From: Theodoxus fluviatilis
Taxonomy: Eukaryota; Mollusca; Gastropoda; Cycloneritida; Neritidae
Direction of reading: 5' to 3'
DNA: 64,000 nt
Assembly: GCA_034096865.1 (NCBI GenBank)
Contig: JAWQFJ010026552.1
Coordinates: 1 to 64,000 of the forward strand
The notes under the pieces were generated by a model. That model made no database searches, was not told the DNA's origin, and worked only from the letters and a program-made list of their open reading frames with translations. The translations under genes and the position numbers were made by a program. Below are positions 1-64,000 of this stretch, in pieces; position 1 is the first letter of the stretch, and each line of letters opens with the position of its first letter.

Positions 1-836
1 AAATTACATAGAAGAACTGGGTACCGGTAGTCACAAGAGAAAAATGTTTATGCAGGATTGGTTTTCCATTCGTACGGCCCAGTAGGGGAGTTGGGAATGG
101 AAAGAGTCTTCATAACAATTTAATCAGAGGTTAAAGGATCGTCATTTCCCAAAATGGCATGAGAACTGTTCAAATGGCGAAAGGTACAACTGGATGGAAG
201 AATATTTGTCCTTTCTCAACATAAGAAATATCGTAATGCGTTCATACGCTTTCGCTTTGGAATCAACACTCTAAAACAAACTGAGGGTATGTTAACCTTT
301 TGAACCCAGACACATGATATCCATTTGCAATTGAAATGAAAACGAAGGACATTATCTATGACATTGCTTCCAGAATGATGAACTGTGAAAGAAATACCCC
401 CGTCGACACTGGAAGCTATGCACAATTAGACGAGAGGCGTAGCAAAGTACGTACTATTCTCTGAAACTTAGACATAAACTTTTAGATGAATGTCTTCACG
501 TCAAAGAGCCAAATGTACATAATGCAACGGGAACACAACTTTTCTTTTGAGTCAGGCGGCAGGACTAAGCAATAAAGCGTCAAACTCAGACTCTCTCTCT
601 CCTCTCTCAGTCTCATCCTCATCTCATCTCGTCTCTCTCTCTTCGTCTCTCTCACGCTCAGGTCGTTCGGCTCCCCCCGTTCGCTCGCCTCTTCCTTCCC
701 TTCCTCCTGCTCTCTCTCTCGATCAGCTCTCCTCTCGGTAGTCTCGTCGGTCACATGAAATTCGTCTGAAGCCTCAGGGTCGCCAATCTCGTCATCGTCT
801 CTCATCTCTCTCCAAATCCCTCTCACTATCCACCCC

Positions 837-839
<3 letters not shown>
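1..839. other. Unique sequence without a recognisable gene
   Basis: Mixed-composition sequence. The last 250 bases are pyrimidine-rich (TC runs with interruptions) and lead into the TC microsatellite. The open frames here (for example a 118-codon frame on the minus strand at 482-838) lie in TC-rich low-complexity sequence and show no domain I recognise. Confidence 0.6.

Positions 840-879
<40 letters not shown>
840..879. repeat. (TC)n microsatellite
   Basis: About 20 uninterrupted CT dinucleotides, continuing a TC-rich tract upstream. Confidence 0.95.
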
Positions 880-882
<3 letters not shown>

Positions 883-995
883 CCCACCCCTCACCCTCAC
901 TCTCATCTCCAATCCCATTTTTGATTCATTTGTTTGCATTGTACATTTCAGTTTACAAAAGGACGCAATGGAAAAGACCCAGAATGACTTACACA

Positions 996-3344
996 CCACC
1001 AGCCCCCTCCTACCAGCCTCTTCCTACCAGTCCCCTCCTACCAGCCTCTTCCTACCAGTCCCCTCCTACCAGCCTCTTCCTACCAGACCCCTCCTACCAG
1101 CCTCTTCCTACCAGCCTCCTCCTACCAGTCCCCTCCTACCAGCCTCTTCCTACCAGACCCCTCCTACCAGCCTCTTCCTACCAGCCCCCTCCTACCAGCC
1201 TCTTCCTACCAGTCCCCTCCTACCAGCCTCTTCCTACCAGTCCCCTCCTACCAGCCTCTTCCTACCAGACCCCTTGCCCTTCCTACCAGCCTCTTCCTCA
1301 CCATGTCCCCCTCGCTACCAGCCTCTTCCTACCAGACCTCTCCTACCAGTCCCCTCCTACCAGCCTCTTCCTACCAGACCCCTCTACCTATCCAGCCTCT
1401 TCCTACCAGTCCCCTCCTACCAGCCTCTTCCTACCAGCCTCTTCCTACCAGACCCCTCCTACCAGACTCTCTTCCTACCAGCCTCTTCCTACCAGCCTCT
1501 TCCTACCAGCCTCTTCCCTACCAGCCCCCTCCTACCAGTCCTCTTCCTACCAGCCTCTTCCTACCAGACCCCTCCTACCAGCCTCTTCCCTACCAGACCC
1601 CTCCTACCAGCCTCTTCCTACCAGCTTCTTCCTACCAGCCTCTCTACGGGGCCAGCCTCCTACCAGCCTCTTCCTACCAGCCTCTTCCTACCAGCCCCCT
1701 CCTACCAGCCTCTTCCTACCAGTCCCCTCCTACCAGCCTCTTCCTACCAGTCCCCTCCTACCAGCCTCTTCCTACCAGCTTCTTCCTACCAGCCCCCTCC
1801 TACCAGACCCCTCCTACCAGACCCCTCCTACCAGCCTCTTCCTATCAGCCTCTCTATACCAGCCTCTTCCTACCAGCCTCTTCCTACCAGCCTCTTCCTA
1901 CCAGCCTCTTCCTACCAGCCTCTTCCTGCCAGCCCCCTCCTACCAGCCTCTTTCCTAGCAGCCCCTCTCCTACCAGCTCTGCCCTACCCAGACCCCTCCT
2001 ACCAGTCCTCTTCCAACAGCCCCTCTTCCTAGCCAGCCTCTTCCTACAAGCCTCTTCCTACCATACCCCGCCTATATCCATAGCCCCCCTCACCTCCAAC
2101 AGCCTCGGTTCCCTACCATGGACCTCCTACCAGCCCCTTACCGTAACCTGCCCATTCCTACAAGCCTTCTTCCTACCAGACCCCCTCCCTACAGCCTCTT
2201 CCCTACCAGACCCTCTGCCTACCAGCATCTCAAGTCTTCCCTAACTCAGTACCCCGGCCTACCAGACCCCTCCTACCATCCTCTTCCTAACCCCCCCCCC
2301 CCAGCCTCTCCTACCTAGCCTCTTCCTGACGAGCCTCTCTACCAGACCACTCCCTGACCAGCCTCTCCTCCTACCAGCCTCTTCCTACCAGCCTCTTTCC
2401 TACCAGACCCCTCCTACCCCCTCTCTACAGCTCTTGCCTACAGAGCCTCTTCCTACCAGCCCCCCTCCTACCAGCCTCTTCCTACCAGCCTCTCTATACC
2501 AGCCTCTTCCTACCAGCCCCCTCCTACCAGACCCCTCCTACCAGCCTCTTCCTACCAGCCTCTTCCTACCAGCCTCTTCCTACCAGACCCCTCCTACCAG
2601 CCTCTTCCCTACCAGACCCCTCCTACCAGCCTCTTCCCTACCACAAACCCCTCCTCCCAGCCTCTCCTACCAGCCTCTTCCTACCAGTCCTCTTCCTACC
2701 AGCCGTCTTCCTGACCAGACCCCGTCCTACCAGCCTCTTCCTACCAGCCTCTTCCTGCCAGCCCTCTCCTACCAGCCTCTTTATACCAGCCCCCTCCTAC
2801 CAGCCTATGCTCTACCAGCCTCTTCCACCAGCCCCTCACCGCCCTCTCCTACCAGCCTCTTTATACCAGCCCCCTCCTACCAGCCTCTTCCTACCAGCCT
2901 CTCTCCTAACAGCCTCTTCCTACCAGCCCTTCCTACCAGCCTCTTCCTAGCCAGACCCTCTTCCTACCAGACCTCCGGTCCTACCGAGCCTTCCTACAGC
3001 CTCTTCTACCAGCCTCTTCCTACCGGACCCCTCTACCAGCCTCTTCCTACCAGCCTCTTCCTGACCAGCCTCTTCCTATCCAGCGCTCTTCCTGCCAGCC
3101 TCCATCCTACCAGCCCCTTCGTTCCACCCTTCTACCAGCCCCCTCCTCCCTGAGCCTCCTCCCCTACCGCCTCGCTCCTACCGACCTCTTCCTACCCAGC
3201 CTCTTCCCTACCCAGACCCCTGCCTACACAGCCTCTTCCTACCAGCCTCTTGCCCCTAGCCCAGCTCGCTCTTCTCTCTACCGCTAGCGCTGCCCTTTAT
3301 AACCTAGCCCCCTCCACCAGCCTCTTCCTACCTTCCTTCTCTAC
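996..3344. repeat. 14-bp minisatellite, left block
   Basis: Tandem array with consensus unit TACCAGCCTCTTCC. Variants carry CCCCTCC or ACCCCTCC in place of CCTCTTCC. The array is regular from 996 to about 1950. It then becomes irregular, with indels and odd bases (about 1950-2435 and 2640-3344), and is regular again at about 2440-2640. The unit has no stop codon in any + strand frame, so three long overlapping frames result, rich in Ser, Pro, Tyr and Leu. They are a by-product of the repeat. Confidence 0.95.
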
Positions 3345-3524
3345 CAGACCCCCCGCCCCGCCACCACCCCCCCCGCGGCTCTTCCCCACCCCTCCCCCCT
3401 CCCCCCCCCCACCCCCCCCCCCCGCCCCCCTACCCGCGCGCCGCCCATCACCCCCCCCCCCCCCCCCCCACCCCCCCCCCCCCCCCCCCCCCCCACCTCC
3501 CCCCCCCCCCCTTCCCCCCCCGCC

Positions 3525-3598
<74 letters not shown>

Positions 3599-3908
3599 AT
3601 GCGAGCTCCCCCCTACCCCCCCACTTCCCGCCGCGCCCCCCCCCCCCCCCTCCCCCCACCCCCCCCCCTCCACCCCCACCCCCGCCCCCCCCCCCCCACC
3701 CCCCCCCCCCCCCCCCCCCCCTCACCCCCACCTTTCCCCCCACCCCCCCCCCCCCCCCCCCCCCCCCCCAACCCTCCCCACCCCCCCCACACCCCACCCC
3801 CCCCCCCCCCCCACCACCCCCCCCCCCCCCCCCCCCCCCCCACCCCCACCCCCCCCCCCCCCCCCCCCCCCCCCCCCACCCCCCCCCCCCTCCCCCCCCC
3901 CCTCCACC

Positions 3909-3997
<89 letters not shown>

Positions 3998-4004
3998 CCC
4001 CCCG

Positions 4005-4046
<42 letters not shown>

Positions 4047-4108
4047 ACCCCCCCCCCCCCCCCACCACCCCCCGCCCCCCCCCCCCCCCCCACCCCCCCC
4101 CGCCCCAA
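3345..4108. repeat. Poly-C low-complexity block
   Basis: About 760 bases that are almost all C, with scattered A and rare T or G, sitting inside the 14-bp minisatellite. The array degrades gradually into it from the left and recovers abruptly on the right. This is more like a failed consensus over a hard repeat than a biological boundary. A real C-rich tract able to form i-motif or G-quadruplex structures is the alternative. Confidence 0.85.
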
Positions 4109-4164
4109 CCACCTCCTCCCATATCCTCTCCTAGTCCAGAGCTCGCCTCGCATCCTTACCAGCT

Positions 4165-7100
4165 CTCTCTTCCTAACAGCCTCTCCTACCAGCCTCTTCC
4201 TACCAGCCCCCTCCTACCAGCCTCTTCCTACCAGCCCTCTTCCTACCAGCTCCCCTCCTACCAGCCCTCTTCCTACCAGCCCCTCCTACCAGCCTCTTCC
4301 TACCAGCCCCCTCCTACCAGCCTCTTCCTACCAGTCCCCTCCTACCAGCCTCTTCCTACCAGTCCCCTCCTACCAGCCTCTTCCTACCAGACCCCTCCTA
4401 CCAGCCTCTTCCTACCAGTCCCCTCCTACCAGCCTCTTCCTACCAGACCCCTCCTACCAGTCCCCTCCTACCAGCCTCTTCCTACCAGACCCCTCCTACC
4501 AGCCTCTTCCTACCAGCCTCCTCCTACCAGCCTCTTCCTACCAGCCTCTTCCTACCAGACCCCTCCTACCAGCCTCTTCCTACCAGCCTCTTCCTACCAG
4601 ACCCCTCCTACCAGCCTCTTCCTACCAGCCCCTCCTACCCCTCTTCCTACCAGCCTCTTCCTACCAGCCTCTTCCTACCAGCCCCCTCCTACCAGCCTCT
4701 TCCTACCAGCCTCTTCCTACCAGACCCCTCCTACCAGCCTCTTCCTACCAGCCCTCCTACCAGCCTCTTCCTACCAGTCCCTCCTACCAGCCTCTTCCTA
4801 CCAGCCTCTTCCTACCAGCCTCTTCCTGCCAGCTCCCTCCTACCAGCCTCTTCCTACCAGACCCCTCCTACCAGCCTCTTCCTACCAGCCCCCTTCTACC
4901 AGCCTCTTCCTACCAGCCCTTCCTACCAGTCCCCTCCTACCAGCCTCCTCCTACCAGCCTCTTCCTACCAGACCCCTCCTACCAGCCTCTTCCTACCAGC
5001 CTCCTACCAGCCTCTTCCTACCAGCCCCTTCCTACCAGCCTCTTCCTACCAGCCTCTTCCTACCAGCCTCTTCCTACCAGCCCCTCCTACCAGCCTCTTC
5101 CTACCAGCCCCCTCCTACCAGCCTCTTCCTACCAGCCTCTTCCTACCAGCCTCTTCCTACCAGCCTCTTCCTACCAGCCTCTTCCTACCAGCCTCTTCCT
5201 ACCAGCCTCTTCCTACCAGTCCCCTCCTACCAGCCTCTTCCTACCAGACCCCTCCTACCAGCCTCTTCCTACCAGCCTCTTCCTACCAGCCTCTTCCTAC
5301 CAGCCTCTTCCTACCAGACCCCTCCTACCAGCCTCTTCCTACCAGCCCCTCCTACCAGCCTCCTCCTACCAGCCTCTTCCTACCAGCCTCTTCCTACCAG
5401 ACCCCTCCTACCAGCCTCTTCCTACCAGCCTCCTCCTACCAGCCTCTTCCTACCAGCCTCCTCCTACCAGCCTCTTCCTACCAGCCTCTTCCTACCAGCC
5501 CCCTCCTACCAGCCTCTTCCTACCAGACCCCTCCTACCAGCCTCTTCCTACCAGACCCCTCCTACCAGCCTCTTCCTACCAGCCTCTTCCTACCAGCCTC
5601 TTCCTACCAGCCTCTTCCTACCAGCCTCTTCCTACCAGACCCCTCCTACCAGCCTCTTCCTACCAGCCTCTTCCTACCAGCCTCTTCCTACCAGCCTCCT
5701 CCTACCAGCCTCTTCCTACCAGCCTCCTCCTACCAGCCTCTTCCTACCAGCCTCTTCCTACCAGCCTCTTCCTACCAGCCTCTTCCTACCAGACCCCTCC
5801 TACCAGACCCCTCCTACCAGCCTCTTCCTACCAGCCTCTCCTACCAGCCTCTTCCTACCAGCCTCTTCCTACCAGCCTCTTCCTACCAGCCTCTTCCTAC
5901 CAGCCTCCTCCTACCAGCCTCTTCCTACCAGCCCCCTCCTACCAGCCTCTTCCTACCAGCCTCTTCCTACCAGACCCCTCCTACCAGCCTCTTCCTACCA
6001 GCCTCTCTATACCAGCCTCTTCCTACCAGCCTCTTCCTGCCAGCCCCCTCCTACCAGCCTCTTTCTACCAGCCCCCTCCTACCAGCCTCTTCCTACCAGC
6101 CTCTTCCTACCAGCCTCTTCCTACCAGCCTCTTCCTACCAGCCTCTTCCTACCAGCCTCTTCCTACCAGCCTCTTCCTACCAGACCCCTCCTACCAGCCT
6201 CTTCCTACCAGACCCCTCCTACCAGCCTCTTCCTACCAGCCTCTTCCTACCAGCCTCTTCCTACCAGCCTCTTCCTACCAGCCCTCTCCTACCAGCCTCT
6301 TCCTACCAGCCTCTTCCTACCAGCCTCTTCCTACCAGCCTCTTCCTACCAGACCCCTCCTACCAGCCTCTTCCTACCAGACCCCTCCTACCAGCCTCTTC
6401 CTACCAGCCTCCTCCTACCAGCCTCTTCCTACCAGCCTCTTCCTACCAGCCTCTTCCTACCAGCCTCTTCCTACCAGACCCCTCCTACCAGCCTCTTCCT
6501 ACCAGCCTCTTCCTACCAGCCTCTTCCTACCAGCCTCTTCCTACCAGCCTCTTCCTACCAGACCCCTCCTACCAGCCTCTTCCTACCAGACCCCTCCTAC
6601 CAGCCTCTTCCTACCAGCCTCTTCCTACCAGCCTCTTCCTACCAGCCTCTTCCTACCAGCCTCCTCCTACCAGCCTCTTCCTACCAGCCTCTTCCTACCA
6701 GCCTCTTCCTACCAGACCCCTCCTACCAGACCCCTCCTACCAGCCCCTTCCTACCAGCCTCTTCCTACCAGCCTCTTCCTACCAGCCTCTTCCTACCAGC
6801 CTCCTCCTACCAGCCTCTTCCTACCAGCCTCTTCCTACCAGCCTCTTCCTACCAGCCCCCTCCTACCAGCCTCTTCCTACCAGCCTCTTCCTACCAGCCT
6901 CTTCCTACCAGCCTCTTCCTACCAGCCTCTTCCTACCAGCCTCTTCCTACCAGACCCCTCCTACCAGCCTCTTCCTACCAGCCTCCTCCTACCAGCCTCT
7001 TCCTACCAGACCCCTCCTACCAGCCTCTTCCTACCAGCCTCTTCCTACCAGCCTCTTCCTACCAGCCTCTTCCTACCAGCCTCCTCCTACCAGCCCCCTC

Positions 7101-7807
7101 CTACCAGCCTCTTCCTACCAGCCTCCTCCTACCAGCGCCTTCCTACCAGCCTCCTCCTACCAGCCCCTTCCTACCAGCCCCTTCCTACCAGCCTCCTCCT
7201 ACCAGCCTCCTCCTACCAGCCTCCTCCTACCAGCCTCTTCCTACCAGCCTCTTCCTACCAGACCCCTCCTACCAGCCTCTTCCTACCAGCCTCTTCCTAC
7301 CAGCCTCTTCCTACCAGCCTCTTCCTACCAGACCCCTCCTACCAGCCCCTCCTACCAGCCTCTTCCTACCAGCCTCTTCCTACCAGCCTCCTCCTACCAG
7401 CCCCCTCCTACCAGACCCCTCCTACCAGCCTCTTCCTACCAGCCTCCTCCTACCAGCCTCTTCCTACCAGCCTCTCTATACCAGCCTCTTCCTACCAGCC
7501 CCCTCCTACCAGACCCCTCCTACCAGCCTCTTCCTACCAGCCTCTCTATACCAGCCTCCTCCTACCAGCCCCCTCCTACCAGACCCCTCCTACCAGCCTC
7601 TTCCTACCAGCCTCCTCCTACCAGCCTCTTCCTACTAGCCTCTTCCTACCAGCCTCTTCCTACCAGACCCCTCCTACCAGCCTCTTCCTACCAGCCTCTT
7701 CCTACCAGCCTCTTCCTACCAGCCTCTTCCTACCAGACCCCTCCTACCAGCCTCTTCCTACCAGCCTCTTCCTACCAGACCCCTCCTACCAGCCCCCTCC
7801 TACCAGA
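4165..7807. repeat. 14-bp minisatellite, right block
   Basis: Same TACCAGCCTCTTCC unit as the left block, about 260 copies and much cleaner. CCTCTTCC, CCCCTCC, ACCCCTCC and CCTCCTCC variants are interspersed, and short runs such as the CCTCTCTATACCAG variant recur (near 6001, 7470 and 7540), which indicates local block duplications. A 1421-codon open frame crosses this block and the poly-C block. Every + frame is open because 14 bp is not a multiple of three and the unit lacks stops, so it is not evidence of a gene. Confidence 0.97.
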
Positions 7808-8686
7808 TCCCTCTGCGTCCAAAAGAAGGCGCTCACAACAGCAAGGTGGCAGCTCACTTCCTAAGGCCAGACGCACGCAGACAACTTTGTTGACAGATTA
7901 CGTCATCGGAATGCAGAGTGGCGGATCCGTGAATAGCGATGTTGACGCAGGGCGAATTACGGGTGGACGGACGGGGATCGCACTAGTGGTACTGCTGGTG
8001 GCAGACGGCCAAGCGGTTTCTCACTTACAAGTCCATTCACTCAACACCAGGAGATCGTTGGCCAAAGTGGGATACCCGACACTCCGGTCAATGCACAGCA
8101 AGCCACTTCAAACAGAGATCAGAGCCCAGCGGCCACGCTGTGTGGCCGGAGGCCGAGTCAACAGCGGCGCCTCAGAGACCGCGTAGCGTGGTGTTTGTCA
8201 CACGGACAGTTGGATTTCCCCTGGTACTGTGTGTGTGTGTATGTGTGGACAGTCAGCCACTGAAGTCTCCACACGCCACCGCCAGGCCTTCCTCTGCCCA
8301 ACGTGAAACGCATTAGTCTTCCTTCCACCGGCTACGGTAGCCTTCAAAGTTTCTTTTCCGATTCCGATTTTGATTTGCTTAGTTTTGTTTTTAAATAATC
8401 CCTATTTTTACTTTTTAAGTTAAAAAAAAATTGGATTCAAAAGCACGTCATTGTCTCCTTCAAACTTTTCTCTTTTGGTCAAGAGTGAATTTTTCCATCG
8501 ACCCTTAACGTCCTTTCCTTGCTGCTTCTTTGATATCCTTTGACCTCTGCTGCATTTCTTCCATCGGCTGTGTTAGAAAAAAGAGACATAAGTCATTCCG
8601 TCTCTTTAAAAACCAGGATTCGACTTCAACGTTCACTACAAAATAATAGGGAAGAGCGCAAGACCTCTACGGCGGAACTGAAGATA
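7808..8686. other. Unique sequence after the 14-bp array
   Basis: The array ends cleanly at about 7807. The following 370 bases are CpG-containing and non-repetitive, with a 99-codon + strand frame (7887-8186) that has no motif I recognise. From 8330 the sequence is AT-rich with T and A runs. No gene is supported. Confidence 0.5.
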
Positions 8687-8760
8687 CGGGGGTGGGGGTG
8701 GGGGGGGGGGGTTGGGGTGGGGGGGTGGGGGGGTAGGGGCTGGGGGTGGGGGTGGGGGGT
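8687..8760. repeat. G-rich low-complexity tract (GGGGGT)n
   Basis: 74 bases of G runs separated by single T, with one A and one C. Many runs of four or more G give clear G-quadruplex potential on the + strand. Confidence 0.9.
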
Positions 8761-10117
8761 AAAAAGCCCATTAGAGCTGGAGGAAATCTAAGGGAGTGAG
8801 GGACCTCAGAAGCACAGTCGGGTGGCATGGACGGAGATCGGGGTGGGCTAGGGAGCAAACGTCACCCTTTGTCCACCTTGGGTGGGTCGGCGAGGACGAC
8901 GAGCGAGTTCGGGGTGCGAGTAGAGACGTCCAAACACAGACTGACACCCGATACTCCTTCAATGGCCGCCTGCCGATCTACCCATCCCAACCCTGTTCTC
9001 CCACCCTCAATACCCCATCCCCCACCCACCCCGTAACTCCAGTTTCCATCCCACCGCTCCCACTCACCAGGCCCTCCCCTTCCCTCCTTCCCACACAACT
9101 CACGACCACAGGCTTGCCAGCAGTCTCAAGACAGACTGGCTTTCTGGCGTGGCAGTTTTTTTAGTGTTGCTGAGTCCTGGAAGCTGGAAGATATTAATGC
9201 TGGAATCCTGTGCGCGTGCATGTACGCATGCCGTTTCAGGTGTATGCATATACTGTACAATAAGGAGTCAGAGCCACACCGGTAGATACTGGTACAACGA
9301 GCTGTACACCAGGTGGAAGTGCACTCAATGCGGTTACATGCAAACACTCCATTTTTTCTTCATTGTTTTTCCTCAACAATAAATGAAATTACAAAAACGA
9401 AATTTACATTTCAATAATGCTTATTCCGTCTTCAATTGCATTATTTGTGCAGTTTGTTTCCAGTACCAAAACCAATTCTGCCCAAACACAATAGAAACAT
9501 ATACCCAAGCCGTCTTTCTCCTCACGCCAAAGTAAAGACAATCGACTCCTTCGAGCGGCGTGAAATATAACGTATGGAGACTCGTCTCGCATCGCGTTAT
9601 TTCGTGGAAACAAAGCCTGACTCGCGCAGTCTCGTAGCTTTCCACCTCGCTGAGAACTGTCGTGTACGCATGTTTTGTGTTCCAGCTTTCTTCCCCCATC
9701 AAACAGCCTGCGTAGACGGCACGGAAATGGCGACCGCAGCTGAATCTCCGCCGAAAAAACAAAAGCTGTTGCGGACTTGAGGGAGAGAGTTTATATTGAA
9801 TGATGTCTTGCAGGGATGATAGTTACGTTCGGCAGAGCAGCTGTGTCGGTCATGACGTAGGAACGTACACAACCACGCGAAGTGGATTGTTGATTTGATG
9901 AGCGGTGCGAATTACTGCGACGCTCAGACTGGAGCGCGTTTGACAGTTTTTTTATTTTTATTTTAATCTTGCTGCTTTGTGTTGCTTGTAAGCAAGTGTA
10001 AGCTGCAAAGATGCTCACTTTGAGACATGTTGACGAGTGCGCGAGAAAAAAAAGGAGGAAAAGAATGAAGTTTCGTTCGTGAACTAGACAGCATTGGGTG
10101 TCGCGTCCCGATCCAAC
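8761..10117. other. Unique sequence, no firm gene
   Basis: Non-repetitive sequence. Several short frames occur on both strands, none with a domain I recognise. The one start context worth noting is listed separately at 9727. Confidence 0.5.
9727..9780 (+). CDS. Possible start of a nuclear protein or first-exon fragment (speculative)
   Basis: An ATG in good context (GGAAATGGCG) opens an 18-codon frame reading MATAAESPPKKQKLLRT and then a stop. The Ala-rich start followed by a Pro-Lys-Lys basic patch looks like the N-terminus of a nuclear protein with a localisation signal. The surrounding sequence is moderately CpG-rich. I see no strong splice donor before the stop and no continuation nearby, so it may be chance, a processed pseudogene fragment, or a first exon. 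The frame is also open upstream to an ATG at 9574. Confidence 0.15.
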   Translation: MATAAESPPKKQKLLRT

Positions 10118-10342
10118 CGCGATCTGTCATAGGTCTACCTCTTTCTTCCTCAATCAGCCTAGCGCGATCTGTCATAGGTCTACCTCTTTCTTCCTCAATC
10201 AGCCTAGCGCGATCTGTCATAGGTCTACCTCTTTCTTCCTCAATCAGCCTAGCGCGATCTGTCATAGGTCTACCTCTTTCTTCCTCAATCAGCCTAGCGC
10301 AATCTCTCATAGGTCTAACTCTTTATTCCTCAATCAGCCTAG
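10118..10342. repeat. 45-bp minisatellite, 5 copies
   Basis: Five head-to-tail copies of a 45-bp unit beginning CGCGATCTGTCATAGGTCTA and ending CAATCAGCCTAG, at 10118, 10163, 10208, 10253 and 10298. The first four are essentially identical and the last has several substitutions. The unit is 15 codons long and open on both strands, which explains the repetitive open frames here. Confidence 0.97.
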
Positions 10343-11776
<1,434 letters not shown>

Positions 11777-11790
11777 CCACTAGGGGGAAC
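11777..11790 (+). promoter_or_regulatory. CTCF-like motif
   Basis: CCACTAGGGGGAAC matches the bilaterian CTCF core CCASYAGRKGGCRS at 13 of 14 positions. This is a sequence match only; binding is not shown. Confidence 0.3.
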
Positions 11791-11819
11791 CACCGCCATC
11801 AAAGCGAGGGTCTCCCTCT

Positions 11820-11828
<9 letters not shown>

Positions 11829-11873
<45 letters not shown>

Positions 11874-11886
11874 CTCTCTCTCTCGA
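11829..11886. repeat. Poly-C followed by (TC)n microsatellite
   Basis: A short C run and then about 28 CT dinucleotides with small interruptions near the right end. Confidence 0.95.
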
Positions 11887-12987
11887 TCGTATCACGTGAC
11901 CGACACTTCCTGCGCAGACGACGTGCGCGGGGAGCAAGCCCTATCTGCTTTTAATCAAGGAAAATATTATCTTTTCATCGAGGACTCGAGATGGGAAGGA
12001 TCGAGTTGGCCATCTTCGATCAACTGGCTGAGCAAACGGTGAGAGCGGAGCCAGAAAGGCGTCGTGCAGTTCCAGAAAGAAGAACGCCGCCCTGGCAAAG
12101 GGACGCTACTCTGGAAGAGTATCTTTGGTGGGCGGTGGAGATCGTCTGTCGGAGAGGTGATCATCTGACAAGCGCTCCTGATGAGAACACGATCACGTGA
12201 CATGCTCCCAAAACCAGAGCATGCACGACACGGCCCGTCCCATAATTCCAGAGTTCCACCAACAGGCGATATCGTCTTGGACACGACGACAGGGAACGAT
12301 GGGGAAATCATTAGGAGGGAATTTTGGAAACAGGCATGCAGTCAGATACACGAAAGGGCGGGGGCGGTAGCGTGGTGGACGTGGGACTAGAACAGAAACA
12401 GACCAGAAGCTTGCAAGAAAGACGTCCGCCAGCGAGGGCGCTATTGCCATAAAGACAGCGTAAAAACTCGATATGCGAAGACGGTCGAACGCTGCTACGG
12501 TCGCCATACACAACCTTCACTGATGATCGCGAACTGAGCGAAACTGGTCGGACTGAGGTGTTCGCAAAGAGACTCGAGTCCTCCCGCAAACAAAACAAAA
12601 AGAAATCCGCAACGAGTGCATCACCAACTAATGAGTTCGTTTCCTGATTTAGACAGGTATGGCAAAAGACACAAAGCAAAGTTTACTGTATGATACAAAG
12701 CGAACGCTCTTCCCGCACAGTCAAGTTTCTAGATGGCAAAAGTCATTGCGTCCTGCTTCCAGAAGGAAGGCAAGACAATTAACAATAATCAGACGCGGAA
12801 ATTCAACACCGAAGGTCCGAGTTCCACTGTATCCTAATGAAAATGTTCCCATTCGTCTCTAAATCCAGAGGTCTAGCACAATTTGGCGTAGGTCAAACAG
12901 CTACGGTCAAGGCCATTCCACTACAGCATGGGACACATCACAGTCACGGAGACTCAGTCGCACCACGTGACCCCGCCTCGCACCTGC
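11887..12987. other. Unique sequence, no firm gene
   Basis: Non-repetitive sequence. A frame starting at 11991 (MGRIELAIFDQLAEQT...) is followed by ACGGTGAGA, which resembles a splice donor, but nothing else supports an exon. No domain is recognised on either strand. Confidence 0.35.
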
Positions 12988-13001
12988 CCGCTAGGGGGCG
13001 C
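12988..13001 (+). promoter_or_regulatory. CTCF-like motif
   Basis: CCGCTAGGGGGCGC matches CCASYAGRKGGCRS at 13 of 14 positions, with a TGC extension upstream as in the longer CTCF consensus. Same orientation as the 11777 site. Sequence match only. Confidence 0.35.
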
Positions 13002-13826
13002 CCTAATCTCTGACGGCGGGAATGGTCTCGTGCAGCAATTAACCCTTCAAAGGCCGCCCTCGTGTTGGGGCTGATAAGGCCATTAACCCAGCAATCGCAT
13101 CGCGCCGCAAACGTGTGTATAACTGCTTAGCGCTCCCACTTGTGACCTCAACGCACATTTGTCTCCCTTGATGGCGGCGAGTGCAACACTAGTCTGGTAC
13201 CGTATCGTACGCTCTTCATGGATACCTGTGCATGGGTCACGCCAGAAAGCGCACGGCCCTGCAGCACTTTCGGCGAGCGGCACTGGGTTTTGCCTGTTGC
13301 GTGAGAACTCTAGTGCTGTGTGAGTTACTTCCCCTCTTCCCTAAATTTATTAGGTTGGCGGCATTCCTGAGCACGCGCGGATTGTAATGAGGTCTGCATT
13401 GTTTCCCGCCTCACGTGTCGCTCGCACCCTGCCAGTCCGCAGGACGGTTTCAACAGTCCACTTCCGTCATGCGCACTGCACGACCTGCAACCTGATTAGG
13501 CATTTTTCAAAACGGATGTCATTAACTGTACGAAACTTGTTTCGTTTTTCCTTCAGTGCCATATCGAGCTATGCCATGTCTGCACCAGCACTGTTTCGTT
13601 TCACCATAAGAACACAATGGAATACCTGTTGAGTGTTCGTTTTGTTTTTACATGAAGCTTTGGTGCTCATGTACACACAGATACGATATTAAATTTCTTT
13701 GCTATTGCTTCTCTTCATGACAACTGCAACCTACTGGTATCATTCAAACCTTTTATCTCTTGCTAATATAATTACGTCATAAGCACCTACAATCGTATGG
13801 AAACTGGGAAGTGTCGCGCTATCCAA
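13002..13826. other. Unique sequence, no gene seen
   Basis: Non-repetitive sequence that becomes AT-rich from 13620. I recognise nothing in it. Confidence 0.5.
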
Positions 13827-14390
13827 AGACACTGACACTGTGTCACATCGGCCCAGTCTGCAGACACATACACTGTGTCACATCGGCCCAGTCTGCAGAC
13901 ACTGACACTGTGTCACATCGGCCCAGTCTGCAGACACTGACACTGTGTCACATCGGCCCAGTCTGCAGACACTGACACTGTGTCACATCGGCCCAGTCTG
14001 CAGACACTGACACTGTGTCACATCGGCCCAGTCTGCAGACACTGACACTGTGTCACATCGGCCCAGTCTGCAGACACTGACACTGTGTCACATCGGCCCA
14101 GTCTGCAGACACTGACACTGTGTCACATCGGCCCAGTCTGCAGACACTGACACTGTGTCACATCGGCCCAGTCTGCAGACACTGACACTGTGTCACATCG
14201 GCCCAGTCTGCAGACACTGACACTGTGTCACATCGGCCCAGTCTGCAGGCACTGACACTGTGTCACATCGGCCCAGTCTGCAGACACTGACACTGTGTCA
14301 CATCGGCCCAGTCTGTAGACACTGACACTGTGTCATATCGGCCCAGTCTGCAGACACTGACACTGTGATATATCGGCCCAGTCTGCAGAC
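13827..14390. repeat. 35-bp minisatellite, about 16 copies, palindrome-bearing
   Basis: A 35-bp unit, nearly identical across the array, with variants only at the edges. Each unit holds two perfect dyads: GTCTGCAGAC (10 bp) and TGACACTGTGTCA (13 bp with a central T), linked by CATCGGCCCA. The array runs almost directly into the AC-rich tract. Confidence 0.98.
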
Positions 14391-14471
14391 AAACTCGGGG
14401 AGTGGAAAGGGAAATGAAGAAGCGACTGGAACAACAACGGACTGAGGATACGACGCGTGGAAAAAGTTGTG

Positions 14472-14685
14472 ACACACACACACACGCTTACACACGCGCG
14501 CACACGCACGCACGCACACACAAACACACACGTACACACACACACACACACACACAAACACACACGTACACACACACATCAACACACACACGCACGCACA
14601 CACGCACGTAGTTACACACAAAGACACACACACAGACACATACACGCACACCCACAAACACACGCACGCACGCACGCACGCACAC

Positions 14686-14734
<49 letters not shown>
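14472..14734. repeat. Compound (AC)n microsatellite
   Basis: AC dinucleotides interrupted by ACGC, AAAC and GTAC variants, ending in a pure (AC)n run at about 14690-14734. Confidence 0.95.
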
Positions 14735-14737
<3 letters not shown>

Positions 14738-14841
14738 AATTGGAGGCACGACAAAGACTGGCAGCTCCAATACACTTACAGGTGCAGGGGAGGAATCCAA
14801 GGGGGGAATAACACAGGACACAGAGATTATCATTGGATACA

Positions 14842-15392
14842 AAAAGTCACACAGAAGACTAAGAGTCACACAGGACACAAAGAATCACACAGGACACAAA
14901 GAGTCACATAGAACACAAAGAGTCACACATGAAACAAAGAGTCACGCTGGACACAAAGAATCACATAGAACACAAAGAGTCACACAGGAAACAAAGAGTC
15001 ACACAGGACACAAAGAGTCACACAGAACACAAAGAGTCACACAGGACACAAAGAGTCACACAGGACACAAAGAGTCACATAGGACACAAAGAGTCACACA
15101 GGACACAAAGAGTCACATAGGACACAAACAGTCACATAGAACACAAAGAATCACATAGAACACAAAGAGTCACATAGGACACAAACAGTCACATAGAACA
15201 CAAAGAGTCACATAGAACACAAAGAGTCACATAGGACACAAAGAGTCACATAGGACACACAGTCACATAGAACACAAAGAGTCACATAGAACACAAAGAG
15301 TCACATAGGACACAAACAGTCACATAGAACACAAAGAGTCACATAGGACACAAAGAGTCACACTGGACACAAAGAATCACACAGACGGGAGT
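14842..15392. repeat. 19-bp minisatellite, about 29 copies
   Basis: Unit about CACAAAGAGTCACACAGGA, with alternating CACAGGA, CATAGGA and CATAGAA variants. The variants recur in the same order in the second half (CATAGGACACAAACAGT, then CATAGAACACAAAGAGT), which indicates multi-unit duplications. The Lys, Ser and His-rich frames here are repeat-derived. Confidence 0.96.
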
Positions 15393-17692
15393 CGAGACGA
15401 GCTTTGGTATGAGTGAGGTAACACTGAGGGATGTCAGACTGGAGGGAAAGGGGGCCTTGCCTCAAATTGGTACAATATCATCCCTGCCACTAAGCCACTC
15501 AGGCACTCAGTGGAGTGGCGTAAAGAAGGGGCAGGGCGTCAGCTTACTTATTGCTACTGCCGCGACAGCAATAAACTGCTCGTATGAGGAAAACTCATTG
15601 AGTTGGAGGACGTTGGGTGGGGGTGAGAGTATGGGGAACGGGGGTGAAAGTTGGAGGAGCATGAGGGGGGGGGGGGTAGGAGAAGGGGGTAAATGTAGGG
15701 GGAAACTGAAAGATCAACTGTGCTAGTTTCAAATCATTGAGTGTAGACAAAAACTCTACCATGCGCTTCTGTCGGAAACCGAACAAAAGTCTGGTGAGCA
15801 GGTGGGAGTGCATAGGTGAATGTTTAAGCAGAAAGTAATGCGGATAAACAATCAGAAGACTGGTCTGCCGTAGCGATCTTGTACATTGATCCAATCACAG
15901 GGGAGGGAGGGAGGGGACTTTTAAGGAGAGAATGCAAATGAAGAAGACGAGCACGAGCACAAGGAGCGGCCTACCACGGAACAAGCTACAAAATGAGGGC
16001 GCCAAAGACGAGAACAATGAGGCATAGCGATAATGGGGTGAGAGGATGTTGGATGTATGCAGACAATTTAGAACAGAACTGTCTATCAATATGTCCGCGT
16101 CCTAGTGAGAAGGTTGCCAAAGTCCTTCATGATTTTTTTTTCTTCATTACCACGTCAAACTTTTGCCGTGTGTCCCACACGGGGCGTCCGACTCTGCTCG
16201 GCACTGAACTTGTTCAATGCAGGCAACAACAAAAATCATATCGAGGCATTTTTTAAAACAAATTTAAAACGTGTATCATCTATTTTTTTAATTTCTCCTT
16301 TGACAGTTGTCATTTCTCTGCATGTTGACACTGATTGCTACGACTGTGCCTCAGAAAATTGTTATAATTTTAATATAGTTTATATTGTAAGAAAGATGCA
16401 TAATATAGTACTGACACGAACGTTTGGAAAAACTTCAAAATTCTCAAAATGCTTATTGTCATCATTATTTGTATTTGTTAAATGATTACCCGAAAGGACT
16501 CTTTTATGACTTTAGCCTCTCTTTTTTTCCTTACTCGGACGCTCAAGTAAGTTTCGTTTATGTTACTGCATGGATATGTATTACTGCATCCTATAGCTTT
16601 GAGCAAATGCGCCTGTCTTTTCTCTCCAGTCATTGCTAGCAGCGCACTACACACGTGCTTCATCACAAAACCTCATGCACAAAACATGGGTGCGTACGGA
16701 AATACAATAATGCACAAGTACCTACATTATTGTGTGCCCGCATGCACAGGTATGGACGGACGGACGGAAGCACAGACGGACAGAAGCAGCCACCTCGAAA
16801 AAACAGACCCTCCACTGAGTCCTCAAGGGCAAATTTTCAATGGAGACCCAGCCAATTCCAGGGTCCTGGGGCGCCATTGCGGGTGGCTCCCACGTGGGAG
16901 TCAATCGGGGTGGCAGTGAGGGGCTGGAGGCAAGTCGGTGATTGCAGTGACAATGAGGGGTGTCTCTCTCATCCACACTGACACGCATTGAAGGCAAGGC
17001 ATCGCTTTGTGGGGGCACCGGGCTCTTTTCCAGCCGTGGCGTTTTTCACCGCAATTTCCCCACCTTTGTCCACGAGTGTCCAAGCATGGAGGGATTACAA
17101 ATCCCCTCTTGGAAAAAAAACTCCCCAACACATTCACAACGAGGAGCGACCTAGCAAGAGCCTCAGCGCCCTCACCTGCACAGCCCCCTTCCCCGCTCCT
17201 CCCCCCACCCACCTCCTCCTCCTCCAACAAACACCCCCTCCCGCCCCGCCCGTCTTCGCCTATTTCACCGTAACACACAAACATTCCTGTCGCCAAATCT
17301 CCCCCCCCCCCTCCCTCCCCCTAAGCACTACGCCTACCCCCTTTCCTTTACCCTCGTTTTCCCGCGCAGCCCACACAACGTTGTGAACCACACAACACCG
17401 GCATGAGGGGGATGCTGTTACATCGAAATTTGAACGGCTGTTAATATTGGTTGTTATTCTTTTTCTACCTCATTTGTAAAATCCACATAAGCGCTTATGA
17501 GAGGAGTCAGAATACGGTGCTGAAGTTAAATAAACGAGAAGAAAAAGTAAACGGTCAGACACAGCACACGTGCAGCGTATTCTTGTTCTCACATGACCGT
17601 GCTCTCCGTGTCTTTTTCCTTTGAATGTCTTTCCGAAATAATACTTCGTCATTCGCTCTTCGTTTCGTCGTGTTCGTCATAATTCTTCATGT
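15393..17692. other. Unique sequence, no firm gene
   Basis: Mixed unique sequence with a short G run at 15665-15676 and AT-rich stretches (16120-16560). The region 16800-17380 is C-rich on the + strand. Frames of up to 132 codons occur on both strands, without recognisable domains. Confidence 0.45.
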
Positions 17693-17764
<72 letters not shown>

Positions 17765-17832
17765 GTCATCATCATCGTCGTCGTCGACGTCGTCGTCGTC
17801 ATCGACGTCGTCGTCGTCATCGCCGCCGCCGA
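17693..17832. repeat. (ATC)n then (GTC)n trinucleotide repeat
   Basis: About 24 ATC triplets, then mixed GTC and ATC triplets ending CGCCGCCG. The poly-Ser and poly-His frames are repeat-derived. Confidence 0.97.
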
Positions 17833-18167
17833 GATTCCCAGTTCATCATTCTATGCTATACACTATGTATACATGTACTATCATTGTGGTTACAAATCCT
17901 ACATTCATTGATTTACCTTCCTCCCTTCATTTTTGAGAGCGATTCCAAACAAGAACAAAGGCAGTGTGGGGATGGGGTGGGGGGAGGGGGGTGGGGTTGG
18001 GGGGTGGAGGCCGGGAGCCAGAGGGAATTGGGGGAGAGGGGTCCAGTCCATGCTGCGGCTGCAGGCTGGGGAGACGGGGGGTCAACTGAGGGTGCCAGGC
18101 ACCGCCAGTCCCAATGCCATGTTTGGTCTTCCCACACTGCCTGCATGTCCGCTGGTCTCAACCTAAC

Positions 18168-18905
18168 CCCTCTTCCTTCTGACTTCCACACCCACCTCCT
18201 CTCTCTTCTGACTTCCACACACACCTCCTCTCCCTTCTGACTTCCACACCCACCTCCTCTCCCTTCTGACTTCCACACCCACATCCTCTCTCTTCTGACT
18301 TTCACACACATCTCCTCTCTCTTCTGACTTCCACACACACCTCCTCTCCCTTCTGACTTCCACCCCCACCCCCCTCTCCCTTCTGACCTCCATCCCCACC
18401 TCCTCTCCCTTCTGACCTCCATCCCCACCTCCTCTCCCTTCTGACGTCCACACCCACCTCCTCTCCCCTTCGACTTTCCACCCCACCCCCTCTCCCCTTT
18501 GATTTTCCACCCCCACCCCCTCTCCCCTTTGACTTTCCACTCCCACCCCCTCTCCCTTCTGACTTCCACACCCACCCCCTCTCTCTTCTGACCTCCATCC
18601 CCACCTCCTCTCCCTTCTGACATCCACAACCCCCTCCTCTCCCTTCTGATCTCCACCCCCACCCCCTCTTCATTCTGACCTCCATTCCCACCTCCTCTCC
18701 CTTCTGACTTCCACACCCACCTCCTCTCCCTTCTGACCTCCTACCCCACCCCCACCCCCTCTCTTTCTGACCTCCACCCCAACCCCCTCTCCCTTCTGAC
18801 TTTCCATCCCCACCCCCTCTTCCCTTTGACTTTCCACCCCACCCCCTCTCCCTTCTAACTTTCCACTCCCACCCCCTCTCCCTTCTAACTTTCCACTCGT
18901 ACGCC
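18168..18905. repeat. 29-bp pyrimidine-rich minisatellite, about 25 copies
   Basis: Unit about CCACCTCCTCTCCCTTCTGA plus CTTCCACAC. The period is 29 bp with 28- and 30-bp variants. A CTTTCCACCCC subtype clusters at 18460-18560 and 18790-18900. The purine-rich minus strand is open in several frames (Arg, Gly, Glu, Trp-rich), which produces spurious long ORFs at 17913-19084. Confidence 0.96.
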
Positions 18906-19910
18906 CTCTGCCTTCGAACCCTATTCCTTCTTTCTTTCTCTTTCCCATTTCTGACTTTCTCCCTTAGCCTTTCTTTTCTCTTAATGACTTCTTTCCCCCG
19001 TCCTACCAGCCTCTCCTTTTCCTTTGTGCCTCGGTACCCTTTCCTGCCTGTGGTGCTTGGTCCCTCTCTCCCCCGACTCCCCACTTAGTCTCGCTTTCTG
19101 TGTAGGCACAGGCGTGAAGTGCTGTCTGCAAGGATCATGGATTCTGGAACACTCATGATCGTTGAGAAGTCTCGCTGGCACCTGGTGCCACCAGCTCAAC
19201 ATAACTTTCTAAACGCTCCCTATCCAGGTAAGTAGGTTTCATGTCATCATTACTGCTATGTTGGCCCCTTGGAATCCCTGCTCCACCTGCCGAGAAACAC
19301 TGCCACGCTACGTCAGCTGTTCTCGCACTCCGTCCTCTGCTTCATACCCTGCACACACAGATCCAAGTAAAAACCAGCATGCATTCATTCATTCGTTTGT
19401 TCATCACTCATTCATCCATTCGATTGTTTGTTTGTTGTTGCTTTGTTGTATGTCTGTTTGAGTCCACTAGACAGTTTTGTAAAATAAACAATTACGGATG
19501 CGCCAGCGAAAGCGATTGAAGATCATACCTCAAGGTGCGCTGGATCAGACGTCATTAGTGCTGAGAATTTTAGGCCCCCTACTTGTCATCTTCGGCAAAA
19601 CAGACAGAAAATACTCATCAACAACAACAGAGAGTTGCTCGAAAAAGAATCTCTACCATGTCGCGGAAGAGTTCAAGCTCTCAAAATTACAGCCATCTTC
19701 TTCCCGCCTGCAGCGACAGCCGCGTAAGAAAACACAACAAAACCTCGACGCGACCTCTTTTTTCTTGGCCGCAAAACTGTCCATCACCACGGAGCCCTGC
19801 CTTCCCCTCGACATTAGCTTCATCTGACGGCAAGAATCCTTTCCCGCCAAAAACCAACACCAGTCCCGGCGGAAGTCCTTGCCCGGGGCCCATGCGTACA
19901 ACAGCGGGAG
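18906..19910. other. Unique sequence, no firm gene
   Basis: T- and C-rich at first, then mixed. Tetranucleotide ATTC/TTCA runs occur near 19383-19430. Frames of up to 113 codons occur without a recognised domain. Confidence 0.45.
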
Positions 19911-19970
19911 GAAATGGCGGCTGAGGACGATCGCCAGGGGGCGCCTCATCACGGGGGCGGGCATGCGCAG
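19911..19970 (+). promoter_or_regulatory. Promoter-like CpG-rich motif cluster
   Basis: Within 60 bases there are a YY1-like AAATGGCGG (19912-19920), a CTCF-like site (19931-19944), a GC box CGGGGGCGGG (19952-19961) and an NRF1-like GCATGCGCAG (19961-19970). The ATG in the YY1-like site opens a 92-codon frame, MAAEDDRQGAPHHGGG..., with no domain I recognise. Motif content of this kind is typical of CpG-island promoters of housekeeping genes in animals. No transcript is visible, so this is inference. Confidence 0.25.
19931..19944 (+). promoter_or_regulatory. CTCF-like motif
   Basis: TCGCCAGGGGGCGC matches CCASYAGRKGGCRS at 12 of 14 positions, with the CCAGGGGGCGC core intact. Confidence 0.3.
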
Positions 19971-22412
19971 TGGTGGACGGAAGAAGCCGTGGGCTGTGGG
20001 GCTGGCGCTAGAGAGCGGCTCGCTGTTCAAGTGGGAACATCGCCCCCAGCATGCACCGCGACTGGACGTGACGGTCGGGAAAGGAGCACGATGCTGATTG
20101 GCTGCTGGGGACGAACGATAAGTCTCCACGCGTTAATAGACAGACAGGCTGATGCTGAACTGCTCTGTGACAGATTCACACTGCTACACTAGGAAGGGAA
20201 GCGTTTAATTTCCGACAGCTCTTGATCGGACTGGAACTACCCAAGTACGCAGACGATATTGCGCAACATACGCGAGATCCGCTTGATAAAATTTGACAGT
20301 TAGTGTCAACGCTTACCAAGATCAAATAAGAAAGTGATATCAAAGCTATTTATTATTGGCAAAAGCCAGACTGCAAACTTGTACGTGAAGGCAATACACC
20401 GGAATGGTGTAGATAAAGTATTCAGACTGCAGTCTCTGCACGTGCGGCCTACACCGGGACGAACTTTGCCTTCTTATTCCAAGTCTTTTCCACAAGGACA
20501 CCGAGTACTGCTTTCGCAGCAGTTCGGATTCTACCGATCGCATTCCAGGGTTAAATTGAACGGATTTGTACGTTTAATCTAAAAAATTTTTCGTTATCGA
20601 GATTTCTGTCTCGTTTGATTTTCTGCCATGTAATTAAGCTGGGACTTCTTAATTGTACATTTAGACCTTTTTAGCCGGCAATACGGATGACATTTTAAGA
20701 AACACTTTCCTATTTCGCAATAGTGATTTCAAGGTTGATTGTAGCGATACATCACAAAAAGTTTGTATTTATTTCATACTAGTTTTCAATAACTTTCAGA
20801 AGGAAAGATCGGTGTACACACATGCATGTAAAATCAGACTTTAATCATGAGCGACCCTGCATGAGAAAGCAATGTTGAAGTATGAAAAAAAAACAGTTCA
20901 TATTTCAACCACTGTAGCATTAATCTATTCATGCATTTTCCATAGAAATAAGCATGTTCCTGGAGGAAGTCGTTCATTTTTTACCGTGACGTAAATATCC
21001 GGAAAAGGTACACGTGACTGCGATGATAACTTTACTCAAGAACTTGTGTTCGTATTTCAGCCGTGTTTCTCACGCACGGGCACAACGTCGTTGTAACATA
21101 CACACCCATCCTTTTTGCTGACCCGTATTGGTTGCTAAACATGCTGCAAATACGCCTATCTATCTAGCAAATTCATTGTAATGCCGACATCCTACGCTTA
21201 AAAAAAGTGTTTATTATAATTTTCCGTATAAACCCGTCGTTGGAAAAAAATCTTTGCTGTAGATTCTAGCACAACTGGCAAAAAATGTATACCGATGCTA
21301 AGATAATTCTGAATTCCACCTCCTACGAGACGCGTAAACATTATTTCATTGCTGTTAAACCCTTGCCGACAAAACCGTCATCGTTCAACCATATTACATG
21401 ACGTACGATGCAACCCGGAAGAATTATGTTACATTAACGTGCGACGTAATTTTCCCCCGGAAGAACACTGAACATATGCTTACATGAACAACTCGATGCC
21501 GCTCGCAACGCAACATTACCAGAACCTGAGTCCGTCAATTCAAAGTCCATACCCGACATCCCTGCCTATCCATAACGGTACGGGAGACAGCAGACAAGGC
21601 GATCAAGCACACACAAGCATGGAGACGTAATTGGTTCAATTCATGGGGACACATAGCAGACTCGAGACCCCTACAGGGAGGGAGCGGGAGCAATACACAG
21701 GGTGCAGGCTGAAGGCGGCCTCTCATTAGGGCTGGCCTGGTCTCCTTCATCCAGCCCTTTTCTCGCTGTAATGACCGTGGTCACTCTTTCTCTCTGCACA
21801 CCACTCTTTTCACCCTTCGTCCCCTAACTCTTCCCCCATCTCCACTCCTCCTCCTCCTCCCCCAAAGCCCTCCCCCTGCCCTGCGGCCGTTGCCCACACG
21901 CGCCAATTTGAGGGGAGCGTCGGAGCGGAGACAATGAGCAGTGGGCTTTCCTCTGGGAGACGTTCATTTTCTTCGTGGATTAAAAACGGGGCCAAAGGAA
22001 GTTTTTCTGGGCGGAAGTAAACTGAATCCACGCCATCTGATTAGCGGGGCCACGCTCCAGTAGAATCCATCTCACTTGTCTGTCGTGTCGACAGAAAAAG
22101 TGCAGGCTGAAGATTCAACGACGAATTTCATCGTGAGGCTTCAGAAGGTGGCACGGACCTCTCCGCTCTCCTCCTCCGAGCGGCATATTTTCTCAAACTC
22201 CGGCGACAAAAGGTTCGGACAAGACTGACACCGTAAGAACAATTCCTCCCAAACTCAGCTGCCCTGAAAAGTCCAATTGCCATTATACTCCAAATCGTTG
22301 CAGACGTTTAAAAGCGTGTGAGCGCCAAGGTAAAAGGAGAATTAAATCCTAGATAAAAATGGTTAAACACAATAATGAGAATCAAAACATATCCAATCAA
22401 CGAGAAAACACA

Positions 22413-22414
<2 letters not shown>
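19971..22414. other. Unique sequence, no gene seen
   Basis: Non-repetitive sequence. It is AT-rich at 20280-21400 and GC-richer at 21540-22060. No domain is recognised in short frames such as 20334-20582 or 21535-21750. Confidence 0.5.

Positions 22415-22490
<76 letters not shown>
22415..22490. repeat. (AT)n microsatellite
   Basis: About 38 uninterrupted AT dinucleotides, a perfect self-complementary tract that could form a cruciform. Confidence 0.98.
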
Positions 22491-22492
<2 letters not shown>

Positions 22493-22807
22493 TTGAAAGA
22501 TATTATTTTCCTGCTGGCATTACTACGGGTGGGTATATGTAAACTAATTTTTAAAATTATTAAGAGTGTGCACCTTGACAGAAAATGCAGATATCAAACT
22601 CAGAAAGATTTTTTTTTCAAAATATGTTATTTCTCACTTATTGTATATTTTGGCTATCACTTGAAAACACGTTTTTGGACTTCTGCGCCTTTTCACCTGG
22701 ACGCTCACATCAACGCAGCAGAAGGCGGTGGGACAGAGTCAACGACAGCAGGGGAACGGGCAGAAGGAAAAGCAGGTAAGTAACTGGAGCAGGAACTCAA
22801 TGCATGA

Positions 22808-24190
22808 AGGAAGGAAGGAGGAAGTTTTACAGCCCGTTGGTCTTCGAAGGCTATGTTAGGCCACTGATCACGGAAATCACTACAGCTGGTCGGAGCAAGA
22901 GCGAGTCAGTCACGATGTCCCTAGTCATTCGCCTCTCGCAAATCGCGCAGGGACACGCGGGGGGTCCATTCTAGCCCCCACCTCACAGGGAGACGCGCTG
23001 AGTCCACCTTCACCCCCACCTCACAGGGAGACGCGCTGAGTCCACCTTCACCCCCACCTCACAGGGAGACGCGCTGAGTCCACCTTCACCCCCACCTCAC
23101 AGGGAGACGCGCTGAGTCCACCTTCACCCCCACCTCACAGGGAGACGCGCTGAGTCCACCTTCACCCCCACCTCACAGGGAGACGCGCTGAGTCCACCTT
23201 CACCCCCACCTCACAGGGAGACGCGCTGAGTCCACCTTCACCCCCACCTCACAGGGAGACGCGGGGGGTCCACCTTCACCCCCACCTCACAGGGAGACGC
23301 GCTGAGTCCACCTTCACCCCCACCTCACAGGGAGACGCGCTGGGTCCACCTTCACCCCCACCTCACAGGGAGACGCGCTGAGTCCACCTTCACCCCCACC
23401 TCACAGGGAGACGCGCTGGGGTCCATCTTCTCCCCCACCTCACAGGGAGACGCGCTGAGTCCACCTTCACCCCCACCTCACAGGGAGACGCGCTGAGTCC
23501 ATTCTAGCCCCCACCTCACAGGGAGACGCGCTGAGTCCATTCTAGCCCCCACCTCACAGGGAGACGCGCTGAGTCCATTCTAGCCCCCACCTCACAGGGA
23601 GACGCGGGGGGTCCATCTTCACCCCCACCTCACAGGGAGACGCGGGGGGTCCATTCTAGCCTCCACCTCACAGGGAGACGCGGGGGGTCCATCTTCACCC
23701 CCACCTCACAGGGAGACGCGGGGGGTCCATATTCACCCCCACCTCACAGGGAGACGCGCTGGGTCCATTCTAGCCCCCACCTCACAGGGAGACGCGGGGG
23801 GTCCATTCTAGCCCCCACCTCACAGGGAGACGCGGGGGGTCCATATTCACCCCCACCTCACAGGGAGACGCGGGGGGTCCATCTTCACCCCCACCTCACA
23901 GGGAGACGCGGGGGGTCCATCTTCACCCCCACCTCACAGGGAGACGCGGGGGGTCCATCTTCACCCCCACCTCACAGGGAGACGCGGGGGGTCCATTCTA
24001 GCCCCCACCTCACAGGGAGACGCGGGGGGTCCATTCTAGCCCCCACCTCACAGGGAGACGCGGGGGGTCCATCTTCACCCCCACCTCACAGGGAGACGCG
24101 GGGGGTCCATTCTAGCCCCCACCTCACAGGGAGACGCGGGGGGTCCATCTTCACCCCCACCTCACAGGGGAATCCGGGGTTGAGAAAAAG
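22808..24190. mobile_element. Interspersed element copy A, with internal satellite
   Basis: The copy begins with a GGAA simple repeat, then TTTTACAGCCCGTTGG, GGCTATGTTAGGCCAC, CACTACAGCTGGTCGGAGCA, CACGATGTCCCTAGTCATTC and GGAGACGCG-GGGGGTCCATTC. These segments align in the same order with copy B at 63263-63463. The last segment is then repeated as a 38-bp array (22979-24170). After the array, CACAGGGGAATCCGGGG resembles the CACAGAGGGATAGGGG that follows in copy B. The simple-repeat end and the hairpin suggest a SINE-like non-autonomous element whose 3' end points left, in minus orientation. I see no ORF and no tRNA-like promoter that I would defend. Confidence 0.7.
22979..24170. repeat. 38-bp satellite, about 31 copies, derived from the interspersed element
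   Basis: Unit CACCTCACAGGGAGACGCGC plus TGAGTCCACCTTCACCCC. The left half of the array is dominated by the GCTGAGTCCACC type. The middle (23480-23590) carries GCTGAGTCCATTCTAGCC. The right half carries GGGGGGTCCAT followed by CTTCACC or TCTAGCC. The GGGGGGTCCATTCTAGCC type is closest to the single-copy element sequence, so the left half looks like the more derived, homogenised end. Confidence 0.97.
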
Positions 24191-24942
24191 AGTTAGAAGT
24201 GTAGACGTCACTGGTCACACAACTTGGGCAAGGCGTCAAACTTTCAGCCTTTCGGTCTCAGGATACGCTCTCTACACAGTTAATCGCCAGCCAGTCGCCT
24301 CCACCAGGCCTTCTCCCTTGCATCTCACTCCCCTGCGTCGTATCTCAGTCTCTCGTGTCAGGCGATTAGTGGATGGCAGCAGCCATTAATAAGCAACACG
24401 GTTGCTCGCTTACGGACAGGCCAATTGAGAGCGATCCCTGAGCGTTCCGCCCCACTGCCTCCTCCCCACGCCTCCCCATGCCTCCCCATGCCTCCCCACG
24501 CCTCCCCATGCCTCCCCACGCCTCCCCATGCCTCCCCATGCCTCCTTGTCCCCTGCCCCCAGCCTTCCCTGCAGTCTGACGCAAATTAACTCCGACGCTA
24601 AAGAGTTTCACGCTGTCATCACAGCCCCCGGGGGTTGTCTTCCCTGAGGTCTCTGATTGGATGGAGGCACCGCGGATAAATGGCGACTACTCTCCCTATT
24701 AATGCCGCGTGACTCTCCTGGCCGTTGGGAACGTCTCGGCATCCGTTCAGTGCCCAGATTTGATGCGCAAGTATCTAGAAGCCGTTCTCTCCCGAACACA
24801 TCTCCAACACTCCTCGAAACTACGTAGATCAAAATTGGAATGGAACGATCTTTGCTGGGCATTATTTAAACGATGTCGTTAAGGGACAGCCTACAATAGA
24901 ATGGAGACTTCCCTTGCCAGGACACGTGTGCCATCTTGAAGT
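24191..24942. other. Unique sequence with a short 10-bp repeat
   Basis: Non-repetitive apart from eight copies of CCTCCCCATG/CCTCCCCACG at 24461-24540. No gene is recognised. Confidence 0.55.
24461..24540. repeat. 10-bp minisatellite, 8 copies
   Basis: Units CCTCCCCAYG, where Y alternates between T and C. Confidence 0.95.
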
Positions 24943-26068
24943 AAGTTTTACAACCGTTAGAGTGTAACAGTAGGCTTTATAACTGTTAGAGTGTAACAGT
25001 AGGTTTTACAACTGCTAGAGTGTAACAGTAGGTTTTACATCTGCTAGAGTGTAACAGTAGGCTTTACAACTGCTAGAGTGTAACAGTAGGTTTTACATTT
25101 GCTAGAGTGTAACAGTAGGTTTTACAACTGCTAGAGTGTAACAGTAGGTTTTACATCTGCTAGAGTGTAACAGTAGGCTTTACAACTGCTAGAGTGTAAC
25201 AGTAGGTTTTACATCTGCTAGAGTGTAACAGTAGGCTTTACAACTGCTAGAGTGTAACAGTAGGTTTTACATCTGCTAGAGTGTAACAGTAGGTTTTACA
25301 ACTGCTAGAGTGTAACAGTAGGTTTTACAACTGCCAGAGTGTAACAGTAGGCTTTACAACTGCTAGAGTGTAACAGTAGGCTTTACAACTGTTAGAGTGT
25401 AACAGTAGGCTTTACAACTGCTAGAGTGTAACAGTAGGCTTTACAACTGCTAGAGTGTAACAGTAGGTTTTACAACTGCTAGAGTGTAACAGTAGGTTTT
25501 ACAACTGCTAGAGTGTAACAGTAGGTTTTACATCTGCTAGAGTGTAACAGTAGGCTTTACAACTGCTAGAGTGTAACAGTAGGTTTTACAACTGTTATAG
25601 TGAAACAGTAGGTTTTACAACTGCATGTTAGAGTGTAACAGCAGGCTTTACAACTGTTAGAGTGTAACAGTAGGCTTTACAACTGTTATAGTGTAAATGT
25701 AGGTTTAACAACTGCCAGAGTGTAACAGTAGGTTTTACATCTGCTAGAGTGTAACAGTAGGCTTTACAACTGCTAGAGTGTAACAGTAGGCTTTACAACT
25801 GCTAGAGTGTAACAGTAGGCTTTACAACTGCTAGAGTGTAACAGTAGGCTTTACAACTGCTAGAGTGTAACAGTAGGCTTTACAACTGTTAGAGTGTAAC
25901 AGTAGGCTTTACAACTGCTAGAGTGTAACAGTAGGCTTTACAACTGCTAGAGTGTAACAGTAGGCTTTACAACTGCTAGAGTGTAACAGTAGGCTTTACA
26001 ACTGCTAGAGTGTAACTGTAGACTTTACAACTGCCAGAGTGTAACAGAACGCTTTGCAACTGTTAGAG
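24943..26068. repeat. 29-bp minisatellite, about 38 copies
   Basis: Unit AGAGTGTAACAGTAGGCTTT plus ACAACTGCT. Alternating GGCTTTACAAC and GGTTTTACATC types form a two-unit pattern at 25000-25280. GGCTTTACAACTGCTAG is fixed in the right part. A 33-bp unit with an extra TGCA sits near 25620. The in-frame TAA keeps all frames short. Confidence 0.97.
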
Positions 26069-28417
26069 CAGAATATACAATGCCACATTCCACAATATAT
26101 AATGAAAGCGTTCAGAGATCTCAAGCACTGTCATGGGCAACAGTGTAAATAAAACTCATAAACTGAATGTCACATACAGCGCAAGAATCGCCCTGCGCTT
26201 AATCAGGCAGGTAGACAAATATTGACACATTCAGAGAAAACATGGACTGTTTCAACTGGATTCGGACATCTTTAATCCCAATATCGTACAACATTTTCTC
26301 TCTTTTTTTTTCAGTCTGTAATGCTCGCTGTACAACTCAAACCTCAATCTCTTTAAGCACAATAATGAGAAAATACTTGAACGATAATGTTTCGGGAATC
26401 GTCTGTTAGTGTTGATAAAATTTGTAATAGTTTATTTTTCTGTATTTACATTATCCTTTTTTTACACCCAATAATCCAAGATGTTTATCGTAAATACGTC
26501 CATTGCATGAGGCAGCTGTTTGTAATACGCATACAAGATAAAACGAATTTGTCATAAATAAGTCATATGCGCCCGCTAAGGAGAACGTGTACCATGCCCT
26601 ACAATTTCGCGTCTTTTTAATCTAAAAGATTTTGATTGAAATTCTGCAAGCAATCTGGCGAAACGTGGTCGTCAGCACTTGTTAGTTCGTCTAAAAGGTA
26701 TCCTGAAACGCTTGGAAACAATTTCCTACACGTCCTTCAATCCAATGAACTCTTCCCTCCACATCAGGCAGCGCAGGTCTGCCTGATTGATTGGCCAGAC
26801 CAAAATCCCAGGGGATCTACAGGGCGCAGAATCATGATTCATGACCGAACAACCAGCCCTTCCCAACAGGGGTGTGCATCGAAGTGGGAATGGGGTAGAG
26901 CTGGGTCACCGCCTTGGGCAATCGTCAGACCCCCCTAATCTCCTTTGGGGGAGGGGGTGAATGGGATAGGAGCTGTACTAGACGAGGTGCACACAGCAGT
27001 GCAGTAGTTGTGGTATGGGTAAGAGGAGGGAGAGACAGAAGGAAATAGGCAAGGTCGAGATGGAAGAGGAAAAGCGGTGGATCAAAGTGGTGCAGTCATC
27101 ACCAACATTATCTATAGTGGCTTTGGGCCCCGGAGCGGCGATACATAGGCACCCAAGTTGCGGGTAGAGATGGAAGAATAGGGGTGGGAGGGCAGACTTG
27201 GGGGACAGAAGGGGCAGGAAGAATAGGGGTGGGAGGGCAGACTTGGGGGACAGAAGGGGCAGGAAGAATAGGGGTGGGAGGGCAGACTTGGAGGACAGAA
27301 GGGGCAGGAAGAGGACTAAGAAGACGTGTCATGGTGCCGTGTTAAGATGCGATTTTGGGACTGGCTTCAATGCCGTGCCGTCCCGTCCGCGTGGTGGCTC
27401 TCACAGCAGGAGTAACATCAACGTCACTACAGCAATGTAACGAGACAGCTGCTTGGCAGTAACCGCACTTGCATGCAGACGCGGAGATGGCGAGACCAAT
27501 GGAGGGTGTGGGTAAGTGAACAGTGTTGTTGGAGCTGAGGGGTGGGAGGTGGGGGCAGGGATTTCACACAGCAGGGAGCCACAGGACTTATCCTAGACTG
27601 TCTGCCTCTGTGCAGGAGGGGAGGGAGGGAGGATCCGGCCTAGGACTGCGGCACTAGGGCGTGCCTGATAGAGCACGTCTCCGACACCATGATTAATGTC
27701 CCACCACCAGGTGTCCTGGCAGTAGCGGGCCCCTAAGATGGAAGAGTGGGTCAGAGGTCCCATCATTCGCTAATCAGGGCCAGCGTGCTAATGCCCGGAT
27801 GTGTCTGAGCAGCGGAGAGAAAGGTGCATGAGAAGGCCTTCCAGCTCAGCAAGATCGAACTGTGTGGTTCTCATTCCTCCAATCCATCTGTCTCTCTACA
27901 TCACCACACCCCTCCCCTCTCCGTCCTTCACGTCATCACTCATCCCTTCTCAAGGTCGAAATGAATGAATGAACGAAAGAATGCCGACGAAAGGTGTTGG
28001 TCTCTTCTCGTTCAATCTTATTGCCTGTATGTGGGAATGACAACACATGTGGTGCTTTTCTTTGCGTCATAACTCGAGTCGTGACGTCACAAGCCAGGGA
28101 TGGCACGTCCGAGTCATCGTGCAACAGCCACTACAACGACGTGAATGCGGCAATGCCTCCTTTACGGCGCCGTAAATGATGGACCACGTGATCCGATTGT
28201 GTCATGGGCACACCAGAAGCACAACCAAGTGCTCTTCTCTTTCCAAGAATGCCATGGCTAAGATTACTTGGAGGCTGCGGCAGTGGATGAAGGTATGCTC
28301 AGCATGGCGATTGCGAATTGTTGCCTGGCATTACCACAGCTTCGCCTCAACTGCTGGCTTGCCTTCGGTGTGACCGATCTTTCAAGACTGCGTACAGCTC
28401 CGTTTGTTGCCCCCTTT
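26069..28417. other. Mostly unique sequence, no gene seen
   Basis: AT-rich at 26080-26640, then mixed. It contains the 45-bp triplicate at 27175 and a perfect TGACGTCA at 28082-28089. No protein domain is recognised in any frame. Confidence 0.5.
27175..27309. repeat. 45-bp minisatellite, 3 copies
   Basis: Three copies of a G-rich unit starting AGAATAGGGGTGGGAGGGCA, at 27175, 27220 and 27265. The third has one G-to-A change. The minus-strand frame is a 15-residue repeat because 45 is a multiple of three. Confidence 0.96.
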
Positions 28418-28576
28418 CCGTCGCTGTGCCCGTGCCAGCCTACCTCGTGTCTGCAGCCTGGAAAACTGTCTCTATCCACAGCTAGCAAGGGCATACTTTT
28501 CCGTCGCTGTGCCCGTGCCAGCCTACCTCGTGTCTGCAGCCTGGAAAACTGTCTCTATCCACAGCTAGCAAGGGCA
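28418..28576. repeat. 83-bp direct duplication
   Basis: The segment beginning CCGTCGCTGTGCCCGTGCCA at 28418 recurs at 28501 and runs to CTAGCAAGGGCA in both copies. The two copies look identical by eye, so the duplication is recent. Confidence 0.93.
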
Positions 28577-31500
28577 CGCCAGGCACGCCATGGAGAGGAC
28601 ATGGAAACATGCTGGGAGTCAGAGTCGTCCTCAGCTCAGCCAGCAAGTCCCGGTCTCCTAGGTGTTTGGGAGAACTAACCCTTTCGTGGTTTCGGCAATG
28701 CCTGCCTCCTGTTCCCCGACAGGGAAGGCAGGGGAAGACAGGTATGGCAGTGGGCGAGGGTGGGGGCGAGACGAGAGAGGCTTGGAAGAAAGGACAACAC
28801 GGAAAAAAGGCAAAGAAGGCCACACTTCCTGTGCCTCTCTCACCCAGCACTCCATGTCAGCAAAGACCTTCGTACATCAATCTACACTCTTGAAAGTGAG
28901 ACAAGAAAACATTGTGAGTGCAAAGTGCCTTGCGCATGTGTGAACATGCCTGTGTGTGTATGCGTGTGTGTGTGTGTGCGCGCATGCATGTGTGGTTGTA
29001 CGCATGCGCGCGTGTAAGCTGTCGTTTGACAGCGATATACATTATGTGTGCCTGAGAGCTTGCACGTAAATAGATAATGGACGCACGCTTGCATGGACCT
29101 ACTCACTATAAGTGTGTGAGTACGCACACCAATATGCATGTGCCTGCCTACCTGCGCGTCCTAATGTGTGGAATTATGTGAAAGATCAGATGGAAACAAG
29201 GAGGACGAGGATAAAATGAACACATTGTACAGATATTCAAGGAAAGCAAACTTTGCTTATGATTATCCTAATCTTTTCCTACAGAAGACACTGTCCAGAA
29301 TTCTAAGAACAAGGCGGTACCAGGACAAATTTCATGACTTACAGAAAACAATCAGCCCAACAACAACAACATTAACAAGTGAGGAACGTTCCCAAGTACA
29401 CAGCAGAGGTCATCCTCTGTGAAACACTCAGAGTTTGCGTTTAGGCCTAGAAATTCAACTGCAAGAAAAGGAAATCTAATTCAATTCGCCTGAGGACTGC
29501 CGCCGAGTCGTACGAAGCCGGAAACCACCCAGAAACAGGACACCACCTGTCGGGTCTATTCATCCTTTTTCTCTCTTTGTAGAATTTCTAATGCCGCCCT
29601 TCATTTCAGTATTCTTGCCATCATGAGTGGCAGCATCGCAGGTGTGAGAGACCGAAGTTTCAGGACGACGGAAACAAACGCTATGTTCACACCCGGCGTC
29701 TCATGTTTCAGGATTAAACAGCGTCTTGCCACCTTTCCGCTCTTCGTAGCAGGAGAGCGTCAGTCAAGAACGGTAATCCCACCTTGACCCGCCAAACCAA
29801 GCGGACGAGCTGTCGAGTTAAAGAGGAAACCCCCTTCATGGCAGGAGAGTACCTTTCGAGGGCGGTAATCCGAAGTTGCCGTGAAATGAGACCGTCAACA
29901 TGGCGGCCACCACCGTCCCCCTCTAAGCTGTGGTGTGCCAAGCGAGACAGATTTTGACTGGTATCTGTTGTCAAAGGAAACGAGGTCGACCGACTCGAAA
30001 CCCAATGTCGACCGACTCGAAACCCAATGTCGGTTCTATCACATCTATACTTTGACCAACTCCAATCATGATCATGATCATGAACACACAAATACAACAT
30101 TCTCACGTAATAACCTATATTCTGCAGTAACTTTGTAAAGTCAGGTATGACCAAATGATCACGTAAAAAAAAAATCAAAAGACTTAGTCAAATTTCTTGT
30201 ATCCTCATTCATATTAATCCAGTTACTTGCCCAAAGCCATGAATGCAGTCTATCATGTCGGCGCTATGTCAGCTAATACATATCTTCTCAAAGTGTGTTT
30301 CTTTTCTTGTCTGCAAGGAGCTGATGACAAACTATAATTTATCGTGTTCAAGACAACGAGGATATCTAGTATTCTGTACAAACTTCTTCTACCACAGATA
30401 AAATGCAAGCGAAACCCTAAAGCTATGTTAGACTAACCATTACCAACTAACGAGACAAAAGTGAGTGAACACATATGTTGTAGCTTCTTCCAAAATGAAT
30501 GATTCTTGGCTAAGCAGAGTAAACAAATCCTGAGCATTATTCCAAACAACCCCTTTCCAATCGATGGCGCATTCACATGATAATCACAGTTCATTAACTC
30601 CCAACCAAATTTCCCTGAGAGAAGTGTATGTTAAAAGTGACAGCATTTACTCCCACCCATAATCCTGTGCGCACACAGGGCAAGTGAGGCAACAAAGGAG
30701 CACTTTCGTCCCAATCTCCACGCAGATCTTTCCGGGTCCGGTCGTCTTGTTGACCCATTCACAGATGGTGCTGTCGTTGCTATGCATATTCATGAGAGCT
30801 GCGGTGTGCGTCCCTGTTTGCTGAGGGCCCTGCGGAGGAGGGCCCCACGGAAGGGACGAGAAGCCAGAAAGAGCGGTGGTTATCACGGCAGTCCGGAGCC
30901 CTGGCAAAAAGTGCCCGTCGTGTTGCCCAAGTAGAGACAGAATGAACACAGCAATTCCAAATGATCTGATAGTCTTCAGTGGAGGTTCCTGCGGGAAACC
31001 ATTTCACAGTAATTTCACTTTCGACGGCATGGCCTTTCTGTCGCTTTTTTAACAAGACTTTAATTTAACCAAAGCTACAACGATTTCAGAAATTATTTCT
31101 GTTACGATTTCGTTTTCTACATAAGGAAATATACTTATCTACGCAATTTTCTTTGTTTCAGTATACAGGGGGGAAGTCTGTGGTATTAGTTTGAAATAAA
31201 CGTTTATGGGTTATGAAAGCAAGCAAGCAATTATCCAAAACGTCCAGCATATTAATACATTTAAGATGTCAGCGAGACACGCATTCGACTACACGGCAGA
31301 TCAACGCCTGCCACAGCTACAGGCGAAGGCCGAGGCACTGCAGGGCTGCAGCAAAGATCCTTGGTTCCAGGCACTTTGCAATTAGTTTCGCACTGGGAGC
31401 AGACGAAAAGTGCTTCAATCTGACAACGCATAACGCCACAAAATGACACGTGCTATAAGACACAATATTTGCTTTCCAAGCAAATTGACAGAAAGCGATG

Positions 31501-32066
31501 AAAAGTTTATGGGCTTGACACTGAAAAACTGCTTTTTGCCATTCAAGCATTAAGTGTAGCAAAGAAACATCTCGTCAAATTATCAACTTTTGCCAAAGAC
31601 AGCTGATCAACTTTCATGGCGATTTTTTTCCCACTGGTTGTGGGGCATCCTCCTCTTTGCTTCCCTCCAGCCTCGGTGATCGTCAAATCGTTTTAATCCA
31701 TTTAGCGTCGCTAACAAGATGGAAGGCCAGGGTAGAGTTTGTTCAAGAGGAAATCACCCATTTGAACCACGCGCATCTTTTCAAGCACACACGTGATCGC
31801 GCCCTAGGGGAGGCTTGTGTGCATGCGTCCAGCTCTCAGGACGTGCGCGCGCTTTCAGCACGTGTATGGGCCGTAGGGGAGCCCTGAGGGGGGGGCAGGG
31901 GGCGGTACGAGGGTGCGGGGGTCAGAGGTAGCGGGGAGAACAGAGGGATGTCATTTCATAATTGGACGCCTCCCTACTCGCAAGTGGCCCACTAATCAGC
32001 AGTGACGACTATTTGATTTTAATCAGGGTAATTGTCCACACGGCAGAGAGACTCGTGAGAACGAGC
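28577..32066. other. Unique sequence, no firm gene
   Basis: It includes a GT/GC-rich stretch at 28950-29020 and a 22-bp direct repeat (GTCGACCGACTCGAAACCCA) at 29985 and 30007. An 18-bp palindrome TCATGATCATGATCATGA lies at 30066-30083, and a POU-like ATGCATATTCAT at 30782-30793. No coding exon is recognised. Confidence 0.45.
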
Positions 32067-32210
32067 AGCAGCAGCAGTAACAGCAGAATCAGCAGCAGTA
32101 ACAGCAGGAGGAGGAGGAGGAGGAGGAGGAGGAGGAGGAGGAGGAGGAGGAGGAGGAGGAGGAGGAGGAGGAGGAGGAGGAGGAGGAGGAGGAGGAGGAG
32201 GAGGAGGAGA
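32067..32210. repeat. (AGC)n followed by (AGG)n trinucleotide repeat
   Basis: Interrupted AGC/AAC triplets (32067-32105), then about 34 AGG triplets. The purine-only strand has triplex and G-quadruplex potential. Confidence 0.98.
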
Positions 32211-32466
32211 ATATTGGTTCGTAGTTCATTAGATTTAAAATCGAAGGTACACGTAAACACGTTTTGTACGCCTGCAATATAAGCAATGAAGTGATTCGAC
32301 TCATACCATTACAAAACTACATTTAAACTAAATTTAAACTAAATTTAAACACTGTTTTGCCTCAGGAAACCAAGCTGTCTCCTTTCGAGCATTCCAATCA
32401 CTCCACACGGACCACTGCTGAAACACACAGGGCCATTGCCAGAAATTGCACAGAAGAAGTTCGTAT

Positions 32467-32550
32467 AAACACGTGCTCATATCAGTTTGAATACAAACAC
32501 GTGCTCATATCAGCTTGAATGCAAACACGTGCTCATATCAGTTTGAATAC
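32467..32550. repeat. 28-bp minisatellite, 3 copies
   Basis: Unit AAACACGTGCTCATATCAGT plus TTGAATAC at 32467, 32495 and 32523. Each unit contains the CACGTG palindrome. Confidence 0.93.
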
Positions 32551-32652
32551 AAACATTTCAACAACTCTCAGTCAACCATTTTCCTCGATACTTAGGTTAT
32601 CGTTGGAATAACGTTGTCGGAAGCAGATGGCTGTGATAATTTCTGCAACACA

Positions 32653-33137
32653 GGGGCGGGTTTCAAAATTCGAAGATCTCGGTAGATCTACGTAGATCTC
32701 GCCGAATGGGCAGTTTCATTCTTTGCTTGCTAGCGAGCCAATCGAAGACGAGCGTAGATTGAGCGAGGCAGCTTGAGAGGTGCCTAGCTTTTAAGATTCG
32801 AGACAAAAGTTTGGCGTGGATGCGTTGACCTGCATTCGATGTGTAAACTGTAGGAGGTTTCACGATCTGTTAATGCATTCAACATACACCTTTGATAAAT
32901 TAATGCTGTGCATGGCTTATATTTTCTTTGGATGGGTTGCTAGTATCTCGAAATAGAGCGTTTTCTGAATGAACCGGCAACACGTCGGCCATTGAAATGT
33001 GGCTAGTTCACCTCTTGTCGTGACGTCTACGCATGCGCATTACTTCGTCACGTTGGGTAGTTTCTTTTTTTAGCTAGCTCTTACTGCGAAGCAAGATCTT
33101 GCGACCAAGATCGACTACCTATTTTGAAACCCGCCCC
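32653..33137. mobile_element. MITE-like element with 16-bp terminal inverted repeats
   Basis: The left end GGGGCGGGTTTCAAAA is the exact reverse complement of the right end TTTTGAAACCCGCCCC (33122-33137). Inside, related AGATCT-rich subterminal sequence occurs at both ends (AAGATCTCGGTAGATCTACG on the left, GCAAGATCTTGCGACCAAGA on the right). The length is 485 bp and there is no transposase ORF. The CAGGGGCGG left edge resembles hAT-type termini, but I do not see an 8-bp target duplication, so the superfamily is open. The middle carries GTGACGTC and ACGCATGCGCAT motifs. Confidence 0.7.
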
Positions 33138-33519
33138 AGAACTCTCGATGATCAGACTAATTCGACACCCTCTGGCCAGGCACTAATTCTTCCTTTCATT
33201 CATAATCATAAATCTCCAGTGGCCTCGACCACACTCAAACGTATTTTCGACAAAGTATGAAATTCCACAACGGCAGACGTAAGCTCTGCAGAGTCCTCAT
33301 CACCAAAAGAAAAAACCCCTGAACATAATACAGTACGTGTTCATCAAAATCTTTAGTCTCATCCCCTCCCCCCACCCCCTCCTCCTCCCCCCCATCCCCC
33401 ACTCCATTCCCAGGCTACACGTGAACTTTTCACTGTGAAAATAATACCTCCTTGGAATGGACAGCTTTGAAACCCAGCCATGATAAATAAAACGAGCTAG
33501 GGTGAGTTTCTGGGTTGTT

Positions 33520-33600
33520 TCAGTTGAGTTGAGTTTCAGTTGAGTTGAGTTGAGTTGAGTTGAGTTGAGTTGAGCTGAGCTGAGCTGAGCTGAGTTGAGC
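33520..33600. repeat. (TTGAG)n/(CTGAG)n pentanucleotide repeat
   Basis: Runs of GTTGA that switch to GCTGA and back, a pure pentanucleotide array with one substitution class. Confidence 0.95.
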
Positions 33601-33725
33601 GACCAGAAAAGCTTATTCCTGTTTCTCCTCATTTCATCACTGTGTCCTTGTCTTAGATCCTTCCTTCCCTTCCTTCTCCTTCCCTCCACTACTCTCAACA
33701 ACTGACAGGACGGAAAAACTCACTC

Positions 33726-33998
<273 letters not shown>

Positions 33999-34701
33999 GT
34001 TGCCGATTTCTCCACTCCTTCAGGGATACATTCCCACGGCGGGAGGTCCGTGTGTGGAGAAAGGCGAGTGGCTGCAACTCTACCCAGGGCTGGCGGCCGC
34101 TTCCCTGTCCCCACATAAATTGCGGAGCTTATCGCACGTCCACCTCCACGCAACGCCTGCCTGCCTGCCTGCCCTTCGCAGAATGGTCCCCACTCAGCCA
34201 AGAAGCTCCATTTTGATTTTGCTGTAAGTGCAGGCACCACCACTCTGCCACAAGCACGTGGACCGCTGAGCCAGTGGCGGCAGCGTGTCTTCTGCAACGC
34301 CAGTGCCACACAGGCACAGTGAAGCTGACCGCAAATCCCTCTCTCTTTCGCAGACTTTCAGTCACACGGAGTTCGGACGTTTTGTGTATGGGTGCGTCAG
34401 TCTCTTCCCCTCAAACAGATTCTCAATCCTTAATGTGAGCGTGCATATTGAAACCAAGCTAAAGGCGAGTAAAAATTTACTGCACATGTATTTCAACTTC
34501 TGAATTACTTTTTTTTCTTTTTTCTCTATAAACACCAGAGAAAACAGCATGTTAATAGGACACAAACTGATTTCAATTGTTTTGTGTATAGCAACAAAGA
34601 GCAATTATTATCTTACACTGCTGACTGACGACTTCGCTGGGCATGTACTCGAAATTGGCTTCAGCGAATTTAGCGCTGCTTACTCATGCAATTTTAGACT
34701 A

Positions 34702-34828
34702 TGAGGTTCGCGTTCCACAACGCCGTTGCAGACATCTCAAGTTTTGCACACACAAATCGAAATATAAGGTTTGTATTTCACCATTCCGTTGCAGGCATCT
34801 AATATTTTGTCAAGAGCACAAATATAAA
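34702..34828. repeat. Diverged 63-bp tandem duplication
   Basis: The unit GGTTCGCGTTCCACAACGCC...GCAGACATCTCAA recurs 63 bases later as GGTTTGTATTTCACCATTCC...GCAGGCATCTAAT. Both share GTTGCAGRCATCT and ACAAATCGAAATATA/ACAAATATA. The divergence suggests it is old. Confidence 0.6.
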
Positions 34829-34905
34829 CATTAACAAGATTATTCTGACGTAAGTGTCCTTGAACAGCTGAAAAAAGCAGCCGGACTAATCCCCCCCACC
34901 CCAAA

Positions 34906-34912
<7 letters not shown>

Positions 34913-34940
<28 letters not shown>
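34913..34940. repeat. (CA)n microsatellite
   Basis: About 13 CA dinucleotides after a C-rich tract. Confidence 0.9.
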
Positions 34941-34941
<1 letters not shown>

Positions 34942-36064
34942 CACGCTTTATTGACATCTTTAACACTTGTAATCCTAAATTCATAAGAGCACGTGAAAGA
35001 CACTTTCTGAAGCTAGCTTTAACTAATGTAACGGAAAAGGAAACGTTTTGACGCAAACTACATGGCGCTTTTTGTGCCGGGCGCTTTTCGTCATGGTTTG
35101 GCCCACTCGATGGCAACACCTCTGAGAGGCCAAGTTGCTAGCGGCCGCTCCAGGCACACTTCAAAGAGAGCGACTTAACGCCAGAGGTGTTATCATGCGG
35201 CCATAACTTTAGCTCGGTGACTTTTGGAGCGCTTGGGTTCGTCATCGACTGATGTATGCGACGGTGCAGTTTATGCAAGATGAAATCGCCGGGACCCGAG
35301 AATTCCTCTGTTTGTTTATCCTGCGCCAGAAGAAGCTAAGCTGTCTCCTAAATATGATAGGCGATCGTGAGGCAGGGCATAACTGTAGTCGAGCTTGAAT
35401 TTCGCATAGAACGAGTAACAATTTCTGGTCTGTGTTCTCCAGGACTCCTTATTTCCACGGGAAGGTCTGACGATGTTTTCTCCCGAACTGTGGGGATAGC
35501 ACTGGGCTTTGTTTGTTGAAAACGCTTCTCACTTTCCTTTGATGCGATCAAACAATTTGCAACTAAGTACACCATATGTCCTGGAAACAGACATAATTTA
35601 TAGAAAATTTGATAAATAATTCATCTGTATCACTTGACAACTGTGGGCGCCAATGCGCAAGGGAATGAGGAAGATGACCTTCCATGCGCGGGTGAACCCC
35701 TGTCTTTTGTTCTTTTATCTATCTACATATATTTTCGTAGGGGGTATGCGAGTGGGCAAGGGCAGTTATACTTTCTGATTTGCACCACGACATATTGCAC
35801 ATAAAATTAGAACGAAAATATATACCAAAAAACATGAATCATATAATTAAGAGTAGTAGGGACACGATGCGTATGTTGCCGTATCTTGCGTGTAAAGAAG
35901 TGAAATTACAGACGTATACGTCTTAAAAAATATTCATCAGCATGTGCATTTGATGAAAGTCTGCTTGCACAAATTTCATGTTATTATACCTTTCTTTAAG
36001 CAAACGCTTACTATTCTAGCAGTAATAAATTGATTAGTTAACCTCATCAACGGTAGTGGACATC

Positions 36065-36095
<31 letters not shown>

Positions 36096-36528
36096 CAGTC
36101 GTCAGCAGCAGGCGGGGCTGGCTCCTCCAAACATTCATCACGCCACCACAGCCAGTCAGCCTGGGGTCCAGACCATGTGGAGAAGACATCTGGAGGTGGA
36201 AGTCGCGTATCAAGCGAGGATCGGCCACTCACAGGAAACGCTAGCGTATCGTCGACATCTTGATCACGTGACGACAAGGCGCCGCCCTGGGCGGTCTGAG
36301 AGAGAGTGCGATTTGCATGAACGATGGAGAGGGGCACGATACACGATGCACGCAGAGCAGGGCACGCAGCAAGCCGTCAGCACGGCCCCGACACGATGCA
36401 CGTGTCCGGGAATCTCAGACGCACACGCCACAGGTCTCTGTCCCTTCACATCGCTGCGTGTTTCATTTCTAAGTTGCTAATCATTGAAAGGCGAGAGGTT
36501 CGATGGTGTGAGAGAGGACAAACGGAAG
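34941..36528. other. Unique sequence, no gene seen
   Basis: Mixed sequence with AT-rich stretches (35580-36050) and a short CAT/CAC triplet run at 36061-36098. No domain is recognised. Confidence 0.5.
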
Positions 36529-36644
36529 GATTGGTGGAATTGTACAGCCTATTAGTCTTTGCATGCTATTCGAAGCTATCGATCACAAGAAATGAGAGTT
36601 GATCAAAATAAGATGAAGTCAAGTAACGATTTTCCTAGTTCTTC
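36529..36644. mobile_element. Interspersed element copy D, diverged
   Basis: GGAAGGATTGGTGGAATTGT, ACAGCCTATTAGTCTTTGC, GATCACAAGAAAT and GATTTTCCTAGTTCTTCGC follow the order of copies A and B: simple-repeat end, hairpin, GATCACG, then CCCTAGTTATTCGC. It is divergent, and similarity stops where a degenerate short array begins. Confidence 0.5.
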
Positions 36645-36868
36645 GCTTTTGGTGTTACAAGTCCGCATTGACGTACCTAGTCAACGCTGGAGTTTAAAGT
36701 CAACGTTGGAATTTACAGTTTACTTTGGAGTTACGGGTTCACGTTCGAATTACAAGTAAACGTTGGAATTACAAGGCTGCACGTTGGTGTTACAAGTCTT
36801 CCCTGGAATTACAAGTCTACGATGAAACTGCAAGTCTACAATGAAGCCACAAGTCTACGATGGAGTTA
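36645..36868. repeat. Degenerate ~20-bp tandem repeat, about 11 copies
   Basis: Imperfect units around GTTGGAATTACAAGTCTAC (for example at 36700, 36755 and 36805). The array starts exactly where element copy D loses homology. Heavy divergence indicates age. Confidence 0.75.
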
Positions 36869-37154
36869 AGAGTCCGTCTTCTCGTCTGCTGTAATGCCGA
36901 GCCGTTTAATTCCTACGGCCGACACGCGGAAGGCAAACGACGTCGTGTTGATTCCTCCACTCAGGTCTTCATATCTTGCACCGCTTCTTGTCCCAGCCGG
37001 CAGCGGAGACACGAAAATAATCTGCAGGGTAAACGTCTCAGTGCAGGGCATAGCCTCATCCAGTTCAGAGATATCGGATTTTGAGAGTAAAGGCCCCAGG
37101 CATTCCGCCTGGTTCGAAGCCCCAGTTCCCGCAGCAAGAAGGCCGACCTTGTTG

Positions 37155-37916
37155 TAGTCAGTGACAGCAAGCAAAAGGCTAGTCTTGCTGTAGCAAGTGA
37201 CAGCAAGCAAGAAAGACAATCTTAATGTAGCAAGTGACAGCAAGCAAGAAGGACAGTATTGCTGGAGCCAGTGACAGCAAGCAAGAAGGACAGTATTGCT
37301 GTAGCCAGTGACAGCAAGCAAGAAGGACAGTATTGCTGTATAGGCAGTGACAGCAAGCAAGAAGGACAGTATTGCTGGAGCCAGTGACAGCAAGCAAGAA
37401 GGACGATTGCTGTAGCAAGTGACAGCAAGCAAGAAGGACAGTATTGCTGGAGCCAGTGACAGCAAGCAAGAAGGACAGTATTGCTCTAGGCAGTGACAGC
37501 AAGCAAGAAAGACAGTATTGCTGGAGCCAGTGAAAGCAAGCAAGAAGGACAGTATTGCTGGAGCCAGTGACAGCAAGCACGAAGGACAGTATTGCTGGAG
37601 CAAGTGACAGCAAGCAAGAAGGACAGTATTGCTGGAGCAAGTGACAGCAAACAAGAAGGACAGCATTGCTGGAGCAAGTGACAGCAAGCAAGAAGGACAG
37701 TATTGCTGGAGCCAGTGACAGCAAGCAAGAAGGACAGTATTGCTCTAGGCAGTGACAGCAAGCAAGAAAGACAGTATTGCTGGAGCCAGTGAAAGCAAGC
37801 AAGAAGGACAGTATTGCTGGAGCCAGTGACAGCAAGCACGAAGGACAGTATTGCTGGAGCCAGTGACAGCAAACAAGAAGGACAGTATTGCTGGAGCAAG
37901 TGACAATACGCAAGAA
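37155..37916. repeat. 37-bp minisatellite with higher-order structure, about 20 copies
   Basis: Unit CAGTGACAGCAAGCAAGAAG plus GACAGTATTGCTGGAGC. A series of variant units (CTCTAGG, AAGAAAG, GTGAAAG, AGCACG) at 37481 onwards reappears at 37740 onwards. The offset is 259 bp, exactly seven units, so a seven-unit block was duplicated. The minus strand is open through the array (Leu, Cys, Ser-rich) only because the unit lacks stops. Confidence 0.96.
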
Positions 37917-38080
37917 GGAAAGTCACTCTACTTTCACTATGGCTCCAGGCAGCACTGGCTCCTGCAGTCACAGCACGTTTTGCACGCTCCAGAATGAAGA
38001 GACTCGAACGGCACGTTCTGCTATTGTTTCACGTGCCTGCCCCCAAGGTCAGCCTCCACTGTGACCTCCCAGCTCGTACC

Positions 38081-38140
38081 ATGAATATTCATTACTCTCA
38101 GTCTGCGGTGGGTCGGTGGGACGTGAATCTCATGAATATT
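38081..38140. promoter_or_regulatory. Paired POU-like ATGAATATT sites
   Basis: ATGAATATTCAT (38081-38092) is a perfect 12-bp palindrome resembling POU-factor palindromic sites. A second CATGAATATT lies at 38131-38140. Motif resemblance only. Confidence 0.2.
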
Positions 38141-38179
38141 AACTAAATTCTCCACAAAAAGAGGGCGTGAGTAAATCGG

Positions 38180-38183
<4 letters not shown>

Positions 38184-38261
<78 letters not shown>
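38184..38261. repeat. (AG)n microsatellite
   Basis: About 38 AG dinucleotides. Confidence 0.97.
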
Positions 38262-38263
<2 letters not shown>

Positions 38264-38375
38264 AATGAACGTTATTTTATTCACAGACAGACTGACCATT
38301 GAAAAGTAATAGTACATTTACAAGTATAATACGTTTTTTCTTAAATGTATTTAAAAAAAAATACAAATCGTGTAG

Positions 38376-38376
38376 T

Positions 38377-38442
<66 letters not shown>

Positions 38443-38443
38443 C

Positions 38444-38486
<43 letters not shown>
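38376..38486. repeat. (GT)n then (AG)n compound microsatellite
   Basis: About 30 GT dinucleotides, GCGTGCGT, then about 20 AG dinucleotides. Confidence 0.97.
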
Positions 38487-38488
<2 letters not shown>

Positions 38489-38564
38489 CGTTGTTTCTTC
38501 TACATCTGCATTCCTCTTCCTACGTGAACATGAGGAACATCGGGTGGGAGTTGCATTTCATAGC

Positions 38565-39514
38565 TCCTCTGCTGTCTCTTCTGCTGTCTCCTCTGCTGTC
38601 TCCTCTGCTGTCTCCTCTACTGTCTCCTCTACTGTCTCCTCTGCTGTCTCCTCTACTGTCTCCTCTACTGTCTCCTCTGCTGTCTCCTCTGCTGTCTCCT
38701 CTGCTGTCTCCTCTGCTCTGCTGTCTCCTCTACTGTCTCCTCTACCGTCTCCTCTGCTGTCTCCTCTGCTGTCTCCTCTGCTGTCTCCTCTACTGTCTCC
38801 TCTGCTGTCTCCTCTACTGTCTCCTCTACTGTCTCCTCTGCTCTGCTGCCTCCTCTGCTGCCTCCTCTGCTGTCTCCTCTGCTGCCTCCTCTGCTGCCTC
38901 CTCTGCTGCCTCCTCTGCTGCCTCCTCTGCTGTCTCCTCTGCTGCCTCCTTTACTGCCTCCTCTACTGTCTCCTCTGCTGTCTCCTCTGCTGCCTCCTCT
39001 GCTGTCTCCTCTGCTGTCTCCTCTGCTGTCTCCTCTGCTGTCTCCTCTGCTGCCTCCTCTGCTGCCTCCTCTGCTGCCTCCTCTGCTGCCTCCTCTGCTG
39101 TCTCCTCTGCTGCCTCCTCTGCTGTCTCCTCTGCTGTCTCCTCTGCTGTCTCCTCTGCTGTCTCCTCTGCTGCATCCTCTGCTGTCTCCTCTGCTGTCTC
39201 CTCTGCTGCCTCCTCTGCTGTCTCCTTTGCTGTCTCCTCTGCTGTCTCCTCTGCTGCCTCCTCTGCTGTCTCCTCTACTGTCTCCTCTGCTGTCTCCTCT
39301 GCTGTCTCCTCTGCTGTCTCCTCTGCTGTCTCCTCTGCTGTCTCCTCTGCTGTCTCCTCTGCTGTCTCCTCTGCTGCCTCCTCTGCTGTCTCCTCTGCTG
39401 TCTCCTCTGCTGCCTCCTCTGCTGCCTCCTCTGCTGTCTCCTCTGCTGCCTCCTCTGCTGTCTCCTCTGCTGTCTCCTCTGCTGTCTCCTCTGCTGTCTC
39501 CTCTGCTGTCTCCT
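38565..39514. repeat. 12-bp minisatellite, about 78 copies
   Basis: Unit CTGCTGTCTCCT, with CTACTGTCTCCT and CTGCTGCCTCCT variants. It reads as Ser-Ser-Ala-Val, Leu-Leu-Ser-Pro or Cys-Cys-Leu-Leu repeats depending on frame. The period is a multiple of three and all + frames stay open, so the 434- and 347-codon frames are not evidence for a gene. Variant units are patchy, consistent with slippage. Confidence 0.97.
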
Positions 39515-39988
39515 CACCGCCACTTGGCTCATCTCACGTGCACGGCACCAGGTACTTCATCATGCCAGCAAGACTAGGTACGGATGAGACGGAGGCCATT
39601 TGAGGGGGAGAAAATGAGAGAAAGCAGTAGGGAAGTTGAAGGGTTAAACGTGGAGGAACAGGACAAGGTAGAAGAAAAAAAAACTCGTGGCCGAAGAGGG
39701 TTGGGTTTTTGGTGTTTTTTTTACTGCCAGTGCCAGCGTAATCGAGTGAACATCATTTGAATGAAAATGTTGCAAATTTCCACATCGAGCGTGACCTCTG
39801 AAGGCCAAGAACAGTTGACTGCCTAGTGGAAGGTCATTCGATGTGGAAAGGGACGGACGGCAGTGAGGGCATCCACTCCTTTCCATGACTTTGGCCAGGA
39901 CTGGGGAAGGTTGGGGCCACGGGCTCATTCAGCACAAACCACAGTGGAAGGAATTGAGGCAAAGCTGAGGCAGCCTATGCCTGGACAC

Positions 39989-39989
<1 letters not shown>
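39515..39989. other. Unique sequence, no gene seen
   Basis: Mixed sequence between two low-complexity tracts. Short frames only. Confidence 0.5.

Positions 39990-40049
<60 letters not shown>
39990..40049. repeat. (TC)n microsatellite
   Basis: About 29 TC dinucleotides ending immediately before the LINE fragment. Confidence 0.97.
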
Positions 40050-40050
<1 letters not shown>

Positions 40051-40051
40051 G

Positions 40052-40560
40052 AAATATTGGCTAACGCTATGTAAAATGCCAACAGACATGCCCAAACAAG
40101 CTTATGAAATGTTGTAGGAAAAAATGCTTCCATGAAATCTAATTGGGTACAATCAGTTTGGCAATGCCTATCGAAGCTTGAATTTGCAAATGTGTGGAAA
40201 AACCGGTGGAACGAACAATGAAAAGGGTTATATTCAGAACCTCAGACAAAAACTGCGGGACTGCAAGCAGCAAAAGTGGAGCATGCAGTTACCGAAAGTG
40301 ACCAATGAGCATTATTGAGATCCATATCCTTCAAATGGAAGCTAGCGGTCGAAAGCTATCTAAATTGTGTAAACACGAGGAAATTCTGGGATGAATTGTT
40401 TCCTTCCGTTTCAGGAACAGGAACAACGCCCTTACAGCAAGGCAAAGAAAAAAAGCAAAACGCAGACAAAGAGTGTCCATACTGTCCAGAATATGAAGAC
40501 GAAAGCCATTTTTTGATTTGCTGTCCTACATATGGTGATCTAAGAAGCAAATATATATAA
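40052..40560 (+). pseudogene. Decayed non-LTR retrotransposon, reverse transcriptase C-terminal region
   Basis: Translating with frame changes gives, in order: KYWLTLCKMPTDMPKQAYEM (40052 onwards) and a stop; NWVQSVWQCLSKLEFANVW (about 40143) and a stop; YIQNLRQKLRDCKQQKWSMQ (about 40230); then after another frame change SFKWKLAVESYLNCV and the zinc-knuckle-like CPYC-x7-H-x4-C ending CCPTYGDLRSKYI (about 40475-40557). This order (Lys-Met-Pro block, Trp/Val-Trp block, Leu-Arg-Gln/Trp block, Phe-Lys, CCHC, Leu-Arg-x-Lys-Tyr-Ile) is the usual C-terminus after the reverse transcriptase of invertebrate LINEs. In-frame stops and at least two frameshifts show that it is dead. It is 5'-truncated at the TC microsatellite and followed by a tetranucleotide tail. 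Family is not assigned. Confidence 0.8.
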
Positions 40561-40654
40561 AAAAACATTTATAGTTCTAATCTTGTATTTGTAACTCATT
40601 CCATCATTATACCTGTATCTTTCATTTAATATGGGTCATCTGTCTTAATAATTA

Positions 40655-40732
40655 AGTCAGTCATTCAATCAATCAATCGATCGATCGATCACTTGATCAA
40701 TCGATCAATGAGTCAATCATTCATTCATTCTC
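40655..40732. repeat. Tetranucleotide tract (AATC/GATC/ATTC)n
   Basis: Mixed ATCA, ATCG and ATTC tetranucleotides. The position downstream of the LINE remnant fits the simple-repeat 3' tail of such elements. Confidence 0.85.
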
Positions 40733-42419
40733 TCTCTCACTCTGTGATTCTCTTGCCCTTCACTCAGGGGCCCGAATATAGCCGAGCTGCTGCAATACAC
40801 ATTTCAATGAAAACAATGAAGGAATTTGAATACTCTATTGAAACATTCTACACGGGACGCTTTCTTTGTATGTGTGTCAGCAATCTTTACAATTACCGTT
40901 TCGCTTGCGAACAGAAAAAAAGGCGGACAACGGTTGTTTACTTGTATTACAGAAACAAAAACTTCCAGGCGCGAAAGGGCAGCCAGCCAGAGCGAACATT
41001 CCGGGTGGTTCGCACTACACGCTCTGGGAACTTTAGACATGGATCCTGGATTTTTCCCAAGCGACTTCGCGAGCCGAGAGTTTTTCCAGTTATGAAAATT
41101 CGGCGCGCGAACGTAGATCGCCGATCTCTCCCAACCAGGTTCGCGGGCCGAAGAGTCATGAAACACACGTGTCAATGCAAAGTCATGAAACACACGTGTC
41201 AATGCAAAGTCATGGAAAAACTGGCGGCAGAGCGACCATCCGATCTTCTACAGAACTCGTCGTTGCATCTGCGATCAGCAGAACTTTTGTCAACCGCTGT
41301 TTCTTCCACTCTCGATGAAAAAGTAACTCTTATCAACCACAGCAGTCTTCCTTGCAGACGACACGCATTGGGACGGGACCTCTTTGGGTCCAGCGTTTCA
41401 TCCTACAGCAAGACGGACAGGCAGGCTGGGATGGACAGAGAGGTAAAAATGAAGGGAAGGGGGAGAGGGGGAGGGGAAAGGGGAGGGAGTTGGAGCTGAG
41501 ATTACAAGGAAAAAAGAACTGAGGCGCAAGGGAGGACGATGCTGATGCGACGAGGGCTGGGGCGCTGGACAGGGGAGGGCAACAAAAACCTTGGGGAATA
41601 ATTTCGCGAGTCAATATAGACATATTTGCGACATAATTTCGGGCCCCTCTGCCGAGGCCGCGACCACGGCGGGACCGATGACGGCGGAAAAAGGAGTTCA
41701 TTTCTGGACGGGCGCCGACCAAACAATTACAAGATGGCTAACACATGCATCCGCACGAACCACAATATCCCGACAAGCACGCCGCACTGCGGACGAGGGG
41801 GAGGGGCAGGGGTGGGGCGGAGGTGGGGAGCAGCGCGGTGGAGGAGGGGAGGGGCAGAGTATTGGGGAGGGGGGAAGGGGGTGGGGTGGAAATGTGAGGA
41901 TGTGTAGAGGAGGGAGAGGGAAGATGAAGAGAAGGGGTGGAGGAGAGGATGAAGTGGAGGACGTTGCTTTCTTCTTTCCTTTTCTCTCGCTCTCTCTCTT
42001 CGCATCTGGGCCCGCTAAGGACGAGATCAACAAGGACAGATCGCCGCTCACAGAAATTCAAGCACACACAGACAGACAGGCATACAACAACGCCTTATTC
42101 TCCAGTCTTGTTCTCCACCCCTTCCCCGTTCCCAAGAGTGCGGCCCAATTGCTTCCCTCTAAGGATGGAAAGGGGAGGGGTGGGGGGCGCATTTGATTTG
42201 CATGGCATGGCAGTTGTGGGCTGAGCTGTGTTTGCCCTCCATCCATACATAAAATGTCGATGAATCTTTACGAGGAAAACTTGCTGATGGTGGGGACGTA
42301 TTACACTCCTCCCATCAGGACCAGGACACGTGCACGAAACGCGCTTAAGAGATGTTTACAAACGAGGAAAACTAAAGGCAAAGTAAAATACAAGAACACA
42401 GTGTCACAAATAATATGGA

Positions 42420-42420
<1 letters not shown>
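40733..42420. other. Unique sequence, no firm gene
   Basis: A 268-codon + strand frame spans 40693-41499, but it starts in the tetranucleotide tract, shows no domain, and contains a 27-bp direct duplication (41155 and 41182, GTCATGAAACACACGTGTCA). 41450-41930 is G-rich on the + strand. I do not call a gene. Confidence 0.45.

Positions 42421-42494
<74 letters not shown>
42421..42494. repeat. (TC)n microsatellite
   Basis: About 37 TC dinucleotides. Confidence 0.98.
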
Positions 42495-42970
42495 AAAGTA
42501 TGTTCTCTGTGTCGAACGTTGCACAAATAAATGAGATGAGATTAATGTCCGCATTTGTGTACACACTCTCTCTCAAAATTCTTTTCTCACTGTTAAACAT
42601 TAAACTAAAGAATAGAGGATTTACTTTTAAAGAGAGTAAAACAGTTTTAAATGTCCGTACTGATGATGTACATGTATAATGTCTTACATGAGCAAGCATG
42701 CAGCTTGTTCCATTAAACAGAAGTTGAATGATACAAATAATTATGATATGTTTCTACATGAATCCAGGGGAGCCATAGACTTGAAGCTGAAAAGGATCTT
42801 ACAGACGATGTTGTAGAAAAGAGAGAAAAGGAAAAGAAAGAAAAAGACCACATCGACTGAAAGCGGAGAGCTTTGTATTTACAACAGCAGTGTGGGCGAT
42901 CATTCTATGCTCAAACAGTCAATTCTAGCCACGTCATAGTTAAGAAAAAGATATAGTACAATACTCTAAG

Positions 42971-43186
42971 ATGCTACGTGCTAGGGTTTTCGTTAGTCTC
43001 TGTAGCGTCTTTGCAGCGTTGAGGACAGTGAATGCATTGACGGACTTCATGGACTTATTGGCTTTTGGGCTACCTAGGGCCTCAACTCGAATTATAAAAA
43101 CATGCAGTACACCACATGAATTAGTAGAGAAATTAAGGGACAAATATAGAAAAATATCAAATGGACAACACGTTGTGAAACAGTAA
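42971..43186 (+). CDS. Hypothetical 71-residue ORF, possible exon
   Basis: A non-repetitive open frame, MLRARVFVSLCSVFAALRTV at the start and a Lys/Arg-rich helical-looking C-terminal half (HELVEKLRDKYRK). The hydrophobic start could be a weak signal peptide. The minus strand is also open here (42940-43209). No family is recognised, there is no clear promoter, and splice sites are only weakly suggested. Could easily be chance or a transposon fragment. Confidence 0.15.
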   Translation: MLRARVFVSLCSVFAALRTVNALTDFMDLLAFGLPRASTRIIKTCSTPHELVEKLRDKYRKISNGQHVVKQ

Positions 43187-43854
43187 AATGTTGCGGTTTG
43201 CGAAACCACAGTAAACTATGAATTTGTTTTAGAAGAAACTTTAAAACATACATTTACATTCACAAAAACTAGGCAAGTTTGAGTTAAGCTTTCTCTGTAC
43301 AATTTCTGCATGGGCACCTAGTAACGTTCGAGTGTTGGCAGGGCGTATTCAGTCATGCGCTAGGTGAGTTGAAGGCGAGAGCAGGGAAGCGTTTTTGGAA
43401 GTTAAATTTTATCAACTTGCCAGTAGATTTTCAAGGATTTAGATGCATTTTATTATGTAAACTCCATTGACTGATTCTCTTTGCCATTGTTTATTCTCTC
43501 TTCCAACTCGTACATAAAAAAGCACGTGTGTATTTCTACACACATTAATTTCAAATGCGCATGAAACAGAAATATATATGCACGGAATCTAAAAACAACA
43601 ACAGAAGAATTTTCCCTATCTTTGCGATAAATGTTCCCCTCTTTAGAGCACAGTGATTGTGATAGTCATCAATTTTCTGATGCAACAAAGATGAAAGTAA
43701 GTAGGCTGGAGATTCACTGGTTCGGCTGGAGATCTTCCTCCAAAACATGAGCATAATCGTTCCCAGGTTTTTTTTTAATGCTTTGCACTGGACGATACAC
43801 GCCACCACACTGAACTACATAACACTACATGTCACTACACTGCGCCATATTACG

Positions 43855-43983
43855 CGACACTACACTATGCTACAATAGGCCACGCCACGCGACACTACAC
43901 TATGCTACAATATGCCACGACACGCGACACTACACTATGCTACAATATGCCACGCCACGCGACACTACACTATGCTACACTAC
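43855..43983. repeat. 35-bp minisatellite, about 3.7 copies
   Basis: Unit CACTACACTATGCTACAATA plus TGCCACGMCACGCGA, starting near 43859. Degenerate CACTACA-rich half-units extend on both sides (43800-44030). Confidence 0.93.
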
Positions 43984-44530
43984 AGTGCACTATATACAAT
44001 ATCCCACACTGCGTCACGGTACGCGACACAACGCTTGACTTCTCCCCTCCACCAAGCAGACTGACACCCGTCCAAAGAGAGCGCACTGACGACAAACTTC
44101 CGCTTGCTTCAGGCCGTGTTTCCTCCTGCACACTGGCCCCTGATGACTACATATCCCATTTACCACGTGGCAGCTGAGCAAACGGCGCAGCTCTCTATTA
44201 TTTGGCATTAGTGTTGGCGCAATGCAACGCGTGCATGTTCATTTTCTGATGACAGATGTTCGAAGTCTGAGTAAGATTTAAGCGCGTCTGCCACTCCGCT
44301 TTTCAAAATTTGCAACTGTCTTTTCCATGCAGTGACTTCAATCAATATTCGGGAATTACACAATTTCATTGTATATTTAATAATTGTTCAATTAAGGCAT
44401 TATCCAAAGCACCATATTAATGTGATGTGACCATGAGCAAATACTTCCGCGCCTAGTTTGGCATGCAAGTATTAATTTTGTGTGTTCGCAGATCTTTCTC
44501 AGTCTTGATTTATGCGTTTATACAGAGGCT
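43984..44530. other. Unique sequence, no gene seen
   Basis: Mixed, partly AT-rich; nothing recognised. Confidence 0.5.
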
Positions 44531-44660
44531 AACAAACACACGCACGCACGTACACACGCGCGCGCACGCACGCACGCACACACACACACACACACACGCA
44601 CACACGCACACTGAGAGAGGTAACCTACACACACACACACACACACTTAGGCACACACGC
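44531..44660. repeat. Compound (CA)n/(CG)-rich microsatellite
   Basis: ACGCACGCAC runs, then (CA)n, interrupted by GAGAGAGGTAAC. Confidence 0.9.
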
Positions 44661-44763
44661 AATACAATCCTGGACACACTATGTGCTTGCTCGAATGCTC
44701 GGACAAACACAACTACGGAGGGGAAAGAAGACAGAATGGTGTGAGAAAATGGAAAGGGGAGGG

Positions 44764-44880
44764 AGGAGACCCCATGCAGAGAGCAAGGCGAGAGGGAGGG
44801 AGGAGACCCCATGCAGAGAGCAAGGCGAGAGGGAGGGAGGAGACCCCATGCAGAGAGCAAGGCGAGAGGGAGGGGAAGGC
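44764..44880. repeat. 37-bp minisatellite, 3 copies
   Basis: Unit GGAGACCCCATGCAGAGAGC plus AAGGCGAGAGGGAGGGA at 44764, 44801 and 44838, followed by a partial AAGGCGAGAGGGAGGGG duplication. Confidence 0.95.
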
Positions 44881-44942
44881 GAGAGGGAGGGGAAGGCAAG
44901 GGTTGGACCCCGGGGCTGATCCAGGCGTCAGCACGTGGGGAC

Positions 44943-45001
44943 TGCGCATGCGTGAAGGCAAACGAGGCCAATTAGGCTGAGGCAGGAGCGCCACCAAGCG
45001 G
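44943..45001. promoter_or_regulatory. NRF1-like site and minus-strand CTCF-like site
   Basis: TGCGCATGCGT at 44943-44953 is a near-perfect NRF1-type palindrome, with CACGTG just upstream. CCGCTTGGTGGCGC on the minus strand (44988-45001) matches CCASYAGRKGGCRS at 12 of 14. A CCAATTAGG homeodomain-like core lies between them. Motif matches only. Confidence 0.25.
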
Positions 45002-45716
45002 CTACTTTGATTCCGATCAGTGCTTCTCCATAAAAATGGGATTCCACAGAAAATGACTTTTTCCGCACAGAAAAATTAACAAAATCACGCAGCTGCAAAT
45101 GTAACTCGGAAATTTTTTTACATCTCAAATCCTCTACAGTGTAAACTACGGAAAGAAGTGAGGCACATGCATATTTATGTCGTATTCATTTCATAAAGCA
45201 ATGGGCAAATTTCATAATTGGATATCAATGAAAATTATGTCGTCAATAGGAGTAATCATAAACAAGCCCATTCCCACCTCTGCACCCGCACCCCTTCCAA
45301 AATAATCACTGATAAATCTGCTATTTATCCACTTCACAGAATATTAGTTAACGTGAAATTATTTTGCGGATGAATAAGCGTAGAAAGTAAGCAAATTAAA
45401 CATCATATTTCTTTAGCGCATAGATATTTTTCTTTCATCACTGCAAAAAATATTTTCGCTGCAAATTTCGCATATACGACGAGCTCTTACGAAACGAAAC
45501 CTGGATTGACACAAGAATGATAGTGGCAATTTACTGGAGAGCCTCGTTCAATATTCTTAGTAAAGCAATGTGGGCTGACAGCGATTATCAGATTGGACAA
45601 TACGCTTGACGCCAGCCTGCAAGCTGTGAAGGGGATTCGCGTTTTTCTATGGCTGGAAGCCTCCCGAGACGCCAGGGCTGAGTATGAGACAGGGGCTTCG
45701 GTCTAACGCCAGCAAG
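45002..45716. other. AT-rich unique sequence
   Basis: No gene seen; homopolymer-rich, with no domain in any frame. Confidence 0.5.
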
Positions 45717-46062
45717 GACCGGCCACAGCAAGGACCGTCCACAGCAAGGTCCGTCACAGCAAGGTCGGCCACAGCAAGGACCGTCAACAGCAAGGACCGT
45801 CAACAGCAAGGACCGTCAACAGCAAGGACCGGCCACAGCAAGGACCGGCCACAGCAAGGACCGGCCACAGCAAGGACCGTCAACAGCAAGGTTTGGTCAC
45901 AGCAAAGACCGTCAACAGCAAGGTTTGGTCACAGCAAGGACCGTCAACAGCAAGGACCGTCAACAGCAAGGACCGGCCACAGCAAGGACCGGTCACAGCA
46001 AAGATCGTCAACAGCAAGGTCCGTCAACAGCAAGGACCGTCAACAGCAAGGTCCGTCAACAA
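45717..46062. repeat. 16-bp minisatellite, about 21 copies
   Basis: Unit CAACAGCAAGGACCGT, with CCACAGCAAGGACCGG and TCACAGCAAAGACCGT variants. The stop-free unit creates a 202-codon Gln, Ser, Arg-rich frame that I reject as a gene. Confidence 0.96.
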
Positions 46063-46131
46063 GGGGAAAGACGCCGCCATCAATTTGTCTGATCTTGTCA
46101 CACCACGCCACTCCGCCGCGACACTCCCATG

Positions 46132-46207
46132 GACAGCGCAAGGCAGCCAGGACAGCGCAAGGCAGCCAGGACAGCGCAAGGCAGCCAGGACAGCGCAAGG
46201 CAGCCAC
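46132..46207. repeat. 19-bp minisatellite, 4 copies
   Basis: Four copies of GACAGCGCAAGGCAGCCAG, the last ending in C. Confidence 0.97.
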
Positions 46208-46490
46208 GGAGGAGAGACTCAGACTAACATCGGATGAAAGCCGAACGTGGCAGCCATTAAAGTGGATTGTATCATGTGATGTGATGCCTTGACGCGTTAT
46301 TTCCCGCCCTTCAGAAATGAGTGGCGTTGGGAGTGGAGAAGTGGTTCTGGCTGGTTGCAATATCTCACGAGGAAGAATCCCAATGACAGGAAGCAGCTAG
46401 AAACAGGCAGTTTTCAAAAGCCTGCAATTCAAAGAACACGCTGGTTTGAAATGGGCATACTCCAATACCATGATTACGAACGATGTGAAC

Positions 46491-46645
46491 GGGGGGGGGG
46501 GGGGGGGAGCGGGGGGGGAGCGGGGGGGGGGCGGGGGGGGAGCGGGGGGGAGCGAGGGGGGGGAGCGGACGGGGAGCGGGGGGGGGGGGAGCGGGGGGGG
46601 GAGGGGGGGGGGGAGCGGGGGGCGGGGGCGGGGCGGGGGGGGGGG
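46491..46645. repeat. G-rich tract (GGGGGGAGC)n
   Basis: 155 bases of long G runs separated by AGC, GC or AC. High G-quadruplex potential, and run lengths here are probably unreliable. Confidence 0.93.
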
Positions 46646-47140
46646 ATACTGGGAGAACATATCGGTTATAGTTAGAAGAGGATTAATTATAACAGTGAGT
46701 CTATAAGATGATATTCACGTTATACTCGTAATTCATACTGTTATTAGAATGTTGCTGGTATATCAAAATATAGTTTGGATCTACACTATAATCAGTAGCA
46801 AAGGCATACACGAGATTCAAAATAATAATGACCAATGCTTTGAGATATTCTATGCGTGATTTTCCAAGAATTCAATTTTGCATGACCCTCTGATAGGAAA
46901 GCGACAACATTACTTACAACTCATTCCTATCTCACTTATTCGTTTTCAACATTTGAAGCGTTCACTATACTATACATTCAAAAGATTTATACAATCAGCG
47001 TTCAGTGAATACACATTTCATTGCAAGTAATCATCTCGTCCAAAGCGGCACCAAATCGAAGGAAACATTACTTTCAGATTTTACAGCTGCGATGTCCATG
47101 GATTGCCGAAAATGGCCACGATGACGATAATGCCTGGACA
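46646..47140. other. AT-rich unique sequence
   Basis: No gene or repeat recognised. Confidence 0.5.
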
Positions 47141-47828
47141 GTCGACCTGCCCTGACGCAGCGTGGCTACTTTGCCTGCTTCAAGTCGACCTGCCCTGACG
47201 CAGCGTGGCTACTTTGCCTACTTCAAGTCGACCTGCCCTGACGCAGCGTGGCTACTTTGCCTACTTCAAGTCGACCTGCCCTGACGCAGCGTGACTACTT
47301 TGCCTACTTCAAGTCGACCTGTCCTGACGCAGAATGGCTACTTTGCCTGCTTCAAGTCGACCTGCCCTGACGCAGCGTGGCTACTTTGCCTACTTTAAGT
47401 CGACCTGCCCTGACGCAGCGTGGCTACTTTGCCTGCTTCAGCGACCTGCCTGACGCAGCGTGGCTACTTTGCCTGCATCAAGTCGACCTGTCCTGACGCA
47501 GCGTGCACTTTGCTGCTTCAAGTCGACCTGCCCTGACGCAGCGTGGCTACTTTGCCTGCTTCAAGTCGACCTGCCCTGACGCAGCGTGGCTACTTTGCCT
47601 GCATCAAGTCGACCTGTCCTGACGCAGCGTGGCTACTTTGCCTGCTTCAAGTCGACCTGCCCTGACGCAGCGTGGCTACTTTGCCTGCTTCAAGTCGACC
47701 TGCCCTGACGCAGCGTGGCTACTTTGCCTGCTTCAAGTCGACCTGCCCTGACGCAGCGTGGCTACTTTGCCTGCTTCAAGTCGACCTGCCCTGACGCAGC
47801 GTGGCTACTTTGCCTGCTTCAAGTCGAC
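47141..47828. repeat. 43-bp minisatellite, 16 copies
   Basis: Unit GTCGACCTGCCCTGACGCAG plus CGTGGCTACTTTGCCTGCTTCAA. Two adjacent units near 47430-47520 carry small deletions. Variants GCATCAA and CCTACTT are shared by non-adjacent units, which suggests block copying. Confidence 0.97.
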
Positions 47829-48253
47829 CCTGCACCCTCCTTCCCCTCTGTCTTTCAAAGCGGCAGAACAGTCGCAGATGTCCACTGTAACTGCGTGAAT
47901 TGTCAGTTTGAAAAGATAGATTAAATCACTGTATTCAGAGTTACTACTTCAGTAAGTGTGTGTTACTTGACTAATTTTAATTTTCCTGGTTTCAAAACAA
48001 TCGCTACATCGTTAATTAATTAATAGTATTTTCATCCTACGTTTTTCACATGTGAGAGTTGTAGTTAAAAGGAGGTTTTAAAGTCCTAAACTGTTTTTCA
48101 CGTGATAAAACGAACTTAAAATTATATCGATACCAAGAAAAGGAAAAAGAATATATACTATCGATCCAAAGGAATTTTTTGTTAAACGAATTTCGAAACG
48201 TTTATCACTTTTCTACAGTAATTCTGAGTACGTTGCCTCTGAAAGATGTTATG
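47829..48253. other. AT-rich unique sequence
   Basis: No gene recognised. Confidence 0.5.
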
Positions 48254-48382
48254 CAACAGTTAATCATTTTTACAGTGAACATGAATTTAGTATTCAGCAA
48301 TAGTTAATCATTTTTACAGTGAACATGAATTTAGTATTCAGCAATAGTTAATAATTTTTACAGTGAACATGAATTTAGTATC
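48254..48382. repeat. 44-bp tandem repeat, 3 copies
   Basis: AT-rich unit including AGTTAATCATTTTTACAGTG and AACATGAATTTAGTATTC, period 44, nearly identical copies. Confidence 0.95.
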
Positions 48383-48618
48383 CATAACTTTAGGCGGGGA
48401 AACCACACAAGATATATTACATTTTAAGAAAAACCCAAAACTCAAAATACTTATTTCAATTTTCTATCTTTTTCGCCTATTTTGACTGAGTACTCAAAAT
48501 CATATTTCAGAACGTTTAGCCCTCTATTTACTTGGAAACTGATATAATTATGCATATTACCGCAGTTTTCGAAACCGTGGCAGAGCTTTGCAAACACCAG
48601 CTTTGCGTCTCTTTCGTC

Positions 48619-48800
48619 TTCCAGCCCATCCTTCCCACCCTCCACCTCCATTCCATCCACCTCCACCCAACTTCCAGCCCATCCTTCCATCCCTCCACCT
48701 CCATTCCTGCCACGTCTCCACTCCAAAAACCCCCCCCCCCCTTCCAGCCCATCCTTCCCACCCTCCACCTCCATTCCATCCACCTCCACCCAACTTCCTC
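48619..48800. repeat. C-rich nested duplication
   Basis: A segment starting CTTCCAGCCCATCCTTCCCA and ending ACCTCCACCCAACTTCC occurs twice, with a third partial copy between, separated by a C run. Open frames here are repeat-derived. Confidence 0.85.
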
Positions 48801-49013
48801 CCACCTCTCATCTCCCGCAATCCTTTGTTCACTCCTCTCCAGGGATATCCATAACTGCCGCCACACAATGCAACAAAAAGTAAAATTTACAGTTTTATAC
48901 ATGCGCGGAAAGGAAAAAAATCACGCACTTTTCCAATCCAGTAGAGCTACAACGTGGATCCAAATCGACCTCAACTTAGCGCTCGTGCTACGAGAATAAA
49001 TGAGTAGAGAAGG

Positions 49014-51405
49014 AAGGAAAGACGGAAAGGAGGGAAGTTGGTTCTGCGGCTGACCTGCCTTTGTAGACGTTTCTAAGGCCACGGATCAAACGAGCGCTCC
49101 GCTACAGCTGGTGTAAGAGCAAGTCCGCTACAGCTGGTGTAAGAGCAAGTCCGCTACAGCTGGTGTAAGAGCAAGTCCGCTACAGCTGGTGTAAGAGCAA
49201 GTCCGCTACAGCTGGTGTAAGAGCAAGTCCGCTACAGCTGGTGTAAGAGCAAGTCCGCTACAGCTGGTGTAAGAGCAAGTCCGCTACAGCTGGTGTAAGA
49301 GCAAGTCCGCTACAGCTGGTGTAAGAGCAAGTCCGCTACAGCTGGTGTAAGAGCAAGTCCGCTACAGCTGGTGTAAGAGCAAGTCCGCTACAGCTGGTGT
49401 AAGAGCAAGTCCGCTACAGCTGGTGTAAGAGCAAGTCCGCTACAGCTGGTGTAAGAGCAAGTCCGCTACAGCTGGTGTAAGAGCAAGTCCGCTACAGCTG
49501 GTGTAAGAGCAAGTCCGCTACAGCTGGTGTAAGAGCAAGTCCGCTACAGCTGGTGTAAGAGCAAGTCCGCTACAGCTGGTGTAAGAGCAAGTCCGCTACA
49601 GCTGGTGTAAGAGCAAGTCCGCTACAGCTGGTGTAAGAGCAAGTCCGCTACAGCTGGTGTAAGAGCAAGTCCGCTACAGCTGGTGTAAGAGCAAGTCCGC
49701 TACAGCTGGTGTAAGAGCAAGTCCGCTACAGCTGGTGTAAGAGCAAGTCCGCTACAGCTGGTGTAAGAGCAAGTCCGCTACAGCTGGTGTAAGAGCAAGT
49801 CCGCTACAGCTGGTGTAAGAGCAAGTCCGCTACAGCTGGTGTAAGAGCAAGTCCGCTACAGCTGGTGTAAGAGCAAGTCCGCTACAGCTGGTGTAAGAGC
49901 AAGTCCGCTACAGCTGGTGTAAGAGCAAGTCCGCTACAGCTGGTGTAAGAGCAAGTCCGCTACAGCTGGTGTAAGAGCAAGTCCGCTACAGCTGGTGTAA
50001 GAGCAAGTCCGCTACAGCTGGTGTAAGAGCAAGTCCGCTACAGCTGGTGTAAGAGCAAGTCCGCTACAGCTGGTGTAAGAGCAAGTCCGCTACAGCTGGT
50101 GTAAGAGCAAGTCCGCTACAGCTGGTGTAAGAGCAAGTCCGCTACAGCTGGTGTAAGAGCAAGTCCGCTACAGCTGGTGTAAGAGCAAGTCCGCTACAGC
50201 TGGTGTAAGAGCAAGTCCGCTACAGCTGGTGTAAGAGCAAGTCCGCTACAGCTGGTGTAAGAGCAAGTCCGCTACAGCTGGTGTAAGAGCAAGTCCGCTA
50301 CAGCTGGTGTAAGAGCAAGTCCGCTACAGCTGGTGTAAGAGCAAGTCCGCTACAGCTGGTGTAACGAGCAAGTCCGCTACAGCTGGTGTAAGAGCAAGTC
50401 CGCTACAGCTGGTGTAAGAGCAAGTCCGCTACAGCTGGTGTAAGAGCAAGTCCGCTACAGCTGGTGTAAGAGCAAGTCCGCTACAGCTGGTGTAAGAGCA
50501 AGTCCGCTACAGCTGGTGTAAGAGCAAGTCCGCTACAGCTGGTGTAAGAGCAAGTCCGCTACAGCTGGTGTAAGAGCAAGTCCGCTACAGCTGGTGTAAG
50601 AGCAAGTCCGCTACAGCTGGTGTAAGAGCAAGTCCGCTACAGCTGGTGTAAGAGCAAGTCCGCTACAGCTGGTGTAAGAGCAAGTCCGCTACAGCTGGTG
50701 TAAGAGCAAGTCCGCTACAGCTGGTGTAAGAGCAAGTCCGCTACAGCTGGTGTAAGAGCAAGTCCGCTACAGCTGGTGTAAGAGCAAGTCCACGCTCCGC
50801 TACAGCTGGTGTAAGAGCAAGTCCGCTACAGCTGGTGTAAGAGCAAGTCCGCTACAGCTGGTGTAAGAGCAAGTCCGCTACAGCTGGTGTAAGAGCAAGT
50901 CCGCTACAGCTGGTGTAAGAGCAAGTCCGCTACAGCTGGTGTAAGAGCAAGTGCACGCTCCGCTACAGCTGGTGTAAGAGCAAGTCCACGCTCCGCTACA
51001 GCTGGTGTAAGAGCAAGTCCGCTACAGCTGGTGTAAGAGCAAGTCCGCTACAGCTGGTGTAAGAGCAAGTGCACGCTCCGCTACAGCTGGTGTAAGAGCA
51101 AGTCCGCTACAGCTGGTGTAAGAGCAAGTCCGCTACAGCTGGTGTAAGAGCAAGTCCGCTACAGCTGGTGTAAGAGCAAGTCCGCTACAGCTGGTGTAAG
51201 AGCAAGTCCGCTACAGCTGGTGTAAGAGCAAGTCCGCTACAGCTGGTGTAAGAGCAAGTCCGCTACAGCTGGTGTAAGAGCAAGTCCGCTACAGCTGGTG
51301 TAAGAGCAAGTCCGCTACAGCTGGTGTAAGAGCAAGTGCAGTCTCGATTTCCCTCCTGTTAGCTACTCGCCTTTCACTTTATCAACTGCGTGGGAAGATG
51401 CAATG
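49014..51405. mobile_element. Interspersed element copy C, with internal satellite
   Basis: The left flank (49014-49098) reads GGAA-rich sequence, CTGCCTTTGTAGACGTTTC, TAAGGCCACGGATCAAACGA, in the order of copy A. The 26-bp array starts at the position equivalent to CACTACAGCTGGTCGGAGCA in copy A. After the array, CAGTCTCGATTTCCCTCCTG, AGCTACTCGCCTTTC and GGGTGTCCTCTT correspond to CAGTCACGATGTCCCTAGTC, ATTCGCCTCTC and GGGGGTCCATTC. The array therefore sits inside the element, flanked by the two remaining parts. Confidence 0.65.
49099..51337. repeat. 26-bp satellite, about 86 copies, derived from the interspersed element
   Basis: Unit CCGCTACAGCTGGTGTAAGA plus GCAAGT. Most of the 2.2 kb is perfect. 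The few variant junctions cluster on the right: GTAACGAGC near 50364, and CACGCTCCGCTAC insertions at about 50791, 50951, 50984 and 51070, which resemble the GCGCTCCGCTAC of the left flank. TAA in the unit closes all frames. Confidence 0.99.
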
Positions 51406-51804
51406 GGTGTCCTCTTAAACACACGCGCACGCACACGCTCACTTACGCACGCACATACACACATGCACAGAAAGGCTGCTACAAGAAAGTGTCACTTTAA
51501 AAGCACGAACAATAGGGTAGCAAACAATTGTTGGCGTTTTAATCCAGTCCTGCGAGTTCACCCAATGACTTCGGTGACCATTACTAAAGTGAACGGAAAC
51601 CCAGAGATAGAAAGGCCTGCAAAGGTTTTCCTCTACAGGGGTAGCCAGGTTGCGAAGATGGAATTGAGCGCATAGCCGAAGAGTGTAGGAGAGGAGGAAG
51701 CAAGAGAGAGCGACGTTCTGCCCATCCTGCCCGCCAGACTTCGCACGTGGCCAGTCTGCTCAGTCAGTGAGGCCTGGCACCCACCCACTAGGGATCGGTC
51801 AAAA
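51406..51804. other. Unique sequence, no firm gene
   Basis: A 90-codon + strand frame (51403-51675) lacks a recognised domain. Confidence 0.4.
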
Positions 51805-52034
51805 GGGGAGTGGGGGTGGGAGGAGGTGGGGGTGGGGGTGGGAGGAGGTGGGGGTGGGAGGGGGTGGGGGTGGGGGTGGGGTGGGAGGGGGGGTGGTGGG
51901 AGGGGGTGGGGTGGGAGGGTGGGGTGGGGGTGGGGGTGGGAGGGGGTGGGGGTGGGAGGAGGTGGGGTGGGAGGGGGTGGGGGGGGGCGGGAGGGGGTGG
52001 GGGTGGGAGGGGGTTGGGTGGGAGGGGGTGGGGG
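51805..52034. repeat. G-rich tract (GGGGGTGGGA)n
   Basis: 230 bases of G runs separated by T or A, with strong G-quadruplex potential. Confidence 0.95.
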
Positions 52035-52142
52035 CACGCGTGGGAATGAAAGGCGCTTCTGCCCCTTAGATCTGTTCCTTCGTACTTTCTTCATGCTTGT
52101 GAGTGTTTTACCCTACTTCCAAAATAAGATTTTGCCTGAACT

Positions 52143-52143
<1 letters not shown>

Positions 52144-52176
<33 letters not shown>

Positions 52177-52260
52177 GTGAGTGTGTGCGTGTGGGTGCAT
52201 GCGCGCGCGCACGTGTGTGCATGTGCGTGTGTACCCGCGTGCGTGTGTGTGCGTGTGTGG
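52144..52260. repeat. Compound (GT)n/(GC) microsatellite
   Basis: A pure GT run of about 15 copies, then GTGC/GCGC alternating purine-pyrimidine sequence. Confidence 0.93.
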
Positions 52261-52714
52261 ATGATTTGCATGGTACATGTGTCCCCACGCGCAGCGTATC
52301 CACAAGCGCCTCTGCAGGCGTGTTTGACTATGCTCATTGCCGCTGCGCGTGAAACGCCTGAGTAGAGAATAGCATGATACGGATTATCTTCTCAAGGTAA
52401 TGTGTTTGGATTTTAAAGTCAACCCTCATATCCGCACTACGCCAGAGATACGCCTACATTTAGAAAATAGAGTCCCAACGCTTTGATTATTTGTATTCGT
52501 TGCTACTCCGAAGACGTGTTCGGCTCTACCCGATTACCTTCGACAGATACTGTCCGTCTGTGAGCTATTGAGAAAGCATGTGTGGGAAAAAGCACATGGA
52601 CGGGCGACCTAGCCGGCCGGCCCTGCTGACGCCAGCACTCCCAGGCACCAGTGACCAGTGGCCAGAAAGGACGAGAGACACTGGTCACTCCCTCACACTG
52701 CAAGCAGCGCCGTA

Positions 52715-52796
52715 CTGACTTGCAGTCTGGACACTGACTTGCAGTCTGGACACTGACTTGCAGTCTGGACACTGACTTGCAGTCTGGACACTGACT
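52715..52796. repeat. 19-bp minisatellite, about 4 copies
   Basis: Unit CTGACTTGCAGTCTGGACA, preceded by a partial copy. The CAGTCTG core resembles the palindromic part of the 35-bp array at 13.8 kb, probably by chance. Confidence 0.95.
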
Positions 52797-53362
<566 letters not shown>

Positions 53363-53765
53363 GACTGATTAGTAGCAATAGCAGGTCAGTGGCGAGGGCA
53401 GTCTGGCAAGGCTCTCACAACGATAAGGGTGATGATAAGGGCGATATGACACGGCGTGGTCAAGACAAGACACTGGTCAGGCAGCAAGCCCGCGTCCTAG
53501 TACAGACAGGGGATGGATAGAAGAGTGGAGAAACAGAAGGACAGAGTGGTGGGCCAGAGCGGACGGACAACCAGCAGCAGGGGATTCGGATCAGGCTGGA
53601 CAGCCGTCCAGGGATTTGCTGGACTTCAGCAGGCGCCGCAGTTATCTGCCCCTGATGCCTGGGGGAGGTGTCGCTGATCGCAGCAATTTGTCGCCAAAAG
53701 CCCGGATGTTGGGAGTGCAACGCCACGCCTGTTGCTGCGTGGAGGAAGAGGAAGAGGAGAGAAGG

Positions 53766-53843
53766 CCCCCCTCCCACCCACCCCCACCCCCACCCCACCC
53801 CACCCCCACCCCCACCCCCACCCCACCCCCCACCCCCACCCCC
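53766..53843. repeat. C-rich tract (CCCCCA)n
   Basis: C runs separated by A, 78 bases. G-quadruplex potential on the minus strand. Confidence 0.93.
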
Positions 53844-54547
53844 GGTGGCTCACTTCAAGGCTCTTTGTAGTGAAACGCACCACTTCCAGTGCTAGTAGTC
53901 ATAGGTACTGTCACTCTCAACGCCAATATCTAGATCGAGCATCGGCGATACTGTACGGCCAGTAATTGCATCTATCGTCTGTATCACTGTTATCTTATCA
54001 GTAACCTCTATAATCCCCTTCAATGCAGTACCTCTTTTCGTATTCTCTTGCAATCTCCTTACAGCCTTGAGGAACATAGAAAAGTTCTGTCTCTTGCTTG
54101 ATCCAGTCGTGACGCCGACATTACTTCCAAGTCAACCGGTAGTGTCGCTACGTGCGTCTACAACAGCTTAAAGTATTCTTTTGCATGAGAAGTAGTTGCA
54201 CCTTCAACACTACCTGCCAAGTGCAACGGAGCTAGGGGGATGTGGCGGTAAATGGGAGGCATCCAGGACAATTTGCCAGCAGTACCGCCACGACAGACAC
54301 GTACTTTAGTGCATGGTATCGGTCACACGCCCGGCACTGATTACCGACCCAGCATATAATGCAATTATTTATTGTTGTATCCACGTCATTAGCATGCAGT
54401 GCTGCTGGCAACATCGGGTCATCTGACGTGGTTCCTTGCGCTTGCAGCACTCCTGTCATGTGAGGATCTGAAGGATCCGTGACATGCAGGTCCGCCTGTA
54501 CTGCAGAACTGCGTCTCATGCCACAGGCGCCAGAGACTGGACTCGCC
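53844..54547. other. Unique sequence, no gene seen
   Basis: Mixed sequence; no recognised domain. The minus-strand frame here is only an extension of the repeat-driven frame to the right. Confidence 0.5.
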
Positions 54548-55393
54548 GCATGTTCCAGTGATGGGGGAGTAAACTGTAGCCGCATGTTCCAGTGATGGGG
54601 AAGTAAACTGTAGACGCATGTTCCAGTGATGGGGGGAGTAAATTGTAGCCGCATGTTCCAGTGATGGGGGGAGTAAATTGTAGCCGCATGTTCCAGTGAT
54701 GGGGGAGTAAACTGTAGCCGCATGTTCCAGTAATGGGGGGAGTAAATTGTAGCCGCATGTTCCAGTGATGGGGGAGTAATTGTAGCCGCATGTTCCAGTG
54801 ATGGGGGAGTAAATTGTAGCCGCATGTTCCAGTGATGGGGGAGTAAATTGTAGCCGCATGTTCCAGTGATGGGGGAGGGGGGGGGTAAACTGTAGCCGCA
54901 TGTTCCAGTGATGGGGGAGTAAACTGTAGCCGCATGTTCCAGTGATGGGGGAGTAAACTGTAGCCGCATGTTCCAGTGATGGGGGAGTAAACTGTAGCCG
55001 CATGTTCCAGTGATGGGGGGAGTAAATTGTAGACGCATGCTCCAGTGATGGGGGGAGTAAATTGTAGCCGCATGTTCCAGTGATGGGGGAGTAAACTGTA
55101 GCCGCATGTTCCAATAATGGGGGGAGTAAATTGTAGCCGCATGTTCCAGTGATGGGGGAGTAAACTGTAGCCGCATGTTCCAGTGATGGGGGGGGGGATA
55201 AACTGTAGCCGCATGTTCCAGTGATGATGGAGTAAATTGTAGCCGCATGTTCCAGTGATGGGCGAGTAAATTGTAGCCGCATGTTCCAGTGATGGGGGGA
55301 GTAAACTGTAGCCGCATGTTCCAGTGATGGGGGAGTAAACTGTAGCCGCATGTTCCAGTGATGACGGAGTAAATTGTAGCCGCATGTTCCAGC
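54548..55393. repeat. 34-bp minisatellite, about 25 copies
   Basis: Unit ATGTTCCAGTGATGGGGGAG plus TAAACTGTAGCCGC. G-run length varies from 5 to about 9 bases, and TAAACTG/TAAATTG types alternate. The minus strand is stop-free in all frames (400-codon frame), purely from the unit sequence. Confidence 0.97.
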
Positions 55394-55994
55394 GAGTAAA
55401 GTATAAAGTGGTTGAGACCCACATACGGGGACAAAGTTTCTATAGCACCTTTATCTCTAGATGGTCATGGCTCCAGCACGGGAACCGTTCGCATAGCACT
55501 TTCTTCTCATATCAGCTGAGAAGGCTTGACAGGGAAGGGGGATTGGGAGAGGAGGAAGGGGGGGGGGGGGGGGGGGGGATGGGAAGGGCAATTTGTCGGT
55601 ATGCCTCTCATGCCCTTGCAAAATTGAGCTGGGATTTCTCACCCGAGACTTCAACATCCTAACACGGAAAGATCCAAAGGATTCTAGACGTGAGGGACAC
55701 GCAGACTAAAAGCCAGCCTTTTCAGCAGGGGCTACGTACAGATAAGCGCTCTGGACGCCACAGGCTTCTGGCAAATGCGAATTCCGAGCAAGGCCTCTGA
55801 ACAGGATGATTGAGATGATGATTTTCGGAATATTAACCACTTCCAGCCAAGCCATGTCTACGCGCAATCCCACTCCAGCAAGCATGCGCCATAACCACTC
55901 TCACGCTGTTCACCTCACAGAAAACATCGTAAGTTGAATTCTTTTGCAACAGTAACCATTCCATCGGCATGAAGTTCGTACGGGCGTTCTGGAG

Positions 55995-55998
<4 letters not shown>
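55394..55998. other. Unique sequence with poly-G
   Basis: A poly-G run of about 20 bases lies at 55559-55579. No gene is recognised. Confidence 0.5.

Positions 55999-56068
<70 letters not shown>
55999..56068. repeat. (AG)n microsatellite
   Basis: About 35 AG dinucleotides. Confidence 0.98.
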
Positions 56069-56069
<1 letters not shown>

Positions 56070-56553
56070 AGACGCTACAAGATAAGGGAGATGATACACT
56101 CACCATTTCCCTTTGTCCAATCCCTCTGTCCCGTCCCACTATGGCCACTGTATCTCGACAACAACCACTACTGCGCCTGGTAGGTAACTAAGTACGCATA
56201 GTAGTCTAGAGACTCAAGCGAAATAGTAGAACGAAACGAATGCTCGATATCACTTTTGCTCCTTTTTTGTGCGTTAAACAAGAATCGAAATATGAATTAA
56301 ACATGTTTTCCATTAACAAATTAAGGAAGGATTGAATCATCTCCAAAGTGTCGATCTATTTTCAGAATGAAACAAAGAACAAGCTATGATTTTATTTAAA
56401 TGTGTCAACACGAAAAGTAAAAATTGACATCTATTTATCTCCTGGTCCTGCGAATATTGACGACAAAATTCTGAGGACTTGGCGTGACAAGCAAGCCACG
56501 CATTGGAGGAATATAATAAAACCCCAATGCAACCTGACTTTTTGCAACATCTG

Positions 56554-56558
<5 letters not shown>

Positions 56559-56620
<62 letters not shown>

Positions 56621-56682
56621 CTGAGACTGAGAGACAGAGAGAGAGAAAGAGAAAAGGAAACAGAGAAACAGAGACATACAGT

Positions 56683-56722
<40 letters not shown>

Positions 56723-56760
56723 CAGAGAGACAGAAAGAGAGACAGAGGGAGACAGTGAGA
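56559..56760. repeat. Compound (AG)n/(ACAG)n repeat
   Basis: AG runs interrupted by ACAG and AAAG, then a second pure AG run at about 56686-56714. Confidence 0.95.
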
Positions 56761-56996
56761 AGAAAACAGCGAGAATGAGTTCTAGTTGTGTGAATAAATA
56801 CAAAATTTCGCATAATTTCAGAATTGATGTTAGTACAAGGCAAAACCAGCATTGGGACGTTTGTAAACAGGTATCGTCTTTGTAAATAAACATAAAACAA
56901 AACCCGTTTCTCGAACTGATCATCGTAGTCTGGAAGTCAGGCAACCTTTTCCAGTAGAGCCAGTGTGGGAACCAGACCTTGGCACAGTCACAGCCG

Positions 56997-57004
56997 TGAC
57001 GTCA
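56997..57004. promoter_or_regulatory. CRE-type palindrome
   Basis: A perfect TGACGTCA. An octamer is expected about once in a window of this size, so this is weak on its own. Confidence 0.15.
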
Positions 57005-57213
57005 CTCCCATGAGCCACTATGCCCGGGGCAGGAGCCAAGAGTCTCCACTACTCCACTTAGTCACCAGCTCCACATGTAACGGCCTGATTTGCTCTCTCT
57101 GGCATTTCCTCCATCATCGTCTCGCTCTTGTCTCTTTCTCGCGCCACCACCTACCCTTCAACAACGGCCACAAACATTCACGTGTCGCATAATTTCTTTC
57201 CTCTGCTGTAGAA

Positions 57214-57575
<362 letters not shown>

Positions 57576-58136
57576 TTTATGAACTGTGCCGATGGAGGTC
57601 AGACTCTGGCCCCGCGCGGGCGCGGTGCGTGTGTGTGCATCACAGTCTTCAATCAGATCCCCCTGCCAGGTCTCTCGCTCCCTCGCTCCCTCGCTCCCTT
57701 GCTGGCTTATTGCTTCCCTCCACACCCCTCCCTCCCCTCCCTCTCCCGGATTTTTGTCTAACATTTTTATTGACCACAGTTGCCTGTCACCAATTTCAAT
57801 GCGAACGCTATTCAAAGATTCCTCTGCACTAATTACAAGCATATGGGCAACCAAGCATATACGTACGTTCACCCACACATAACACTAAAAAACACACAGA
57901 ATTATGCTCATGTGTGCACAAATGCACACTTGCACGGACGCACGCATGCACGTAAACACACGCCTGTCTTCACAAGCACAAATCGACTCCCTGGCTCCCT
58001 ACGTAGACGTAATATACCCGCGCGCGCGCAGACACACTTGTACTTATTTCTGTCAGAAAACGGTCGCTACTGTCAATGAAGCAGTCTTGCATTGCCCGCA
58101 TTTCTTCAGACCCAACAGTTCTTCCCGGCTTTCACC
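57576..58136. other. Unique sequence, no gene seen
   Basis: Mixed sequence with ACGCACGC-type stretches. No domain is recognised. Confidence 0.45.
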
Positions 58137-59108
58137 CCAACCCCACCTCTGTCCCATTGCGTGGTCCTTCCCTGCCTCCACCCCAACCCCACCTCTGTCC
58201 CATTGCAAGGTCCATCCTTCCCTGCCTCCATCCCAACCCCATCTCTGTCCCATTGCGTGGTCCTTCCTTCCCTGCCTCCACCCCAACCCCACCTCTGTCC
58301 CATTGCATGGTCCTTCCTTCCCTGCCTCATCCCAACCCCACCTCTGTCCCATTGCGTGGTCCTTCCTTCCCTGCCTCCACCCCAACCCCACCTCTGTTCC
58401 ATTGCGTGGTCCTTCCCTGCCTCCACCCCAACCCCACCTCTGTCCCATTGCGTGGTTCTTCCTTCCCTGCCTCCACCCCAACCCCACCTCTGTCCCATTG
58501 CATGGTCCTTCCTTCCCTGCCTTCACCCCAACCCCACCTCTGTCCCATTGCGTGGTCCTTCCCTGCCTCCACCCCAACCCCGCCTCTGTCCCATTGCGTG
58601 GTCCTTCCTTCCCTGCCTCCACCCCAACTCCGCCTCTGTCCCATTGCGTGGCCCTTCCTTCCCTGCTTCCACCCCAACCCCACCTCTGTCCCATTGCGTG
58701 GTTCTTCCTTCCCTGCCTCCACCCCAACCCCACCTCTGTCCCATTGCGTGGTCCTTCCTTCCCTGCTTCCACCCCAACCCCACCTCTGTCCCATTGCGTG
58801 GTCCTTCCTTCCCTGCCTCCACCCCAACCCCACCTCTGTCCCATTGCGTGGCCCTTCCTTAACTGCTTCCACCCCAACCCAACCTCTGTCCCATTGCGTG
58901 GTCCTTCCTTCCCTGCCTCCACCCCAACCCCACCTCTGTCCCATTGCGTGGTCCTTCCTTCCCTGCCTCCACCCCAACCCCACCTCTGTCCCATTGCGTG
59001 GTCCTTCCTTCCCTGCCTCCACCCCAACCCCACCTCTGTCCCATTGCGTGGTCCTTCCTTCCCTGCCTCCACCCCAACCCCACCTCTGACCCATTGCGTG
59101 GTCCTTCC
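58137..59108. repeat. 50-bp minisatellite, about 20 copies
   Basis: Unit CCCAACCCCACCTCTGTCCC plus ATTGCGTGGTCCTTCCTTCC and CTGCCTCCAC. Units of 46 bp lack one TTCC. ATTGCATGG and GGCCC variants mark individual units. Both strands are stop-free in every frame, giving spurious frames of more than 300 codons. Confidence 0.97.
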
Positions 59109-59579
59109 CTGTGCCGGTCTGATTCGTCCCATTCCTACCCATCATCGATATCTTGCAACAGCACTCACGACGGCCACTACAGTGAAAACGGATCGATTTT
59201 GAAAACAGTCCCCTCCTTTTCCTCAAGACTGGCACAGCGATGTTCAATAGCGACGAAAGCCCTCTCTCTCCACTGGGTCGTGCCCCGTCTATGCGCAAGC
59301 AGGCCGGCAGACGGCCTTCACACTACAAAGCGATTGCTAACCTCCACTATACATCCCCTCCCACATCATCAGATGTTCGCTTACAAAATACTAAGTAAAC
59401 TGTAGTTGGTTCATCACTCAATCAAAGTAAATATGCGATCTTATTCCGTCTCTTCTACGTTAAACAGAGAAAAACTTAAACTATACTACAATTATTATAT
59501 TTCCCGCGTGAAACTACCTCGGAGTGTGGACATACTGATTATGCTACCTACCATCAATACGTGCAGTGAAAAAAATCGA
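59109..59579. other. Unique sequence, no gene seen
   Basis: Mixed, then AT-rich. No domain is recognised. Confidence 0.5.
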
Positions 59580-61052
59580 CACTGCACTGGAAAACATCTA
59601 CAATGCATTAAAAAACTTCACATTGTAGTGAAAAACATTCACAATGCAGTGAAAAACATCCACAATGCAGTGAAAAACATCCACAATGCTGTGGAAAACA
59701 TTCACAATGCAGTTTTAAAAATCCTCAGCGCAGTGAAAAAAACCGACACTGGAATGGAAAACATCCACACTGCACGGGAAAACATCCACACTGCACGGGA
59801 AAACATCCACACTGCAGTAAACAAAATATCCACACCGCTGTGAAAAATATCCACACCGCTGTGAAAAATATCCACACCGCTGTGGAAAACATCCACAATG
59901 CAGTGAAAAATATCCACATTGCTGTGGAAAACATTCACACTGCAGTGAAAAGCATCCACAATGCAGTGAAAAATATCAACGTCTACGACGGGCCAAAGCA
60001 AAAAGACAAAAAGTATTTACAGAAACTTCCCAACCCATCAAACTTGTTGTGAAAAACATCCACAATGCAGTGAAAAATATCCACACTGCTGTGGAAAACA
60101 TCCACACTGCAGTGAAAAATATCCACAATGCAATGAAAAATATCAACGTCTACGACGGGCCAAAGCAAAAAGACAAAAAATATTTACAGGAACTTCCCAA
60201 CCCATCAAACTTGTTGTGAAAAACATCCACAATGCAGTGAAAAATATCCACACTGCTGTGGAAAACATCCACACTGCACGGGAGAACATTCACACTGCAG
60301 TGAAAAACATCCACAATGCAGTGAAAAATATCAACGTCTACGACGGGCCAAAGCAAAAAGACAAAAAGTATTTACAGGAACTTCCCAACCCATCAAACTT
60401 GTTGTGAAAAACATCCACAATGCAGTGAAAAATATCCACACTGCTGTGGAAAACATTCACAATGCACTGAAAGAAATCCACAATGCAGTGAAAAATATCC
60501 ACACTGCTGTGGAAAACATCCACACTGCACGGGAGAACATTCACACTGCAGTAAAAACATCCACAATGCAGTGAAAAATATCCACATTGCAATGAAAAAC
60601 ATCCACAATGCCGTAAAAAATATCCACACTGCGGTTAAAAACATTCACACTGCGATGGAAAACATTCACACTGCTGTGGAAAATATTCACACTGCAGTAA
60701 GAAAACATTCACACTGCCGTAAAAAAAAATCCACAATGCAGAGAAAAACATCCACACTGCACTGGAAAATATCCACGCTGCACTGGAAAACATCCACAAT
60801 GCAGTGAAAAATATCCAAGCTGCACTGGAAAACATCCACAATGCAGTGAAAAATATCCAAGCTGCACTGGAAAACATCCACAATGCAGTGAAAAATATCC
60901 ACGCTGCACTGGAAAACATCCACAATGCAGTGAAAAATATCCACGCTGCACTGGAAAACATCCACAATGCAGTGAAAAATATCCACGCTGCACTGGAAAA
61001 CATCCACAATGCAGTGAAAAATATCCACGCTGCACTGGAAAACATCCACATT
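59580..61052. repeat. 21-bp minisatellite with higher-order repeats
   Basis: Base unit GTGAAAAACATCCACAATGC plus A, period 21. A 76-bp insert (starting ATCAACGTCTACGACGGGCC) occurs three times, at 59975, 60142 and 60330. The spacings are 167 and 188 bp and differ by exactly one 21-bp unit. From about 60790 the array becomes a regular 42-bp dimer (AATGCA unit plus GCTGCACTGG unit), about six copies. In frame, the unit is a heptad (Lys-Asn-Ile-His-x-Ala-Val), but the open segments are in different frames. Confidence 0.95.
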
Positions 61053-61346
61053 TGAGGCGATGAAGCTTTCAAAAACACTGAAGTGTATAGGTAGGCAATC
61101 AACGCACACAAAGCGGACGACAGGTCAAGATTAAGAAGACGATTATTTGTAGAAAATCCCGAACAGCCATGGTCATTACGACGAAACCCTATACATACAT
61201 GTACATACAGGCTAGAATATTAATTTGTTGCCGTTTCAGAATCATATTTCCTGTGACTTTTTGAATATTTCATCTACAATAGATTACGTTGTTAAAGCAG
61301 CGTACGTCTCCTGTCGCAAAGCGTCGTCATGATTTTGAATGGCAGC
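61053..61346. other. Unique sequence, no gene seen
   Basis: Nothing recognised. Confidence 0.5.
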
Positions 61347-62021
61347 CCGTTTTCAGACTGCTAAGTCTCGTCTTGTACATGTACACCCCCGTTTTCAGAC
61401 TGTTAAGTCTCGTCTCGTACATGTACACCCCCGTTTTCAGACTGTTAAGTCTCGTCTTGTACATGTACACCCCCGTTTTCAGACTGTTAAGTCTCGTCTT
61501 GTACATGTACACCCCCGTTTTCAGACTGTTAAGTCTCGTCTTGTACATGTACACCCCCGTTTTCAGACTGCTAAGTCTCGTCTTGTACATGTACACTCCC
61601 GTTTTCAGACTGCTAAGTCTCGTCTTGTACATGTACACTCCCGTTTTCAGACTGTTAAGTCTCGTCTTGTACATGTACACCCCCGTTTTCAGACTGCTAA
61701 GTCTCGTCTTGTACATGTACACTCCCGTTTTCAGACTGTTAAGTCTCGTCTTGTACATGTACACTCCCGTTTCAGACTGTTAAGTCTCGTCTTGTACATG
61801 TACACCCCCGTTTTCAGACTGCTAAGTCTCGTCTTGTACATGTACACCCCCGTTTTCAGACTGCTAAGTCTCGTCTTGTACATGTACACTCCCGTTTTCA
61901 GACTGCTAAGTCTCGTCTTGTACATGTACACTCCCGTTTTCAGACTGTTAAGTCTCGTCTTGTACATGTACACTCCCGTTTCAGACTGTTAAGTCTCGTC
62001 TTGTACATGTACACCCCCGTT
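61347..62021. repeat. 42-bp minisatellite, 16 copies, palindrome-bearing
   Basis: Unit CCGTTTTCAGACTGYTAAGT plus CTCGTCTTGTACATGTACACYC. Each unit contains the perfect 12-bp palindrome TGTACATGTACA. Two units have TTT in place of TTTT and shift the frame. The period is a multiple of three, so long repetitive frames exist on both strands. Confidence 0.97.
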
Positions 62022-62395
62022 TATCCCCGGTGATCTGCTCTCTTACATCCACAACAATGCTTCTACCCTGTGTCAACGCTTTAAATTCCTTGCATTGAGT
62101 CGAACCTATGTTTTTGGAGCTGTTAATATTCTTCCATTATTCGATATCTTTGTGTTTTGCGTGCGGCCCTTAAGAAGCCCTCAGCGAAACGTTGGCATTG
62201 AGTGCGGAAATAAAATAAGAAGACAGAACAAACGGGAGCGTTTTTTAAAAACACATCCCGGTATGTACTTCCAGAAAGAGCTCTAGAATATCACATCAGC
62301 ACCAATAATGACACGAAAATAATGTCTCCGCAGTTAATTAGTAGGGGGCCTAACACTGCGAAGGAGCGACGATAGATGGGCGCATGACTGGATGG
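62022..62395. other. Unique sequence, possible retroelement end
   Basis: Around 62170-62195, TTAAGAAGCCCTCAGCGAAA followed by CGTTGG resembles the short 'CTGAAGAAG...CGAAACG' segment often seen at the ends of some retroelements. Weak resemblance only; no ORF supports it. Confidence 0.2.
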
Positions 62396-62738
62396 CTGGG
62401 TAGCTGCATGAAGCCTGCTGCTGAGAGCGGGGGTGGGTAGCTGCATGAAGCCTGCTGCTGAGAGCGGGGGTGGGGGGCTGCATGAAGCCTGCTGCTGAGA
62501 GCGGGGCTGGGTAGCTGCATGAAGCCTGCTGCTGAGAGCGGGGGTGGGGGGCTGCATGAAGCCTGCTGCTGAGAGCGGGGGTGGGTAGCTGCATGAAGCC
62601 TGCTGCTGAGAGAGGGGGTGGGGGACTGCTTGAAGCCTGCTGCTGAGAGCGGGGGTGGGGGCTGCATGAAGCCTGCTGCTGAGAGCGGGGGTGGGGGCTG
62701 CATGAATACTGCTGCTGAGAGCGGGGGTGGGGGGCTGA
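62396..62738. repeat. 37-bp minisatellite, about 9 copies
   Basis: Unit TAGCTGCATGAAGCCTGCTG plus CTGAGAGCGGGGGTGGG, with GGG/TAG variation. Some units are 36 bp. Repeat-derived frames run on the minus strand. Confidence 0.96.
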
Positions 62739-62869
62739 AGAGTTTGGGCATTTGAGTGAACAGACTGACAGATAAGCATGTCCCTGAAAAGAATTCACTG
62801 ACAAATGAATGGACACGCACACTCTTAGAGGAGAAGGACTGGGAGAGCGGGGAGAGGGGAGTGGGGAGG

Positions 62870-62890
62870 ATGGGGGGGGGGGGGGGGGAG
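62870..62890. repeat. Poly-G run
   Basis: About 20 bases of G with one flanking A. Confidence 0.9.
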
Positions 62891-63023
62891 GGAGGTGACG
62901 TGGGGTGGAAACCTATCTGGAAGTGGAGGGGATGATTGTGAGGGGATTCAGACTATCGTGAAAGTTACACCGGACGGTCTTTCCAGCCTTACGGCTTCCC
63001 GCAAGTGCTTGAAAGCAAATCTA

Positions 63024-63219
63024 CCATCGCACTGCTATCATACAACAGCAGTATGCCTCTACCCATCGCACTGCTGTCACACAACAGCAGTATGCCTCTA
63101 CCCATCGCACTGCTGTCACACAACAGCAGTATGCCTCTACCCATCGCACTGCTGTCACACAACAGCAGTATGCCTCTACCCATCGCACTGCTGTCATATA
63201 ACAGCAGTATGCCTCTACG
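63024..63219. repeat. 39-bp minisatellite, 5 copies, hairpin-bearing
   Basis: Unit CCCATCGCACTGCTGTCACA plus CAACAGCAGTATGCCTCTA at 63062, 63101, 63140 and 63179, with a slightly diverged unit before. Each unit has a perfect inverted repeat ACTGCTGT-CACACA-ACAGCAGT. The outer units differ only in the loop (CATACA, CATATA), so the stem is kept. Confidence 0.97.
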
Positions 63220-63262
63220 GTCAGCGTAACGGGCGGTGTACCGAGCAACTGCCTTGGGGTGT

Positions 63263-63463
63263 GGATGGATGGATTGAGTTTTACGGCCTATCAGCCTTTG
63301 TAGGCTATATAAGGCCATTAAGCACGAAAATTATCACTAGAACAGTTTAGAGTAAACGAGAATCAAGCCACGGTGTCCCTAGTTATTCGCCTCTTACGAA
63401 TCGCGTATAGGAGACGCGGTGGGTCAATTCTTACCCCGAGCCCACAGAGGGATAGGGGTGTGG
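63263..63463. mobile_element. Interspersed element copy B, apparently without array expansion
   Basis: GGAT repeats, then TTTTACGGCCTATCAGCC, TTTGTAGGCTATATAAGGCC, CACGGTGTCCCTAGTTATTC, GCCTCTTACGAATCGCG, GGAGACGCGGTGGGTCAATTC and CACAGAGGGATAGGGG. The hairpin AGCCT (63293-63297)/AGGCT (63302-63306) has an outer stem GGCCT (63285-63289)/AGGCC (63312-63316). It is the best single-copy reference for copies A, C and D. Confidence 0.7.
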
Positions 63464-63479
63464 CTGTTGTAGCTAGGCT

Positions 63480-63684
63480 GGCTTTAAAGAACTGTGATAC
63501 AATTTTTGATAGATTCTGAGTATTATTTTCTTCTATGAGTCGTACTAAATCTTCCTTGTTTTCGATAATTCTCCACTTATCTCTTCTGAGGTAATCTTTT
63601 AATTGCACATTTTTATACAGCGGAAGTACGTTGTAACCTTGAGTGGCCTTCACGGCTGATGAGTCCTTTGGATCCGCCCGCCCA
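63480..63684 (-). pseudogene. Short non-repetitive reading frame, probably transposon-derived
   Basis: On the minus strand, after ATGG repeats, the frame reads [19 protein letters not shown], then [20 protein letters not shown] and [15 protein letters not shown] before running into the antisense of copy B and stopping at 63363. It is Lys/Glu-rich and looks like real protein sequence rather than a repeat artefact, but I do not recognise a family. The start codons lie in the GGAT microsatellite, so the true N-terminus is unknown. The flanking element copies suggest a mobile-element origin. Confidence 0.35.
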
Positions 63685-63739
63685 TCCATCCATCCATCCA
63701 TCCATCCATCCATCCATCCATCCATCCATCCATCCATCC
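63685..63739. repeat. (ATCC)n microsatellite
   Basis: About 13 ATCC tetranucleotides. On the minus strand they are the GGAT end of element copies. Confidence 0.97.
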
Positions 63740-63832
63740 CTAAGTGCTTTGTGAATAACGAGGGAAATCGAGATGTGAATTTTGCCCTATCGCCCTTTAT
63801 GCTTTGAAGCCTCCGCGGGCTGATGGGCAGTG
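63740..63832 (-). mobile_element. Interspersed element fragment G
   Basis: Read on the minus strand: CCCATCAGCCCGCGGAGGCT, AAAGCATAAAGGGCGATAGG, ATCTCGATTTCCCTCGTTAT and TCACAAAGCAC. These follow the hairpin and then the CGGTGTCCCTAGTTATTCGCC core of copy B, with the middle deleted. The order is kept although identity is modest. Confidence 0.4.
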
Positions 63833-64000
63833 GGACTCGATATAATGGATTTGATGTGACTGATTAGATTAATTGTACTAGACTCCACTGTCGTGAAGTG
63901 TTTTATACTTTAGTAAAGATTGGTGTTTCTTAACGTTGTGGCCTTATATAGCCTGCAAGGCTGATAGGCCTTAAACTCACCCATCCATCCATCCATCCAT
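63833..64000 (-). mobile_element. Interspersed element copy E, truncated by the window end
   Basis: On the minus strand, GGATGG repeats are followed by TGAGTTTAAGGCCTATCAGC and CTTGCAGGCTATATAAGGCC, nearly identical to copy B. The hairpin loop is shortened to TGC with the AGCCT/AGGCT stem intact. Similarity fades toward 63850. The ATCC repeat continues past base 64000. Confidence 0.65.

What the first reader, a model, noticed from the sequence alone, without database searches (positions are those of the whole stretch)
49014..51405. A second satellite (26 bp, about 86 copies) from another segment of the same element
The unit contains CTACAGCTGGT...AGAGCAAGT, which corresponds to CTACAGCTGGTCGGAGCA...AGAGCGAGT in copy A. 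The left flank (CCTTTGTAG...AAGGCCACGGATCA) and right flank (CAGTCTCGATTTCCCT...ACTCGCC) are the adjacent parts of the element. Two unrelated-looking satellites in one window thus derive from neighbouring segments of one family, which points to an element with a general tendency to seed tandem arrays. I know of no description of this specific family.
Basis: partly seen in the sequence, partly recalled or inferred. Interest (0 to 1): 0.85.

Follow-up and report, generated by a model that had tools for sequence, protein, structure and literature searches.

The report
SINE segments grown into satellite arrays
A short mobile element scattered through this large genome has had pieces of itself multiplied into tandem repeats, and the 26-base array in this window is one private case; the kind of event is known, while this element and its repeated birthplace for arrays may be new.

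Summary
A near-perfect 26-bp array (85 copies, 49102-51337) sits inside one old copy of a dispersed element. The element is a ~170-bp SINE: 34 of 40 hits share one 5' end within 5 bp, 26 of 40 have target-site duplications (swapped flanks: at most 3), with an (ATCC)n tail. Both array flanks match the consensus (0 of 2000 shuffles each); the unit fills the gap between them, significant against copy A though not against the consensus alone. Two 33-bp units join both flanks exactly, so the array began from a 33-bp founder. The exact unit occurs only here (79 of 79). The window's 38-bp array is the SINE's 5' head. A pattern built on that head junction matches 1038 times (control 0), the listed rows at 24 loci. 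The middle segment recurs in tandem 492 times (control 5), the listed rows at 11 other loci with different periods; their flanks were not read. So both satellites come from one SINE, and both segments recur in tandem elsewhere. Whether the SINE seeds more than this repeat-rich genome's background is unproven (random sample: 1 of 11 copies, 0.35 expected). SINE-derived satellites are known in reptiles and suggested in a limpet.

The parts
49102..51337 (-). 26-bp tandem array, 85 copies, grown from SINE segment about cons 86-113
49013..49101 (-). 3' part of the SINE copy (hairpin region and GGAA-rich tail), left of the array
   Evidence: cons 120-163, 0 of 2000 shuffles
51338..51428 (-). 5' part of the same SINE copy, right of the array
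   Evidence: cons 6-84, 0 of 2000 shuffles
50767..50799 (-). 33-bp unit (GTCCACGCTCCG form), intermediate between founder and 26-bp unit; a second one starts at 50963
50930..50962 (-). 33-bp unit (GTGCACGCTCCG form) that joins both flank sequences exactly: founder form; a second one starts at 51048
22807..22947 (-). SINE copy A, body and 3' tail
   Evidence: 78.7% to consensus
22948..24169 (-). 38-bp array, 32 copies, from the 5' head of SINE copy A (cons 2-39); it runs up to the SINE's 5' end
63242..63458 (-). SINE copy C, not expanded, 92.8% to consensus, target-site duplication CCACACCCC
36529..36649 (-). SINE copy D (cons 57-179); a degenerate 19-bp array (36679-36862) begins about 30 bp beyond it, no head found past the array
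63936..63989 (+). partial SINE-like 3' end (cons 127-179), with further weak pieces towards 63634

Best explanation
A SINE of about 170 bp plus an (ATCC)n tail spread through the genome by target-primed retroposition (inferred from uniform 5' ends, tails and target-site duplications). Afterwards short segments of individual copies were duplicated and grew in place into minisatellites. In this copy a 33-bp middle segment was duplicated without a direct repeat at its borders, changed G to C, lost 7 bp between two TCC triplets, and the resulting 26-bp unit was multiplied to fill 79 of 84 positions (units read from the sequence; the order of steps is inferred). In copy A, in L027 and at loci found by a pattern built on that junction, the 5' head duplicated between CCCT at cons 2-5 and CCCT at cons 40-43, giving a 38-bp unit; slippage or unequal exchange at that short repeat is the likely mechanism (inferred). 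Other head junctions exist too (L053, 28 bp).
For: Uniform ends: 34 of 40 hits; target-site duplications 26 of 40 against a mean of 1.5 and a maximum of 3 with flanks swapped between copies in 30 repeats. Consensus. Flank mapping with shuffles; copies C and D found by a profile of A and B alone, 0 hits in reversed sequence. Two 33-bp units join left-flank CGCTCCG to right-flank GTGCA exactly. Exact 26-bp unit only at this locus, 79 of 79. Head junction pattern: 1038 matches, 0 control; joined to an exact body start at 16 loci, of 1915 exact heads. Seven of these 16 were read: 2, 2, 3, 3, 4, 8 and (L027) 6 head units; by eye, target-site duplications enclose the whole expanded element at L066, L068, L070 and L027, and both units of L070 share a private variant. 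Middle segment in tandem: 492 matches, 5 in control, 11 other loci among the listed rows with different periods.
Against: A 4-bp repeat is a weak cause; longer built-in repeats exist (GTAAGA 36 bp apart, TGATTT 29 bp apart), and the pattern could not see junctions made by them. The head shows no unusual DNA hairpin (z -0.01 and 0.25). The 11 middle-segment loci (2 of them with a single match) and 23 of the 24 head loci were not read, so their SINE setting rests on the motif and its backward control. No polymerase III promoter, tRNA head or partner LINE was shown. Excess of arrays at copies over background is not significant in the random sample.
Confidence: 0.83

Rival explanations
1. The SINE has no special tendency. 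The genome expands many kinds of sequence into minisatellites, and a family with a large copy number is simply a large target.
For: Tandem repeats make up 21% of 264 kb and 74 minisatellite arrays lie in it; random 200 kb: 1 of 11 copies holds an array, 0.35 expected, P 0.30; with the window 3 of 16, 0.72 expected, P 0.03, but the window was picked for this finding. Exact-class rate of head arrays is 16 of 1915.
Against: One junction (38 bp, CCCT to CCCT) recurs at 24 loci among the listed rows; a uniform background would not be expected to give that. No rate for other junctions or other SINE segments was obtained to compare it with.
Confidence: 0.45
2. Head duplications arise during retroposition: the reverse transcriptase, on reaching the 5' end CCCCT, re-anneals to the inner CCCT and copies the head again, or a source copy with a doubled head spread.
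For: Head arrays read here start at the 5' end and share one junction; target-site duplications enclose expanded copies; a 28-bp head array with another inner partner (L053) and a 13-bp duplication that includes the 5' end (L019) exist.
Against: Units carry locus-private variants (L070, and rows); counts run from 2 to 32; expanded copies show no subfamily of their own (GAATAA in 7 of 7, and in 4 of 5 scorable copies of the random sample and window); the middle-segment and 66-bp arrays do not touch the 5' end.
Confidence: 0.2
3. The resemblance of array flanks to copy A is chance or convergence of low-complexity sequence.
For: Single flank matches to copy A were reached by some shuffles (3 and 5 of 1000; left flank 45 of 2000).
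Against: Co-linear score and consensus tests exceed all shuffles; a profile of A and B finds C and D, and copy A finds 39 other genome copies.
Confidence: 0.02

Closest known systems
SINE-derived satellites (sSats) of squamate reptiles, Vassetzky et al. 2023, PMC10702118 (abstract, Background, snake section and Discussion read)
   Same: Tandem units from parts of a SINE, SINE remnant at one or both array ends, many loci, several segments used. The head arrays here have the paper's usual form, a SINE remainder on one side.
PcH-Sat of the limpet Patella caerulea, suggested to come from a Nin-SINE, PMC11121367 (passages read)
   Same: Satellite holding a SINE segment.
   Different: 179-bp unit, about 10% of the genome, pericentromeric; here a private array and short local ones.
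Minisatellites inside human transposable elements, PMC3389668 (abstract and section 3.4 read), and review PMC6947457 (passages read)
   Same: Local duplication of an element segment; a few flanked by direct repeats of 5-20 bp, most not.
   Different: Here one junction is reused at many loci of one family, with only a 4-bp repeat.

Membership tests
SINE | short dispersed family with a uniform 5' end | tested here: met
   34 of 40 hits start at model position 1-5; 190-bp pairwise blocks between unrelated flanks
SINE | target-site duplications | tested here: met
   8-17 bp in 26 of 40 hits; flanks swapped between copies give a mean of 1.5 and at most 3. L006's is simple sequence and L013/L014 are one region in two inverted copies
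SINE | simple-repeat 3' tail behind a LINE-derived 3' end | tested here: inconclusive
   (ATCC)n tail seen; hairpin 87% paired against at most 58% when slid, but paired cells reached by 73 of 500 shuffles, covariation score by 44, pair types by 24; DNA fold z -2.4; partner LINE not found
SINE | RNA polymerase III head (tRNA, 5S or 7SL) | tested here: inconclusive
   no tRNA gene in the window, no Rfam match at the gathering score in the window; in four loci with copies only five weak matches, none a tRNA and none on the SINE; a GATTCG B-box-like word is my own reading
SINE-derived satellite | tandem unit is a portion of the SINE with SINE sequence at an array end | tested here: met
   both sides for the 26-bp array; body on one side and the SINE's own 5' end on the other for copy A and L027 and six further loci
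SINE-derived satellite | many loci in the genome | tested here: met
   38-bp head: 24 loci in the listed rows of 1038 matches, 16 loci with exact body start
SINE-derived satellite | subtelomeric placement | not testable with these tools
   contigs carry no chromosome position

The most novel reading that the evidence does not exclude
The SINE carries a built-in satellite seed: at its 5' end the reverse transcriptase re-anneals to an inner CCCT and copies the 38-bp head again, in a telomerase-like way, so arrays are born at insertion and later grow; satellites would then be a regular by-product of retroposition.
Probability: 0.12. Interest if true: 0.75.

Novelty: new member of a known kind. 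Interest (0 to 1): 0.42.

Why it matters
One SINE family with a recurring 38-bp head junction at many loci and varied periods in its middle gives many natural replicates of the first step of satellite birth, which later turnover usually erases. The window array even keeps its founder form. It could show whether arrays start by slippage in place or during reverse transcription.

Tried and rejected
Chance similarity: rejected. Head hairpin as cause of slippage: not supported. A special expanded subfamily: suggested at first by 7 of 7 expanded copies against 4 of 36 scorable of the 40 hits, but those hits were drawn with copy A, and 4 of 5 scorable copies of the random sample and window carry the same state. 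Copy D's 19-bp array as a third element-born array: not claimed, since no SINE is found beyond it. A dispersed 26-bp satellite: rejected for the exact unit, which is private. Naming the organism: not achieved; no ORF was run against protein databases; exact patterns in viral and prokaryote genome collections and one blastn of copy C against plasmids gave nothing. Print search: six sequence words from the element and the unit gave 0 papers; the titles and abstract starts listed name nothing I could recognise as this family, and its sequence could not be compared with a SINE database. The body-segment control count (tandem GCGAATRACTAGGGA) did not complete, so head and middle cannot be compared with the rest of the SINE.

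Rows dropped: hits that are units of the window's 38-bp array were left out of the copy counts; 10 of 28 copies were left out of the consensus because truncated, expanded, duplicated or diverged.

Full report
What is there. The window is positions 1-64000 of one contig of a 965-Mb assembly of 19668 contigs. At 49102-51337 lies a 26-bp tandem array: 85 copies, 79 of 84 spacings of 26 bp with identical units, four of 33 bp, one of 27 bp. The exact unit occurs 79 times in the whole genome, all in this array, and not in the backward control, so it is a private minisatellite rather than a dispersed satellite.

The element. A profile built only from copy A (left of the 38-bp array) and the collapsed array copy B found two more copies in the window, C (77 bits) and D (31 bits). 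A genome search with copy A scored 40 of 2045 candidates; all 40 scored are matches at E 0.001, A itself among them. Aligned, they define a family of about 170 bp with an (ATCC)n tail; the consensus comes from 18 full-length copies of 28 looked at. Of the 40 hits, 34 begin at model position 1-5, and a script finds target-site duplications of 8-17 bp in 26 of 40; with flanks swapped between copies the same script finds 1.5 on average and at most 3. In the retroposon's own orientation the 3' end is a hairpin followed by GTAAAAC and the tail. Over 16 copies the hairpin is 87% paired against at most 58% when slid; support from shuffles is modest (paired cells 73 of 500, covariation 44, pair types 24 reach the observed). 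I call it a SINE; a polymerase III head was not shown. In a further 200 kb chosen without knowing of copies on those stretches, 11 copies reach E 1e-3, and none in reversed sequence. That points to some tens of thousands of copies, very roughly, since the contigs were the window's own or had a hit elsewhere.

The array is inside a SINE copy. Against copy A alone the flank evidence is mixed (left flank reached by 3 of 1000 shuffles locally and 45 of 2000 semi-globally; right flank 5 of 1000 and 0 of 2000), but the co-linear whole is above all of 1000 shuffles. Against the consensus, the window's left flank maps to cons 120-163 and the right flank to cons 6-84, each above all of 2000 shuffles; the unit maps to cons 86-113, not significant alone (392 of 2000) but clear against copy A (0 of 2000). 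Copy B is 70.8% identical to the consensus, while its array units are almost all identical: the insertion looks old and the expansion recent.

History readable in the array. The left flank ends in CGCTCCG and the right flank begins with GCAGTCTC. Two units carry GTGCACGCTCCG, exactly the join of the two flanks; two carry GTCCACGCTCCG; the rest carry GTCCG. The simplest order is a 33-bp founder duplication without border repeats, one G to C change, a 7-bp loss between two TCC triplets, then takeover by the 26-bp form. The order is inference.

The other satellite of the window. Units of the 38-bp array at 22948-24169 match cons 2-47, and the array runs from the body up to the SINE's own 5' end. 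The unit is bounded by CCCT at cons 2-5 and 40-43. L027 holds six such units inside a target-site duplication read by eye. Genome-wide, a pattern built on this junction, followed by another head end, occurs 1038 times (503 and 535 by strand; control 0); the rows listed, about a tenth, lie at 24 separate loci. The pattern presupposes the junction, so it says nothing on other junctions. Joined to an exact body start it occurs at 16 loci, of 1915 exact heads in all, 0.84%. Of the 16, seven were read: 2, 2, 3, 3, 4, 8 and (L027) 6 units; by eye target-site duplications enclose the whole expanded element at L066, L068, L070 and L027, and both units of L070 share a private variant.

The finding's own segment elsewhere. 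The middle-segment motif in tandem occurs 492 times against 5 in the control. By the spacing count, 84 of these are expected to be this array. The rows listed, about a fifth, lie at 11 other loci with periods of about 24, 24, 29, 32, 34, 36, 37, 39, 40, 40 and 41 bp, two of them with a single match. Different periods suggest different first duplications. Their flanks could not be read, so SINE origin there rests on an 11-base degenerate motif.

Other arrays at copies: L053 has a 28-bp head array, L002 a second copy with a 66-bp segment in three copies, L046 a 25-bp array of 16 copies that joins flank and first bases of the SINE.

How far the general claim goes. Tandem repeats take 21% of 264 kb and 40% of the window. 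In the random 200 kb one of 11 copies holds an array (0.35 expected, P 0.30); adding the window, 3 of 16 (0.72 expected, P 0.03), but the window was chosen for this finding. So two segments of this SINE are found in tandem at many loci, yet an excess over the genome's general habit is not proven. The control count for another SINE segment did not complete.

Known work. SINE-derived satellites are described in squamates (PMC10702118; abstract, Background, snake section, Discussion read) and suggested for a limpet satellite (PMC11121367; passages). Human transposable elements yield many minisatellites, mostly without border repeats (PMC3389668; abstract and section 3.4), and a review lists others (PMC6947457; passages). 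None of six sequence words of this element occurs in the text library. This is a new member of a known kind with an unusually clear, repeated first step.

Noticed in passing
window 1-64000: The window is 40% tandem repeat with 34 minisatellite arrays, against about 15% (worked out from the totals) and 40 arrays in the random 200 kb.
   Followed up: partly
window 998-7806: A 6.8-kb array of a 14-bp unit (about 482 copies) holding a C-rich run of about 720 bases.
   Followed up: no
L046:7373-7772: A 25-bp array of 16 copies straddles the 5' junction of a SINE copy: about 15 bp of flank plus 10 bp of head.
   Followed up: partly
L053:246-381 and L019:939-966: Other duplications that include the SINE 5' end: 28 bp in about 5 copies, and 13 bp in about 2 copies.
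   Followed up: partly
L002:1749-1947: A second SINE copy with its 66-bp hairpin segment in three tandem copies.
   Followed up: partly
L022:1156-1304 and L017:468-812: Arrays of 38 and 42 bp that overlap the 5' side of SINE copies by 18-30 bp and look mostly non-SINE.
   Followed up: no
L013 and L014 (contig C175): The same SINE and flanks occur twice in inverted orientation on one contig, about 18 kb apart.
   Followed up: no
window 63630-64000: A cluster of partial SINE-like 3' ends on the plus strand, each beside GGAT or CCAT runs, perhaps other SINEs or LINE ends sharing the hairpin.
   Followed up: partly
contig C2175, rows: The middle segment repeats there with a 29-bp period, the same as the spacing of a built-in TGATTT repeat of the consensus.
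   Followed up: no
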